DNA of 64,000 nt from positions 1-64,000 of the forward strand of contig CACILL010000001.1 of assembly GCA_902587545.1 (NCBI GenBank). Reading direction: 5' to 3'. Made by a program: the position numbers and the translations under genes. A model generated the notes under the pieces. That model was given only the letters and a program-made list of their open reading frames with translations, was not told where the DNA came from and did no database searches. Shown here in pieces: positions 1 through 64,000 of this stretch (the stretch's first letter is position 1; every line of letters starts with the position of its first letter). Source of the stretch: an uncultured SAR86 cluster bacterium (lineage in GTDB: Bacteria > Pseudomonadota > Gammaproteobacteria > Magnimaribacterales > AG-339-G14).

Positions 1-547
1 AATCGTCATTGGATCTATCGTGAGATGAAAAAATAATTTTTGCTCCAGCATTAATTTTCATATCAAAGATTTCCTGAAGAAGATCAGTCGTTTTGCGATC
101 TAAATTATTGAAAGGCTCATCAAGAAGATAGAGATTAGCAGTTGAAAGCATAAAACTTGCAATATTGATTTTTCGTTTTTGCCCTTCTGAAAGATATGCT
201 GACTGAATATCAGAACAATCAATAAGATCTAGTTGTTCGAGAACAGAATTAATCTGAGTATAAGGAATTTCAGGCAGTCTGATATCAAAATAAATGTTCT
301 CTCTAGGTGATAAATTATTTTTTAATCCGGTTTTATGACCCGAATAAAATACTAAATTATCATCTGAAAAAGATAAGTCTCCTTCGTAATTTTTATAAAT
401 GCCCGAAAGAATTTTTAGCAAAGTTGATTTGCCAGAACCGTTATCTCCTACGAGCTTAAAAACACTATAGTTTGCAAATTCAAAGCTCAGGTTTGAAAAA
501 ATATATTTATCATCAAACTTGTATGATAAATTTGCTGTTTTTAGCAT
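1..547 (-). CDS. ccmA: CcmA-like haem exporter ABC ATPase (3' end cut by window)
   Basis: This is the ATP-binding subunit of an ABC transporter, most like CcmA, which with CcmB/CcmC serves haem delivery in cytochrome c maturation at the inner membrane. I read it from an ATG at 547 down to the window edge, about 182 codons. Visible are Walker A GDNGSGKST (residues 34-42), a segment GHKTGLKNNLSPRENIYF that resembles the CcmA Q-loop region, the signature LSEGQKRK and Walker B LLDEPFNNLD, followed by an H-loop SSHD near the edge. CcmA proteins are about 200 aa, so only the last 20 or so residues are missing. ccmB and ccmC would be expected to the left, outside the window. An unrelated small ABC ATPase cannot be fully excluded. 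Confidence 0.8.
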   Translation of the reverse strand, partial: MLKTANLSYKFDDKYIFSNLSFEFANYSVFKLVGDNGSGKSTLLKILSGIYKNYEGDLSFSDDNLVFYSGHKTGLKNNLSPRENIYFDIRLPEIPYTQINSVLEQLDLIDCSDIQSAYLSEGQKRKINIASFMLSTANLYLLDEPFNNLDRKTTDLLQEIFDMKINAGAKIIFSSHDRSNDD

Positions 548-630
548 CTAAATATGCGGTTATTACTAAAATTAATTAAATTCGGTCGTTATTATAACTA
601 TAATATCTATTCAAAATTTGAGTATTAAAT

Positions 631-1083
631 ATGGACTTTGGAAAGAGAATAAGTATAGAAGCCGTAGAAGAAGGTAATGAATTCATGCCTAAGTTCGATG
701 ATCAGGGCCTTATTCCAGTAATAACTATGGAAGAAAGCTCAAATCTGGTCTTGATGCATGGTTATCTGAACAAGGAGGCTTTAAAAATCTCAATTGAGAC
801 TAAGCAAGCTCATTATTGGAGTAGAAGCAGAGAGCAGTTGTGGAAAAAAGGCGAAACAAGTGGTCTATATCAAAATATCAAAGAAATTCTTGTTGATGAC
901 GATCAAGATTGTATGATTTTTAAAGTAGAAGTTGAAGGTTCAGGAGCAAGTTGTCACGTAGGTTATAAATCCTGTTTCTACAGATCAGTAGAAAACTTTA
1001 AAGACTTAGAGTATGTAGAAGATGAGAAATTATTTGATCCTGAGGAAGTCTACGAAGGACAAGAAAATCCTACCAAACTTTAA
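631..1083 (+). CDS. hisI: Phosphoribosyl-AMP cyclohydrolase
   Basis: HisI opens the adenine ring of phosphoribosyl-AMP, the third step of histidine synthesis, in the cytoplasm. The 150-aa protein has the family core: HYWSRSREQLWKKGETSG from residue 61, the Mg-binding acidic cluster DDDQD at 89-93, and the zinc cysteines C94, C108 and C115 in CHVGYKSCFYR. The length fits a monofunctional HisI with no HisE (pyrophosphatase) domain. The ATG at 631 is preceded by a TATAAT-like -10 box at 599-604. No other his gene is nearby; ccmA is divergent on the left and a tRNA follows after 5 bases, so the two may share a transcript. Confidence 0.95.
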   Translation: MDFGKRISIEAVEEGNEFMPKFDDQGLIPVITMEESSNLVLMHGYLNKEALKISIETKQAHYWSRSREQLWKKGETSGLYQNIKEILVDDDQDCMIFKVEVEGSGASCHVGYKSCFYRSVENFKDLEYVEDEKLFDPEEVYEGQENPTKL

Positions 1084-1088
1084 ATTTA

Positions 1089-1164
1089 GCCCTTGTAGTT
1101 TAATCGGATAAAACGGCCGCCTCCTAAGTGGCAGCTCCAGGTTCGATTCCTGGCAGGGGCACCA
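1089..1164 (+). tRNA. tRNA-Arg (anticodon CCT)
   Basis: A 76-base cloverleaf. Acceptor arms GCCCTTG (1089-1095) and CAGGGGC pair with one G-T wobble. The anticodon stem GCCGC/GTGGC closes the loop CTCCTAA, which places CCT as the anticodon, and the T-loop GTTCGATTC is standard. The CCA end is encoded (1162-1164). It decodes the rare AGG arginine codon and lies 5 bases after the hisI stop. Confidence 0.96.
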
Positions 1165-1176
1165 AACAGAAAATTA

Positions 1177-1416
1177 TTAAGTTCTAGGTTTAGCTTCGTT
1201 AACTGTTAGTTTTCTACCTTCAAGATCAGAGTCATTCATGGCTTCAATTGCTTCTGGACCTCCAGACTCTAATTCAACAAAGCCAAAGCCTCTTGATCTC
1301 TTAGAAACTCTGTCCGTAATGACATTTGCTGATATGACACTGCCAAATTCAGAAAATAATTCTTCTAATTGAGAATTGTCGACACTCCATGGGAGATTTC
1401 CTACATATAATTTCAT
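1177..1416 (-). CDS. Single-RRM RNA-binding protein
   Basis: A 79-aa protein that is one RNA recognition motif and little else. RNP2 is LYVGNL at residues 3-8 and RNP1 is RGFGFVEL at 42-49, with the spacing of bacterial glycine-poor RRM proteins related to the cyanobacterial Rbp family. It presumably binds single-stranded RNA in the cytoplasm; targets cannot be told from sequence. The ATG at 1416 is clear. It lies convergent with tRNA-Arg (12 bases apart) and downstream of metY but separated from it by a terminator, so it is probably transcribed on its own. Confidence 0.93.
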   Translation of the reverse strand: MKLYVGNLPWSVDNSQLEELFSEFGSVISANVITDRVSKRSRGFGFVELESGGPEAIEAMNDSDLEGRKLTVNEAKPRT

Positions 1417-1506
1417 ATTTACCTTTAAGTTAAGGCATTAAATACTAAATAAAAATTAATATCAGTTTTATTTAGAAAATTTTTCGAAAAAATTAAGTAT
1501 ATAACT

Positions 1507-1539
1507 AGAAAAATTATCCCTCTTGTTTCCAAGAGGGAT
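1507..1539 (-). terminator. Rho-independent terminator of metY
   Basis: Downstream of the metY stop, the minus strand carries ATCCCTCTT, a six-base loop and AAGAGGGAT (perfect 9-bp stem, 1516-1539), followed by a short U-rich tract AATTTTTCT. The hairpin is symmetrical and could also work on the plus strand, where AT-rich sequence with a T6 run follows it, but only the minus orientation has an upstream gene. Confidence 0.75.
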
Positions 1540-1548
1540 AAATATTTT

Positions 1549-2856
1549 TTATTTTGAAGCTTTATCTATGGCTTGAGAAATATCTGCAATAATATCTTCG
1601 GCATTTTCAATACCGATTGATAATCTTACATATCCAGGTGTCACACCTGCAGATAACTGCTCCTCAGGAGCAAGCTGACTATGAGTCGTTGTTGCTGGAT
1701 GAATTGCAAGAGATCTTGAATCTCCAATATTTGCAACATGATAAAGAAGCTCTAAGGAATCGATAAATTTACTTCCAGCTTCTTTTCCGCCAGGTAACTC
1801 AAAACCAATAAGAGCACCATAACCACCAGTCATGTATTTATCTGCTTTTTCCTTTTCAGCGCCTTCAAAAAGACCAGGATAAGTAACTGATTGGACTTTT
1901 TTGTTAGAAGCCAAAAATTCAGCAACTTGTTGCGCGTTGTTAGCATGTTCGCGCATTCTCAAGGGCAAGGTTTCTAATCCTTGAATAAACATCCATGCAT
2001 TGAAAGGGCTCATAGCTCCGCCCAAGTCTCTAAGAAGTGTAGTTCTTAATTTGAGTAAGTAAGCAAACGGTAAGCCCATGTTTTTGGTCACTTGCTCATC
2101 CCAAACAACGCCACCATAGCAAGGATCAGGGGTATTTAAGGCAGGCTGTCTGTCTACGCCAGCTTTACCCCAATCAAAATTACCACCGTCAAGAATAAGT
2201 CCTCCGATAGTTGTTCCATGTCCACCTATGTATTTTGTAGTTGAATAGGTAGTCACTGCAGCTCCGTGGTCAAAAGGACGACAAAGAACTGGGGCAGCAG
2301 TATTGTCTACGATCAATGGAATACCGTGTTTTCTACCTATTTCTGCAACTTCACCAATTGGAAATACTTGAAGTTTTGGATTAGGTAGAGTTTCTGCAAA
2401 ATAAGCTCTGGTATTTTCATCAGTAGCTTTTTCAAAATTAGCGGGATCTGTTGGATCTACAAATCTAACCTCAATTCCCATTTCTCTGAGATTGTTTTTG
2501 AACTGGTTGTATGTTCCGCCATACAAGTGTGAAGATGAGACAATGTTATCCCCTGCTCTAGCAAGGTTTTGAATTGAATACGCTGATGCGGTTTGTCCTG
2601 AAGAAACAGCTAAACCTGCTGCAGCTCCATCTAAAGCTGCCATTCTTTGCTCTAAAACGTCACAAGTAGGATTCATGATTCGAGTGTAAATGTTTCCGAA
2701 TTCTTGCAAACCAAATAAGCTTGCTGCGTGAGCAGTATCATTAAATTGGTAACTAGTAGTTTGGTGAATAGGAACAGCTACTGAACCAGTAGTTTCATCA
2801 TTACGCCACCCTGCGTGCAGAGCAATTGTCTCTAAATTTTTTCCTTCATATGCCAT
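1549..2856 (-). CDS. metY: O-acetylhomoserine sulfhydrylase (homocysteine synthase)
   Basis: A PLP enzyme of the Cys/Met metabolism family that makes homocysteine directly from O-acetylhomoserine and sulfide, in the cytoplasm. The PLP lysine is K208 in STTKYIGGHG; SSGQTASAYS (85-94) and VDNTAAP (183-189) are other family blocks. At 435 aa it has the MetY length, longer than MetB, MetC or MetZ. I place the start at the ATG at 2856 (protein MAYEGKN), with a good AGGAGA ribosome site 7 bases ahead. An in-frame start 75 bases further upstream lies inside the SAM-II aptamer and terminator and is rejected. Expression should be switched off by S-adenosylmethionine through that leader. Confidence 0.95.
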   Translation of the reverse strand: MAYEGKNLETIALHAGWRNDETTGSVAVPIHQTTSYQFNDTAHAASLFGLQEFGNIYTRIMNPTCDVLEQRMAALDGAAAGLAVSSGQTASAYSIQNLARAGDNIVSSSHLYGGTYNQFKNNLREMGIEVRFVDPTDPANFEKATDENTRAYFAETLPNPKLQVFPIGEVAEIGRKHGIPLIVDNTAAPVLCRPFDHGAAVTTYSTTKYIGGHGTTIGGLILDGGNFDWGKAGVDRQPALNTPDPCYGGVVWDEQVTKNMGLPFAYLLKLRTTLLRDLGGAMSPFNAWMFIQGLETLPLRMREHANNAQQVAEFLASNKKVQSVTYPGLFEGAEKEKADKYMTGGYGALIGFELPGGKEAGSKFIDSLELLYHVANIGDSRSLAIHPATTTHSQLAPEEQLSAGVTPGYVRLSIGIENAEDIIADISQAIDKASK

Positions 2857-2877
2857 GGTTTGTCTCCTATAAATATT

Positions 2878-2910
2878 AAAAAAAACCTGTTTGCTTTCGC
2901 TAAACAGGTT
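2878..2910 (-). terminator. Intrinsic terminator of the SAM-II leader
   Basis: On the minus strand, AACCTGTTT (2902-2910) pairs perfectly with AAACAGGTT (2884-2892) around an inner GC-GAAA-GC loop, and the stem runs into a U tract (As at 2878-2885 on the plus strand). It ends 22 bases before the metY ATG, so transcripts stopping here carry no coding sequence. The 5' arm and loop can instead pair with the 3' strand of the riboswitch aptamer, which would act as an antiterminator. Confidence 0.9.
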
Positions 2911-2916
2911 AAAAAG

Positions 2917-2970
2917 AATCCTTTTTAGCAAAGTTTATAAAGCGTTTGCAAGTCGGTTAAATCAACGCTA
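2917..2970 (-). promoter_or_regulatory. SAM-II riboswitch aptamer upstream of metY
   Basis: The metY leader read on the minus strand contains AGCGTTGATTTAACCGACTT followed by GCAAACGCT, a linker, and TTTGCTAAAAAGG. This matches the SAM-II consensus block by block: stem P1 (AGCGT with ACGCT), the invariant GATTTAACC loop, the pseudoknot in which GCAA pairs with the later TTGC, and the 3' CTAAAAAGG strand. SAM-II is a small H-type pseudoknot that binds S-adenosylmethionine and represses methionine genes. A possible -10 box TATATT lies at 2978-2983, placing the transcript start close to the 5' edge of P1. The aptamer sits directly before a terminator, so control here looks transcriptional. Confidence 0.92.
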
Positions 2971-3012
2971 TAAATGCAATATACACAAAAATATCAAAAA
3001 AGAGAAAAAAAA

Positions 3013-3873
3013 ATGAAAGATTTTGAAAGTTTAAAAACTTCTACAAAGAATAAAGTTTTAACAGTAGTCTTTAATAGACCAGAGAAAATGAATACTTTTT
3101 CTGGACAAATGTTGAAAGATATTTTAGAGCTACTTGATGAGGCTGAAAAAGATGATGACATTCGAGCGGTAATTTTTACTGGTTCTGGAAAAGCTTTTTG
3201 TGCGGGAGCAGATCTATCTTCAGGTGAGGATACGTTTGATATGTCCGATAAAGACAAAGATAAAACTGAAGTTAAAAGAGATACTGGCGGGATACTAACT
3301 TTAAGGTTGTTTGACTTTAAAAAACCATTGATTGCAGCAATAAATGGAGCAGCTGTAGGTGTAGGAGTGACTATGACACTTCCTATGGATGTCAGAATAT
3401 GTTCTGAGAGGGCTAAATTTGGCTTCGTATTTGCTAAAAGAGGCATCGTTCCTGAAGCTTGTTCAAGTTGGTTTCTCCCTAAGATTGTTGGTATTTCCAA
3501 TGCCTTGCAGTGGTGTTTCTCTGGAAAAATATTTATGCCTCAAGAAGCTCTTGAAAAAGGATTAGTTACGGAAGTTACTCCAGAAGATAAATTACTTGAA
3601 AGAGCTGAAGAAATAGCAGCAGATTTTGTTGAAGTCACTTCTAGTCTTTCAGTAACTCTTATCAGGCAAATGTTGTGGAAAATGCTTGGTACTGATCATC
3701 CTATGGAAGCTCATAAAATTGACTCTCGAGGAGTATATTCTCTTGGTAAAACCGGTGAAGCCAGAGAGGGTGTAATGTCCTTCTTAGAAAAGAGAGAGCC
3801 AAACTTTCCTGGAAAGGTTAGCAAAGATTTGCCTGAATTTTACCCTTGGTGGGAAGACAAAGAATTCAAATAA
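3013..3873 (+). CDS. Enoyl-CoA hydratase/isomerase family protein
   Basis: A crotonase-fold enzyme (286 aa) acting on enoyl-CoA or a related acyl-CoA in the cytoplasm. The oxyanion-hole block is AFCAGADLS at residues 61-69, and a second active-site block RGIVPEACSSWFLP carries E148, at the place of the catalytic glutamate of hydratases and isomerases. The start is taken at the ATG at 3013 (MKDFESL); a further in-frame ATG at 2974 would add 13 basic residues and fall in the divergent metY promoter. The gene overlaps the next by one base (TAATG), indicating translational coupling with the carboxyltransferase. Substrate is unknown. Confidence 0.88.
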   Translation: MKDFESLKTSTKNKVLTVVFNRPEKMNTFSGQMLKDILELLDEAEKDDDIRAVIFTGSGKAFCAGADLSSGEDTFDMSDKDKDKTEVKRDTGGILTLRLFDFKKPLIAAINGAAVGVGVTMTLPMDVRICSERAKFGFVFAKRGIVPEACSSWFLPKIVGISNALQWCFSGKIFMPQEALEKGLVTEVTPEDKLLERAEEIAADFVEVTSSLSVTLIRQMLWKMLGTDHPMEAHKIDSRGVYSLGKTGEAREGVMSFLEKREPNFPGKVSKDLPEFYPWWEDKEFK

Positions 3874-5411
3874 TGTCTTGGAAAAAAGAAATTTCCCAGA
3901 TTAAGCTTAGAGAGAAGCTGGCTAAGCAACAAGGCGGTCCTGAAGCGGTAAAGTTACAGCATAATAAAGGACGTCTTACTTTACGCGAGAGAATAGATCT
4001 TTTGCTTGATAAAGAATCTTTTGAAGAGATTGGAAAAGTTGCTGGAGGAGCTGAATATGATGATGAAGGAAATCTAACTTCCCTTACCCCAGCAAATTTT
4101 ATTTTAGGCTTTGGAAAAATTGATGGACAAGATGTAATAGTTGGCGGTGAAGATTTTACAGTTAAAGGCGGCTCTCCCAATGCAGCAGGTTTAAGAAAGA
4201 GTGTTTATACAGAAGATTTAGCAGTTAAACATAAATTCCCTTTAATTAGACTTCATGAAGGTGGGGGAGGCTCAGTTGCAGGACCTAGTAAAGAAAAAAA
4301 AGGTTATGGCGGAGATCCAGTTTTTGCAAGATCAAGATTTAAGTCTGTTGCGCAAACTTTAAAAGAAGTACCAGTTGTTTCAGCTGCCCTGGGCCCTGTT
4401 GCAGGACTGCCAGCCTCTAGATTTGTAGGCTCTCACTTCAGAATAATGGTTAAAGATAACGCTCAAATTTTAGTTGCAGGTCCAGCTGTGGTCTCTAGAG
4501 CCTTTGGTAAAGATTTTACAAAAGAGGAGTTGGGAGGCTCTGACGTTCACAAAAAAAATGGTGTTACAGACAATATTGCAGAGTCTGAAGAGGACGCTTT
4601 TAATCAAATTAAAAAGTTTTTATCATTCTTTCCAGCAAATATATATGAGCTCCCGCCAAAAAAAGATTCAAAAGATGAGACAGATAGATCGGAAAAACTT
4701 CTTGAAGAAATCATTCCTAAGGATAGAAAAAAAACCTATGAGATGAGAGAGATAATCAAAATGGTAGTTGATGATAAAGATTTTTTTGAGATGTCAAATT
4801 TTTTTGGTAGAGGGATCATTACAGGATTTGCTCGACTTAATGGTTTTTCAGTTGGAATTTTTGCAAATGATAGTAACTTTTATGCTGGTTCAATGACTGC
4901 TGATAATGCAAAAAAAACCACTCGTTTTATCAAACTATGCGATCAATTTAATATTCCAATCTTAACAATTGTTGATGAACCCGGCTTCTTAATAGGCAAA
5001 AAAGCTGAAGAAGACGCAACCATACTTCATGGAACAGAGGCAGTTTTGGCTGCTGCAGATTCCTCTATTCCATGGTGTACTCTCATGGTAAGAAAATCTT
5101 TTGGAGTTGCAGCTGCAGCTCACTTTGGAGAAGATCCTTATGTGTTAGCTTGGCCTTCTTCAGAAGCAGGCGCCCTACCATTAGAGGGAGGAGTTGCTGT
5201 TGCTTTCGGCAAAGAAATTGCCAAAGCGAAAGATCCAGAAAAAAAGAGGAAGGAAATTGAAGAAAAATTAGCAAAGTCTCAAAGTCCCTTCCCCAGGGCA
5301 GAAGCTTTTTCCGTGCATGAAATTATTGACCCGAAAGACACAAGGCAGTATCTTTGCTCATGGATTACTAGAGTCCAAAAAAGTTTAGAAGTAAAATTAC
5401 TAGATAAATAA
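3873..5411 (+). CDS. Acyl-CoA carboxylase carboxyltransferase (PccB/MccB-like)
   Basis: A 512-aa protein of the propionyl/methylcrotonyl-CoA carboxylase beta family, with the two crotonase-like halves of a carboxyltransferase. N-terminal signs are GRLTLRERIDLLLD and the glycine-rich RLHEGGGGSVAG. C-terminal signs are DEPGFLIGKKAEEDATILHG and MVRKSFGVAAAAHFG, typical of the acyl-CoA binding half. It would move a carboxyl group between carboxybiotin and an acyl-CoA, but no biotin carboxylase or biotin-carrier gene is in the window. It starts at the ATG overlapping the crotonase stop, and 16 bases separate it from the aldehyde dehydrogenase. Confidence 0.9.
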   Translation: MSWKKEISQIKLREKLAKQQGGPEAVKLQHNKGRLTLRERIDLLLDKESFEEIGKVAGGAEYDDEGNLTSLTPANFILGFGKIDGQDVIVGGEDFTVKGGSPNAAGLRKSVYTEDLAVKHKFPLIRLHEGGGGSVAGPSKEKKGYGGDPVFARSRFKSVAQTLKEVPVVSAALGPVAGLPASRFVGSHFRIMVKDNAQILVAGPAVVSRAFGKDFTKEELGGSDVHKKNGVTDNIAESEEDAFNQIKKFLSFFPANIYELPPKKDSKDETDRSEKLLEEIIPKDRKKTYEMREIIKMVVDDKDFFEMSNFFGRGIITGFARLNGFSVGIFANDSNFYAGSMTADNAKKTTRFIKLCDQFNIPILTIVDEPGFLIGKKAEEDATILHGTEAVLAAADSSIPWCTLMVRKSFGVAAAAHFGEDPYVLAWPSSEAGALPLEGGVAVAFGKEIAKAKDPEKKRKEIEEKLAKSQSPFPRAEAFSVHEIIDPKDTRQYLCSWITRVQKSLEVKLLDK

Positions 5412-5427
5412 ACGAAAGAGGATAAAT

Positions 5428-6861
5428 ATGAAAGTTTGTGAAGAGTTTTATATAAATGGTGAATGGGTAAAACCCGTTAATGACTTAAAAACTTTAGATG
5501 TAATTAACCCTGCTACAGAGGAAGTCTTTGGAAGAATTGCGCTAGGAGATAAAGATGATGTTGATGCTGCAGTCGAAGCAGCTTGTAGAGCTTTTGAAAG
5601 CTTTGGTTATAGTTCAGTCGAAGAAAGAGTAAGCCTGCTTGAAAAAATATTAGAAGTATATCAAGGTAAATACGATGAAATTGCAGAGACTATTTCTTCT
5701 GAAATGGGTGCTCCTATAGGTTTATCTAAAGCTGCTCAAGCAGCTACCGGTCTTGGCCACTTTAGTACGGCTTTAGAAACTTTAAAAAATTATAAATTTG
5801 AAGAAATTAAAGGCTCTGCTCTCATTAGAAAAGAGCCTATTGGTGTGGTTGGAATGATTACTCCTTGGAATTGGCCAATAAACCAAATTTCTTGCAAAGT
5901 CGGCCCTGCTCTTGCAGCTGGCTGTACTATGGTTCTAAAACCAACTGAAATTGCTCCATTCAATGCAATTCTTTTAGCTGATGTTCTTCATGAGGCTGGA
6001 GTTCCAAAAGGTGTTTTTAATTTAGTAAATGGTGATGGGCCTTCTGTTGGTGAAGCAATGTCTGCTCACCCTAAGATAGATATGATGTCTTTCACAGGCT
6101 CCACAAGAGCAGGAGTTGCAGTTGCCAAGGGTTCTGCAGATACTGTTAAAAGGGTTCATCAAGAATTAGGTGGAAAATCAGCGAATATCATTTTAGACGA
6201 TGCTGATTTTGGTAAGGCTGTAACAAAGGGTACAGCGCATATGTTCAATAATACCGGGCAGTCATGTAATGCGCCTTCAAGAATGCTTGTTCCTGCCTCT
6301 AGACAAGATGAAGCTAAAGAAGCTGCAAAAGCAGTAGCCGAAGGAATAGTTGTTGGAGATCCCTCTGACGAGTCAACTAATATGGGGCCTGTTGTGAGCG
6401 ATGTTCAATTCAATAAAATTCAAGGTCTCATCGAGAAAGGTATTGAAGAAGGTGCTGAGGTAGTAGTCGGAGGGCCTGGAAAGCCTGAAGGCTTAAATCA
6501 AGGCTATTTTGTCAAGCCAACTGTCTTTGCAAATGTTTCCAATGATATGACCATAGCTAGAGAGGAAATTTTTGGACCTGTTTTATGTATCATTCCTTAC
6601 AAAGATGAAGATGATGCTATAAAGATTGCAAATGACACTCCTTATGGATTATCGGGTTACGTATCTTCTGAAGATCCTGAACATGCTTTAAGTGTAGCTA
6701 GAAGGATTAGAAGTGGAAATGTTCATATCAATAATAAACCTACGGGAATTGATGCCCCTTTTGGTGGATTTAAACAATCTGGGAATGGCAGAGAATGGGG
6801 AGAATTTGGCTTTGAAGAGTTTTTAGAAATAAAAGCTGTAATGGGCTACGCCTCAAAATAA
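5428..6861 (+). CDS. NAD(P)-dependent aldehyde dehydrogenase
   Basis: A 477-aa aldehyde dehydrogenase that oxidises an aldehyde to the acid. Catalytic residues are all present: N148 in PWNWP, E246 in HQELGGKSANI and the nucleophile C280 in NNTGQSCNAPSRM; SFTGSTRAG (221-229) is the cofactor loop. The best resemblance is to the broad ALDH class that includes betaine and vanillin-type dehydrogenases, so the substrate cannot be named. The ATG follows an AGAGG ribosome site. It is the third gene of the crotonase-carboxyltransferase-ALDH operon, suggesting that a CoA ester or free acid from an aldehyde feeds the same pathway. Confidence 0.92.
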   Translation: MKVCEEFYINGEWVKPVNDLKTLDVINPATEEVFGRIALGDKDDVDAAVEAACRAFESFGYSSVEERVSLLEKILEVYQGKYDEIAETISSEMGAPIGLSKAAQAATGLGHFSTALETLKNYKFEEIKGSALIRKEPIGVVGMITPWNWPINQISCKVGPALAAGCTMVLKPTEIAPFNAILLADVLHEAGVPKGVFNLVNGDGPSVGEAMSAHPKIDMMSFTGSTRAGVAVAKGSADTVKRVHQELGGKSANIILDDADFGKAVTKGTAHMFNNTGQSCNAPSRMLVPASRQDEAKEAAKAVAEGIVVGDPSDESTNMGPVVSDVQFNKIQGLIEKGIEEGAEVVVGGPGKPEGLNQGYFVKPTVFANVSNDMTIAREEIFGPVLCIIPYKDEDDAIKIANDTPYGLSGYVSSEDPEHALSVARRIRSGNVHINNKPTGIDAPFGGFKQSGNGREWGEFGFEEFLEIKAVMGYASK

Positions 6862-6950
6862 TCTTCGTCATAGTAAGATGGCTATCTTAGTTACCAGTTT
6901 AGCTGGTTAAATAAGTAGTAGTTATGTACGGCATTGAAAAAATATTTACT

Positions 6951-8414
6951 ATGTCATACATAAATGTTCTCTTTAGATCTTTTCTTAAATTGTTCTTATT
7001 TGGAACTATATCTTTGCAAGCTTTTTCTGATCCATGGCTTACTGGAAAAAATGAGTTTGAGGTCAAAAAATTAGAATATTTTTCCATTAGAAATCAATTT
7101 TCTATCGATTCATCTGCCTACCCTATTCCTTTAGCACTTGTGAGAAATCCCAATGAAGATATGTTCAACAACATGTCATTAATGAATGAGTATATTGAAG
7201 TAGCAGATAAGATTATTCAAAGAGAATCAAAAAAATTTATCAACGAAATTGGATTCTCATCAAACTCAGAATTCAATCCATTTAGGTTCATAGATAGTAA
7301 ATTCAAAGACAAAAATTCTTTATTCTTTTCCACTTCTTATCTAGGAGAAAGGTTTGCATCAAAGATTTCAATTACAACTTTTGAAAGTCCTTATGAAGAA
7401 AAAAAATATGATTTTAGTGATTCTTATCTTGCATTAGTTTCAGGAAATTTTATTTTAGGTGTTGGAAACTATGATAGGTGGTGGGGTCCTTCTCACCATG
7501 CTAGCTTGATTCTCTCAAATTATTCTAAATCCTCTCCTGGATTATTTATTAGATCGCTTGAGGGTTTTAGTTCCAACCTCCCCTTGATTAGAAGTTTTGG
7601 AAAGTTGAATTTCTCTTTTTTTGCTAATCAATTAGAAAGTGAAAGAGCAATAAAAAATCCTTTCTTAATTTCTGGAAGATTATCCTTTAATCCTGTGAAT
7701 GGCCTAACTATCGGCCTGACAAGATCAATAATGTTTGGTGGTGATAGTAAGGATAACAGCTTTAAGGCACTTTGGGATTCTATAAGAGGAGACGCATCAA
7801 CAATGCAAGGTAAGTCAGATGTAAACATCGACAATGAATTAGCCGGATTTGATATGAAATATAGTTTTAATGTTAATGATCTTGTATGGAGTTTTTACGG
7901 TCAATATATCGGTGAAGATGGAACAGATTACTGGCCCTGGCGGACTTTTTATTTAGCCGGAACAGAATTTATTTTTCTAAAAGATGGCAGGTTGTCTAGT
8001 GTTGTAATTGAATACGTTGATACCTATTACAACGGTCAAGATATTGGCACTAACGTGATTTATGAACATGGCTCCTACACAAGTGGTTACAGATATAAAG
8101 GAAGTCCATTAGGAGCATTTATCGATGGAGACTCAAATTACATGCATTTATCTCTCAATAGTGAAATAAATAACGTTACAAATATTGAATTTTCAATGTT
8201 CTATGGAAATTTAAACAAAGATAACAGTGGAACCAAAAATTCTTGGGGAACAACAAATGAAGATTTCTATGGAATTGTTTTAAACTTTGATTTTAAGTTT
8301 AATTCTAAAATTGAAATAGGGTTGAATCTTACTAGTCTAAGTGAATCTCTTTCTTACAGAGGGAAAACTCTGGATAAAAATATTTTAGGTGTAGATTTTA
8401 AGTATCGGTTTTAA
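6951..8414 (+). CDS. Wzi-like capsule assembly outer-membrane protein
   Basis: Wzi-family proteins are outer-membrane beta-barrels that help attach surface polysaccharide. The diagnostic segment here is NYDRWWGPSHHASLILSN followed by a PG motif, as in Wzi. The N-terminus is a clear signal peptide: basic start, hydrophobic FLKLFLFGTISL and a probable cut after QAFS. I prefer the ATG at 6951, giving about 487 aa and a compact signal peptide; an in-frame ATG at 6924 would add nine residues. Alternating hydrophobic and polar strands fill the rest, and the C-terminus ends in an aromatic residue (KYRF), as barrel proteins do. It stands alone, without capsule synthesis genes, and overlaps the convergent gene by 4 bases. 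Confidence 0.82.
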   Translation: MSYINVLFRSFLKLFLFGTISLQAFSDPWLTGKNEFEVKKLEYFSIRNQFSIDSSAYPIPLALVRNPNEDMFNNMSLMNEYIEVADKIIQRESKKFINEIGFSSNSEFNPFRFIDSKFKDKNSLFFSTSYLGERFASKISITTFESPYEEKKYDFSDSYLALVSGNFILGVGNYDRWWGPSHHASLILSNYSKSSPGLFIRSLEGFSSNLPLIRSFGKLNFSFFANQLESERAIKNPFLISGRLSFNPVNGLTIGLTRSIMFGGDSKDNSFKALWDSIRGDASTMQGKSDVNIDNELAGFDMKYSFNVNDLVWSFYGQYIGEDGTDYWPWRTFYLAGTEFIFLKDGRLSSVVIEYVDTYYNGQDIGTNVIYEHGSYTSGYRYKGSPLGAFIDGDSNYMHLSLNSEINNVTNIEFSMFYGNLNKDNSGTKNSWGTTNEDFYGIVLNFDFKFNSKIEIGLNLTSLSESLSYRGKTLDKNILGVDFKYRF

Positions 8415-8680
8415 CGACCAAATTTACCCTGCCTATCGCATCTGTGACGACCCACCTTAAAACTTCTAACTGCTCCATGCTTAGTTTTTCTGCCGTTAAC
8501 TCTTTTTCTCCAAAGTTTGAAGCTTGATGGTTTTAAATTATTTCTCATAATAGTTATGAGCTCTCCATGATTGATTGAGAATTCTTTTTCAATAACTTCA
8601 AAAGGAGTTCTGTCTTCCCATGCCATTTCGATTATTCTATTGGTGCTTTCTAGATCAATGTTTTTTAAGGCTTTCTTCAT
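8411..8680 (-). CDS. TIGR03643 / DUF2805 family protein
   Basis: An 89-aa basic protein of an uncharacterised conserved family. The N-terminal half resembles a small helix-turn-helix (IIEMAWEDRTPFEVIEKEFS), and the tail is the family's conserved basic block MRNNLKPSSFKLWRKRVNGR with KHGAVRSFK. Function is unknown; nucleic-acid binding is a guess from the charge and HTH-like pattern. The ATG at 8680 lies inside the 3' end of the upstream 95-aa gene (26-base overlap), so the two are probably co-translated. It ends convergently against the Wzi-like gene. Confidence 0.8.
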   Translation of the reverse strand: MKKALKNIDLESTNRIIEMAWEDRTPFEVIEKEFSINHGELITIMRNNLKPSSFKLWRKRVNGRKTKHGAVRSFKVGRHRCDRQGKFGR

Positions 8681-8942
8681 TATTATCCCAATGTGAAATT
8701 ATCTTTTGATTATCCTCAATCCATCTTTCAAGCTGAAGAATTACATAGTCTTGGCCCATTACAAGATCAAAATTTTCTTGAGGCATTAAATCCTTCTCTT
8801 TTGACATCAATTCAGCCAAAGCTAGAAGATTTTCTGTTTGTTCTTCATATTCTACAAGCATCGGATTCTTTTTATCTTTGAAGGCATTTTGAATTTCATC
8901 AAGAAGAGCTGTTTTGAGTTCTTGCAATTCAAAAGCATCCAT
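8655..8942 (-). CDS. Conserved-looking hypothetical protein, 95 aa
   Basis: I do not recognise this protein. It is acidic and predicted to be almost wholly helical, with a Glu/Leu-rich middle (EQTENLLALAELMSKEKDL) and no signal peptide or membrane segment. It begins with ATG at 8942, overlaps the TIGR03643 gene by 26 bases, and has codon use like its neighbours. Tight overlap with a real gene and the absence of any competing frame are the reasons to accept it. Confidence 0.62.
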   Translation of the reverse strand: MDAFELQELKTALLDEIQNAFKDKKNPMLVEYEEQTENLLALAELMSKEKDLMPQENFDLVMGQDYVILQLERWIEDNQKIISHWDNNEESLKKH

Positions 8943-9010
8943 AATCCATTATAAAAAAAGAATATTCAGTTTATTTAAGAAATTTACTTAATTATGAATT
9001 TATTTCTAAA

Positions 9011-10228
9011 CTAAGAAGCAACTGCTTCAAAGGCATTTGAAGCAATCCTAACGATTTCATCTATTTCTTTTTCGCCATGAGCTACTGATAAAAAATGATT
9101 ATGGTAACTTGTCAGATACAGACCACGCGAAAGGCATTCATCTGTCCATTGAATATGAAAATCTTTATTTTGATCTTCAATTCTAAAATATGGCATTGAT
9201 GGCACTCCAGTGATTTTCATCTTAAGTCCAAATTCATCTCCAGCAGAAATCAGATCTTTTTTTAACTTTTCTCCATTAGCATTCATGATTTCTATGGCAT
9301 TTACTTTTTGTAACTCATCTAATGTTGCTTTGGAAGCAGCCATAGGAGCCGAATTAAAAAACTGTGTTCCACTAAAATAAACTCTATTTGCCGCATCTTT
9401 TAAGGAATCTTTGCCGACCAACGCAGAAATTGGATAACCATTAGCCATAGCCTTACCCAAACAAACTAAATCAGGACTGAAACCAAAAGCATTATGAGAA
9501 CCCTGAAGATCAATTCTAAATCCAGTTCTTACATCATCAATAATGATAATTATGTTTTGTTCCCTGCACTTTTTTTGGATGTGTTCCCAATATCCATCAT
9601 CAGGAAAAGAGTTATCCTTTGATGTAGGATGATCATATGGACTTGAAATAAAACACGCGATTTCACTACCAAAAGAAGAAATCATCTCATCAAATTCTTT
9701 GATACTATTCCACTCAACCGAAAGCACTTCATCGCTATCGGAATCAATAACTCCTGCATTGCTGCTATTTTGCATCCATCCATTAGCTCCGTGATAACCA
9801 TTATTAATTTTTAAAATTTTTGATTTTCCTGTTTCTGCTCTAGCGACCATAACAGCTAGTTGAGTACTATCGCCCCCATTTTTTCCAAAAAGAGCCCAAT
9901 CAGCAATATCGATCATATCCGTTAGTGTTTCTGCTAGCTCAATCATTACTGGAGAAGCTACACTTACTGTATTACCTAAGTCATATTGTGATCGTGCAGC
10001 TTGATCTATTTTCGGGTTGTTATAGCCAAGGATCATTGGACCCCAACCACAAATTAAATCTAAATACTTATTTCCGTCTACATCCCAAAAATATGCATCT
10101 TTTGCTTTTGAAAAGAATTTAGGGCCCTCTTCTCTGACTGCATATTTGTAATGACCAAAAATTCCACCTGGAATTAATTGTTGAGCTTTTAAAAAAAGTT
10201 TGTCAGATTTTTTTTGATTTAATTTCAT
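9011..10228 (-). CDS. Class III aminotransferase (glutamate-1-semialdehyde mutase-like)
   Basis: A 405-aa PLP enzyme of the class III (ornithine/GSA) aminotransferase group. The PLP aspartate is in IIIIDDVRTGFR, the Schiff-base lysine in VCLGKAMANGYPISALVG, and FSGTQFFNSAPMAA matches the GSA-type phosphate-binding loop. It is likened to HemL, but the active-site surroundings (for example the GYHGANGWMQ block) differ from what I know of true HemL, so it probably transfers an amino group to some other semialdehyde or sugar. It is separated from the lysC unit by tRNA-Ser and has its own ATG. No neighbouring gene hints at the substrate. Confidence 0.8.
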   Translation of the reverse strand: MKLNQKKSDKLFLKAQQLIPGGIFGHYKYAVREEGPKFFSKAKDAYFWDVDGNKYLDLICGWGPMILGYNNPKIDQAARSQYDLGNTVSVASPVMIELAETLTDMIDIADWALFGKNGGDSTQLAVMVARAETGKSKILKINNGYHGANGWMQNSSNAGVIDSDSDEVLSVEWNSIKEFDEMISSFGSEIACFISSPYDHPTSKDNSFPDDGYWEHIQKKCREQNIIIIIDDVRTGFRIDLQGSHNAFGFSPDLVCLGKAMANGYPISALVGKDSLKDAANRVYFSGTQFFNSAPMAASKATLDELQKVNAIEIMNANGEKLKKDLISAGDEFGLKMKITGVPSMPYFRIEDQNKDFHIQWTDECLSRGLYLTSYHNHFLSVAHGEKEIDEIVRIASNAFEAVAS

Positions 10229-10254
10229 TTGTCTAGATACTCTATCAATAAATA

Positions 10255-10345
10255 TGGCGGAGAGGGAGGGATTCGAACCCTCGATGCGGGATTACCACAT
10301 ACTCCCTTAGCAGGGGAGCGCTTTCAACCACTCAGCCACCTCTCC
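10255..10345 (-). tRNA. tRNA-Ser (anticodon GCT)
   Basis: A 91-base type II tRNA with the long variable arm of tRNA-Ser. Acceptor arms GGAGAGG (10339-10345) and CCTCTCC (10259-10265) pair fully, the anticodon loop CTGCTAA gives GCT (AGC/AGU codons), the T-loop is GTTCGAATC, and CCA is encoded at 10255-10257. It begins only 2 bases after the lysC stop, so it is likely cut from the alaS-lysC transcript. Confidence 0.96.
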
Positions 10346-10347
10346 TA

Positions 10348-11562
10348 TTACTTTTCAAGACCAAAAACATCATGTAAAGACTTTACAGCCTCATGAGCAA
10401 GATCCTCTTTAACAACAACAGAAATTTTTATTTCAGAAGTTGAAATCATTTCAATATTTATATTTTTTTCAGCTAAAGTTTTAAACATAGTAGCTGCAAC
10501 TCCAGCGTGCGATTTCATCCCAACTCCAACTAAAGAAACCTTGCTGATGTCTTCATTTAATTCAATTTCTCCACCTCCAAATTCTTTAGATAAATTTGAA
10601 AGAATATTTTTTGTTTCTTGAGATTTTTCGCGTTTTACAGTGAAAGTAAAGTCTGTAGTTTTATCTTCAGAAACGTTTTGGATAATAATGTCTACTTCAA
10701 TCCCTTTTGAACTTATGGGATCTAAAATCTTTGCAGCAATACCAGGAATATCCGGTACTTTTCTAATAGTTAGCTTAGCATCATCGCTGGTATGCGTTAC
10801 ACCAGAAATTAAAGCATCTTCCATGTTTTCTTCTCCATTAATAAGTGTTCCTTCATCATTAGTAAAACTAGATTTTACCCTTATTGGCATATTATATTTA
10901 CTGGCAAATTCTACAGATCTAATTTGCAAAACTTTAGCGCCTAAGCTTGATAATTCCAACATTTCTTCAAAAGTTAGTTTGTCTATCTTTTTGGCTTTTT
11001 CATAAACATTTGGATCAGTTGTATATACACCATCCACATCAGTGTATATCTGACATTCTTCTGCTTCCAAAGCAACAGCTAAAGCAACTGCCGAAGTGTC
11101 AGAGCCGCCTCTTCCTAAAGTGGTAATGTCCCCTTCTTCATTGATTCCTTGAAAGCCTGTTATGACTGGAGTTATGTCTGCAGATATATCTTTGAGAATA
11201 TTTTTTGTATCAATCGAATTAATTCTGGCTTTTCCATGATAGTCATCTGTTCTGAGTCCAAGTTGAAAAGCAGTATAAGATTTTGAGTTAACTTTCTCAT
11301 TTCTCAATGTCATAGCTAATAACGCTACTGACACCTGCTCACCTGAAGAAATCAATGCATCGTATTCTCTTGGATCAGGAATTTCTTGAACTTCTTTTGC
11401 TAAGTCGATCAGTCTTTGAGTTTCGCCTGCCATGGCTGAAACAACGGCAACAACTTTTTTTCCTTTCTTAGATGTATCTTTGATAATTTTCGCCACTGCT
11501 TTGAATCTGTCTGTATCAGCTAACGAAGTTCCGCCAAATTTTTGGACAACTATATTAGACAT
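10348..11562 (-). CDS. lysC: Aspartate kinase
   Basis: Aspartokinase phosphorylates aspartate, the entry step to Lys, Thr, Met and Ile. The 404-aa protein has the kinase motif KFGGTSLAD (8-16), VVSAMAG (41-47) and [13 protein letters not shown]. Two C-terminal ACT repeats (about 265-404), including [16 protein letters not shown], form the allosteric domain, as in the single-chain feedback-controlled enzyme of Pseudomonas. It lies 8 bases downstream of alaS. In related gammaproteobacteria csrA sits between lysC and the tRNA-Ser; here the tRNA follows at once. Asd, the next enzyme, is encoded at 37.7 kb. Confidence 0.96.
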
Positions 11563-11570
11563 TGGTATTT

Positions 11571-14162
11571 TTAAATCTCAGTTAGAATTTTCTCAGCAGA
11601 AATTAATATTTCATCAAGTTTATTTGAAGCTGGTCCGCCTGCTTGTGCAAAGTCAGGCTTTCCCCCTCCTTTCGCTCCTATAATTTTGGAGAGCGAGTCT
11701 AGCAAATTTCTTGCATCATAAGTAGCAGTAATATCATTTGATACGGAAACCAATATTGTTGATTTTTCTTCCATAGATCCAACGAGAATAATTATTAGAT
11801 TATTTACTTCCTTTTTTAGACTATCTAAACCACCTCTTAGTTTAGATAAATTGAGATTATCTATTCTCTTTAAAATTATATTTACCTTACCAACAGACTT
11901 ATAGCTGCTTTTTATATCATCTAATAAGTTCTGATAAATCTTTTGTTCATGTTTTTTTAAATCATCTTTATAAGAATTTATTAATTTAATTTTATCTTTC
12001 AAAAATATGGGTAAATCTTTGACTGAAACTTTAAAATCCTCTGCAGTATTAATTAAGTCTGTTTTATTATCAGTCTTATCCTTGATTGCAAGATCGCCAG
12101 AAATAGCTTCTATTCTTCTTACTCCAGAAGAAATACTTGTTTCTGAGATTATTTTAAAACTTTTGATTTCTGAACTATTTTTTACATGAGTTCCGCCACA
12201 CAACTCGGTGGAGTAATCTCCTGCTATTTTTAAAACTCTCACTTGATCGCCATATTTTTCTCCAAAAAAGGCAATTGCTCCAAGTTTTTGGGATTCTTCA
12301 ATTGAAGTTTCAATTATTTGTGTATCCTCAGCAGATGTTATTGCTTGATTGACTTCTTGCTCGATCTTCGCAATTTCAGATTCTGAAAGCTTTTGCTTGT
12401 GTGAAAAATCAAATCTTAACTTCTCCTCGTTTACCAAAGAGCCTTTTTGTTGAACGTGTTCGCCTAAAATATTTCGCAAAGCAGAGTGCATAAGATGTGT
12501 TGCAGAATGATTGGAAACAATTGCCCTCCTTCTCTCTGTGTTTATCTCAGCTTTAACTCTGTCATTAAGATTTATTGAACCTTTTTTGATCTTACTTATA
12601 TGAAGGTGAAAATTTCCTATCTTTTGAGTATCTAATACTTCAATCTCTAGACCCTTTGCAGTCAATTTACCTTTATCACCAACTTGACCTCCAGATTCTC
12701 CGTAAAAAGGAGTTGAATCAAGTACTATCATGCATTCCCCTTCTGAGGCAGATTTAACTTCTTTGCCGTTTTTGAAAATTAATTTAATTTCAGATTCGAT
12801 CGAGCTATCTTCGTAGCCGACAAATTTTGTCTCATCATCTAAATCAATTGCAGCAGGCAAGAGGGCCACAAATTTACTTTCTTTTTTTGCGTTTGCTCTT
12901 TGCGCTGCCATGAGCTTTTCATAGCCGGAAAGATCCAAACTAAGGTCATTTTCCTGGGCTAAATCTCTAGTCAGGTCAACTGGAAATCCATAGGTATCAT
13001 AAAGTTTAAAAATAAGCTCTCCGGGTAAAGTCATTTTTTTCGAGTCTTTAATTTCTTCCTCAAGAAGTCTCATTCCCTGTTTTAAAGTTTCTCTGAATTG
13101 ATCTTCTTCGGATTTGAGTTCCTGCAAAATAACAGTCTTATTTTTTTTAACTTCCGGATAAGTTTCTAATAAAGATTCGCCCAGCGTGTCAAAAATATCC
13201 GCAAAAGAAAAATCTTTTTCATTGTTTATTTTGTAAGCATGAGTCAGAGCTCTTCTAATGATTCTTCTTAAGACATACCCTCTTCCTTCGTTGCTTGGGT
13301 TCACGCCATCAGAAATTAGAAAAACAGATGATCTTAGATGATCTGCTATAACTCTTAATGAAGGATTCAAAAGATTTTTTTCATTTAATGTTTCGGCAAT
13401 TGATTCAATAATGTTATTAAAAATATCCGTCTTATAATTATCGCTAGTTTTTTGTAAAACTGCAGTGATTCTTTCCAAGCCCATTCCAGTGTCAACACAT
13501 TGCTTAGGAAGATTGGAAAGTTTGCCATTGTGATCTCGGTTATATTGCATAAAAACCAAGTTATAAATCTCCACAAACCTTTCGCCAGTGTCTACACCTT
13601 CCCGTGGTGCATCTCCCGAAAGATCCTCACCATGATCATAAAATATTTCTGAACATGGACCACATGGGCCTGTATCTCCCATTGACCAGAAATTGTCTTC
13701 AGTAAGCCTTGAGAGTCTTTCAGCAGGAAATCTTATTTTTTTAAGCCAAATGTCTTCTGACTCTTTGTCATCAACATGCACTGTTACCCAAAGTTTATTT
13801 TTATCAAGTTTAAATTTTTCTGTGAGAAGTTCCCAAGCTAACTCTATTGCTTGCTCTTTGAAGTAGTCCCCAAAACTAAAATTTCCAAGCATTTCAAAGA
13901 AAGTATGATGTCTGAGAGTAAAACCAACATTATCTAAGTCGTTATGCTTTCCCCCTGCTCTCACACATTTTTGAGATGAAGTTGCCTTATCAAATTTTAC
14001 TTTCTCTGTGCCAAGGAATACATCTTTAAACTGATTCATCCCAGAGTTGGAAAACATTAGGGTGGGGTCATTGATGGGAACAAGGCTGGAACTCGCTACT
14101 TCTTTATGCCCCTTCTCAACAAAAAAATCTAAGAAAGTCTTTCTTACTTCAGATGACTTCAC
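11571..14162 (-). CDS. alaS: Alanine--tRNA ligase
   Basis: Alanyl-tRNA synthetase (863 aa) charges tRNA-Ala and edits mischarged Ser and Gly. Domains in order: class II catalytic core with [18 protein letters not shown] near the start and [18 protein letters not shown]; the helical tRNA-binding region; the editing domain with the zinc ligands HSATH (about 560) and CGGTHV (about 665); and a C-terminal coiled and glycine-rich domain ending [12 protein letters not shown]. The start is a GTG at 14162, just before [13 protein letters not shown]. It is preceded by the hydrolase gene (5-base gap) and followed by lysC, so it belongs to a nudL-CA-DLH-alaS-lysC-tRNA unit. Confidence 0.97.
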
Positions 14163-14167
14163 GTTAT

Positions 14168-14875
14168 TTAACTAAAAATTTCTGATAAAAAATCTTTAAA
14201 GATTTTCCAGGATCTCTGATCGGCATCTTGCGAATAAACCGTTCCGAAACTTGGATCATTTGCATCAGGATTTGTAAAAGCATGCATGGCATTACCAAAA
14301 GAATGTAATTGCCAATCAACACTTTTTTTATTCATTTCCTCAGAAAAAGAGTCTATCTGATCTTGTCCTACCATAGGATCTAAATGACCATGAAGGACCA
14401 ATAGTTTCGCGCTTATGTCTTTATCTTCAAGGTCTTCCGAACCAGATAAAAAACCATGAAAACTTACAGCCCCTTTTAAATCCACTCCACTTCTAGCAAG
14501 GTCTAAAGAAACCAAGCCGCCAAAACAGTATCCCATGATCGCAATGTTTGAAGTATCTACTCCTTCAAGTTTTTTTGCTGCCTCATATGCGCCAACGATA
14601 ATCTGAGATAAATTTTTTCTGTCATCCAACAAAGGTTGCATCATCGATTGATTCTCCTCATTAGATCCACCAACCTTTCCGTCTCCATACATATCAATTG
14701 CAAATGCATTGTAGCCATCATCAGCAAGCTTATTTGCTATACCTTCAACAAATCCATCTCTACCTGCCCAAGTGTGAGCAATAAGAACACATGGAGCGTT
14801 TTTAACCTCTGGCTTTACATGTAATCCCTCAAATGTCTTAGAATTAACTTCATATGATACAAGTTCGATATTCAT
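14168..14875 (-). CDS. Dienelactone hydrolase family protein
   Basis: An alpha/beta hydrolase of 235 aa with the Cys-Asp-His triad of dienelactone hydrolases: C117 in IMGYCFGG, D166 in LHGHLDPMVG and H198 in NAMHAFTNP. It probably cleaves an ester or lactone in the cytoplasm; the natural substrate of such orphan family members is generally unknown. The ATG at 14875 overlaps the stop of the upstream gene (TGATG) and has a GGAGG ribosome site within that gene, showing translational coupling. A TTG one codon earlier is less likely. Confidence 0.87.
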   Translation of the reverse strand: MNIELVSYEVNSKTFEGLHVKPEVKNAPCVLIAHTWAGRDGFVEGIANKLADDGYNAFAIDMYGDGKVGGSNEENQSMMQPLLDDRKNLSQIIVGAYEAAKKLEGVDTSNIAIMGYCFGGLVSLDLARSGVDLKGAVSFHGFLSGSEDLEDKDISAKLLVLHGHLDPMVGQDQIDSFSEEMNKKSVDWQLHSFGNAMHAFTNPDANDPSFGTVYSQDADQRSWKIFKDFLSEIFS

Positions 14876-15399
14876 CAATTTTCCTCCTTTAAACCTGACT
14901 TAAATCTTTTTCCATTTTCTACATAATGTTCTGCTGAGCCTTTCAAAATAATCTTTAAATTCTCATCAACCTCTTTCTTAACCTTTCCAGGAGATCCCAT
15001 GACAAGCGAATTGTCTGGAATTTTTGTTCCTTCTGTTAGAAGAGTATTTGCCCCTATTAAACAATTATTTCCAATTTCTACTTTGTTCAAGATGACTGAA
15101 TTAATGCCTATTAACGAATTGTTTCCAATAGTGCAACCGTGAAGCATGACTTTATGGCCCACTGTGACATTTTCACCAATAATAATTGGACTTCCAGGAT
15201 CAACATGCAAAACCGATAAATCTTGAATATTTGAACCTTTGCCAATGATTATTTTTTCTACATCACCTCTGATTACCGCTCCAAACCAAACGCTTACATC
15301 TTCTCCGAGCTCTACTTGACCCAGAACAGTAGCATTTGGAGCAATATAAAAATTATCTCCTACAGTTTTAACTCTATGCTGGTCTAAAGTATAAATCAT
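14875..15399 (-). CDS. Gamma-carbonic-anhydrase family protein (YrdA-like)
   Basis: A 174-aa left-handed beta-helix protein made of hexapeptide repeats, such as the turns around VLGQVELGEDVSVWFGAVIR and IGNNSLIGINSVILNKVEIG. Three metal-binding histidines are kept: H65 (SVLHVD), H82 and H87 (TVGHKVMLHG), as in the gamma-CA/YrdA/PaaY group. Whether it hydrates CO2, acts on thioesters or is structural cannot be told. The ATG start at 15399 overlaps the end of the Nudix gene by 26 bases, and its stop overlaps the hydrolase start. Confidence 0.88.
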   Translation of the reverse strand: MIYTLDQHRVKTVGDNFYIAPNATVLGQVELGEDVSVWFGAVIRGDVEKIIIGKGSNIQDLSVLHVDPGSPIIIGENVTVGHKVMLHGCTIGNNSLIGINSVILNKVEIGNNCLIGANTLLTEGTKIPDNSLVMGSPGKVKKEVDENLKIILKGSAEHYVENGKRFKSGLKEEN

Positions 15400-15961
15400 C
15401 TATGTCAATATCTATTTCCACTAACTCCAGGAATTGTAATGTAAAACCTAAAGTTAATCCCCAAATTTTCTGATTTTCATAATTTATAACTGGCGTCTGA
15501 AAGGTTTCGCCACTTGCATTGGTTATTTTGTTTGATATCAAAGGATTTTCTTTGAGATAGTTTAAAGGAACAGAAAAAATCGTTTCTACCTCTTTAGGAT
15601 CTCTTTTAAACCTTAAACTTCCTGCTGCATAACCTACATAAGGCGTGACACTTATTCCAAATCTTGATTCTTGAGGATCCATCCGGCCAAGTATTCTAAT
15701 TGAATTAGGTTCTACTCCAATCTCTTCATGTGTTTCCCTTAAAACAGTTTCGATTAGGTTTTTATCTTCTTCTTCTTTTTTCCCGCCTGGAAATGCTACC
15801 TCTCCTGCATGGGAAGGTAATTTTTTAGATCTTTCTGTAAAAACGATTGAATAGTCATTCTCATTATCAGTTATTAAAATTAATACTGCTGCTTGGGGTA
15901 ATTTTTCATCCGACTGCTTCGGACTCAAATCATTTAGTCTTTTTTCTATGAAAGGGATCAT
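15374..15961 (-). CDS. CoA pyrophosphatase, Nudix family (NudL-like)
   Basis: A 195-aa Nudix hydrolase of the CoA-diphosphatase branch. The branch-specific block FTERSKKLPSHAGEVAFPGG (41-60) directly precedes the Nudix box, whose RETHEEIGV ends at residue 83. This combination (LSxHxGxVAFPGG plus Nudix) is known from NudL/YeaB-type enzymes that split CoA into 3',5'-ADP and phosphopantetheine. ATG start at 15961. It is the first gene of the minus-strand nudL-CA-DLH-alaS-lysC series and is divergent from a second Nudix gene 57 bases away. Confidence 0.88.
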   Translation of the reverse strand: MIPFIEKRLNDLSPKQSDEKLPQAAVLILITDNENDYSIVFTERSKKLPSHAGEVAFPGGKKEEEDKNLIETVLRETHEEIGVEPNSIRILGRMDPQESRFGISVTPYVGYAAGSLRFKRDPKEVETIFSVPLNYLKENPLISNKITNASGETFQTPVINYENQKIWGLTLGFTLQFLELVEIDIDIDDLYFRPA

Positions 15962-16018
15962 TATGTTAATAAAAGGTATTGAATTATACTTGCTTACTTA
16001 ATTTAAGCAGGAAAAACT

Positions 16019-16552
16019 TTGAAATTTTGTACCCAATGCGGTGGTCCCGTATCTAAAAAGATACCCCAAGATGACAATCGAGAAAGATATGTTTGCGACA
16101 ATTGTGGATTTATTCACTATCATAATCCAAATGCAGTCGTAGGAACCTTGCCCTACTGTGGAGATAAAGTTCTTTTATGTAAAAGAGGGATAGAACCAAG
16201 AAAAGGTTTATGGACCTTACCTGCTGGTTTTTTGGAATTGGGAGAAACTTTACAAGAAGGAGCTTTAAGAGAAACCAAAGAAGAAACCAATTCAACTGTA
16301 AAAATAGATGATATTTATTTTATGTTTGATATTCCTCAAATTGGACAGTTTTATGTTCTTTATAAAGCTTCTATAGAAGAAAATTCTTATTCACCAACAA
16401 CGGAAAGTCTTGAAGTTGAATTGTTTTCTTATGATGAAATACCTTGGGATGAACTAGCCTTCCCTTTTGTACCCATTGCTCTCGAACAATTTTATGAGGA
16501 TTTAAATGAGGGCTATTTTCCTCTGAGGATCAGAGAGTTAGTAAAGAAATAG
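16019..16552 (+). CDS. Zinc-ribbon Nudix hydrolase
   Basis: A 177-aa protein with an N-terminal zinc ribbon (C4, C7, C26, C29) fused to a Nudix domain. The Nudix box runs from G70 to about residue 92, with R84, E85, E88 and E89 in place; the usual glycine two residues after the last glutamate is N91, a mild departure. NudC-like NADH/ADP-ribose hydrolases share this architecture, though this protein is shorter than NudC. The start is a TTG at 16019 after an AGGA ribosome site; no upstream ATG fits, and the zinc ribbon begins at once. Convergent with purL, 1 base apart. Confidence 0.85.
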   Translation: MKFCTQCGGPVSKKIPQDDNRERYVCDNCGFIHYHNPNAVVGTLPYCGDKVLLCKRGIEPRKGLWTLPAGFLELGETLQEGALRETKEETNSTVKIDDIYFMFDIPQIGQFYVLYKASIEENSYSPTTESLEVELFSYDEIPWDELAFPFVPIALEQFYEDLNEGYFPLRIRELVKK

Positions 16553-16553
16553 T

Positions 16554-19500
16554 TTAACTATAAAAATTTCTGGCATTTAAAAATAATTTGAACCAAGGAC
16601 TATGCTTTCCTTTTTCATCAGTCCAGGACAATTGATTATTTAAAAAACTTCTTTCAGGATGGGGCATCATAATTAAAAACCTTCCATCATCATTTGTCAC
16701 AGCGGTAATGCCATTCGTGGAGCCATTGGGATTTTCTGGGAATTCTTTAGCTTCTATGCCTTTATTTGTACAAAATTGCATAGGTGCTAAATTATCAGAA
16801 ATTATTTTTTTTGCGCTTACGTGTTCAGGAAAAATCATTTTACCTTCTCCATGATTTACAGGTACTAAAAGCTGAGAACCTTCCATGCCATCAAAAAAAT
16901 TGGATTTGGATTTGTTTATTTTTACTTGAACCATTCTGGCTTCAAATCTATTACTGTTATTTCTTTCTAATTTAGGCCAATGTTCGGAGCCTGGAATCAA
17001 TTCTTTAAGCTCTGACATAACCTGACATCCATTGCAGATTCCCAACGCAAAAGTATCTTGTCGATGAAAGAATTCAAAAAATTTATCTTTAAGCTTTGAA
17101 TTAGATTTTATTGACTGCGCCCACCCTCTTCCTGCTCCAAGGATATCGCCATAAGAAAAGCCCCCTGGAAAAGCAAGGCCCTGAAAATTATCTAAAGAAC
17201 TCGAATTATCTATAAGATCTCTCATGTGAACATCAATAACTTTGAAGCCAGCTTGAGAAAAAGCTGCTGCCATTTCTAAATGAGAATTAACTCCTTGATC
17301 TCTCATGATAGCTATTTTTGGAGTCCTACTTAGATATCTTTTATTCAATTTAAAATTAAATTTTTGGGTAAGCTTTGACCTCTTTGGATCAAGCAAAAAT
17401 CTATGCTCTTGTTTTGTTGTTTCTTGATTGTCTCGAAGCAGTTTGATGTTATAAGAAACGCTTGACCATGAATGCATTAAAACTTTACGACTCATTCTTA
17501 AACTTTGACTAGAAGTTTTAAGAAAAAGATTATTTGTATTATTAGTTGAACCAATATTAAAAAAAGAATTCTTTAAACCTAGTTTTACAAAATCTTTTTT
17601 AAACTCAGAAAAATCTTTTTTGTTAATCTGAAAAAGCAAACCTAACTCTTCAGAAAATAAACTGCTAGATTCTTTTAAGAAAGAAATTTTAGAAAGATCA
17701 AGATTTAAACCACACCCTCCAGCCAGCATCATTTCAACCGCGGAAACAATTAAACCGCCATCTGAAATATCATGGAAAGAGAATATTCTTTTTTTAAGGA
17801 TCTTGGTTGCCAAGTAATTATAAATTTTTGGAAATTCATCTACACACTCTAAATTGGGAGTTTCAAGATTTGTTTGTTGAGTTACTTCCGAGAAAATAGA
17901 TCCTCCCAGGCGTTTTTTTGTTTTTGAAAGATCTAAGTAAACTAGTGAAAGCTCATTACTATCTATCAGTTGGGGTGTGATGCTTTTTTTGACGTTTTTT
18001 ATTTTTGTAAAAGCGCTGATAATTAAACTTTGTGGGGATAAATTAGTTTTTTTATCTTTTTGCCATATTGTTTTCATTGATAGCGAATCTTTTCCAACGG
18101 GAACGGCTATTCTCCAGGGCTTGCATACTTTTTGGGTCAACTCTTTTACTGTGTTGAATAAATCTGTTTTTCTTTGAGCATTGTCAGGACTTGCCATCCA
18201 GTTTGCGGATACTTTTATATCGTATAGTTTAGATACTCCTGAGGGCAGGAGATTTAATAAAGCCTCTGCAAGAGCTAGTTTTCCGGCTGCGACAGGATTA
18301 GAAATTGCAATTGGAGACTTTTCCCCCATTGCCATAGCTTCTCCAGAATTTGTATTGAAATCTGACAATGTAATTGCATGGTCAGCAACGGGAACTTGAT
18401 ATGGACCCACAAATTGATCCCTGTAAGTTAAGCCTCCTACACTTCTATCTCCAATGTTAATAAGAAAGCTTTTAGAACCAACTGTAGGATGTCTCAATAC
18501 ATCTAATAGCGTTTTTTTAAGATTTATTTTTTTAGATTTATCAAAAGAGTCTATCTTTCTGTCTGAGATAATTTCATGGGTGTTTTTTTCTTTATATCCA
18601 AAGATAGTATCCATAGGAAGATGGATTGGATATTTTCCAGTTTTACTATCTTTAAGTTCAAAAGTTTTTTTAGCTGTTAGAGTCCCAACAACCGCGTGGG
18701 GACATTTTTCTCTCTCACAAAATGCTTTGAATTCTTCTAAAGAATCTTTTTCCACCGCTAAAACGTATCTTTCTTGTGATTCGTTAGACCATATTTCTAA
18801 AGCCGACATAGAATTGTCAGCAAGAGGAATCTTTCTCAAATCAACACAAGCTCCCATGCTGCAATCTTTAGCTAACTCTGGTATTGCATTTGAAAGGCCT
18901 CCAGCACCAACGTCATGAATGAATAAAATAGGATTTTTTGATTTTTTTAAAGAACATAAATTGATGACTTCTTGGCATCTTCTTTGCATCTCAGGATTAG
19001 ATCTTTGCACTGAAGCATAGTCCAAGGATTCGTCAGAAGAACCTGCTTGGACTGAAGAAGCAGAACCTCCACCTAGCCCGATTAAATAACCAGGTCCTCC
19101 TAAAACAATAATCTTTGTTCCAGGTTTAACCTTCTTTTTGAATGTATTGTTTGAACCTATACTTCCTAATCCTCCAGCGATCATTATTGGTTTATGAAAT
19201 CCATAATGAGTCCCATCATTTTTTTGCTCAAAAGATCTGAAATAGCCATTTAAATTTGGTCTTCCAAATTCATTATTAAATGAAGCTGCCCCAAGAGGAC
19301 CCTCAATCATTATTTTTTTTGGTGAAGAAATTCGTTTGGGGCGATCTTCTTTAAACTCCCATTTTTCTTTTAAACTTTCAAGTCTTAAATAAGATACAGA
19401 ATATCCAGTTAAACCGGCTTTTGGTTGTGCTCCAATGCCTGTAGCTCCTTCATCTCTTATCTCACCACCAGATCCCGTAGCAGCTCCTTCAAAAGGAGAA

Positions 19501-20381
19501 ACTGCAGTTGGATGATTGTGAGTCTCAACCTTTATACAAATATTATGTTTTAAATTCTTAGTCTGATACTCCCTCTTATTTGTATCTAAATGAAATTTTT
19601 CTGAACTTTCTGATTCAATTACTGCTGCATTATCATCATAGGCAACGAGCACTCCATCTTTAAAATTCTTATGAGTAGATTTTATTTGTTGAAATAAACT
19701 TGGTTCATTTTCTTCAGATAAATTCTGCCAAGAAGTATTAAAAAACTTATGACGACAGTGTTCAGAGTTTGCTTGAGAAAACATCATCAGCTCTACATCT
19801 GTAGGATTTCTTTTAAGAGATTTATAACTATTTACCAAGTAATTGATCTCTTGATCGTTCAAACCAAAGCCAAATTTTTGATTAGCTTCGATATAGCTTT
19901 GATAGCTATTTTTTAGATATTTGAAAGAAAATGAATTTTTATTGGGTTTGGTAAAAAAAGATTCAATGCTTTTTAATCCAATTGAAAACTCTTCAGTAAG
20001 ATAATCAAAAGGGAAGTTTTCCTTTTTAAGTAATTTTTCAGAAAAGCCTTCTGTTTCCAAACCTTTGATTCTTTCTATTCTTTGGACCTCATTTAAATTA
20101 CAAGAAGTAAAAATATCCTCAGTTTTCGAAGACCAGGGTGATTGTGAGCAATTCCTTGGCGAGAGAAAAATAATATCTTTTGAAAATCTTAACGAACTAT
20201 TAGCATTTATATCCAACAACTCATAAATTTTTTCAACTTTATTTTTTGGTATATCTTTCCAAGCTTTATTTAAAAGTAAAAGATAAAAATAATTTATAGA
20301 GAGATAGTTTGAATTTTCTTCTGAAAGGACTCTTTCGCCAGCAATAATAACTGTTCTAGAATTTAAAACTTTAAAGGGCAT
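16554..20381 (-). CDS. purL: Phosphoribosylformylglycinamidine synthase
   Basis: Full-length single-chain FGAM synthase (1275 aa), the fourth purine step: FGAR + Gln + ATP to FGAM. The N-terminal and linker region is followed by the ATPase core (VETHNHPTAVSPFEGAATG; HDVGAGGLSNAIPELA; ISDGGLIVSAVEMMLAGGCG). The C-terminal class I glutaminase has the nucleophile in GICNGCQ, AFPGGFSYGD and the His-Glu pair in MPHPERS. This is the large proteobacterial type, not the three-subunit PurLQS form. ATG at 20381; 41 bases separate it from uvrB. purF lies at 30-31 kb. Confidence 0.97.
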   Translation of the reverse strand: MPFKVLNSRTVIIAGERVLSEENSNYLSINYFYLLLLNKAWKDIPKNKVEKIYELLDINANSSLRFSKDIIFLSPRNCSQSPWSSKTEDIFTSCNLNEVQRIERIKGLETEGFSEKLLKKENFPFDYLTEEFSIGLKSIESFFTKPNKNSFSFKYLKNSYQSYIEANQKFGFGLNDQEINYLVNSYKSLKRNPTDVELMMFSQANSEHCRHKFFNTSWQNLSEENEPSLFQQIKSTHKNFKDGVLVAYDDNAAVIESESSEKFHLDTNKREYQTKNLKHNICIKVETHNHPTAVSPFEGAATGSGGEIRDEGATGIGAQPKAGLTGYSVSYLRLESLKEKWEFKEDRPKRISSPKKIMIEGPLGAASFNNEFGRPNLNGYFRSFEQKNDGTHYGFHKPIMIAGGLGSIGSNNTFKKKVKPGTKIIVLGGPGYLIGLGGGSASSVQAGSSDESLDYASVQRSNPEMQRRCQEVINLCSLKKSKNPILFIHDVGAGGLSNAIPELAKDCSMGACVDLRKIPLADNSMSALEIWSNESQERYVLAVEKDSLEEFKAFCEREKCPHAVVGTLTAKKTFELKDSKTGKYPIHLPMDTIFGYKEKNTHEIISDRKIDSFDKSKKINLKKTLLDVLRHPTVGSKSFLINIGDRSVGGLTYRDQFVGPYQVPVADHAITLSDFNTNSGEAMAMGEKSPIAISNPVAAGKLALAEALLNLLPSGVSKLYDIKVSANWMASPDNAQRKTDLFNTVKELTQKVCKPWRIAVPVGKDSLSMKTIWQKDKKTNLSPQSLIISAFTKIKNVKKSITPQLIDSNELSLVYLDLSKTKKRLGGSIFSEVTQQTNLETPNLECVDEFPKIYNYLATKILKKRIFSFHDISDGGLIVSAVEMMLAGGCGLNLDLSKISFLKESSSLFSEELGLLFQINKKDFSEFKKDFVKLGLKNSFFNIGSTNNTNNLFLKTSSQSLRMSRKVLMHSWSSVSYNIKLLRDNQETTKQEHRFLLDPKRSKLTQKFNFKLNKRYLSRTPKIAIMRDQGVNSHLEMAAAFSQAGFKVIDVHMRDLIDNSSSLDNFQGLAFPGGFSYGDILGAGRGWAQSIKSNSKLKDKFFEFFHRQDTFALGICNGCQVMSELKELIPGSEHWPKLERNNSNRFEARMVQVKINKSKSNFFDGMEGSQLLVPVNHGEGKMIFPEHVSAKKIISDNLAPMQFCTNKGIEAKEFPENPNGSTNGITAVTNDDGRFLIMMPHPERSFLNNQLSWTDEKGKHSPWFKLFLNARNFYS

Positions 20382-20422
20382 CTAAAAAAGAAAAATTATA
20401 CCTCAAAACAAAAGTATTATTT

Positions 20423-22420
20423 TCAGCTTAGTAATAATTTTTCTTTGAGATTTGATATTTTATCTCGCAGAGAGGCTGCTTCTTCAAATTCTAATTTGTT
20501 TGCATGGCTAAGCATCAACTTTTCTAAATCATCAATTTTTGCCGATAAATCTTTAGGATTTAAAAATTCTTCATCAAGTTTGTCTTCTACCTTTTTTATG
20601 AATTGTTTTTTAGAAGAAAGTTTTGACCCTTCCATAATATCTGAAATTGGTTTGTAAATTCCTTGAGGCTTTATGTTATTTTTTTTGTTAAATTTTTCTT
20701 GAATCTTTCTTCGTCTTGCAGTTTCATCAAGAGTCCTTTGTATAGAGCCTGTCATTGAGTCAGCATATAAAATTGCATGACCTTTTTCATGTCTTGCTGC
20801 CCTACCAATGGTTTGGATCATACTTGTTTCTGATCTTAAGAAACCTTCTTTATCGGCATCAAGAATTGCAACTAAAGATACCTCAGGAAGATCTAATCCT
20901 TCTCTCAAAAGGTTTATTCCAACAAGCACATCAAAATTACCCATTCTGAGCTCTCTTAAAATTTCTACTCTTTCAACGGTATCAATATCTGAATGCAGAT
21001 ATCTAACATTGATATCTCTTTCGAATAAATATTGGCTTAAATCTTCAGCCATCCTTTTTGTTAAAACAGTGGCCAGTACTCTTTCTTTTTTTTGTATTTT
21101 TTTCTGTATTTCAGATATCAAATCATCGACTTGATTTGTAGCAGGTCTTATTTCAATAGAGGGATCCAATAAACCCGTTGGTCGAGCTATCATCTCAATT
21201 AACTGATCTAAGTGATTATCTTCATACTCACCCGGAGTGGCTGATACAAAAACCTTTTGTCCAGACATTGATTCCCATTCATCAAAACGTAAGGGACGAT
21301 TATCAAGGGCGCTGGGTAATCTGAAACCGTAATCAGCTAGAGTTTCTTTTCGAGATCTATCTCCTCTATACATACCCTTAATTTGAGGAAGCGAAACATG
21401 CGACTCGTCGACAAACACAATAGTGTCTTCAGGGAGATAGTCATATAGAGTTGGAGGAGCCTCTCCTTCGTTTCTCCCAGATAAATATCTTGAGTAATTC
21501 TCTATTCCTGAACAGTAACCAAGTTCTTTGATCATTTCCAGATCAAACTTCGTTCTCTCTTCGATTCTCTGAGCTTCGATAAATTTTTCATTTTTTTTAA
21601 AGTATTTAACTCTTTGTTGCATTTCAGAGCGTATTTTTTTCATGGCTGAAAGCATAATATCTCTGGTAGTAACATAATGAGTTTTTGGAAAGATTGTTGC
21701 TCGAGGCACATCTCTAAAAATCTCTCCGGTTAGGGGATCGAAAAATTTCAAGGATTCAATTTCTTTATCAAAAAATTCAACTCTTAGAGCCTCTTTTTCA
21801 GACTCTGCGGGGAAAATATCTACCACATCACCCTTTACTCTGTAAGTAGCTCTTTTAAATTCAATATCATTTCTTGTATATTGCAGTTCAGCCAGCCTCA
21901 GTAAAAGCTTGCCAAGTTCTAGTTCATCTCCTCTGTCTAAATGAAGAACCATTTTCAAATAAGATTTCGGATCTCCTAGCCCATAAATTGCTGAGACCGT
22001 GGCAACTATGATCACATCTCTTCTTTCGAGTACTGCTTTCGTAGCAGATAATCTCATTTGTTCAATATGTTCATTTATGGAGGCATCTTTCTCAATAAAG
22101 ACATCTGAAGAAGGTACATAAGCTTCAGGCTGATAGTAATCATAGTAAGAAACAAAATACTCAACAGCATTGTCAGGAAAAAACTCCTTGAATTCTCCGT
22201 ATAACTGAGCAGCAAGAGTTTTGTTATGAGACATAACAATAGCCGGTCTTTGTAAATTCTCAATGACATTTGCCATAGCAAAAGTTTTGCCTGATCCAGT
22301 AACGCCTTTTAAGGTTTGATTTAAGAGACCAGACTTCAAACCATTTACAATTTTTTGAATCGCCTGAGGTTGATCACCTGAGGGTCCAAAGTTAGATTTA
22401 ATTTTAAATGACTTGCTCAT
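20423..22420 (-). CDS. uvrB: Excinuclease ABC subunit B
   Basis: UvrB (665 aa) is the damage-verifying helicase-like core of nucleotide excision repair, working with UvrA and UvrC. Walker A GVTGSGKT is at residues 39-46, the beta-hairpin motif [15 protein letters not shown] follows, then [21 protein letters not shown], helicase motif [14 protein letters not shown] and a C-terminal UVR domain (about 625-662) for UvrC contact. The ATG is at 22420. The 34-base gap to tRNA-Asn shows no SOS box, although lexA in this window has a perfect one. Confidence 0.97.
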
Positions 22421-22443
22421 TATTTAATTTTTTTGCTTATAAT
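22413..22443 (+). promoter_or_regulatory. Probable promoter of tRNA-Asn
   Basis: A TATAAT -10 hexamer at 22438-22443 lies 11 bases before the mature tRNA-Asn 5' end, and a TTGCTC -35-like hexamer at 22413-22418 precedes it by 19 bases. The -35 part overlaps the first codons of the divergent uvrB. The same promoter could serve the nuclease gene just beyond the tRNA. Confidence 0.45.
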
Positions 22444-22454
22444 ACATTCCTTTT

Positions 22455-22530
<76 letters not shown>

Positions 22531-22539
22531 AAAGATACA

Positions 22540-23256
22540 ATGCCTATTTATTCTAGCGAATCATCAGAACCATACAAATTAAGTCGATCAAGAATTGAGA
22601 ATTTTTGTAGATGTAAAAAATGCTTCTACTTAGAAGAAAAACTTGGTATTTCAAAGCCAGCCCAGTTTCCCTTTAATCTAAATAATGCTGTGGATGAATT
22701 ATTAAAAAATGAATTTGATAACTTTAGAGGTACCAAAGACAATCACCCTCTAATATATGAGTACGGCATAGATGCGAAACCTTTTGAGCACCCAGAAATT
22801 GAAAATTGGCGAACTAGAAATAAAGGCATTGGCTTTTTAGACAATGACACAAACTTATATTTTTATGGCCTAGTTGATGATGTTTGGATAAGTACGGTAA
22901 ATGAAAAACTCATCATTGTTGATTACAAAGCAACCTCTAAAAAAGGCGAAGTATCTTTGGATGCTCCTTGGCAAATTAGTTACAAAAGACAGGTTGAAAT
23001 TTATCAATGGCTTTTTAAAAAAAATGGTTTTGATGTTGAAGACATTGCTTATTTTGTTTACTGCAACGGTAGAGCCGACAAAAAGGAATTTAATAATCTT
23101 TTAGAATTTAAAACTAAGGTTATTAGCTATAAAGGAAATACTGACTGGATAGATCCAGTTACAAGAGAGATAAAAAAAGTACTAGACGATGATAAAATTC
23201 CGGAACCAAATCCTAGTTGTGAATATTGCAGATACATAACTAAAGCTAATTTATAG
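22540..23256 (+). CDS. RecB/Cas4-like PD-(D/E)XK nuclease with cysteine cluster
   Basis: A 238-aa protein with the RecB-family nuclease core: acidic GLVDDVW (D113/D114), VDYKAT (D128, K130) and the QxxxY motif (Q151, Y155) typical of RecB, AddB and Cas4. An N-terminal CRCKKC group (C23, C25, C28) and a C-terminal CEYC pair (C227, C230) flank the core and could hold an iron-sulfur cluster as in Cas4 and AddB. There is no helicase domain and no cas gene nearby. A DNA exonuclease or repair role is inferred. It begins with ATG 9 bases after tRNA-Asn and ends 7 bases before the antiporter. Confidence 0.8.
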   Translation: MPIYSSESSEPYKLSRSRIENFCRCKKCFYLEEKLGISKPAQFPFNLNNAVDELLKNEFDNFRGTKDNHPLIYEYGIDAKPFEHPEIENWRTRNKGIGFLDNDTNLYFYGLVDDVWISTVNEKLIIVDYKATSKKGEVSLDAPWQISYKRQVEIYQWLFKKNGFDVEDIAYFVYCNGRADKKEFNNLLEFKTKVISYKGNTDWIDPVTREIKKVLDDDKIPEPNPSCEYCRYITKANL

Positions 23257-23263
23257 GAGAAAC

Positions 23264-24205
23264 ATGGAATTATTTTACGCGACATTAATCTTCTTAATTG
23301 GCTTGGGCGTCTTGATCTCGGGAGCTGAGATTTTTATCCATCATAGTGCTCAATTGGGAGCTAAGTTAGGAATAAGCGACGTTATTATAGGAATTACTCT
23401 CGTCGCCCTTGGTACTTCGATTCCAGAAATATTTGTTAGCGTTTCTTCAATAATTAATGATGCTCCTGCTCTTGCTTTAGGGAATTCAATTGGTTCAAAC
23501 ATAAGCAATATAGCTATTATTTATGGGTTAAGTCTTTTTTGGTTGGCTTCCAAAACACTAAACATAAGTCTAAGAAATATTTTTATTTTGATTTTAAGTG
23601 TCTTGATTGCTGGTTGGGCTCTTTATGATTTAACAATTTCTGTCGCCGATTCGATAGTGTTCATAGCGCTGTTTATCCTCTTTGTTTTAAACCTCTTTAG
23701 AGAGAAGCCTGACGAAGTCCCAGAAAATACTCACAAAGATGAGTCTTTAACTAAAGTTTCCCTGTTGATTCTGCTAAGTTTGATTTTATTAGCAGTTGGT
23801 TCTGAGTTGACTGTACGAGGAGGAGTTGACTTGGCAATAGGCCTTGGTATTCCTGATGCTGTTATCGGCCTTACTATGATAGCCATTGGTACAAGCTTAC
23901 CTGAATTAGCAGCTTCCGTTTCTGCTCTAAGAAGAAGTAAAGGGAATATGGTTGTCGGAAATATTGTAGGCTCTAATATTTTAAATATAGTGCTAATTTT
24001 TCCAATAATCGGGATTGGCTCAACAGCTGTTTTTGATCAAGAGATTTTTAACCGAGATTTCATGGTTATGAGTGCATTGACAGCGGCTTTCATTTTATTA
24101 GTAACTGTTGGAAGAGGAGAAGGAAGTTTAAAGAAAGTTTTATATCCTGTATTTGCTATAGGCATGTTTGTTTCAATGGGTTTTTATCTAACTAGCTTAT
24201 TTTAA
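23264..24205 (+). CDS. Calcium/sodium antiporter (CaCA family, YrbG-like)
   Basis: An inner-membrane exchanger of 313 aa with the internal duplication of the CaCA family. Repeat alpha-1 is GTSIPEIFVSVSS with GNSIGSNISNIA, and alpha-2 is IGTSLPELAASVSA with GNIVGSNILNIV; the acidic residues in GTSxPE bind the cation. About ten hydrophobic segments are visible, with a charged loop near residues 145-160. It probably exports Ca2+ or a similar cation using Na+ or H+. A strong AGGAG ribosome site precedes the ATG. Its stop overlaps that of cysS by 4 bases. Confidence 0.92.
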   Translation: MELFYATLIFLIGLGVLISGAEIFIHHSAQLGAKLGISDVIIGITLVALGTSIPEIFVSVSSIINDAPALALGNSIGSNISNIAIIYGLSLFWLASKTLNISLRNIFILILSVLIAGWALYDLTISVADSIVFIALFILFVLNLFREKPDEVPENTHKDESLTKVSLLILLSLILLAVGSELTVRGGVDLAIGLGIPDAVIGLTMIAIGTSLPELAASVSALRRSKGNMVVGNIVGSNILNIVLIFPIIGIGSTAVFDQEIFNRDFMVMSALTAAFILLVTVGRGEGSLKKVLYPVFAIGMFVSMGFYLTSLF

Positions 24206-25566
24206 GACTTTTTTTTCCAGATCGTTTTTCCATCAAGATCTTCCAAGACAATACCTTTTTTTAGTAATTGATCTCTTATTTTATCTGCTAAATCAAATTT
24301 TTTGTTTCCTCTGGCATCGTTACGATCGCTAATCAGCTTTTCGATTTCTCTATCTGAAAGTTCAAGCTCTCCATATTTAAAATAATTTTCTGCTTCATCT
24401 AAAAGTAAACCTAAGGAATTAAGCAATACTTTAAGCGTAAATAACTTATCAGATGATAGGTCTCCGCCGCTTTCAGTATTAGCTGCATAAGCTTGAAGTA
24501 GGGAAAGAGCCTTGGGAGAGTTGAAATCATCTTGAAAAGCAGAAATGAATTCTTCTCTAAAAGTTTTGTCTTCATTAAATTTTCTAGGTGTTTTTATATC
24601 ACTGAATAACGTGTAAAACTTATCTAGAACTCTTTTTGCATTTTCTAAACCTTCTTTTGAATATGATATTGGGCTTCTGTAATGCGTCAAAAGAAAAAAT
24701 AACCTTAAAACCTCTGGATGAAAGTCTTTTAAGATATCTTTAACCGTAATAAAGTTTTTCAAAGATTTAGACATTTTTTTGTCTTCAATTCTTAATGGAC
24801 CGGTATGCATCCATAAGGATGCAAAATTTCTCTCAGTTGCGCACTCTGCTTGAGCTATTTCATTTTCATGATGGGGAAACTTTAAATCTAAGCCTCCTCC
24901 GTGAATATCGAACTCCTCGCCAAGATATTTTATGCTCATTGCAGAGCATTCAATATGCCAGCCAGGCCTCCCTTCTCCCCAAGGAGATGGCCAAGTGATC
25001 CCATCGGTATCCATTTTCCATAAAACAAAATCCGCTTGATGTTTTTTATTGAGATCCTTTATTGTTCTTTCTGCAGCAGATAGCTGATCTAAAGTCCTGT
25101 TAGCCAATTTTCCGTAGTCTTTAAATTTTTGTATATCAAAGTAAACATCCGATTCGTTCTTCCTATATGCATAGCCTTTTTCTTCAAGAGATTGAATCAT
25201 AGAAATGATCTCTTTAATATGATCAGATACTTTTGGCTCAACGTCAGGAGAATCAATACCCAGAGAAAAGAAATCATTGTGCATTTCTTTAATAAACTTT
25301 TTAGAAAAATCCAATGCTGGAATGCCCTCTTCTTTGGCACGATTTATAATTTTATCGTCAACATCTGTGATATTTCTTACATATTTTACTTTGAAGCCTA
25401 AAAACCTTAAAAATTTGACAATTACGTCGAAGTTAATAAAAGTTCTTGCATGCCCGATATGCACATCGTCATAAGGAGTTAACCCGCAAATATAAATACT
25501 GACTTCTCTTTTAATTTTGGGCTTAAAAGTCTCTTTTTTACCTGTGAGTGAATTGAATATTTTCAT
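24202..25566 (-). CDS. cysS: Cysteine--tRNA ligase
   Basis: Cysteinyl-tRNA synthetase (454 aa), class I. The zinc cysteine C27 ([10 protein letters not shown]), the HIGH motif at 36-39, the zinc-site [14 protein letters not shown] block, [18 protein letters not shown] and the KMSKS loop (about 265) are all present, with the helical anticodon region at the C-terminus. ATG at 25566. It is divergent from ppiB (34 bases apart), an arrangement commonly kept with ppiB-lpxH in gammaproteobacteria. Confidence 0.97.
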
Positions 25567-25600
25567 TTTTAAGTGAAGCTAGATAAGGGTATGATAAATT

Positions 25601-26095
25601 ATGAATGAAATAATACTTTTAACTATCACTACTTCCTTAGGTAGCTTTGATATTGAACTTTACCAAAAAGAAGCGCCCATAACAGCTAACAATTTTGTTG
25701 AATATGTGGAGCAAAATTTTTATGAAAATACTTTATTTCACAGAGTTATTCCAGGCTTTGTAATTCAAGGTGGAGGTTTTGAAATAGGTATGTCTCCTAA
25801 AGAAACCAATCCACCAATTAAAAATGAAGCAGATAACGGTCTCAAAAATGATAAATATACTTTGTCCATGGCGAGAACTCAGGATCTAGATTCTGCTACA
25901 TCTCAATTTTTTATTAACCTTGTCGATAATAAATCATTAGATTACCCTTCAATGGGGGGATATGCGGTTTTTGGAAAAGTTATCTCTGGAGAAGAAGTTA
26001 TTGACGAAATTGCATCTGTTAGAACTACAAACGTTGGTCCTTATCAAGATGTTCCTGTAGAAGATGTCTATATTATAAAAGTCGAAAAAAAATAA
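25601..26095 (+). CDS. ppiB: Cyclophilin peptidyl-prolyl isomerase (cytoplasmic)
   Basis: A 164-aa cyclophilin that catalyses cis-trans isomerisation before proline. Core motifs are NFVEYVEQNFYENTLFHRVI, PGFVIQGGGF and the SQFFINLVDN block, with VFGKVISGEEVIDEI near the end. No signal peptide is present, so it is PpiB rather than periplasmic PpiA. The stop codon directly abuts the lpxH start. Confidence 0.95.
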   Translation: MNEIILLTITTSLGSFDIELYQKEAPITANNFVEYVEQNFYENTLFHRVIPGFVIQGGGFEIGMSPKETNPPIKNEADNGLKNDKYTLSMARTQDLDSATSQFFINLVDNKSLDYPSMGGYAVFGKVISGEEVIDEIASVRTTNVGPYQDVPVEDVYIIKVEKK

Positions 26096-26809
26096 ATGTC
26101 GTCTTGTTTTATTTCTGATCTACATTTAGATCATAAACGCGAAGATATAAAAAAAGCTTTTTTCAAATTTCTAGAATCAGAGGCTTCTGAATTCAAAAAT
26201 CTTTACATTTTGGGAGATTTATTTGAAGTTTGGATCGGCGATGATTTTGAGGATAGATTTACAAGCGAAGTAATTTCTGAATTGAAAAAATTTTCTCTCA
26301 AAAATAAAAATATTTTCATAATGCACGGGAATAGAGATTTTCTTTTAGGAAAAAAATTTGCAGAAAAATGCGGCGCTAAATTAATCTTAGATCCGTTGAT
26401 ATTAAATAATGAAGGGAAAAAAATTATGCTGTCTCATGGAGATATTTTTTGTACAGATGATTTGGAATATCAAAATTTTAAAGAGAAAGTTAGAAATGAA
26501 AAATGGCAAAAAGAATTCCTCTCAAAAGATCTAAAAGATCGAGAAGAAATTGCAAAAAACCTTCGGAAGGAAAGTACAAAGAAAAATTCAAAAAAAGAAG
26601 ACTATTTAATGGATGTAAATAAATTGGAAGTAGAAAAAATTGCTCAAGAGAATAAAGTTGAGATTTTAATCCATGGGCATGTGCATCGCCCTAAAGTTCA
26701 CAATGAAGCCTTTGGTCAAAGATTTGTCCTAGGTGATTGGGATAAAAAATACTGGTTTATAAGTTTAATAGGAGAAAAAATCAGCCTTCACTCAAGTGAA
26801 ATTACATAG
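26096..26809 (+). CDS. lpxH: UDP-2,3-diacylglucosamine diphosphatase
   Basis: LpxH hydrolyses UDP-2,3-diacylglucosamine to lipid X in lipid A synthesis at the inner-membrane surface. The 237-aa protein shows the full metallophosphoesterase motif set: ISDLHLD (6-12), ILGDLFEVWIGDD, MHGNRDFLLG, LSHGDIFCTDD and HGHVHRPKVH. The gene starts on the base after the ppiB stop. Its presence implies an LPS-bearing outer membrane. It overlaps the convergent DUF1289 gene by 8 bases. Confidence 0.94.
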   Translation: MSSCFISDLHLDHKREDIKKAFFKFLESEASEFKNLYILGDLFEVWIGDDFEDRFTSEVISELKKFSLKNKNIFIMHGNRDFLLGKKFAEKCGAKLILDPLILNNEGKKIMLSHGDIFCTDDLEYQNFKEKVRNEKWQKEFLSKDLKDREEIAKNLRKESTKKNSKKEDYLMDVNKLEVEKIAQENKVEILIHGHVHRPKVHNEAFGQRFVLGDWDKKYWFISLIGEKISLHSSEIT

Positions 26810-27260
26810 ACTTATTTCTATTAAGCGGCTCAATGAAGTATTTTTCATAATGAGCCTTCGATAAGGTATAGAGTTCGCTTTCTATCTCTTCTTTTAGAGC
26901 AGTTAGTGATTTATTTTTTTCAAACAAATCGATACCAAATTCATCGAGGCTATTAAAGCTTTCGCTCACTTGTTTTATAACTTCAAAGGCCTTCGACAAA
27001 TCATTCAAATCGTCTTTAATTTTCAATTGGAAGTGTTTTATTGATTCCTCAAGCTTTTTGGAATCGAAAACCTTTAATCTGGATGCCATAATTTGTGATT
27101 TAAGCTTTTCTAATCTTTTCCAAACGGATTCCCTTTCTTCTGGCTTAAAAGCGTTCCAATTAATTACTTCGAAGGAGAATCTTTTGCATCCCCTGCAAAC
27201 ATCATCGCCATAAGTGGTTGAGCAAATACCTACGCAAGGAGTTCTAGTTCTGTTGACCAT
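26802..27260 (-). CDS. DUF1289 protein with helical C-terminal extension
   Basis: The N-terminus is a DUF1289 module: C9 and C13 in TPCVGIC, then C22 and C25 in CRGC, followed by WNAFKPEERESVWKRLEKL. The four cysteines suggest a metal or iron-sulfur site. DUF1289 proteins are commonly short; this one has 152 aa, with a charged, helical tail (about 60-150) likely to form a coiled coil. Function is unknown. ATG at 27260, divergent from acnB 77 bases away. Confidence 0.82.
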   Translation of the reverse strand: MVNRTRTPCVGICSTTYGDDVCRGCKRFSFEVINWNAFKPEERESVWKRLEKLKSQIMASRLKVFDSKKLEESIKHFQLKIKDDLNDLSKAFEVIKQVSESFNSLDEFGIDLFEKNKSLTALKEEIESELYTLSKAHYEKYFIEPLNRNKSM

Positions 27261-27337
27261 TTACTATATTCTATCAATAATTTTCAAAATTAGATTCTTG
27301 ACTCATCATGATATAATAATTTTTTTTTGGAGATGAG

Positions 27338-29920
27338 ATGCTTGAGGATTATTTAAATTCAGTCAAGGAAAGAGATAGTCAAGGTATACCCCCTTTGCCT
27401 CTTGATGCTGAACAAACTTCTGGTTTGATTGAGCTTATTAAAGATGCTTCAAAAAATGATAAAAACCTTTTGGAGCTTTTGACTGAAAGAGTTCCTGCAG
27501 GTGTCGATGATGCTGCATATGTGAAAGCTGCATTTCTCTCTGATATCGCAAATAAAAAAATCTCTTGTGAATTAATCTCTCCAAAAGAGGCTACGTTTTA
27601 CTTAGGTACCATGCTTGGAGGCTACAATGTAGAGCCGTTAATCTCATTGATTGATGATCCTGAGTGCGGAGAAGAAGCTGTAAAAGCATTATCAAATACT
27701 CTTTTAGTATTCGATGCATTCAATGATATTGCTGAAAAATCTAAATCTTCAGAGAATGCCGCTAAAATTTTAAATTCTTGGGCAGAAGCTGAATGGTTTC
27801 TATCAAAACCAGAAGTGCCAGAAAAGATAGATACGATTATTTTTAAAGTGCCTGGAGAAACAAATACTGATGACTTGTCTCCTGCTCCGGATGCTTGGTC
27901 TAGACCTGATATCCCTCTCCATGCTCTATCCATGTATAAAATGCCAAGAAAGGGTTTATCAAAAGAACCTTTGAAGGAAATTGAAGCTCTTAAAGAAAAA
28001 GGTTTGCCTGTTACTTTGGTCGGGGATGTAATGGGTACAGGCTCATCAAGAAAGTCTGCAACTAATTCTGTTCTTTGGCACATTGGTGAAGATATTCCTT
28101 TTATTCCAAATAAAAAAACTGGAGGAATTTGTATCGGAGAAAAAGTTGCTCCCATATTCTTTAATACTATGGAGGATTCAGGAACTTTGGTTTTTGAGGC
28201 AGATGTAGAAAACCTCAATATGGGAGATATAGTTTCTATTTTTCCTGCTAAGGGAGAAATAAAAGATGAAAAAGGGAAATTAATTACTAAATTCAGCCTT
28301 AAATCAGAAACTTTTCTTGATGAAGTACGAGCTGGTGGAAGAATACCTTTAATCATTGGCAGAAGCCTTACTGATAAATCTAGAGAGTATTTAAACTTGG
28401 CTCCTTCGGAAGTCTTCGTAAGACCTGGAATGGATGATGATTCTGATGAAGGTTTTACTCTAGCTCAAAAAATGGTTGGAAAAGCTTGTGGAGTGAAAGG
28501 TATAAGACCAGGAACATACTGTGAACCTATAATGACCACCGTCGGATCTCAAGACACAACTGGTCCAATGACTAGGGACGAGCTAAAGGAGCTAGCGTGT
28601 CTTGGCTTTACTTCAGATTTAGTGATGCAGTCTTTTTGTCATACTGTCGCTTATCCAAAACCTGTTGATATAGAAACTCAACACACACTCCCTGAATTCA
28701 TAAGAACAAGAGGAGGAGTTGCTCTCAAGCCAGGAGATGGAATTATTCATTCTTGGTTAAATAGAATGCTTTTACCAGACACTGTAGGGACTGGCGGGGA
28801 CTCTCATACCAGATTTCCGATAGGAATAAGTTTCCCGGCAGGCTCAGGATTAGTTGCTTTTGGTGCTGCTTTGGGAGTAATACCTTTAGACATGCCTGAA
28901 TCTGTGTTGGTTAGGTTTTCTGGTGAGATGCAGCCAGGAATTACTTTGAGAGACTTGGTAAATGCTATTCCTTATGCGGCAATCCAAAAAGGTTTACTTA
29001 CAGTAGAAAAAGAAAATAAGAAAAATATTTTTTCGGGAAGATGTTTAGAAATTGAGGGCTTGTCTGATTTAAAAATCGAACAAGCTTTTGAGCTTTCAGA
29101 TGCGTCTGCGGAAAGATCGGCTTCAGGTTGTACTGTACTTTTGGACGAGGAACCTATTTTAGAATACTTAAAATCAAATGTTGTCCTTTTGAGATGGTTA
29201 ATTTCAGAAGGTTATGGAGATCCTAGGACACTTGAGCGAAGAGCCCAAAAAATGGAAAGCTGGATAAAAAATCCTGTTCTGTTGAAACCTGACTCTAACG
29301 CAAAATATGCCGCTACTATAGAAATAGATCTTAATGAAATCAAAGATCCCCTGCTTGCTTGTCCTAATGACCCTGACGATATTAAAACTCTCTCTGAAAT
29401 TGGAGAAGTAAATATTGACGAAGTTTTTATTGGATCGTGTATGACGAACATCGGTCATTTTCGAGCAGCTGGAAAGCTTCTTAAAAATGTGACTTCTCCT
29501 TTACCCACAAGACTCTGGATTTCTCCACCAACGAGAATGGATAAATTCCAATTGGAAGAAGAAGGTTTTTATGAAATATATAAAAATGCCGATGTAAGAA
29601 CTGAAGTTCCAGGTTGCTCTTTGTGTATGGGAAATCAGGCAAGGGTTGAGCCAAATTCAACAGTTGTTTCTACCTCAACAAGAAATTTTCCAAACCGACT
29701 TGGAGATGGAGCAGACGTATTTCTTGCATCAGCAGAATTAGCTGCAATTTCATCTATTCTTGGCAAACTGCCTTCTACTGAAGAATACAATAACTTTATG
29801 AAAGACATAAATACAATGTCTTCAGAAATTTTTAGATATATGAATTTTAATGAAATTGCATCTTATAAAAATGCTGCTGAGAATGCGGTTTTACCCTCAG
29901 TGACAATAGAAACTAATTAA
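27338..29920 (+). CDS. acnB: Aconitate hydratase B / 2-methylisocitrate dehydratase
   Basis: AcnB (860 aa) isomerises citrate to isocitrate in the TCA cycle and hydrates 2-methyl-cis-aconitate in the methylcitrate cycle. The N-terminal HEAT-like domain is followed by the swivelling domain ([19 protein letters not shown]) that precedes the core in AcnB. The core has [15 protein letters not shown] and the iron-sulfur ligands in [15 protein letters not shown] and [12 protein letters not shown]. The ATG follows GGAG. It ends with an 8-base convergent overlap on purF. PrpC, PrpD and PrpB at 46-50 kb supply the rest of a methylcitrate cycle. Confidence 0.97.
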
Positions 29921-31406
29921 TTAAGCCTTTAGTTGGAGATTTATTAGAGTCTTTTCTGTCTACCTCAAGGTTCATTAAATATTCCTCTGTCACAGAGCCA
30001 CAAATATAATTTCCATCAAAAATAGAAGTTTCAAAATTTTTCATTTCGGGATTTCCTTCTTGAGCAGCAGAAATTAAATCAGTTAGATTCTGATAAACAA
30101 GCCAATCCGCTCCGATGAAATCTGCGATCTGATTTTCGTCTCTTTGGTGGGCAATTAATTCTGTAGTTGCTGCCATATCGATTCCGTAAACATTTTGAAA
30201 TCTCACAGGAGGAGCTGCCGAGGCAAAATAAACTTTTTTTGCACCTGCCTTTCGTACCATTTCGACTATCTGTTTACTTGTTGTGCCTCTTACTATTGAG
30301 TCATCAATTAAGAGGATGTTTTTACCTTTGAATTCATATGACACAGGATTTAACTTTCTTCTTACAGATTTACTTCTCATTTCCTGTTTGGGCATAATGA
30401 AAGTTCTTCCAATGTACCTATTTTTTACAAAACCTTCTCGATAGCTCACGCCCAATGTTTTTGCAACTTCAATTGCTGATGTAGTACTACTTTCTGGGAT
30501 GGGTATTACTGCATCTATGTCATGATCAGGATATAAAGAGAGAATTTTCTTGCCCAAATATTGACCCATTCTTAGGCGAGATTTCATAACAGATATCTTA
30601 TCGATGACAGCATCAGGTCTTGCTAAGTAAACATATTCAAAGATACAAGGAGAGTGCGAGGGATTATCAAAACAGACTTTTCTTTCCACCTCTCCCTCTA
30701 AGGAAATAAAAACTGCTTCTCCAGGACTTATATCACCAACTACTTCAAAATTTAGGGTTTCTAGGGCTGGACTTTCAGAAGCAATCATATAATCAGAACC
30801 AATTAGGTCATTATCTTTTTTTCCCAAAATCAATGGTCTGATTCCGTTAGGATCTCTAAACCCAACTATACCAACACCACAAATCATAATTACAACTGAA
30901 TAAGCACCTTTAAGCCTTAAGTGAGTTCTGGAGACTGCTTCAAAAATTTCTTTGGCTGATGGTTTTGTACCAGGAAAATTAACCTTATAGAGTTCATGAG
31001 CAAAAACGTTAAGAATGATTTCGGAATCCGAATTAGTGTTGATGTGTCTAAAATCTTCAAAGATCAGTTCTTGGGTGAGCTCTTTTGTATTAACGAGATT
31101 ACCGTTATGAGAAATACTAATTCCAAAAGGAGAATTTGAATACATTGGTTGTGCAAGCTCTCTATTTTGACCACCTGCAGTTGGATACCTAACATGTCCA
31201 ATGCCTATTTTTCCTTTGAGAGAAACTATGTGTTGTTGTCTGAAGACTTCTCTAACAAGACCCAGTTGTTTTCGAACGTGAAATTTTTCTCCTTCATTAG
31301 TGGCGATTCCAGCAGCATCTTGTCCCCTATGCTGGATTACTGTTAGAGCTTCATACAAAGCAGGAGCAGCATCCTCTTTAGAAACTATGCCAACAACACC
31401 ACACAT
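29913..31406 (-). CDS. purF: Amidophosphoribosyltransferase
   Basis: PurF commits PRPP to purine synthesis by making phosphoribosylamine with glutamine nitrogen. The N-terminal nucleophile is C2 (MCGVVGIV), exposed after loss of Met1; the glutaminase blocks [10 protein letters not shown] and GHVRYPTAG follow. The PRPP-binding loop is [19 protein letters not shown] in the C-terminal transferase domain. At 497 aa it matches the proteobacterial type. It is the last gene of the long aroC-to-purF series, 10 bases after cvpA. Confidence 0.97.
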
Positions 31407-31416
31407 TTTGCGTATT

Positions 31417-31953
31417 TTAATTAAAAGGGTTTTTTTCCAAATCTAAATCTTCGGAATTTATTTCTTTATAAGGTACTTTGCCTACAAAAGAACCTAGATG
31501 GTCTGCACCAGTTAAGATATAGTCAGACATGTAACTATCTTTCCACCATGTTTGACGCATTATATACGTGTCTCCAACCAAAAACATTACAATTATTATT
31601 ACAGAACCCCTAAAGCCTCCAAATAAACCACCAAAAATTCTATCTAAAAGACCTTTTTGCATAGAATTCATCCCTTTCATTATGGCTTTTCCAGTAATTC
31701 TAAAAATAATAAGTAAAATTATAAAAATTGATACAAAACTAAAAATGCTTTTTATTTCTTTGTCATTCGTGAAATTGTCAAAGATTTCCATAGGGTAATA
31801 ACGAAAAAACCACGCAATCAAAATGGCGCTTATCCAAATGGCATTTGAAATAATTTCAATATATAAACCTCTTGAAATACCAATCAAAAGCGAACTAAAA
31901 AAAATTAGTAATATAAAAAAATCAAAAGTATTGAGGTATAAAAGAAAATCCAT
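31417..31953 (-). CDS. cvpA: CvpA family membrane protein
   Basis: A 178-aa inner-membrane protein with four hydrophobic segments (near residues 10-30, 33-48, 68-86 and 108-125) and the CvpA glycine-rich stretch LLDRIFGGLFGGFRGSVIII. CvpA is needed for colicin V production in E. coli; its wider role concerns envelope integrity. It is linked to purF as usual. The ATG overlaps the folC stop by one base (TAATG). The dedD gene often found before cvpA is absent. Confidence 0.9.
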   Translation of the reverse strand: MDFLLYLNTFDFFILLIFFSSLLIGISRGLYIEIISNAIWISAILIAWFFRYYPMEIFDNFTNDKEIKSIFSFVSIFIILLIIFRITGKAIMKGMNSMQKGLLDRIFGGLFGGFRGSVIIIVMFLVGDTYIMRQTWWKDSYMSDYILTGADHLGSFVGKVPYKEINSEDLDLEKNPFN

Positions 31954-33191
31954 TACAAGACTTCTTTCAAACTGTGAATGGAAATAGGAAGATTTCTTAT
32001 CTCTAACAAGAATTTAAAAAATTCACCAGAGAAGTAAAAAGAGCCAATAAATAAATTGAGTTCATTCATACTTTTGTCTTTTGCAATTGAATAGAGACTT
32101 TTTATTGAATCTTTGACAATAAAATTCAATTTTAGACTTCTTGTTTTTGATAAAACTTTTTTTGATGACATGAGTCTTTGATGAATGTTGTCTGCTAAGT
32201 AGATTTTATCAACTATACCTTCAAAAGGCTTTAATAGTTTTTCTGGATCTTTATTTTCTGAACACGCAAAAAATAAATTAATTTTTTTTTCTTTAAAGTT
32301 TGAATCAAGATAGTTTATTAAATTTCTTACTGAATCTTCATTATGGGCAGAATCTACAAGAAAATTGTCAAACAAGGTCAGCCTGCCAAAAATCTTAAAA
32401 TCATCCAAGAATTGCTTTGTGATTTCAGAAGAAAAATCAAAGACACTATTTTTTGAAACTTCATTTAGGCAAAAAAGTACTTCTCTAGAAACAGTTATTT
32501 TTTTTGAAAACTTATTAGAAGAATAACTTTTTTTTTCAGGAGAGATTAAAAAAGAATTAACTTTTGAAGCTTTTTCAATGATTGCATTTGGTACATTTTC
32601 AGAGCCGAATATTAAAGGTTTTTCAGGTCTAGCAATTTCGGCCTTCTCAGCTGCAATTTCTTCTATCGTATCTCCTAGATATTCTTGGTGATCCAGGGCA
32701 ACCTTTGTAATGACAGATATATCAGGTTCAATAAAATTCATTGGATCCAATCTTCCTCCCATACCTATTTCTAGAATCCAAAGATCAAGGTCTGATTTAT
32801 TGAAGTAATACAGAGCTGCTAAAGAAATTATTTGATAGAAATTTAAATTATGGCTTTTTTTGTATCGATTGAATCTCTTCAAAACGTCTAAAAGCTTTTC
32901 ATTTGATATTTCTTTATCATTTACTCTAATACGTTCATTAAAATTAAGAAGATGAGGAGAAGTAAAAGTTCCAACTGAAACATTTTTTTTTAAAGCAAGT
33001 TTAGTAATTAATTCGGAAAGCGTCCCTTTTCCATTGGTGCCGCCGATTAGAATGATTTCTTTGGGTTTTTTTAAATTAAAAGAGTTAAGAACTTCTTTAT
33101 ATCCATCTAAACTCTTTTTTTTATAATTGTGGATAAGAATATTTTCTTCAATCCATTTTGACAAATTTTCAGGCAATGAATTAACCGGCAA
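31953..33191 (-). CDS. folC: Folylpolyglutamate synthase / dihydrofolate synthase
   Basis: FolC adds glutamate to dihydropteroate and folates, in the cytoplasm. The ATP loop GGTNGKGT is near residue 50, followed by the Mur-ligase-family blocks TSPHLLNFNERIRV, LEIGMGGRLDPMNF and ITKVALDHQEYLGDTIEEIA. A C-terminal Mur-like domain completes about 412 aa. The start is uncertain: a TTG at 33191 overlaps accD by 11 bases, and another in-frame TTG lies 15 bases further in. Both keep the domain whole. Confidence 0.93.
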   Translation of the reverse strand: MPVNSLPENLSKWIEENILIHNYKKKSLDGYKEVLNSFNLKKPKEIILIGGTNGKGTLSELITKLALKKNVSVGTFTSPHLLNFNERIRVNDKEISNEKLLDVLKRFNRYKKSHNLNFYQIISLAALYYFNKSDLDLWILEIGMGGRLDPMNFIEPDISVITKVALDHQEYLGDTIEEIAAEKAEIARPEKPLIFGSENVPNAIIEKASKVNSFLISPEKKSYSSNKFSKKITVSREVLFCLNEVSKNSVFDFSSEITKQFLDDFKIFGRLTLFDNFLVDSAHNEDSVRNLINYLDSNFKEKKINLFFACSENKDPEKLLKPFEGIVDKIYLADNIHQRLMSSKKVLSKTRSLKLNFIVKDSIKSLYSIAKDKSMNELNLFIGSFYFSGEFFKFLLEIRNLPISIHSLKEVL

Positions 33192-34044
33192 TGTGTAGTT
33201 TAGATATCAAGCCTGAAATCTTATCTTTCATATGGGGTCTTTGAACAATCATGTCTATCATTCCGTGTTTCAAAAGAAACTCACTTCTTTGAAAACCTTC
33301 CGGAAGCTTTACTCTTACTGTATCTTCAATAACTCTTGGTCCGGCAAAGCCTACTTGTGCTTTTGGTTCAGCAATATTTATATCTCCTAACATCGCCAAA
33401 CTTGCTGCAACTCCTCCATATATTGGATCAGTTAATACTGAAATAAATGGGAGCTTCTCACTTTTCAATTTGTTTAATGCAGCACTTGTTCTGGACATTT
33501 GAAATAAAGAAAATAGAGATTCTTGCATCCTTGCTCCCCCGCTGGTTGCTACACATATGAAAGGGCAAGATTTCTCAATAGCAAATTCAACTGCATCGAC
33601 GAATTTTTGACCAACTACCGAACCCATTGAGCCTCCCAAAAATCTAAATTCAAATACTGAAAGTACTACGTCTTTATCATTGAGTTTTCCGTGAACTGAA
33701 ATCAAAGCTTCTGTTTCATCAATATTTGTTTTGGCATCTTTTAACCTTTCTTTGTACTTCTTTGTGTCTGTGAACGAAAGCCAATCCTTTGTTTTAAGTT
33801 CAGATGAAATTTCTTCATATTCATCATGATCAATTAAGTAAGAAATTCTATGTCTGGCGCCAATTCTTATATGATGATCACAATTTGGGCAGACATACAT
33901 ATTCGCCTCAAGATCAGGCCCATAGAGAATTTCTTTACAATTTGAGCAAGTTTGCCAGAGCCCTTGAGGAACTGGACTTTTTTTCTCTTCTTTATGCTGT
34001 TTTCCAAGAGAAGGTAGAATCTTGTTAAACCAACTTTTAACCAT
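33181..34044 (-). CDS. accD: Acetyl-CoA carboxylase carboxyltransferase subunit beta
   Basis: AccD is one half of the carboxyltransferase making malonyl-CoA for fatty-acid synthesis. The zinc ribbon cysteines are C33, C36, C52 and C55, followed by the crotonase-type domain with CVATSGGARMQESLFSLFQM and the GFAGPRVIEDTVR block. The protein is 287 aa with ATG at 34044, 1 base after trpA. This is the housekeeping bacterial enzyme, distinct from the PccB-like carboxyltransferase at 3.9 kb. Confidence 0.97.
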   Translation of the reverse strand: MVKSWFNKILPSLGKQHKEEKKSPVPQGLWQTCSNCKEILYGPDLEANMYVCPNCDHHIRIGARHRISYLIDHDEYEEISSELKTKDWLSFTDTKKYKERLKDAKTNIDETEALISVHGKLNDKDVVLSVFEFRFLGGSMGSVVGQKFVDAVEFAIEKSCPFICVATSGGARMQESLFSLFQMSRTSAALNKLKSEKLPFISVLTDPIYGGVAASLAMLGDINIAEPKAQVGFAGPRVIEDTVRVKLPEGFQRSEFLLKHGMIDMIVQRPHMKDKISGLISKLHIAG

Positions 34045-34045
34045 A

Positions 34046-34822
34046 CTAATTTATAGCTTTTTTTAACGATTTAGTGAAGTTTGATATTTTTGGAATAGAT
34101 TTTTTTTCTATGAAGTCAATGATTTTTGTCCCAACTACTATGCCATCTGAAAAAGATGACATCTTTTTTGCTGTTGGTGCGTCTTTAATACCAAACCCAA
34201 CTACAACTGGAAGGTTTGTTAGTGACTTAATCTTTTTTACTTTGTTTTTTACTTCGTTAAAGTTTTTTAACTCAGCTCCGGTAATTCCTTTCAGTGAAAC
34301 GTAGTACAAATATCCAGATGAGGAAGCGAGCATTCTTTTCAATCTTTTGTAATCTGTTGTTGGAGAAATCAACCTTATGAGATCGATGTTTTCTTTTTTG
34401 AGGTTATTAAAAAAAGATTTGCTTTCATCGTAGGGCAAATCTACAACTATCACACCATCTACGCCAACTTGGTTTAATTCTTTTGCCAATTTATTTTTGA
34501 GAGATAGAAATGAGTTCATATAACCCATGAGAACAATAGGTACGTTTTTATTTTTGATTCTGATTTGTTTACAAAGATTTAAAATATCTTTAAATTGAAT
34601 ATTTTTTTTAAGCGCCCTTTCATGGGCTTTCTGTATAACTGGTCCTTCAGACATTGGGTCGGAAAAAGGCACCCCGATTTCTAAAATATCAGCCCCTGAG
34701 GCAATTAAATCATTGAGAATTTTTTTTGAACTCCCTAGATTTGGATCTCCTGCAACCGTGTAAGTTACTAAAACCTTATTTTTAGTTTCTTTTTGATTGA
34801 ATACTTTTTCTAAACGCGTCAC
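34046..34822 (-). CDS. trpA: Tryptophan synthase alpha chain
   Basis: TrpA cleaves indole-3-glycerol phosphate and channels indole to TrpB. The 258-aa TIM barrel has the catalytic glutamate E48 in [12 protein letters not shown] and the phosphate loop [10 protein letters not shown]. The residue matching the catalytic Asp60 of E. coli TrpA is glutamate here (E59, in PMSEGP), a conservative change at an active-site position. The start is a GTG overlapping the trpB stop (GTGA), so the pair is translationally coupled. Confidence 0.95.
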
Positions 34823-36033
34823 AAAGTCATTCCATCTTCTTTAGCAACAGTAAACATATCTTTATCTCCCCTTCCGGATAGATTGATGACTATTGTCTTA
34901 GACTTGCTAAGTTTAGGTGCAATTTTATTTACATAGGCCAAAGCATGAGAAGTTTCTAATGCGGGCATGATTCCTTCTGTTTTAGTTAAATCATGGAAGC
35001 TTTTTAATGCTTGCTGATCGGTAGCACTTTGATACTCAACTCTACCGATATCTCTCAAATAAGCATGTTCTGGACCAACTCCTGGATAATCTAAGCCCGC
35101 TGAAACCGAATGTGTTGATAAAATTTGACCGTTTTTGTCCTGCATAAGATAAGTTTTCATGCCATGCAATACTCCTACCTTACCATCACTTAATGGCGCA
35201 GCATGTTTTCCTGATTTCACTCCAGAACCTCCTGCTTCAACGCCAACTAATTTAGTTTTTGTTTCTTTAATAAAGGGATGAAAAATACCCATTGCATTTG
35301 ATCCTCCTCCAACGCAAGCAACAATGATGTCGGGATATTTACCAAACTCTTTTTTTGATTGAATCTTAAGTTCTTTTCCGACAATAGAATTAAAATCTCT
35401 TACAATTTCTGGGTATGGGTGAGGTCCTGCCACACTACCAATAATGTAATGGGTATCCTCAACATTAGTAACCCAGTCTCTCATTGCTTCATTCATAGCG
35501 TCTTTAAGAGTTTTTGTTCCAGAATCTACAGAACAAACTTCTGCTCCTAGTAGCTTCATTCTATATACATTGAGAGCTTGCCTTTCAATATCTTCTTCTC
35601 CCATGAAAATAATACATTCCAGTCCATGTCTAGCTGCGACAGTTGCAGTTGCAACTCCATGTTGACCTGCACCAGTTTCAGCAATGACTCGCTTTTTACC
35701 CATTTTTTTTGCAAGTAAAACCTGACCAACGGTATTGTTGATTTTGTGAGCTCCGGTATGATTTAAGTCTTCTCTTTTCAAATAAATTTTTGCTCCACCA
35801 AGTTTTTTAGTCCATCTTTCAGCAAAATATAATGGTGATGGCCTGCCAACAAAATCATTTAAATCTTTTATTACTTCTTCTTGGAAGGATTTATCTTTTT
35901 TAACTTTAGCGTAAACTTTTTCTAACTCTTCAAGAGCTGTAATAAGAGTTTCAGAGACATATTTGCCTCCAAATTCTCCAAATCTTCCCTCTTTATCGGG
36001 AAATGCATAGTTATTTAAGTTTTTATATTTCAT
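34819..36033 (-). CDS. trpB: Tryptophan synthase beta chain
   Basis: TrpB condenses indole with serine using PLP. K97 in GAHKINN is the Schiff-base lysine, and [20 protein letters not shown] and [12 protein letters not shown]-like blocks (here [17 protein letters not shown]) are conserved. At 404 aa it is the TrpB1 type that pairs with TrpA. The ATG at 36033 lies inside the end of trpF (11-base overlap). Order trpF-trpB-trpA between truA and accD is a known gammaproteobacterial layout. Confidence 0.97.
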
Positions 36034-36637
36034 CTACAATTTTTAAAAAATGTTTTAACTCGGCTATATCTTTTTTTCCTGGTTTAGATTCTACTCCAGA
36101 AGCTAAATCAACGCCGTAAGGCTTATAGCTCTTAATCAAAGACGTTATATTATTGGAATTTAACCCGCCTGCAATTATTAAATTATTTTTTATTTCTTTG
36201 GGTATAAGCTTCCAATCAAAAGTTTTTCCAGTCCCACCTCTTATTTTTTGACCCCCGGAATCAAGAAGAATTGCGAATGCATCACCGAATTCTATTATTT
36301 TATTTTGAAAGTCTTTCTCATTCATTGAAATAGCTTTTATGTAAGGGAGATTAAAAGAAGCGCAAAAGTCCTGACTCTCGTCTCCATGAAATTGAAGAAT
36401 AGGGTTTTTAAAATAACTTATAGCTTTTTTTATACCTTCTTTTGATTCGTTAACAAAAACGATGACGGGGGAGATTTTTTCATTAAAAAGTTTTCCTGAA
36501 GATTCTAAAAACTCAAAAGAGACGTATCTTGGACTATCTTTATCTCTATTAAAGCCTATGGCGTCTATATCCAATTTGATCAGCTCTTTTAGGTCCTGAT
36601 CATTTGTTACTCCGCAAATCTTAATATATGGTTTCAT
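36023..36637 (-). CDS. trpF: Phosphoribosylanthranilate isomerase
   Basis: TrpF converts phosphoribosylanthranilate to CdRP in tryptophan synthesis. The general-base cysteine is C8 in IKICGVT, and the phosphate-binding end is [27 protein letters not shown] is another barrel motif. The protein is about 204 aa. I take the ATG at 36637, which overlaps the truA stop (TGATG); a TTG one codon earlier is possible. trpEGDC genes are not in the window. Confidence 0.94.
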
Positions 36638-37431
36638 CAACTCTTCAACGTTAATTGATTGTTATATTTTGGCTTATATATTTTAAATGAAGGATCATAT
36701 TCTGGTCCTAAATAAAACAAACCCTTTGCTTCTGCAGTCTTACCTGCATGGGTTCTATCTCTAGCCGCTAAGATGTCGTTCATTGATTCAGGTGAAATTA
36801 TTTCTGAACCGACTTCTATAAGTGTACCAACAACAATTCGTACCATATTCAATAAGAAAGCATTAGCGGATATTTCTATAGATACAATATTTTGCCTTTT
36901 CTTGACCTTAACTTCGAAAACATTTCTGTTGGGGCTTTTTGATTGGCAGCCTGATCCTCTAAAAGAGGAAAAATCCTTTTCACCAATGAGATAATTTGAA
37001 GCTTTTTGCATCAAATTTATATCAAGAGGAGCTCTTATCAGAGACGTAAAATTTCTGTTTAAGACAGATTGTTTATTGCCGTTGAGAATATGATATCTAT
37101 AAGTCCTTTTGATTGCTGAAAATCTGGAATGAAAATCTTCAGGAACTTTTTTAATCCAATTTATACTTATATCTCGAGGAAGAATTGAATTACACCCTGC
37201 CAACCACGCTTTATTCAATCTATTTGCTGAAGTCTCGAAATGAATAACTTGCATAGAGGCATGAACTCCCGAGTCAGTTCTACCTGAGCAAATAGTTTTT
37301 ACACTTTCATTTGCAACCTTAGATAATGATTCTTCAATCTTTTCTTGAATTGTCAGGTTAGTTTTTTTTTGTTTTTGCCAACCTTTGTAAGAAGTACCGA
37401 TATACTCTATGCCTAATGCATATCTTTGCAT
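36637..37431 (-). CDS. truA: tRNA pseudouridine(38-40) synthase
   Basis: TruA makes pseudouridine at positions 38-40 of the tRNA anticodon arm. The catalytic aspartate is D53 in CSGRTDSGVHA, with the family blocks GTSYKGWQKQ, FHSRFSAIKRTYRYHI and NAFLLNMVRIVVGTLIEVG. The length of 264 aa is normal. ATG at 37431, 1 base after the small FimV-like gene. TruA is usually next to fimV and asd in gammaproteobacteria, as here. Confidence 0.96.
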   Translation of the reverse strand: MQRYALGIEYIGTSYKGWQKQKKTNLTIQEKIEESLSKVANESVKTICSGRTDSGVHASMQVIHFETSANRLNKAWLAGCNSILPRDISINWIKKVPEDFHSRFSAIKRTYRYHILNGNKQSVLNRNFTSLIRAPLDINLMQKASNYLIGEKDFSSFRGSGCQSKSPNRNVFEVKVKKRQNIVSIEISANAFLLNMVRIVVGTLIEVGSEIISPESMNDILAARDRTHAGKTAEAKGLFYLGPEYDPSFKIYKPKYNNQLTLKS

Positions 37432-37432
37432 G

Positions 37433-37735
37433 TTATTTTAGTTTTTGAGAGATTGTTTGGTAAGTATTTTTTTCCTCTTCTTCTAATTGATCTAGTTTAA
37501 TTTTATTTAGGAGTTCTTTAGCTTTATCTATTTGGTTCATTTCAGAATAAGTTATGGCTAAATTTAAATTAACGGAATTTTCTTTTCCAAGTTCATTATT
37601 AGGTTTGTTCAATTCTTTCTGATTTCTTTCTCCCTCTTTTTTTGAATTATCAGTAAAAAATAAAAGAAAAATTAAAAAGGAAAAAATTAAAATCCCAATT
37701 ATTAAATAAATTTCCCTGGGTAAAAAAGTATCCAT
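37433..37735 (-). CDS. Miniature FimV-like membrane protein
   Basis: A 100-aa protein with one membrane segment (about residues 9-27, IYLIIGILIFSFLIFLLFF), a short charged linker and a C-terminal helical module VNLNLAITYSEMNQIDKAKE that resembles the FimV C-terminal TPR-like domain. FimV of Pseudomonas, a large polar inner-membrane protein with a LysM domain, is encoded at exactly this place between asd and truA. Here the periplasmic LysM region and the long acidic middle are gone. Starts at ATG 37735, overlapping the asd stop by one base. Confidence 0.7.
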   Translation of the reverse strand: MDTFLPREIYLIIGILIFSFLIFLLFFTDNSKKEGERNQKELNKPNNELGKENSVNLNLAITYSEMNQIDKAKELLNKIKLDQLEEEEKNTYQTISQKLK

Positions 37736-38748
37736 TAATTTTGTTTTTCTATTAAACGTTTTAAAATTTGCATGCTATTCAATGCTGCGCCTTTCCTTAA
37801 GTTATCAGAAATAACCCACAAATTTACTCTATTTTCTTTCCAAAGATCCTTTCTAATACTGCCAACAAAAACCTCATCTTTTCCTTCGGCATCATCAAAG
37901 GGAGTTGGGTTAAATTCAGTATCGGAATTTATAACCTTTAAACCGGGAAAAGACTGCATTTTGGAAATCATTTCATCTAGATTTATCTCTAATTCTGTTT
38001 CTATATGAACTGCTTCGGAATGACCATAAAAAACGGGAACTCTCGCACATGATGCTGTAACTTGGATGCTTTCATCTAATATTTTTTGAGCTTCCCAAGT
38101 CATCTTCATTTCTTCTTCAGTATATCCATTATCTAATTTAGGTCTATTTGCTCCAGGTAGAACATTAAAAGCAATTTGTGATGAATAAATATTTTTTTTT
38201 ACTTCATTACCTTCAAGAAAATTTTTTGATTGATCAGTTAACTCATCAATGGCTTCTTTCCCTGTTCCTGATACAGATTGGTATGTTGCAACATCTACCC
38301 GTTTAACTTTATAAAGATCATGAATTGGTTTGATTGCAACCAGTAGTTGAGAAACTGAACAATTGGGATTTGAAATAATTTGTGGGAGCTTCATATTATC
38401 CAAAAGTTCTCCATTGACTTCAGGGATTATTAGGGGAAACTCTTTGTCTTTTCTAAAACATGAAGAATTATCAATGACAGTGCAGCCAGACTCTTTTGCA
38501 ATAGGTGCAAATTTTTTAGCAACTTCTGATCCAGCTGAAAAAAAAGCAAAATTGACTGAAGAAAAATCAAAATTTTCAATATCCTCAACAACTATTTCTG
38601 AGCCATTTAAATGGATTGATTTACCCGCAGACCTACTACTAGCAACTATTTTTATTTCATCTATAGGTAGTTCATGAGTTTTTAAATATTCAATAAAAAC
38701 TCTACCTACTGCACCGGTACCACCAACAATCGCTAAATTATTAGACAT
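37735..38748 (-). CDS. asd: Aspartate-semialdehyde dehydrogenase
   Basis: Asd reduces aspartyl phosphate to the semialdehyde, the branch point to Lys/DAP, Met, Thr and Ile. The NADP loop is VGGTGAVGRVF (8-18), the active cysteine C130 lies in SNPNCSVSQL, and QSVSGTGKEAI and RVPVFYGHSEAVHIE are substrate-site blocks. Length 337 aa. It overlaps leuB by 8 bases and the next gene by one base. LysC, the preceding enzyme, is at 10-11.5 kb. Confidence 0.96.
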   Translation of the reverse strand: MSNNLAIVGGTGAVGRVFIEYLKTHELPIDEIKIVASSRSAGKSIHLNGSEIVVEDIENFDFSSVNFAFFSAGSEVAKKFAPIAKESGCTVIDNSSCFRKDKEFPLIIPEVNGELLDNMKLPQIISNPNCSVSQLLVAIKPIHDLYKVKRVDVATYQSVSGTGKEAIDELTDQSKNFLEGNEVKKNIYSSQIAFNVLPGANRPKLDNGYTEEEMKMTWEAQKILDESIQVTASCARVPVFYGHSEAVHIETELEINLDEMISKMQSFPGLKVINSDTEFNPTPFDDAEGKDEVFVGSIRKDLWKENRVNLWVISDNLRKGAALNSMQILKRLIEKQN

Positions 38749-39802
38749 AAGAGGCTATTCTATCTCCCATTTCAGATGTTGAAATTACTTTTGAATCTTT
38801 TTGTGCAATATCTTCAGTTGCATAGCCTTCTGAAAGGACTTTCCTTACTGCATCATTAATTTTGTTGAAAATAGTTGGTTCGTTAAATGAGTATTTCATA
38901 AGCATTGCAACAGATAGGATCGTAGCAATAGGATTAACAATTCCTTTTCCAGCGATATCTGGTGCTGAGCCATGAACAGGTTCATAAAGCCCCTTCAAAC
39001 TTTCGTTTAAGGATGCAGAAGGCAACATTCCTATTGAGCCGGTCAGCATTGCCGAAATATCAGACAAAATGTCTCCAAAAAGATTTGAAGACACAATAAC
39101 GTCAAATTGCTTAGGTTCTCTAACTAGTTGCATTGCAGCATTATCCACTAACATATGCTCGACTTTTACATCCGGATAATCAGATGATTTTTTATCAACT
39201 ATTTCTCTCCATAATTGGGAAACCTCTAAAACATTTGCTTTATCTACAGAACAAAGTCTTTTATCTCTTTCCAATGCACTCTTAAATGCAACATCAACGA
39301 TGCGTTCGATTTCTTCTGCTTTGTAAGACATAGTGTTGAAGGCGTAATCGTTATCTTTCTTTCTTGGTTCACCAAAATAAATGCCGCTTGTTAGCTCTCT
39401 AACAATTAAAATGTCCAATTCATTTATCTTTGATTCTTTAAGAGAAGAAGAATGAATTACTTCTTTGAAAGTAATAGCAGGCCTTAAATTAGCAAAAAAA
39501 TTTAATTTTGATCTTAATTCTAATAATCCTTTTTCTGGTCTTTCTGAAGGAGACAAAGAATCCCATTTTTTTCCTCCAACTGCACCAAGGAGTATTGAAT
39601 CCGCATTTCTTGCCTTATCCAAAACTTTTGAGGATAGAGGAGTTTTGAATTTATCTATTGAAGCTCCTCCAATTAAATCAATGTCTATATCAAGTTCAAA
39701 TGAAAGGTTAGATAAAGAATCGATAACTTTTCTAGCCTCATTACAAACTTCAGGACCAACACCATCTCCCGGTAAAATTAATAATTTTTTTTTAGAATTC
39801 AC
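38741..39802 (-). CDS. leuB: 3-isopropylmalate dehydrogenase
   Basis: LeuB oxidatively decarboxylates 3-isopropylmalate in leucine synthesis. The 353-aa protein has PGDGVGPEV near the start, the substrate arginines in ELRSKLNFFANLRPA, LTSGIYFGEPR, and the NAD-side GLYEPVHGSAPDIAGKGIVN. The start is GTG at 39802, overlapping the leuD stop (GTGA). It lies in leuC-leuD-leuB order; leuA is not in the window. Confidence 0.97.
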   Translation of the reverse strand: MNSKKKLLILPGDGVGPEVCNEARKVIDSLSNLSFELDIDIDLIGGASIDKFKTPLSSKVLDKARNADSILLGAVGGKKWDSLSPSERPEKGLLELRSKLNFFANLRPAITFKEVIHSSSLKESKINELDILIVRELTSGIYFGEPRKKDNDYAFNTMSYKAEEIERIVDVAFKSALERDKRLCSVDKANVLEVSQLWREIVDKKSSDYPDVKVEHMLVDNAAMQLVREPKQFDVIVSSNLFGDILSDISAMLTGSIGMLPSASLNESLKGLYEPVHGSAPDIAGKGIVNPIATILSVAMLMKYSFNEPTIFNKINDAVRKVLSEGYATEDIAQKDSKVISTSEMGDRIASYV

Positions 39803-40437
39803 TTAAATAGCCAAGGATTTTTTATTTGATAATTTTTTTCAAAGGACTTGATTTGATCAGTAAATTTGAGTGATGCTCCTATTTCATCCAAGCCTTCCAA
39901 AAGACATTTTTTCTTATAATCATCTAGTTCAAATTTAAACTCAGAATTGCCGTAATAAAGCACCTGGTTTATTAAATCTATTTCTATGCTTTGCGCCGAA
40001 CTTGTATTGAAGTTCTCGAAAATTTTAGATATTTCACTTTTTTTTATACACAAAGCTAAGAGACCATTCTTAAAGCAATTATTGTAAAAAATATCAGCAA
40101 ATGATTCTGCGATGACTGTTTTGATCCCAAAATCTTTTAGTGCCCAAACTGCATGTTCTCTACTTGAACCGCAACCAAAGTTTTCTCCTGAAACTAAAAT
40201 ATTAGAATCAGTAAATAGCTTGTTATTAAAAATAAAGTCTTTATTTAAAATCCTAGACGAAGTTTCTTGATCTATGGTTCCTTCGTCTAAATATCTCCAA
40301 CCGTCAAATAAATTATCACCGAAACCTGTTTTTTTTATTGATTTTAAAAACTGTTTTGGAATGATTTGGTCAGTATCTACGTTTGATTTGTCCAAGCAAA
40401 TAAAAGTTCCTGAGAATTCATTTGAAATTTGTTTCAC
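39799..40437 (-). CDS. leuD: 3-isopropylmalate dehydratase small subunit
   Basis: LeuD (212 aa) is the swivel-domain subunit of isopropylmalate isomerase. Key blocks are VDTDQIIPKQFLKSI, VSGENFGCGSSREHAVWAL and VIAESFADIFYNNCFKNG, which place the substrate-binding serine and arginine. The start is GTG at 40437, overlapping the leuC TAG stop (TAGTG), so the two subunits are coupled in translation. Confidence 0.97.
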   Translation of the reverse strand: MKQISNEFSGTFICLDKSNVDTDQIIPKQFLKSIKKTGFGDNLFDGWRYLDEGTIDQETSSRILNKDFIFNNKLFTDSNILVSGENFGCGSSREHAVWALKDFGIKTVIAESFADIFYNNCFKNGLLALCIKKSEISKIFENFNTSSAQSIEIDLINQVLYYGNSEFKFELDDYKKKCLLEGLDEIGASLKFTDQIKSFEKNYQIKNPWLFK

Positions 40438-41840
40438 TAAATTTCCCTCACGTCTATAAATCTTCCTTCGATAGCTGCAGCAGCTGCCATGGCTGGACTT
40501 ACAAGATGAGTTCTGCCCTTGTATCCTTGTCTGCCCTCAAAATTTCTATTTGAAGTCGAAGCACATCTTTCTTCTTGATTAAGTTGATCTGGATTCATTC
40601 CTAGGCACATTGAACATCCTGCATCTCTCCAAGAAAATCCTGCATCAATAAAAATTTCGTGAAGACCTTCTTCTTCGGCCTGTTTTTTTACAAGACCTGA
40701 TCCAGGAACAACCAAGGCTCTCTTTATGTTTCCGGCAAGCTTATTACCTTTTAGAATTTCTGCTGCAATTCTAAGATCTTCAATCCTGGAATTTGTACAT
40801 GAACCTATGAAAATCTGGTCAAGAGAGATATCAGTCAACTTTGTCCCTGGTTTCAATCCCATATAATTAAGAGCATCCTCATAATTTTCTTTATTCTTAA
40901 AATCTCTTGGTTCAGGAACTTTTTCATCAATAGAAGAGACCATTTCTGGAGAAGTTCCCCAAGTCACTTGTGGCAAGATTTGTTCTGATGAAAAACTGTA
41001 TTCCTTATCAAAAACAGCATCTTGATCAGAATTCAGAGAAATCCATGTATCCAATGCTTTATCAAATTGATCTCCCGAGGGAGCAAAAGGCTTTCCTTTA
41101 ATATAGTCAAAAGTGGTTTGATCAGGAGCAACCATTCCAGACCTTGCGCCAGCTTCGATAGACATGTTACAAAGAGTCATTCTGCCTTCCATAGACAGAT
41201 TTTCAATTGTGCTACCAGCATACTCGATATTAAATCCAGTTCCTCCGGCTGTACCTATTTGTCCAATAATGAACATAGTTACATCTTTTGCAGACACCCT
41301 TTCAAGCAGATCTCCTTTAATATTAATCCTCATATTTTTTTGCTTGTATGCAATCAAACATTGCGTAGCTAAAACGTGTTCAACTTCACTTGTTCCAATA
41401 CCCATAGCTAAAGCACCAAAAGCTCCATGAGTAGAAGTATGCGAATCTCCACATACAACTGTCATCCCAGGTAATGTAAGTCCTTGCTCAGGACCAATTA
41501 CATGCACAATTCCCTGTCTTTCATCTCCTAAGCTAAAAAAATTAAGATCATATTTTTTTACATTTTCCTCAAGGGTTAAGACCTGAAGCTTGCTAGTAGA
41601 ATCGCTAATACCTTTTAAGCCTTTAGCTCTATTCTCAGTTGGAACATTGTGATCCGGTGTAGCTATAATTGAATCAACTCTCCATGGTTCTATTTTTCTT
41701 TCTCTCAAACCATCGAATGCTTGTGGAGAGGTAACTTCGTGAATCAAATGCCTATCGATGTAAATTAGAGAACTGCCATCGTCTCTTTTGGCTACATGAT
41801 GGGAATCCCATAACTTATCGTATAAGGTTCTTGAGGACAT
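40437..41840 (-). CDS. leuC: 3-isopropylmalate dehydratase large subunit
   Basis: LeuC (467 aa) holds the [4Fe-4S] cluster that isomerises 2- to 3-isopropylmalate. Cluster cysteines lie in [29 protein letters not shown] and [14 protein letters not shown]. The N-terminal [15 protein letters not shown] is typical. ATG at 41840, overlapping the aroC stop (TAATG). It works with LeuD encoded directly downstream. Confidence 0.97.
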
Positions 41841-42937
41841 TACTTTTTAGGTTTAATTGGCTTTAACTTAGATTTTACATCAGCATTTTGTGCTCTATTT
41901 CTCAAGAAATGGTCCATGAGAGTTATCGCCACCATAGCTTCAGCAATCGGAGTAGCTCTCAAACCAACACAAGGGTCATGTCTGCCTTTAGTTTGAACTT
42001 TAACCGACTTACCGGATTTATTTATTGTATTTCCAGAGGACATGATGCTGGAAGTGGGCTTCAAAGCAATGCTCGCGAAGATATCCTGCCCAGTGGAAAT
42101 TCCACCTGTTGTTCCTCCAGAATTATTTGACATAAATCCAGAAGGAGAGATTTCATCTCTGTTTTCTGTTCCACGCATAGATACAACTTCAAATCCCCTT
42201 CCAATTTCAACTCCTTTTACAGCATTAATTCCCATAAGCCCATGGGCTAAATCAGCATCTAACTTATCAAAGACTGGTTCGCCTAAGCCAGGAGGGATAT
42301 TCGTTGCCATAACTGAAATTTTTGCGCCAATAGAATCTCCAGACTTTCTTAAAGAGTCAATCATATCCTCAATCTCACAAACTATTTTCTTATCAGGACA
42401 AAAAAAAGGGTTTTTAGTAATTTGATTTTTCGAAAAAGAAGAAATCTTTATATCTCCAATTTGAGATAAAAACCCAAAAATTTCAATTTTTTGAATTTTC
42501 TTGAGATATTTTTTTGCTATTGCGCCAGCAGCAACTCTCATCACTGTCTCTCGAGCAGAAGATCTTCCTCCGCCTCTATAATCTCTTATTCCATATTTTT
42601 GAAAATAACTATAATCAGCATGAGAGGGTCTAAAGACATTTTTAATATTTTTATAGTCTTTGCTTTTTTGATCTTTATTTCTTACAAGAAGCCCAATTGG
42701 AGTACCTGTGGTCTTTCCCTCAAAAATTCCTGAAAGGATTTCTATTTCATCAGGTTCTTTACGCTGGGTAGTATATTTATTTGAGCCTGGTTTTCTTAAA
42801 TCTAGTTCTGCTTGGATTTCTTCTCTGGAGATTGACAAGCCAGGAGGACAGCCATCTATTATGCAACCTAAAGCTTCGCCATGACTTTCGCCAAAAGTCG
42901 TAACAGAAAAAATTTTACCAATAGTATTTCCTGACAT
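41840..42937 (-). CDS. aroC: Chorismate synthase
   Basis: AroC makes chorismate from EPSP using reduced FMN, feeding the Trp genes in the same cluster. The 365-aa protein shows [20 protein letters not shown] (signature 1), [16 protein letters not shown] (signature 2) and [20 protein letters not shown] (signature 3). ATG at 42937; it is the first gene of the aroC-to-purF series, with a 55-base gap to the divergent HAD gene that must contain both promoters. Confidence 0.97.
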
Positions 42938-42992
42938 ATCGTTTAAACTTGAAAGCTAGATTATAAGCTATTAATCGTCCTTACTCGAATAG

Positions 42993-43646
42993 ATGCAAAA
43001 ATTAAGATTTAGTTCAGTTTTTTGGGATTTTGGAGGAGTCATAACTTCAAGCCCATTCGAAGCTTTTTCAAAATTTGAGATAGATAATCATCTCCCAAAA
43101 GATTTTATTCGTAAGGTCAACTCAACTAATCACAAAACCAATGCATGGGCTAAGCTTGAACAATCAAAAATAAGTCTGGATGAGTTCGATGAGCTTTTCA
43201 AAGAAGAAAGCAAATCCCTTGGACACGAAGTTAACGGAGGCGAGGTATTAAACCTCTTACAAGGCGAAGTTAGACCAGAAATGGTAAGAGCTTTAGACAA
43301 ATTAAAGTCAAAAAATTTTAAACTTGCTTGTTTGACCAATAATTTTAATTCCGGTGATAAAGACCAATCTGCTTTAGATGATGCTAATAAAGAAAGACTG
43401 GAAATAATGAATAACTTTGATCACATAATTGAATCAAAAGAATTAGGCATTAGAAAACCTGACCTTAATTTTTACCTTAAAGCTTTAGAAATTACTGGAG
43501 CTGATCCTAAAGAGACAATTTTTTTAGACGATCTAGGTATAAATCTTAAACCCGCAAGGGAGCTTGGAATGGCTACTATAAAGGTCTCAGATAGCAATCA
43601 AGCTCTAAAAGAATTAACAGATTTAACAGGGATAAATTTTGAATAA
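42993..43646 (+). CDS. HAD-superfamily hydrolase (epoxide-hydrolase-N/ACAD10-like)
   Basis: A 217-aa HAD phosphatase of the IA type. The nucleophile is D12 in VFWDFGGVITSS, where the residue two places on is glycine rather than the usual acid, as seen in the N-domains of soluble epoxide hydrolase and ACAD10. Motif II is CLTNNF, motif III the lysine in GIRKPDLNFYLKAL, and motif IV FLDDLGINLKPA. Substrate is unknown. Its stop overlaps the TTG start of the acylase gene, so they are probably one operon. Confidence 0.85.
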   Translation: MQKLRFSSVFWDFGGVITSSPFEAFSKFEIDNHLPKDFIRKVNSTNHKTNAWAKLEQSKISLDEFDELFKEESKSLGHEVNGGEVLNLLQGEVRPEMVRALDKLKSKNFKLACLTNNFNSGDKDQSALDDANKERLEIMNNFDHIIESKELGIRKPDLNFYLKALEITGADPKETIFLDDLGINLKPARELGMATIKVSDSNQALKELTDLTGINFE

Positions 43647-45749
43647 AATTCTTATTTTTTTGAGTATTACTTTTTTAGCTGGATGTCAGATGAATATTCT
43701 TGAATACGAAAATCAAATTGTTTCAGATGCTCAGCAATATCAGGCAAAAATTTCAAGGGATATTTGGGGTGTTCCCCATATTTCAGGAACAAGAGATGCA
43801 GATGTAGCATTTGGTTTAGCATTTGCTCATGCCGAAGATGACATTAAAAACATTGCTGAGAACATGTATTTGTATCGAGCACAAATGGGACTAAAAGATG
43901 GCTCAAGTGGAGCTGTGATTGACTATTTAATCAAGGCTCTAAAAATCAGAGAAAGAGTCGAGCAGAAATATCAAGAAGTCCTTTCAGATGATGTTAGGTC
44001 TGTATTAGAAGCATACGCAACTGGTTTGAATTATTGGATGGTTAAAAATCCCAATAATAGTTTCAAAAAACATTTTCCTTTTACTGCAAAAGATATAGTC
44101 GCTGGTTTTGCAATTCAAAATCTTTTATTTTCTGGTGTAGTGAGTTCAATTCAAAGTTTAGAGAAATTAGAAGATTCATCAGGGCAAAGCTTTTCTAATT
44201 TGTTTGAAAATGACGATTTGGTTACAGGCTCCAATGCATATGCAATTAGCCCAAGTAAAAGTACAGATGGATCAACTAGATTAATGATCAATTCGCATCA
44301 ACCTTTAGAAGGCCCATTAGCTTGGTATGAGGCACACATCAAAAGTGAGGAAGGGCTTAATATGATGGGAGGTCTATTTCCGGGTTCGCCTTTTATTTTT
44401 GTTGGTTTCAATGAAAATTTAGGCTGGGGTTTTACTGTGAATAAACCAGATTTAACGGATATCTATAAATTAGTAATTAATCCAAATGATAAAGATCAAT
44501 ATCTTTTAGATGATGTTTGGTTAAATCTGGAAAAAGAAACCATTGAACTTCCTGTGAAAATATTTGGCCCAATTAATTGGACAGTGAAAAGAGAAGTTAA
44601 ATATTCCAAGCATGGGCCAGTCCTTGAAATAGGAGATAAATCTTATGCCTTAAGGTTTGCAGGTATGGAAGATATCAAGCAAGTTGAACAATGGTACAAA
44701 TTAAATAAAGCTAATAATCTTAAAGAATGGATAGATGCAATGAAAATGCGATCTATCATTTCTTTTAATGGCGTTTATGCCGATAAAAAAGGGAATATCT
44801 ATTTTCTTCATAATTCTTCTTCGCCAAAAAGATTGGAGGGCCTAGATTGGTCAGAAATTGTCAACGGAACTAGATCTAAATATATATGGGAAACATTTGT
44901 AGGATTCGATGAGATACCTCAAATATTGAATCCTTCATCGGGATGGCTTGCAAGTACCAATCAGGATCCATTTAAGGTTACTGATCCAAAAGATAACCTA
45001 AAAAAAGAAAACTATTCTCAAACTCTAGGCTTGCAAACCAGAATGACAAATAGAGCTTATAGAATTAAAGAGCTTTTTATGGGAAAAAATAAAATAAATG
45101 AAAAAGATTTTGATGATTTCAAATTTGATAATTCTTACTCAATAAATTCAAGGTCATATAAGTATGTTTCAGAAATTTTTGGATTAAATTTTGAAAATGA
45201 GAATTTAAAAAAAGGTCAAATGATTCTGAGAAATTGGGATTTAAAAACAGATCTTGATAATGAGTCTGCAACCCTTGGAGTTTGTGTCTTGAGTCCCGAA
45301 TGGCTTGCAGAGCAAGCCGCAGAAACTCCTCCAGAGTCAGAAGAAAGTTTTAAAAAGTGTGTAGAAGACACTTTAAGAAATTATGGAAAATTAAATCCAA
45401 AATGGTCAGAAAGAAATTTCATGTATAGAGGAAAGAAAAAAATCCCTGTCCAAGGAGGTCCTGATGTTTTAAGAGCTATATATGGCCTTGAGCAAGAAGA
45501 TGGCGATCTAAAAGCTGTCGGTGGCGATGGTCTTTATATTCACGTTAGTTGGGATAAAGACGGGAATCAAGAATCAAAAAGTATTCATCAATATGGAAGC
45601 GCCACTCAAGATGAAAGCTCTTCGCATTTTTCTGATCAACTAGAGTTGTATATCGACGAAAAGTATAAACCTACCTTCTATAAAGAAGGAGCCTTAAAAA
45701 AAGAATGTAAAAAAAAGAATATACAGTTCCTTTTAAGTCGTCTCTATAG
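43639..45749 (+). CDS. Penicillin-acylase family Ntn amidohydrolase, predicted lipoprotein
   Basis: A secreted amidohydrolase of about 700 aa that would cut itself into two chains. The leader MNKILIFLSITFLAGC is a lipobox (C16); the autocleavage site and nucleophile are S198 in LVTGSNAYAISP, with the NSHQPL block following. Relatives hydrolyse penicillins, acyl-homoserine lactones or other N-acyl compounds; the substrate is unknown. The start is TTG, overlapping the HAD stop. The uninterrupted frame runs on to 45798 with a Cys- and Phe-rich tail unlike the family; removing one base from each of two A runs (45696-45702 and 45709-45716) gives an ending KKEYTVPF and a stop at 45749. I use that end, tentatively. 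Confidence 0.8.
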
Positions 45750-46344
45750 CTTTTTTAAATGCAGGTCTTGCTTCAATTCTTTCAACATAACTCTTTAAGT
45801 TAGGCATATCATCTGTGACACATCCTAAGTTAGATAATTTAGTACAACAGTGGCCTGTCATGAATTCGACTCCTGAGAAGTCCCCTATTAAATATTCTTT
45901 TCCTTCAAGAGCCAATTCAATGGCTTGAAGGGATTTAGAAGCAAGTCTTTGAGCTTGGCCTAAAACTGTTTCGTCTCTTCGTTCAGGCGGTAATAAAATG
46001 GTGTGAACCACAATTGTATTCATTGGCTGAGCAATCATGCCCTCACAAAAATGAAACCATTGAAGATAATAAGGATATTCAGGAGAATCTACGCTAGGTT
46101 TCAGTCCGCCGTTTTTATGTTTCTCGAGGACATAATCAATAATAGCACCTGATTCATATATGCTCACATCTCCATCCTCAAGAACTGGAATTCTTCCAAG
46201 GGGGTGTCTTTTTCTATGCTCATCAGATTTTAGTGCTTCTGGATGAAATGGCATTGAATTTAGTTCATAAGGTAATTCTAGTTCTTCAAGCAGCCAAAGA
46301 ACTCTTTCTGCTCTTGAGGCAGGTGCAAAATGTAATTTCAGCAT
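45733..46344 (-). CDS. Glutathione S-transferase family protein
   Basis: A 203-aa cytosolic GST. The N-terminal thioredoxin-like half has LHFAPASRAERVLWLLEELE and the cis-proline/glutathione block GRIPVLEDGDVSIYESGAI; the helical C-terminal half contains GKEYLIGDFSGVEFMTGHC. Ser12-type chemistry is likely, as for many bacterial GSTs, but the substrate is unknown. It is last in the cysB-thrH-prpBCD-gst series, 18 bases after prpD, and its 3' end overlaps that of the convergent acylase. Confidence 0.88.
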   Translation of the reverse strand: MLKLHFAPASRAERVLWLLEELELPYELNSMPFHPEALKSDEHRKRHPLGRIPVLEDGDVSIYESGAIIDYVLEKHKNGGLKPSVDSPEYPYYLQWFHFCEGMIAQPMNTIVVHTILLPPERRDETVLGQAQRLASKSLQAIELALEGKEYLIGDFSGVEFMTGHCCTKLSNLGCVTDDMPNLKSYVERIEARPAFKKAIETT

Positions 46345-46362
46345 AATTATTCTCCCAAAGAT

Positions 46363-47811
46363 TTATTCTTTTATTAAAATTTCCATAAAGTCTGTCACAC
46401 TAAGACTCTCTAAATCGTTTTGATCTTCACAAATTTTCATTATTTTTTCAACGCGTTCTGTAGAAAATTGTGTTCTTAAGTTCTCTTCAAATTTTTTGAT
46501 TAGGACAGGAATTCCCTCCTCCCTTCTTCTTCGATGGCCAATTGGATATTCTACTTCTACTTTTTCTGTGGAAGAACCATCTTTAAAAATTATTTGCAGT
46601 TCATTCGCGATTGACCTTTTTTCGGGATCTAAATAGTCTTTAGAATAATTTTTGTTTTCCTCAACAAACATTTTTTTTCTTAAAAAATCAACTCTTGGAT
46701 CATTGGCAACATCGTCCTCATAATCTTCGGCAACCAAATCACCTTTTAACAAACCGATTGCTGTCATATATTGAATGCAGTGATCTCTATCTGCAGGATT
46801 ATTTAATTCGCCTTCTTTACTAATGATTCTAATTGCAGACTCATGAGTTGTAATATTTATTTTTTCTATTTCTTCTAATCTATCAATTATTTCAGGATGA
46901 AGTGTTACTGCAGCCTCAACAGCTGTTTGAGCATGAAATTCTGCAGGGAAAGATATTTTAAATAATACATTTTCCATTACGTAGCTGTTAAATTCCTGTG
47001 GAACAGAAAGAGATTTTCCTTTGAACAAAACATCTTGAAAACCCCAAGTCGGAGCCGTAATTGCACTTGGATAGCCAATTTGCCCTTTTTGAGTAATTAG
47101 AACTAGATTCATAGCTCTACTGGTTGCATCACCAGCTGCCCAGGATTTTCTTGGGCCAGCGTTTGGTGCATGCCTATATGTCCTGAGACTTTGTCCATCA
47201 ACGAATGCTTGTGATAAGGCATCTAAAGCTTGTTCTTTAGATAGACCCATCAAAAAAGAAATTACTGCGGTTGAAGCAACCTTAACTAACAGAACATGGT
47301 CTAAACCAACTCTATTGAAACTATTTTCCAAAGCTAAAACTCCTTGAATTTCATGAGCTTTTATCATGGCTGTTAAAACGTCTTTAATTTTTAAAGAATC
47401 TTTCCCTGAAGCTAAATTTCTTTGCGACACATAATCAGCGGCAGATAAGATGCCCCCCAAATTATCAGATGGATGTCCCCATTCAGCTGCTAACCAGGTG
47501 TCATTAAAATCTAGCCAGCGGATAATAGCTCCTATATCCCAAGCACCTTTGACTGGATCTAGAACAAATTTAGTCCCGGGAACTCTAACTCCATTAGGCA
47601 CCGATGTTCCCTCAACATGAGGACCTAAGAGTTTTTCACAATCTTTGAAGTTTAATGCCAAGAGGCCGCAACCTATGGTATCCATTAAGCAGTATCTTGC
47701 TGTTGTGTATGCTTCTGAGCTATCTATGTCTTTTTCGTAAACAAACTCAATGATATTTTGAATGATTTCGTCAAAATCTTGACGGACGTTGGATTCAACA
47801 TTTGATGACAT
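46363..47811 (-). CDS. prpD: 2-methylcitrate dehydratase
   Basis: PrpD dehydrates 2-methylcitrate to 2-methyl-cis-aconitate in propionate breakdown. The 482-aa length and N-terminal blocks ([40 protein letters not shown]) match the PrpD rather than the CAD branch of the MmgE/PrpD family. ATG at 47811, 18 bases after prpC. The next hydration step can be done by AcnB, encoded at 27-30 kb. Confidence 0.95.
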
Positions 47812-47829
47812 TTTTATACCGGATTAGAT

Positions 47830-48951
47830 TTATCTGTTTTCAATATCAACCCATTCGGCGCTTTCAGGGCCAATGTACTCTTCGCTAGGTCGAATGATTC
47901 TATTGTCTGCTCTTTGTTCAAATACATTTGCTGACCAGCCAGTAGTTCTTCCAATGACAAAGAGTGGAGTGAAGATGCTGGTTGGAATTCCTAAGTAATG
48001 ATATGCAGATGCCATGAAAAAATCTGTATTTGCAAACATGTTTTTTTCTTCGTCCATGATTTTTTCTATTTCTTCAGATACTTGATAAAGCATTTCGTTG
48101 CCATCTTGAACGCTTAATTTTTTTGACCATTCTTTAATAACTTTGTTTCTTGGATCTTCAGTAGAATAGACTGCATGTCCAAAACCCATGATTTTTTCTT
48201 TTTTTGCCAAGAGTTCTAAAACTCCTTTTTTGGCTTCTTCTCTAGAGGAGAATTTCTCAATCATTTCCATCGCGGCCTCATTTGCACCGCCATGCAGAGG
48301 ACCTCTTAATGTGCCTATACCAGCAGTTATACAAGAATGTAAGTCAGATAAAGTTGAGGCGCACGTTCTAGCAGCAAAAGTAGAGGCATTAAAACCGTGC
48401 TCAGCATAAAGAATTAAAGAAGTATCCAAACATCTAATATTATCCTCAGAGGGTTCTTTGCCGGTTAGTAATGATAAAAATTGTCCGCCAATTGTTTCGT
48501 GTGATGTTTCTGTATCAACGCTTATCCCATCATGTGAAAATCTATACCAATAGCAAATAACTGATGGCAGTATGGCAAGAATTCTATCTGCTGCATCATT
48601 TTGATTTGAGAAATCACCCTCTGGTTCAAGATTACCCAATACAGAACAGCCTGTTCTCATAACATCCATGGGATGAGCAGAGTCAGGAATGAGTTCTAGT
48701 GTCTTTTTTAGCTCATCTGGAAGCTTTCTATTTGAGATGAGCTTTTGTTGGTAGGCTTCTAATTCTGTCTTATTAGGTAGATGGCCATATAAGAGTAAGT
48801 AAGCGACTTCTTCAAAATTAGCTTTATCAGCTAAATCTTCTATTGCGTATCCTCTGTAAGTTAATCCATGACCTTCTTTCCCAACTGTTGAAAGGGAAGT
48901 CTGTCCTGCTACTTGGCCACGTAAACCCGCACCTTCTAGTTTCTTTGCCAT
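47830..48951 (-). CDS. prpC: 2-methylcitrate synthase
   Basis: PrpC condenses propionyl-CoA with oxaloacetate. The 373-aa citrate-synthase-fold protein lacks the N-terminal extension of type I citrate synthase, and its active-site block GFGHAVYSTEDPRNKVIKEW is the PrpC version. Other blocks are TYRGYAIEDLADKA and GPLHGGANEAAMEM. ATG at 48951, 3 bases after prpB. A separate gltA is not seen in the window, so a secondary citrate synthase role is possible. Confidence 0.94.
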   Translation of the reverse strand: MAKKLEGAGLRGQVAGQTSLSTVGKEGHGLTYRGYAIEDLADKANFEEVAYLLLYGHLPNKTELEAYQQKLISNRKLPDELKKTLELIPDSAHPMDVMRTGCSVLGNLEPEGDFSNQNDAADRILAILPSVICYWYRFSHDGISVDTETSHETIGGQFLSLLTGKEPSEDNIRCLDTSLILYAEHGFNASTFAARTCASTLSDLHSCITAGIGTLRGPLHGGANEAAMEMIEKFSSREEAKKGVLELLAKKEKIMGFGHAVYSTEDPRNKVIKEWSKKLSVQDGNEMLYQVSEEIEKIMDEEKNMFANTDFFMASAYHYLGIPTSIFTPLFVIGRTTGWSANVFEQRADNRIIRPSEEYIGPESAEWVDIENR

Positions 48952-48954
48952 GAA

Positions 48955-49818
48955 TTATTCCTTAGAAAATAAATCGTCTATTTTTTTTTCGTACGTATGA
49001 TAGTCGAGAATTTCATATAATTCATCTCGAGATTGCATTTTTTCGAGTATTTTTTCTACGTTGCCATCATCGGAAATAGAGGAATATACTTCCAATGCAG
49101 CTTTAGACATTGCTCTAAAAGCACTTAAAGGATGAAGAATAATACTTATCCCTGCTTTTTTTAGCTCTTCCTTTTTGAATAAGGGAGTCATTCCAAATTC
49201 GGTAATGTTAGCTAGAATCGGAACAGAAACTGTATCTGATAAAGTTTTGTAATCTTCAAGCGATGTTATTGCTTCTGGAAAAAGAGCGTTTGCTCCCGCC
49301 TCAACATATCTTTGAGCTCTTTCAATAGTGCCATTTATGCCTTCGTTTGCAAAAGCATCCGTTCTTGCCATAAGCATAAATTCATCATCAAAAATCGCAT
49401 CTCTAGCAGCTTTCATTCTGTCGCACATTTCCTCGGTTGAAACAATTTCTTTGTTTGGTCTATGCCCACATCTTTTTTCTGACACTTGATCTTCAATATG
49501 AATTCCAGATGCGCCAGCAGAAATCATCTCTTTTGTGGTTTTTGAAATATTTAACGCTGAACCCCACCCCGTGTCGCAATCCACCAAAATTGGAAGATTG
49601 CTTATTCCTCTAATTCTTCTTAAATCTTCCAATACATTATCTAATGAGGTAAGAGCCAAATCCGGCAAGCCAAACGAGGCGTTTGCAACTCCAGCACCAG
49701 ATATATATAAAGCTTTTATGCCGGTTTTTTTGGCAAGTAAAGCTGAATACGGATTAATAGCTCCCGCTACCGAAAGAGGTTTTTCATTTTTTAAAACTTC
49801 AAAAAAAGAGATACTCAC
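48955..49818 (-). CDS. prpB: 2-methylisocitrate lyase
   Basis: PrpB splits 2-methylisocitrate into pyruvate and succinate, the last step of the methylcitrate cycle. The 287-aa ICL/PEPM-family protein has the Mg site VDCDTGWG, IHIEDQVSEKRCGHR with the catalytic cysteine in the KRCGHR loop, and MARTDAFANEG. The start is GTG, overlapping the thrH TAG stop (TAGTG). Gene order prpB-prpC-prpD is the usual one. Confidence 0.95.
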   Translation of the reverse strand: MSISFFEVLKNEKPLSVAGAINPYSALLAKKTGIKALYISGAGVANASFGLPDLALTSLDNVLEDLRRIRGISNLPILVDCDTGWGSALNISKTTKEMISAGASGIHIEDQVSEKRCGHRPNKEIVSTEEMCDRMKAARDAIFDDEFMLMARTDAFANEGINGTIERAQRYVEAGANALFPEAITSLEDYKTLSDTVSVPILANITEFGMTPLFKKEELKKAGISIILHPLSAFRAMSKAALEVYSSISDDGNVEKILEKMQSRDELYEILDYHTYEKKIDDLFSKE

Positions 49819-50414
49819 TAGATATGCTCCTCTAAAATTTTCTTTAATTCATAGTGAGAAGATGCTGTAAGGAGATGAGGATATTCTTCCTTTATGTGCT
49901 CAGGCGCCTGAAAAAATATTCCTAAATCAGCAGTATTCAACATATTGATATCGTTATAGGAGTCTCCGGAAGCAAAAACTTTAAATTTAAGTGATTGCAA
50001 TGCCTCAATTACCTTTTGTTTGTTATTAGGCTGCCTAAGTTTGTATCCTGTAATTTTATCGTTTTCCACTGTCATGTTATGGCAAATAATCGAGGGATAG
50101 CCTAACTTTTTTACTAGCGGCCAAGCTAATTCGTAAAAAGTATCAGAAACTATAGTGACTTGAAATTTTGATCTTGCCCAGTCTAAAAATTCTTGAGCTC
50201 CATCAAATGGATCTATATCTCTAACTATTTTTTGGATATCGCTTAGTTTAATATTTTTTTCATTTACCACTTTCATTCTTAAAGACATAAGTTCGTTATA
50301 GTCTTTAAGATCTTGTGTGGTTAACATCAGGTCATCTGAATTAACTTCTTTTGCAAGACATTGCCAGATTTCAGGGATGAGTACTCCTTCAAAATCCAAA
50401 CAGAGATGCACCAT
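49818..50414 (-). CDS. thrH: ThrH: phosphoserine phosphatase / homoserine phosphotransferase
   Basis: A 198-aa HAD-IB protein matching Pseudomonas ThrH, which dephosphorylates phosphoserine and can pass the phosphate to homoserine. The DxE variant of motif I (D7, E9 in LDFEGVLIPEIW), VTIVSDTFYELAWPL, GYKLRQPN and ASGDSYNDINML fit ThrH closely. The ATG at 50414 is 2 bases after cysB, and the stop overlaps prpB. It links to the Asp/Thr/Ser amino-acid genes in the window rather than to propionate metabolism. Confidence 0.93.
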   Translation of the reverse strand: MVHLCLDFEGVLIPEIWQCLAKEVNSDDLMLTTQDLKDYNELMSLRMKVVNEKNIKLSDIQKIVRDIDPFDGAQEFLDWARSKFQVTIVSDTFYELAWPLVKKLGYPSIICHNMTVENDKITGYKLRQPNNKQKVIEALQSLKFKVFASGDSYNDINMLNTADLGIFFQAPEHIKEEYPHLLTASSHYELKKILEEHI

Positions 50415-50416
50415 CC

Positions 50417-51392
50417 TTACCTTCGGATGAGTTTTATGCTTTCAAAAACTTTATCTAAATCTTTTTTAGATTTGGTAGCACAAGCCTTAGCAACAATTTT
50501 TTTTGTAAGGTGTGGGGCAAACATATTGATGAACTCAAATAAGTGACTTCTAAGATAAGTTCCTCTCCTAAAGCCCATGTATGTGGTTCCAGAGTCAAAT
50601 AGGTGGTTTGCAGGTATTGAAATCAAATCTTTATCTTCTTCTTCATTAAAAGCCATGCTGGCAATAATCCCCACTCCAGTTCCCATTTTTACATAAGTTT
50701 TTATTACATCTGCATCTGTTGCAGTGAAAACTACATTTGCTTTTAAACCCCTCTCAAAAAAAAGCTCTATCCAAATCATTACTTCCAGTAAAACCAAATA
50801 CGTATGTGACTATTGGATACTGAGAAAGATCTTTAAGTTTTATTTTAGGTATTGAGGCTAAAGGGTGTCCTTTTGGAACAATGATACTTCTTGACCATTT
50901 GTAACAAGGCATCTTGACAAGATTTTCACCCTTTTCTGTTGTTTCGGTCCAAAGAGCTATATCAACTTCTCCTTTTGCTGCCATCTCTACCGATTCGTCT
51001 GGCGTACATTGATGCATTTGGAAATGAACATTTGGATATCTCTTAACAAATTTATCGACGACTTTGGGCAAGGTGAATTTAGCTTGAGTATGTGTGGTAG
51101 CAATACTCAAAGTACCATATTCCTCGTCTGAGAACTCCGTAGCAGCATGTTTGATGCCATCAACTAAAGCAAGTATTTCTTCAATTTGCTCAAGAATTCT
51201 TTCTCCTACAGGAGTTATCGCTACTAGGTGTTTTCCTGATCTTTCAAAAAGCTCTACATCGAGCTCTTCTTCTAAAAGCTTGATTTGCTTACTTATGCCA
51301 GGCTGGGAAGTGAATAAGGTTTTAGAAGCTTTAGAAACATTTAAATTGCTTCTCGCTACTTCCCTAACATATACAAGTTGCTGAAATTTCAT
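50417..51392 (-). CDS. cysB: CysB transcriptional regulator (one-base frameshift in this sequence)
   Basis: CysB is the LysR-type activator of sulfate assimilation that senses N-acetylserine. Residues 1-60 form the HTH (NLNVSKASKTLFTSQPGISK), followed by the effector domain with LSIATTHTQAKFTLP, TYVFGFTGS and, in another frame, VFTATDADVIKTYV and GFRRGTYLRSHLFEFI. The frame breaks in a run of eight As (T8 on the coding strand) at 50756-50763. Seven would give a continuous 324-aa protein, the same length as E. coli CysB. ATG at 51392; divergent from lexA and first in the thrH-prp-gst series. Confidence 0.9.
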
Positions 51393-51489
51393 CTCTAAGT
51401 GTTAATTTACTATATTTCAGTTAATTATAAAAAACTTTATTTTAAACACTTTTTAATAATATATGAAACTCTTACTTAAATTATAAATA

Positions 51490-51505
51490 CTGTATATAAT
51501 TACAG
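51490..51505 (+). promoter_or_regulatory. LexA (SOS) box and -10 element of lexA
   Basis: The sequence CTGTATATAATTACAG is a perfect match to the CTGT-N8-ACAG LexA operator with an AT-rich centre. A consensus -10 hexamer TATAAT (51495-51500) lies inside it, so bound LexA would cover the promoter. The box ends 2 bases before the lexA ATG at 51508. A weak -35 (TTACTT, 51472-51477) sits 17 bases upstream. The rest of the 115-base gap to cysB is AT-rich with no further clear site. Confidence 0.9.
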
Positions 51506-51507
51506 TT

Positions 51508-52111
51508 ATGAAAAATTTAACTAAAAGGCAAACTGAAATTTTCAATTACATTAAAGATGAAATTGAAAATAATGGTTATCCCCCTACCCGTTCAGAGATT
51601 TCTAAAACTTTTGGATTTAAATCACCTAATGCTGCTGAGGATCATTTAAAAGCATTAAAGAAAAAAAGGAGTGCTTGATTTAGCTGCTGGAACATCACGA
51701 GGAATTACTCTCTCATACCAATCATTAGGAATTCCTGTAATTGGCTTAGTAAGTGCAGGAGGACCTATACTTGCTGAAGAAAATATAGAAAGAACCATCC
51801 CCAATAATCCTGGAATTCTTTCCCATGGCATAGATTTTTATTTAAAGGTTAAGGGAGACAGCATGATAGATGTAGGAATTTTTGAAAACGATCTTATTGC
51901 AATTAATAAAAATATTCCAGTTAAGACAGGATCAATAGTAGTGGCTAGAATAAATGATGAAGTAACGGTAAAAACACTTACCAAGATTTCAGATTCTCAA
52001 GTCATTTTGAGACCTGAAAACTCTTCTTACTCTGATATTAAAGTAAACCCTAAAAAAGACAATCTTATCTTTGAAGGAACATGCGTAGGTCTTTTGAGAG
52101 ATTTTTCTTAG
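51508..52111 (+). CDS. lexA: LexA SOS repressor (one-base frameshift in this sequence)
   Basis: LexA represses DNA-damage genes and cuts itself when RecA filaments form. The N-terminal winged HTH begins [12 protein letters not shown] with [13 protein letters not shown]. The C-terminal protease has the cleavage site in VSAGGP, the serine in KGDSMIDVG and the lysine in DEVTVKTL. The two parts are in different frames; the break is at a run of seven As (51661-51667). Six As would give [11 protein letters not shown] and a 200-aa protein, close to the 202 aa of E. coli LexA. The ATG is fixed by homology and directly follows the SOS box, leaving no room for a ribosome site. Confidence 0.92.
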
Positions 52112-54681
52112 AGCTTTTTGTATTGATCAATAGAGAAAGCTTCTTTAATTAAGCTATCTTGTTCTGCTTCGTCTAATTTATAAAAGTCGTTGGGGCATTC
52201 AACCTCCTTTTCACCACATTTTATAAATTTTACAAATTTAAAAGCTTTCCCAGGCTTTCTAATCTTTATTCCAATTGGTCTTTTATCTTCAGGATGAAAA
52301 CCCAAGACTCTTAAAGATTTTAAAACAAACAATCTTGTATCTTTATTCTCGTAATCAAGTTCATGCGGATTGTAATAAGAAACTTTAGGATTTTTAGGTT
52401 TATCTTCTGGCGGCAGCTTAGATGCTTTATTAAAGCCATCAAACTCAGTGTATTCACCAAATCTTCCATTCTTTAAGAAAATTGGAATACCACTGTTTTC
52501 TTCTATGAACAATATGTTTTCTCCAGAATCTCGTTCTATTAGTTCTACTGCACGGTTTAAACCAATATCCAAGATACTTTCATCCTCATCTGGACTACCA
52601 AATATTTTTTTATCATCTCTCATGGTCCATACACAAGGCCCATTAATGCTCATATCAGCAAAAATAGGTTCATTTAAATCGGGATGATTGCCTAACTCTT
52701 TTGGGAGTTCCTTATAGGTTTCCCAAGTTGTGGAAAAATCAAAAGGTTTCTTTGTCCACTTACATTCAGAACAGCCTACAAAGTAACCAAACTTTCCTTT
52801 TTTTAAACTCGTCTGGCTATCGCATTTGGGACAATCCCTAATAATTTTTCCTGCTTCATCTCTAGGAAAAATAACTTCTTCTAACTCTTCGTTTAGCAAA
52901 TCTAAAACCTGTCTGGTTTTAAAATTTTCACCATCGTTGAGAGGAATTCCATCAATTTTTTTACTCAAATAATTTTGAAGCTCTTCCCAGAACTTATCTA
53001 ATACGTCAGTCCACGAAATACTTCCTTCAGCAATTTTATCCAATTCTGTTTCTAATTCAGCCGTGAATTTGGTTTCAATAAAAAATTCTTTATAAACTCC
53101 ACATAAATATGAATTTAAAACTCTGCCTAAATCTGAAGGAGCAATTGATTTAGCGCCATAAGCATACTTTTTATCTCTAAGACCCTTCACAGTTGATGCA
53201 TATGTCGATGGTCTTCCTATACCAAGCTCTTCCATTTTTTTTATTAAAGAAGCTTCAGAATATCGATTTGGAGGAGTTGTAAATTTTTGCTCAGAAATGA
53301 ATTCGGCAAGACTTACATTTTCATTTTCTTTTAAATTTTCTGGAAACTCTATGATTTCTGAAGAATCTTTTTTGGAAAGAGTTTCAAAACCTTCAAAAAG
53401 AGTTTTTCTTGAGGAAGCATTGAAAACAAATTTGTCTTCTTTGGAACAAACTACTATTTTTTTTCTTTCATGCTGCGAGTTAGACATTTGACTAGAAAGA
53501 GTTCTATTCCAAATTAAGGTATAAAGCTTTTGTTCGTCTTGCCCAAGGTTAATATTTTCTGGATAAGTTTTAATGTTTGTAGGTCTTATAGCTTCATGAG
53601 CTTCTTGAGAGTTTTTTACTTTAGATTTGTAAACTCTTACTTGATCAGATAAAAATTTATTACCAAATTTTTCGACAATTACATTTCTAATTTCTTGCAA
53701 AGGAGGGGGTCCAGGATTCTCTTCACTGAAGGGTTCTCCCGTATTAGGAGATGTACTGATATTTATCCCGTCTGTTCTTAAGTATGTTATTAAGCCAGCT
53801 TCGTAGAGATTCTGAGCTGCTCTCATGGTTCTGTCTGCAGTAAAACCCAAAAAACTACTTGCAGTCATTTGTAAAGTTGATGTACGAAAAGGTGGATTTG
53901 GAGAACTGCTCTGAGGTTTTGTTTCAATAGATTTGATATAAAACTCTGAAGATTTCAATTCAGATTCAATTTCTCTTACATCTTTTTCTGAAGGTATGGG
54001 GTTCTTTTTTAAATCCATTTCATTGTACTTAATTAGCTCAGCATCAAAAATAAAATCGTTATATTCAAATTTACTAAATATCGGCCAATACTCTTCTTTA
54101 ATGTGTTTATCTCTTTCGGTCTCTCTTTCGCAAATTATTCTTAAAGAAGGGGATTGAACTCTTCCAGCAGATTTAGCAGGGGGAGCATGTCTCCATACTA
54201 AAGGAGATACTTTAAATCCAATCAGATGATCTAAAATTCTCCTTGCTAAATATGCGTCTACTAAGTCTTGATCAATTTCTCTTGGTGAATTTATAGCTTG
54301 CTTTATAGCTGATGAGGTAATTTCATTAAAAGTGATTCTTTTGACTTCTTTATCTTTTAATAATTTTTTTTCAGAAAAATCTGAAAGTAAATGCCACGCA
54401 ATGGCCTCTCCTTCTCTATCTGGATCCGTTGCTAAATAGACAGTATTAATGGTTTTGCAGATCTTTCTTAATTCTCTGATCGTTTTTTTTCCTTTTTGTG
54501 TTTCTTCCCAAGATAAATCAACCCAATTTTCTGGGTTAACCGCGCTTTCATCATCTGGAAGATCTCTTATGTGACCCAAGCAAGCTGCAACTTCCCACTG
54601 CTGTTCTGGAAAATTTTTATCCAAATATTCAGTAATCTTAGTTGCCTTCGCACCAGATTCAACAATGACTAAATTTTTCAT
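52108..54681 (-). CDS. topA: DNA topoisomerase I
   Basis: TopA relaxes negative supercoils by single-strand passage. The Toprim domain begins VIVESGAKATKITEYL and includes ATDPDREGEAIAWHL; the nucleophilic tyrosine lies in AGLITYLRTDGI, near residue 300. One C-terminal zinc ribbon (CPKCDSQTSLKKG with CSECKW) and non-zinc repeats follow, making 857 aa. ATG at 54681. The 3' end overlaps the convergent lexA by 4 bases. The frame is intact despite T8 runs. Confidence 0.97.
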   Translation of the reverse strand: MKNLVIVESGAKATKITEYLDKNFPEQQWEVAACLGHIRDLPDDESAVNPENWVDLSWEETQKGKKTIRELRKICKTINTVYLATDPDREGEAIAWHLLSDFSEKKLLKDKEVKRITFNEITSSAIKQAINSPREIDQDLVDAYLARRILDHLIGFKVSPLVWRHAPPAKSAGRVQSPSLRIICERETERDKHIKEEYWPIFSKFEYNDFIFDAELIKYNEMDLKKNPIPSEKDVREIESELKSSEFYIKSIETKPQSSSPNPPFRTSTLQMTASSFLGFTADRTMRAAQNLYEAGLITYLRTDGINISTSPNTGEPFSEENPGPPPLQEIRNVIVEKFGNKFLSDQVRVYKSKVKNSQEAHEAIRPTNIKTYPENINLGQDEQKLYTLIWNRTLSSQMSNSQHERKKIVVCSKEDKFVFNASSRKTLFEGFETLSKKDSSEIIEFPENLKENENVSLAEFISEQKFTTPPNRYSEASLIKKMEELGIGRPSTYASTVKGLRDKKYAYGAKSIAPSDLGRVLNSYLCGVYKEFFIETKFTAELETELDKIAEGSISWTDVLDKFWEELQNYLSKKIDGIPLNDGENFKTRQVLDLLNEELEEVIFPRDEAGKIIRDCPKCDSQTSLKKGKFGYFVGCSECKWTKKPFDFSTTWETYKELPKELGNHPDLNEPIFADMSINGPCVWTMRDDKKIFGSPDEDESILDIGLNRAVELIERDSGENILFIEENSGIPIFLKNGRFGEYTEFDGFNKASKLPPEDKPKNPKVSYYNPHELDYENKDTRLFVLKSLRVLGFHPEDKRPIGIKIRKPGKAFKFVKFIKCGEKEVECPNDFYKLDEAEQDSLIKEAFSIDQYKKL

Positions 54682-54716
54682 CCTTTTTTTAATATGGAGT
54701 ACTTTTTACAGTTTTG

Positions 54717-55748
54717 TCAAGAAGACGAAATTTGTAGAGCCTTTTTTAAAAGCGAGTTACCTTGATATATATATCCAGTATAAAGCTGAACCAAATCTGC
54801 TGAATTTATTAATCTTTCCTTTACGTCACTTGCGTTCATTACTCCACCTGAAGCTATTAAAATTGATTTTTCCTGTTTCAATTTAGCTACTTTTTTTTGC
54901 ATATTTACTGCTTTTTTACTGAGCATTGCGCCACTCATGCCTCCAACAATCGGATAAATATGATCGGTGGTGGTGTTGCAGCATATAAAGCCATCAATAC
55001 TATTTTTTTCTGAAACTTCTATTAAGCTTTTTAAGTTTTCTTCTGTTTCATCTGGAGAAAGTTTTACAAAAATTGGGGTGTTTTTTTTATACATATCAAT
55101 TAATTGAACTTTTTTGTGCGATATCTTTTCCAGTAAAAATTCGAGATTTTCTTGAGCAGATAATTCTCTGAGGTTTTCAGTATTTGGAGATGAAATATTT
55201 ATAGCAAGATAATCTGCTTCAAAGTAAAAATAATCCATCAAATGAAGATAATCTTGCCAAGCATTTTTGGTTTTTGTGTTCTTGCTTTTCCCAATACTAA
55301 TTCCGAGAACGCCATCAAACTTTGGTTTGTATTTTTTTATATTTTTGAGAACTTGAACTGAACCAACATTATTGAAACCCAACGAATTTACAAGCGTTTT
55401 ATCTTTGTAAAACCTAAAAATTCTTGGCTTTGGATTACCAGTTTGAGGTTCCAAGGTTACTGTACCCACCTCAACAAAACCAAATCCAAGGGAGCTGAAA
55501 ATATGAAAATATTCTGCATTTTTATCTAAACCTCCAGCTATTCCAATTCTATTTTTTAGTGATAGGTTTTTTAAATTAATTTTAGATTTTTCGATGTCAC
55601 TCGAAGCAAATAAACCAATCAGATTTAAGTTGTAGATTAGCTTTAACAGCCTAAGGGTTATGTTTTTTGCTACCTCTGCAGAAAAAATTCTTAATGTTAA
55701 TAAAGTTAGATCTTCTAAAAAATTTATCAATTTAATTATCAAGCGCAC
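54717..55748 (-). CDS. pyrD: Dihydroorotate dehydrogenase (quinone), class 2
   Basis: PyrD oxidises dihydroorotate to orotate with quinone as acceptor at the inner membrane. The 343-aa protein has the amphipathic N-terminal helices of class 2 enzymes, then GIAGGLDKNAE, FGFVEVGTVTLEPQTGNPKP and the catalytic serine in INISSPNTENLR. The C-terminus has IASGGVMNASDV and VQLYTGYIYQG. The start is uncertain: GTG at 55748 or TTG at 55742, both overlapping the end of the Wza-like gene. Confidence 0.95.
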   Translation of the reverse strand: MRLIIKLINFLEDLTLLTLRIFSAEVAKNITLRLLKLIYNLNLIGLFASSDIEKSKINLKNLSLKNRIGIAGGLDKNAEYFHIFSSLGFGFVEVGTVTLEPQTGNPKPRIFRFYKDKTLVNSLGFNNVGSVQVLKNIKKYKPKFDGVLGISIGKSKNTKTKNAWQDYLHLMDYFYFEADYLAINISSPNTENLRELSAQENLEFLLEKISHKKVQLIDMYKKNTPIFVKLSPDETEENLKSLIEVSEKNSIDGFICCNTTTDHIYPIVGGMSGAMLSKKAVNMQKKVAKLKQEKSILIASGGVMNASDVKERLINSADLVQLYTGYIYQGNSLLKKALQISSS

Positions 55749-58441
55749 TTATTGCTGCTGCTGCAGTAGCAAAGTTTGCGAGAATTGGCGTAAAAATTCT
55801 AAAAATAGAGATCGCATTAAACGGAGTAGAATCTCTGGGAACTATGATAGTAGAGCCTGGTTCTATTTTACTTCTGCCAATTCTCCATGAATCTAGATTT
55901 CTAACTGCTTGACCATTGGGAAGAATCACAAAAATTCCTCTTTTGTCAGCAGAGTCTGCCAAGCCCCCAGCCAGTTTAATATAATCATTCACCCGAAGGT
56001 TCTTTGAATAGACAAAGCTTGTAGGAGCTAAAACTTCTCCTGTTACAGTAATAGTAGACTTCTCTGAAGGAATATAAATTCTATCGCCAGAATTTAATAC
56101 GATGTCTACTTCCGGATTCTTTTTCAATTTTTCTAATGACATCTCTGTCACAATTCTACCTACAGGTGAAATATCCTTTAACCTTGTAATTAAGTTGGAA
56201 ATTACAGAAAGAGCAAGCTGAGGGTTTCCTGTATTTGTGATTGCACCACTTGTCAAAGAAGTAGCTATGCCCTCCTCCAGTTGGTCAGCTGCTCTATTGA
56301 AAGCCTCCTTTTCCCTTTTAGCTACAGAAGATCTTGTAAATACTCCTCCATATGGATAAGCATTTTTTTCATATCCTCCGGCTCTTTCTAAAAGAGAGCT
56401 AAGCTTTTCACCCTTAGAGATGGAATAAGTTCCTGGATTTTTAATAAAACCACTCACAGATACTGAGAAAGTTTCTTGTTTATCTGGATCTTGTTGCAAA
56501 ACAATTGATTTTGGAAATGAAGAAGAAAAAATCATATTTTCTGATTCATCAAAGTTAACGTTTTGAATATCTTTTTCAGAATAAAAAATTTCATAATTTC
56601 CAGATTTTCCTAGATTGGTTGCTCCTCCTGCAAAAGACGTTAGATTTTTTAAACTAATGTTATTAGTTATTGGATAAAATCCTGGTTTTCTAATTTCCCC
56701 GCTCACAAGAGAAGCATTTTCTAAAGCAACGATGAGTAAATCTGGGTTATCTTCAAAGATTTTTGGGCAGCCCTCATTTAAACCCAAACGATCGGAAATA
56801 TTAGTTTCTGATGTTGAAAATTTTAAGCTCTTAAGATTTGAAACTAGCGTGGATGCATTAAACTTAGCCACATACTTCAAAGACTTACATGGATATCTGT
56901 CATCAGGTATAAATTTAGTTAAATTTTTACTCTTTAAATTCAATTCTTCTCTTTTTTCTTCCTCAGTCTTTATTGGTAATCTTTGAAAAGGATCAATTTG
57001 ATCAGAAGAAGTAACAGCAGGAGCATTTTCTTGTTCAGCCAAGTTTTTTTTCCTTTGCTCCTCATAAAAAAGATCAATCTTAATTTTATCTTCTTCTGAT
57101 AAAAGTCCTAATGCATCTGCTAAAAGAGCCGAATTTATAAAATCTATATCGTATTGAGAAAATACGTAAATGAAATCATTAGGCTTGAGATTGAACTCTT
57201 CTCTAGTGTTTAAATTTAGATCAGTTGCGATAAATTCTCTTGAACCATTGTCATCTCGTCTAGAAATGACGCTAAATGGTAGATAGGTTTTATCAGTTAA
57301 ATCATTTTCATCGATGAAGTCTGAAATTTTTGAATTTTCAATATAAGAATAAACTCCTCTATTACTTAAAAAACCTTCTATTCGAATATTATTTGAAAGC
57401 TTCCCAGATAAATCATGAATAAAAATTTCATCAGAATCTTTTAATTGCATTGAATTAATATCTTTCAGGGAGTAATCAGAAAATTGTCTTTCTCCTTTGT
57501 CATTTAATCTACTTAAAGTGATTTTATTTTTATCAGCCTTACTTGATAAACCAGACGCAAAATTCAAAACATCTTGAAATGTTTCACCTTCTTTTATTTC
57601 ATAAATTGCTGGTCTATTAACATTTCCCCAAATTTTTACCCTATCGCCAACGGGATTTACAAGCAATGCATCCCCGGATTGTATTCTTAAGTCATTTGAA
57701 GTGTTCGCATTAATTAGTAAGTCATACATATCTAGCGAGCCTATCTCTTTATTTGCTCTTTTAAGAGATATGTTTCTTAAGGAACCATTCTCAGTAGGCC
57801 CTTTGGTATTAAAAAGAATGCTTGAAATTGAAGATAGTGGTGAAAAATTGTAAGAACCAGGTCTTTTTGAATTTCCTAGAACAAAAACTTGTATTGTTCT
57901 TAGTCTGCTCAAAGAAATTTCGACTTCCGTTCCAATTAAAGAAGCTTGGGTAATATTTTTTAATTTTTCTGAGGCTTCATTAAAGGTTAAGCCGCTAAAA
58001 GATATTGTCCCAAGTTCTCTTAAAAAAAACATTGCCTTCGCGATTAACAGAAACTTTTTTTATGGCCTGAATACTTCCGGAAAAACTTATAGTCAATTCA
58101 TCTCCAGGTCCTAATACGTATTCTCTAGGAGCTGCGATAATGCCACTTGAATCAAACGATGACTCTATATCAAAAAGATCATATCCAAAAAAAGAAGGGA
58201 TTACGTTATCAAATTCATCATACTCAACAGGTTTCTCTTCCATTTCCATGAAAGATTCTCTCCTAAGTTGATTTAACTCATCGTAGTCAGAGTCGTCTTC
58301 AACATCTGTTTTGATTCTAGACTCTACAGAAGATCTAACGGAGTCAGGTAAGAATCTAAGATATTCCTCGTAATCACTTACTTGCGCATAAGAATTTGTG
58401 ATAAAAAAGAGAAAAAGTATCTTCTTTAAATTATTTAACAA
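55732..58441 (-). CDS. Wza-like polysaccharide export protein with SLBB domains (frameshifted)
   Basis: An outer-membrane-type polysaccharide export protein, large for the family at about 902 aa. After a signal peptide (KKILFLFFITNSYAQ), an acidic region leads to the Poly_export domain (YVLGPGDELTISFSGSI; VSVNREGNV) and several SLBB beta-grasp repeats, each with a VxGxxxxPGxY pattern (VLGNSKRPGSY, IWGNVNRPAIY, VSGEIRKPGFY, VSGFIKNPGTY, VTGEVLAPTSF). The frame breaks at an A8 run (58022-58029); seven would join VNREGNVF to LRELGTISF. The TTG at 58441 is preferred because it begins at the signal peptide. It overlaps nadK and pyrD. Confidence 0.82.
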
Positions 58442-59264
58442 TTGGGAGACCCCAGTAAAGTTTTGACCTACATGCTTCAAAATAATCATAATCTGTTGGA
58501 TGAATTAAACGATATCTTGTTGAACTGTTTTTTATCTTTAAAGAATCTCCTGAATTTAAATCAAACTCATTGTGTCCATCGAGAATGACTTTTGCTTTTT
58601 CATCATGTTCATATTTGAGTTCTAATTCATCTTCGGCTGGAATAATCAGTGGCCTGGTGGATGAACTATGTGAAAACATCGGCATGATAGCAAAAACATC
58701 CAATGTAGGATACAAAACTGGTCCTCCGCCTGAATACATATAAGCTGTTGATCCAGTTGCGGATGAAACAATTAATCCATCAGATTTATGGTTAGCAATT
58801 AATTTATTATTTTTAAAAAGAGAAAAACTTGTCATTTTTGCTAGCTCTCCTGAGTGGAGAACAACTTCATTTACTAGAAGAAAAGAATTATTTGTGTCAG
58901 AAACTTCTAAAAGATTTCTTGATTCTTCTTGGTAAGAACCTTTTAAAATTTTAGGTAATTCAAACTCTAAAGAGCCTAATTGTAAATCTGTCAAAAAGCC
59001 AAGTCTGCCAATGTTTACTCCTAGAAATGGAGTATTTAAATGACAGAGATCTCTTATTGCCCCTATCATTGTTCCGTCTCCGCCAATTACCAAAATAAGA
59101 TCTTCGGATGGCTCTAATTTTTTCAATTCTTTTTGAGACTTATTTGCCACAATGTGTTTTATGACCACATTATTTTCTTCCAAAGTTTTTTCACACCTCT
59201 TTAAGGTTTCTTTGTAGTCTCTGGTTGAGGAATGAATGATGTTTATTGACGAAATTTTATCCAT
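58431..59264 (-). CDS. nadK: NAD kinase
   Basis: NadK phosphorylates NAD+ to NADP+ in the cytoplasm. The 277-aa protein has the catalytic GGDGTMIGAIRD motif near residue 62, GVNIGRLGFLTDL, the NE motif in LLVNEVVLHSG, and the glycine-rich DGLIVSSATGSTAYMYSGGGP. ATG at 59264, overlapping the upstream transporter gene by 8 bases and the Wza-like start by 11 bases. Confidence 0.96.
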   Translation of the reverse strand: MDKISSINIIHSSTRDYKETLKRCEKTLEENNVVIKHIVANKSQKELKKLEPSEDLILVIGGDGTMIGAIRDLCHLNTPFLGVNIGRLGFLTDLQLGSLEFELPKILKGSYQEESRNLLEVSDTNNSFLLVNEVVLHSGELAKMTSFSLFKNNKLIANHKSDGLIVSSATGSTAYMYSGGGPVLYPTLDVFAIMPMFSHSSSTRPLIIPAEDELELKYEHDEKAKVILDGHNEFDLNSGDSLKIKNSSTRYRLIHPTDYDYFEACRSKLYWGLPIVK

Positions 59265-59998
59265 TTGTCGTTTGTAAATCCTTTGGATTAAAGTTTCTCA
59301 CGAAATAAATAAATATTGTATCTACTATTGCTATAAAAAACTTAAAAACGTATTTGGTTAAAGCAATTCCTAGGGCTACTTTAAATGACATTTGTCCTGC
59401 TAATACCCATACAAAGGTATATATAAAAGTATCAAGGGCTTGAGAGCTTAAAGTTGAAACGTTATTTCTTAACCAAAGATACTTATCTCCAGTTATGGTT
59501 TTAATTTTATGAAAAATCCAAACATCAAAAGTCTGACTTATCAGGTAAGCGGTTATAGACCCTATTACGAATATAGGCGAGTAAAGAGCTAAAGTAGATA
59601 TTGCTTGATGAACTTCATTGGCCGAAGAAGCAATCCCTGATGGTAAATAATAGGTACTCAAAACCAGAGTAAACATTACTATCACATTTGCTACTGCCCC
59701 GATTATTACCGCTCTATTTGCTTCTGCTCTACCATATTTTTCATTCAATAAATCTGTTGCGAAGTATATTCCGGAATACATTATCGCTCCCATACTTACT
59801 ACAAATGTGTTTCCAAAAAATAGTTAGCTCACTTACTTTGCCGCCCTGTAAGTTTGCAAGAATAATTCCTAGAATAACGGCTGTATAGAGTCCATTTTTA
59901 CCAAAAAAGTAAAATAATATTATTGCCAAAGTAAGGTCATAAAACACCGTAAAAATCCATAATAATTCTGGGTTTTGGCTAAAAAATTCTAAGTTCAT
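59257..59998 (-). CDS. Queuosine precursor transporter, VUT/YhhQ family (frameshifted)
   Basis: An inner-membrane protein of about 246 aa with six or so hydrophobic segments. The family block ATDLLNEKYGR follows GAIMYSGIYF; such COG1738 proteins import queuine or preQ precursors used to modify tRNA at position 34. The N-terminal part (from ATG 59998) and the rest are in different frames, joined at an A6 run (59815-59820); with one base less the protein reads LTIFGNTFVVSMGAIM without a break. Overlaps nadK by 8 bases. No queuosine synthesis genes are in the window. Confidence 0.83.
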
Positions 59999-60080
59999 GG
60001 CTGATTAATTATCAAAAATTGCTACAATTAGACACGTTTGGAAACAAAAAATCACTTAAAAACTTATATTAATAAAAATT

Positions 60081-61298
60081 ATGGAAAATTTAGATCAATT
60101 TAGAAAAGAAACAAAAGAATGGCTGGAAGAGAATTGTCCGCCTGAAATGAGAAAACCAATGGGTCCTGGAGATGTAGTATGGGGTGGAAGAAACTGTAAA
60201 TTCCCGCACCCAGATGCAAAATTGTGGTTAGAAAGAATGGGTGAAAAAGGTTGGACCTGCCCTACCTGGCCAAAAGAATATGGTGGTGGCGGTTTGAGTT
60301 TTGACGAAAATAAAATTCTACAGGAAGAATTGATGGCTATCAGAGCCAGACCTGCTTTATCCAGTTTTGGTATCTGGATGCTTGGGCCGGCATTACTTGA
60401 ATTTGCATCAGAAGAACAAAAAAAGAAATACATTCCTGAAATTGTCAAAGGTGAAATTAGATGGTGCCAAGGCTATAGCGAACCTGGATCAGGATCGGAT
60501 CTAGCTAGTTTGAAAACCAAAGCAGAAGATAATGGAGATCATTTTGTAGTTAATGGCCAAAAAGTTTGGACTTCTTATGCTGACGACTGCGATATGATTT
60601 TTACTTTAGTAAGAACAGGTCCACAAGAGCCTAAACATGATGGTATAAGTTTTTTACTCATCGACATGGATCAGCCCGGAGTTACTACTAAGCCGATCAA
60701 ACTTATCTCAGGAAAATCTCCCTTTTGTGAAACTTTTTTTGATGATGCGATTGTTCCAAAAGAAAATTTAGTTAGCGAATTAAATAAAGGCTGGGATGTC
60801 GCAAAAAGACTTCTTCAACATGAAAGAAATATGATCGCTGGAATGGGTCTAGGAGGCGCAGGTTCTGCTAAAAAGAAAAAAAATCAAGTAATTTCATCTG
60901 GAATGGCAACCATGGCTAAGACATATGTTGGAGAAGAAAAAGGAAAATTAGCAAATGCTGGCTTGAGACAAAAAATTGCATCTTTTGACATTAACTCACA
61001 TGCATTTTCTCTTACCATGAGAAGAGCGAGCGAAGAAAGCAAGTCTTCTAATTCTGGGCCAAGTCCAGCTTCATCAATGTTCAAATATTATGGAAGTGAG
61101 AGCAATAAACTGAGATATGAGTTAATGCTTGAGGCAATGGGCACTAAAGCTCTTGGTTGGGAAGGAGAAGGTTTTGGCCCTGCAGAACTTGCAATAACCA
61201 GAGAGTGGCTGAGAACCAAGGCTAATTCAATTGAAGGAGGAACTTCTGAAGTTCAGCTTAATATCATTGCAAAGCGAGTATTAGATTTACCTCAATAA
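60081..61298 (+). CDS. Acyl-CoA dehydrogenase, subunit with catalytic base
   Basis: A 405-aa FAD enzyme that introduces the alpha-beta double bond in acyl-CoA. Family blocks are CQGYSEPGSGSDLASLKTKA, the FAD loop VNGQKVWTSYADDCD and the C-terminal SIEGGTSEVQLNIIAKRVL, in which the glutamate of EGGTS is the likely base. The next gene encodes a shorter ACAD lacking this motif, the pattern of heteromeric alpha2beta2 enzymes such as the FadE28/29 type. Substrate unknown. ATG at 60081; 24 bases to the next gene. Confidence 0.9.
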   Translation: MENLDQFRKETKEWLEENCPPEMRKPMGPGDVVWGGRNCKFPHPDAKLWLERMGEKGWTCPTWPKEYGGGGLSFDENKILQEELMAIRARPALSSFGIWMLGPALLEFASEEQKKKYIPEIVKGEIRWCQGYSEPGSGSDLASLKTKAEDNGDHFVVNGQKVWTSYADDCDMIFTLVRTGPQEPKHDGISFLLIDMDQPGVTTKPIKLISGKSPFCETFFDDAIVPKENLVSELNKGWDVAKRLLQHERNMIAGMGLGGAGSAKKKKNQVISSGMATMAKTYVGEEKGKLANAGLRQKIASFDINSHAFSLTMRRASEESKSSNSGPSPASSMFKYYGSESNKLRYELMLEAMGTKALGWEGEGFGPAELAITREWLRTKANSIEGGTSEVQLNIIAKRVLDLPQ

Positions 61299-61322
61299 TA
61301 GTAATTTCTTTGGGAGAAAAAA

Positions 61323-62460
61323 ATGTCATTAGTTTTGAATGAGGAACAAGTTTTTTTAAAAGATAGTGCCAAAAAATTTGCATCAGAAAAGACCCCTACT
61401 ACTCACTTTCGTGAAGTAAGGGACAGTGAAATCGATAACTGCTATGACGATAAAATTTGGCAGGAAATGGTATCACTTGGTTGGACAGGTATTTTAATTC
61501 CTGAAGAATTTGGTGGTTCAAATTTTGGAGTAGCTGGCATCTCTTCTATATTAGAAGAGCTTGGTAGAACACTCACTCCTTCCCCTTTATTTTCTACCGC
61601 TGTTGTTGGTGTAAGTCTTTTAAAGCATGCGTCCGATGATGTAAAAAAAGACATTCTTACAAAAGTTGTTCAAGATGGTTTGAGACTCTGCTTTGCCATC
61701 GAAGAAAGCAATCATCATGATCCAGTTAAAATATCTTGTGAGGCAAAAAAAAGATGGAAGTAATTTCATTATTTCAGGAGAAAAGTCCTTTGTAATTGAT
61801 GGCGGTTTTGCAGATAAAGTAATTGTTGCCTGTAGGACTTCTGGAGAAGAAGGCGCTAAGGATGGCCTCTCACTTTTTGTTTTAGATTCTGATTCTAAGG
61901 GTTTAAACATTACACCTACTAAAATGGTAGATTCTAGAAACGCAGCAAATATGAAGTTTGAAAATGTAAAAGTATCTTCAGACTTGTTGATTGGCAAAGA
62001 GGATGATGCCTATGAAATTATTGAATCAGTACTGGATATTTCTAGAGCTGCAATTGCTGCAGAAATGTTAGGCAGCGCTCTTCAAGCTTATGAAATTACT
62101 CTTGATTATTTAAAGGAAAGAGAACAATTCGGTTCAAAGATTGGTTCCTTTCAAGCCCTTCAGCATAGAGCTGCAATTATGTTTTCTGAATTAGAACTAT
62201 GCAAATCATGTGTTATTGAATCTATTACTTCTTTTGACGAAGGAGGAAATGATTCTGAGAGATTGGCAAGTCTATCGAAAGCTAAAGTTGGAGAAGTATT
62301 TCATTTGATCTCTAACGAATCAGTTCAAATGCATGGCGGAATAGGTGTCACAGATGAGTATGATATTGGACTCTATCTAAAACGAGCTAGAGTAGCTGAA
62401 CAAATTTTTGGAGATTCTAATTTTCATAAAAATAGATATGCTGAATTAACAGGCTATTAA
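61323..62460 (+). CDS. Acyl-CoA dehydrogenase, partner subunit (frameshifted)
   Basis: A second ACAD, about 378 aa when read through one frameshift at an A8 run (61745-61752); with seven As the sequence continues SCEAKKDGSNFIISGEKSFV. Blocks are LGWTGILIPEEFGGSNFGVA, the repaired FAD loop, LDYLKEREQFGSKIGSFQALQHR and VQMHGGIGVTDEYDIGLYLK. The EGTS catalytic motif of its neighbour is missing, but the REQFG and QMHGGIG elements used by the FAD-binding partner subunit are present. GGGAGA ribosome site and ATG at 61323. Confidence 0.88.
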
Positions 62461-62469
62461 AGTTTAGTC

Positions 62470-62853
62470 GTGCATGAGAATAAAACAGAAAAGCTTCTTA
62501 AAATTATTTCAGAATTAAGAGATCCTATTTCTGGATGCGAGTGGACTAAATCTCAAACTTCAAAAACCCTCCTCCCTTTTATAATAGAAGAAGCAAAAGA
62601 AGTTCATGACGCTTTTGAAAAAGAAGATAACGAAAACCTTAAAGAAGAATTAGGAGATCTTCTTTTGCAAATAGTTCTCCAGAGTAAAATAGCTGAAGAA
62701 AATAAACTATTTTCTTTTAATGAGGTAATTGAAAACTTATGTGAAAAGCTGATTAGAAGACATCCATATGTTTTCCAGGATAAAAGACCTCATACAATAG
62801 AAGAACAAAGAGAAGCATATTTTAAAATAAAAGAGTTTGAGAAGAGAAAGTGA
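62470..62853 (+). CDS. mazG: MazG-family nucleotide pyrophosphohydrolase, single domain
   Basis: A 127-aa MazG protein that hydrolyses nucleoside triphosphates to monophosphates. Blocks are CEWTKSQTSKTLLPFIIEEA, the metal-binding EELGDLLLQIV and IRRHPYVFQDK. E. coli MazG is about twice as long with two domains; this is only the N-terminal type domain. The start is GTG at 62470, 9 bases after the dehydrogenase stop. Its stop overlaps the GTG start of yihG (GTGA). Confidence 0.9.
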   Translation: MHENKTEKLLKIISELRDPISGCEWTKSQTSKTLLPFIIEEAKEVHDAFEKEDNENLKEELGDLLLQIVLQSKIAEENKLFSFNEVIENLCEKLIRRHPYVFQDKRPHTIEEQREAYFKIKEFEKRK

Positions 62854-63732
62854 AGTTTATATATGAAAATCTAATAGGGATTATGTCTATTTCCATTTTG
62901 GTATTGAACACTGTTATCTTGTCATGTTTGTTAATACCCCTTGGGATAATTAAATTTTTCTTACCAATCACTTCACTAAAAGTGTTGTTTACAAAATTTA
63001 TTATAAAGGTGGGTGAATTATGGATTTTCACCAATAAAATTTGGGTAAAGGCTTTACACAATCCCAAATGGCAAATAATTGGTAAAGAAAATATCAGATC
63101 CGATGGCTGGACAATAGCAACTTCAAATCATCAATCATTTGCGGACATATTTCTTCTGCAGGATATCACTAATAGAAAGATGCCCATGCTTAAGTTTTTT
63201 ATGAAATATGTTCTGATTTACGTTCCAATTATAGGCCTCTCTTGGTGGGCTTTGGATATGCCTTTTTTGAAGAGGTACACAAAAAAAACAACTAGAAAAA
63301 AATCCTAAGCTTGCTGGAAAGGATGTGAGAGAAATGAAAAGAGCTTTAAAACATTACGCCCTTTATCCTGTAACTGTTTTTAGTTTTGCTGAAGGAACAA
63401 GATTTACTCTAAAAAAACATCATAATCAAAACAGTCCTTTCAAAAATCTTTTGAGGCCTAAAGAAGGAGGCTTGGCTACAGCGTTAAGTCTAGTAACCAA
63501 GATTGATTCTCTTATTGATTTTACAATCAAGTTTGATTCGAAAAAAAGAAGTTTTTGGGACTATCTATGCGGAAGAATGAATTCAGCTAAAATTATTATT
63601 AAGGAAATAAAAATCCCAGAAAAATTTTTAAATGAAAATTTATTAGATAATCACTCATTGAGGTCAGAATTCAAGGAGTGGGTAAATTCATTATGGCTGG
63701 AAAAAGACCTTATACTCAGCAATAGAGACTAA
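62850..63732 (+). CDS. yihG: YihG-like lysophospholipid acyltransferase (frameshifted)
   Basis: An inner-membrane 1-acyl-glycerol-3-phosphate acyltransferase of about 293 aa when repaired. The HX4D catalytic motif is SNHQSFADIF, preceded by membrane segments; WALDMPFLKRYTKKQLEKNP, GKDVREMKRAL and FAEGTRFT match E. coli YihG strongly, and NSLWLEKDLIL matches its end. The frame breaks at an A8 run (63281-63288); seven As restore it. GTG start overlapping mazG. Confidence 0.9.
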
Positions 63733-63736
63733 ATAT

Positions 63737-64000
63737 ATGGTATTAGAATTAAATAAATTTCTTATTCTATTAGTTTACTTTCTAGCTTCACTTCATCTCC
63801 CAAGCGAAGAATCTTTGGAGGTAAAGAAAGAATATAAACCGGTTGTAAATGAAATCATAGAAATTCTGGATCAAAATCACTTTAAAAAAAAATATTGAAA
63901 TAAATGAACAAAAAGTTATTGATAACTTTTTGGTAAATATAGATAAAGAAAAAATTGTGTTTACTTCCGTTGAGTTCAACTCATATAAAGCTAGATTCAA
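63737..64000 (+). CDS. prc: Tail-specific protease Prc, N-terminal fragment (frameshifted, cut by window)
   Basis: The window ends inside a gene starting with ATG at 63737, 4 bases after yihG. It begins with a signal-like segment (NKFLILLVYFLASLHLPSEE), then EIIEILDQNHF; after an A9 run (63884-63892), where one A must be removed, it continues KKNIEINEQKVIDNFLVNID. This ILxxNHY then FDxxLxxLD pattern is the N-terminal domain of Prc (C-terminal processing peptidase), a periplasmic protease. Only about 88 codons are visible, so the assignment rests on that domain alone. Confidence 0.68.

Follow-up and report, generated by a model that had tools for sequence, protein, structure and literature searches.

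SAM-II riboswitches (Rfam RF00521, SAM_alpha) were described by Corbino et al. in 2005 as the metA element, which joins a helix P1 to a pseudoknot P2, carries a conserved core, precedes methionine genes, has a promoter directly 5' of P1 and, in many members, a terminator between P2 and the open reading frame (PMC1273637). Publications on SAM-II linked to a terminator date back to 2005-2007, and both this linkage and the presence of SAM-II in gammaproteobacteria are already published (PMC2258182, PMC2704228, PMC1273637); a 2014 survey recorded SAM_alpha solely in Rhizobiales and Rhodobacterales (PMC4239095). The alphaproteobacterial metZ SAM-II of S. meliloti, which has been studied experimentally, yields a terminated sRNA that is up at high SAM (PMC9373788). 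Another alphaproteobacterium, Candidatus Pelagibacter ubique, carries SAM-II before met genes, as well as SAM-V (PMC2704228). In the open-licence literature, we found no publication on SAM-II in SAR86.

The locus analyzed here, within a window of 64,000 nucleotides (the whole stretch of DNA that was studied), closely resembles the metA element in its P1, P2, core and methionine gene, in the position of its inferred promoter and in that of its terminator. It differs from RF00521 members in being AT-rich, in scoring 33.9 bits where the cut-off is 36, and in its host, which, as the preliminary description had proposed, is a gammaproteobacterium, of the SAR86 cluster. Like the S. meliloti metZ element, it is predicted to terminate transcription upon SAM binding. 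The genome is marine and streamlined, as is that of P. ubique; the SAM-V model RF01826, in contrast, found no match in it, in a search run without a genome as positive control. The leader occupies the minus strand of a 156-base intergenic stretch, from which metY (ATG 2856) runs leftward and a divergent enoyl-CoA-hydratase-like gene (ATG 3013) runs rightward, and the metY identity suggested earlier is borne out by TIGR01326 (597.2 bits, cut-off 495.1). We consider it highly likely that metY is controlled in this organism by a SAM-II riboswitch whose platform switches transcription off, which would provide a readable methionine switch for an uncultured, abundant marine lineage.

Table 1. Elements of the metY leader in the window, and tandem copies of the SAM-II-like subtype in other SAR86 genomes.
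Feature	Position	Strand	Basis or remark
metY, O-acetylhomoserine/O-acetylserine sulfhydrylase, 435 aa	1549..2856	-	PF01053; TIGR01326
metY Shine-Dalgarno AGGAG, outside terminator and aptamer	2864..2868	-	sequence
Terminator U8 tract	2878..2885	-	two U at its start are also paired, with AA 2910-2909
Intrinsic terminator hairpin AACCUGUUU-A-GC-GAAA-GC-AAACAGGUU	2884..2910	-	-13.0 kcal/mol
Terminator 5' arm CCUGUUUAGC, common to terminator and antiterminator	2899..2908	-	pairing, conservation
RF00521 SAM_alpha covariance-model match	2904..2978	-	33.9 bits
Aptamer 3' strand (tail) GCUAAAAAGG, 3' side of P2	2920..2929	-	GCUAAA conservation
P1 3' strand AACGCU	2941..2946	-	pairs with 2969-2964
Loop L1 GAUUUAACCGACUUGCA, contributing the SAM-pocket strand and the 5' side of P2	2947..2963	-	conservation
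P1 5' strand AGCGUU	2964..2969	-	pairs with 2946-2941
-10-like element TATATT, putative metY promoter	2978..2983	-	sequence reading, inference
Tandem subtype copies	L140:1337-1411 + 1445-1519; L141:1310-1384 + 1422-1496; G151:C66:12630 + 12742

Judged by sequence and covariation, the minus-strand segment 2969-2920 is a SAM-II aptamer, with SAM as its predicted ligand. The RF00521 match (E = 2e-6 in a 181-base search, 2.9e-6 over the whole genome) is the only one in this genome of 1.13 Mb, which is 85% complete. The covariance-model check proposed in the preliminary description has two sides: a match exists at a low E value, but it narrowly misses the gathering score of 36, and a default Rfam scan of the window therefore reports tRNAs only and no SAM-II. 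Relatives settle the assignment despite this score, since RF00521 matches occur in 33 of 40 genomes of the family, six of them scoring above 36, and in 109 of 199 genomes of the SAR86 order. The model for SAM-II long loop (RF01726) fits worse, with 22.9 bits against a cut-off of 44.

We aligned 41 SAR86 metY leaders; the named relatives are SAR86-cluster gammaproteobacteria whose MetY proteins are 80-99% identical. P1 shows compensatory, two-sided changes at three of its six pairs, while columns AUUU, C and UUGC of L1 are invariant and GCUAAA of the tail has zero changes in 40 leaders. In P2, pair C25-G61 is invariant, and C26-G60 becomes U-A in five leaders and is unpaired in nine. Taken together, P1, P2 and the terminator pair in 97.3% of cells, with two-sided changes at five pairs (55 cells, compared to a shuffled mean of 16.4). 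For the window itself, the fold of the complete leader has z = -2.29. The match to the conserved SAM-II blocks reported earlier holds, with GAUUU, UUGC and GCUAA as invariant columns.

The terminator consists of nine pairs, a bulged A (2901), two pairs and a GAAA loop, followed by the U8 tract. It had been called perfect; it is indeed strong, its folding energy being equalled by only 1 of 5000 dinucleotide shuffles, but the bulge makes it less than perfect. Among the 41 leaders the U run is always kept (41/41), 97.9% of counted terminator cells pair, and pair 86-100 is seen as U-A, U-G and C-G. The arrangement of aptamer, terminator and metY recurs in about 50 SAR86 genomes.

The aptamer 3' strand GCUAAANAGG is complementary to the terminator 5' arm, tail 2929-2920 pairing with arm 2908-2899. 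The strings quoted in the preliminary description are found as stated: TTTGCTAAA at 2932-2924 faces TTTAGCGAA at 2904-2896 (minus strand in both cases); the nine pairs include one G-U, and AGG/CCU lengthens the duplex. This tail-platform duplex (-13.2 kcal/mol) is equalled by 25 of 5000 dinucleotide shuffles. Across the 41 leaders, the antiterminator is paired in 92.7% of its cells, as opposed to 20-53% when the strands are slid by one to three columns. Two-sided changes of this pairing are absent within SAR86 because the aptamer strand is invariant. Across the class, however, the tail fits its own arm better than swapped ones (-13.3 versus -12.6 kcal/mol, 1 of 2000 permutations) in 55 other leaders of the GTDB class with a recognisable terminator, which share ancestry, so that this figure is not a clean probability. 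The antiterminator pairing suggested earlier is thus conserved in SAR86 and own-partner-specific class-wide.

Folding with and without the pseudoknot constraint agreed with the predicted switch. In the free transcript of the window ending at 2896-2888, and with P1 included, the antiterminator is predicted with P = 0.94-0.95 (about 0.95 when the end lies in the terminator loop). Masking the tail, to mimic its engagement in the pseudoknot, leaves no antiterminator, and the complete hairpin reaches P = 0.99-1.00. The same outcome was obtained at the truncated-transcript stage for 54 of 56 leaders. At equilibrium the full-length leader of the window favours the terminator (-21.5 versus -16.5 kcal/mol for the antiterminator), partly because of the A2923-G2905 mismatch, a position occupied by C-G or U-G in 34 of 41 leaders; many leaders of relatives are nearly balanced between the two folds. 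Owing to this equilibrium preference, the free state would have to act kinetically, and read-through would need kinetic trapping.

Conservation of the arm is consistent with its double use. In L015-L023 (nine leaders) and L068, AG(C/U) is retained within the terminator loop even though the terminator no longer pairs it, as expected if it served the antiterminator. Parsimony gives 5 changes in the terminator 5' arm and 11 in the 3' arm (P = 0.13, not significant alone), an asymmetry that agrees with an antiterminator role only as support. We rejected it as proof of dual pairing since the initial contrast of 2 against about 12-16 changes, obtained with a 43-leader set lacking the L015-L023/L068 clade and placing L045 wrongly, shrank to these values. 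In all, a mutually exclusive antiterminator that uses the aptamer strand is well supported by computation.

These pairings suggest how metY is very probably shut off by early transcription end upon SAM sensing. When SAM is scarce, the tail would pair with the terminator 5' arm as soon as the latter is transcribed, and with the antiterminator formed, polymerase would proceed into metY. With SAM bound, the tail would be locked in P2 and the arm left free, allowing the hairpin and its U8 tract to form and transcription to end before metY. None of the 40 family genomes has MetJ (PF01340), for which the E. coli control was positive; this absence leaves room for an RNA regulator.

Of the competing explanations, the one that retains most weight, while still improbable, is that a SAM-II aptamer is followed by a constitutive, SAM-independent terminator that merely limits metY expression or makes an sRNA. 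The S. meliloti metA terminator offers a precedent (PMC9373788), and the terminator does win at equilibrium in the genome of the window. Against it stand the complementarity of some ten bases that SAR86 shows between the arm and the aptamer 3' strand, the own-partner specificity of tail and arm in the class, and the dominance of the antiterminator before the 3' arm emerges.

It is considerably less probable that SAM binding conceals the metY ribosome-binding site: AGGAG lies 3' of the U tract and is part of no predicted helix, and relatives keep a strong terminator. Other SAM-II switches, among them that of the Sargasso Sea, are nevertheless known to act on translation (PMC9373788), and the terminator is missing in some metY leaders of SAR86 family f3. 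Least probable of all, by a small step, is that the aptamer drifted to another ligand or lost binding. Its low GC content and its RF00521 score under the cut-off would fit such a drift, but blocks GAUUU, CC, UUGC, GCUAAA and AGG are intact in the window and conserved in relatives, comparable scores are found at many other SAR86 sites, and the gene downstream is metY. SAM-dependent termination remains our preferred reading.

The metY promoter was read from the sequence. A -10-like element is kept in relatives as TATATT, TATCAT, TATTAT or TATAAT and would place the transcription start at about 2972-2970, directly 5' of P1. No good -35 candidate was seen in the genome of the window, and a promoter scan gave no site at its threshold. 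A mechanically called metY open reading frame extends further 5' (2857-2931 in the window, minus strand); its TTG start codon at 2931 falls within the aptamer tail, and it reads through the terminator. We rejected this longer frame, which crosses the terminator and the tail and is closed in relatives with another U-tract length; ATG 2856 is therefore taken as the metY start. Gene callers could misplace the start at TTG 2931.

The preliminary description had regarded SAM-II as unusual for a gammaproteobacterial genome, and this view has to be abandoned. In addition to the SAR86-order matches and the published cases, RF00521 matches (E up to 1e-3) were found in 118 of 369 genomes drawn evenly from the GTDB class Gammaproteobacteria, in which the former beta-proteobacteria are now placed; many of these matches lie about 70-190 bases 5' of a MetY/MetZ homologue. 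SAM-II in a gammaproteobacterial host is not surprising, being common in the class; the 2014 survey may explain the earlier impression of rarity.

The tail and terminator-arm design is shared across Gammaproteobacteria, and the window otherwise represents an expected use of a known switch. Other leaders of the class, mostly 5' of metZ-like genes, carry the tail GCUAAAG(C/A)GG and the terminator arm CCUGCUUUAGC. Their arm ACCUGCUUUAGC complements tail GCUAAAGAGGU, the same design as ACCUGUUUAGC in the window; they differ in being GC-richer and in preceding metZ or a close paralogue, whereas the gene here is metY. An arm that complements the SAM-II tail is widespread before metZ-like genes (L262-L321, L173, L175, L176 and L178), and the Rfam RF00521 model ends 5' of it.

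Among SAR86 relatives, canonical SAM-II with a terminator also precedes metX (L149, L122) and metB/metC-like genes (L111, L144), names that were read from translations and not all run against profile libraries. Four metY leaders of family f3 (L150, L155, L156 and L119) have a SAM-II aptamer and no recognisable terminator, so the SAM-II platform seems, from these leaders, to have changed within SAR86.

In the MetY tree, the SAR86 proteins cluster with those of marine alphaproteobacteria (100/100) to the exclusion of 26 other MetYs of the class, and their closest counterparts outside SAR86 are those of L053-L056 (65-66%); metY has thus probably moved between lineages. All of these marine alphaproteobacterial metY leaders also have SAM-II and a terminator, but their platform differs (tail AGGUGGU, arm ACCACC), with the same logic in another sequence. 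As the SAR86 metY platform resembles gammaproteobacterial metZ leaders, not alphaproteobacterial ones, we do not claim that metY came from marine alphaproteobacteria together with its riboswitch.

An exact-pattern search identified a highly conserved SAM-II-like subtype of near-identical copies, AUCGURAUUUG(A/G)UCCUAUUGC...GCUAAAACGG, at 64 sites spread over 53 of the 199 SAR86-order genomes and in none of 399 genomes sampled across the phylum; there is none in the window's own genome. It scores about 25-34 bits with RF00521 and is usually followed by AA...UUCC(C)AGGAUUUAA, with no terminator. The genes downstream are mostly homocysteine S-methyltransferases (PF02574) and metH; others encode AlkB-like desaturases (PF00487), TonB receptors and lipoproteins. 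In the 3' extension GGAA and UUCC could pair in most copies, but in the metH leaders they abut (GGAAUUCC), leaving no loop. It is conceivable, though we lean slightly against it, that these MetJ-less genomes have a two-part SAM-II system, namely the terminator type at metY and the SAR86-restricted subtype AUCGUGAUUUGAUCCUAUUGC...GCUAAAACGGAA...UUCCCAGGAUUUAA. If so, the extra 3' module of the subtype would constitute a SAM-II expression platform of a new type.

Subtype loci include L132, L140, L141, L151 and L154, with extension UUCCCAGGAUUUAA. In three genomes of one genus, tandem copies 108-112 bases apart lie 5' of an AlkB-like desaturase gene (PF00487), and this tandem form merits its own study. 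On a GC-rich IMG/VR contig (L322:8190-8260), exact SAM-II core words directly overlap the Shine-Dalgarno sequence and ATG of an unknown open reading frame; P1 is weak there, and the element was rejected as it has no RF00521 match. At five further loci (L142_2981, L143_1735, L145, L163 and L138), canonical SAM-II is followed by a conserved RNA-like stretch, CATCAAGAGTAGAG...CTCTCGCCAACCTG...AAGGTGG, 5' of an OmpW-family gene (PF03922), which from its sequence looks like a second structured leader element.
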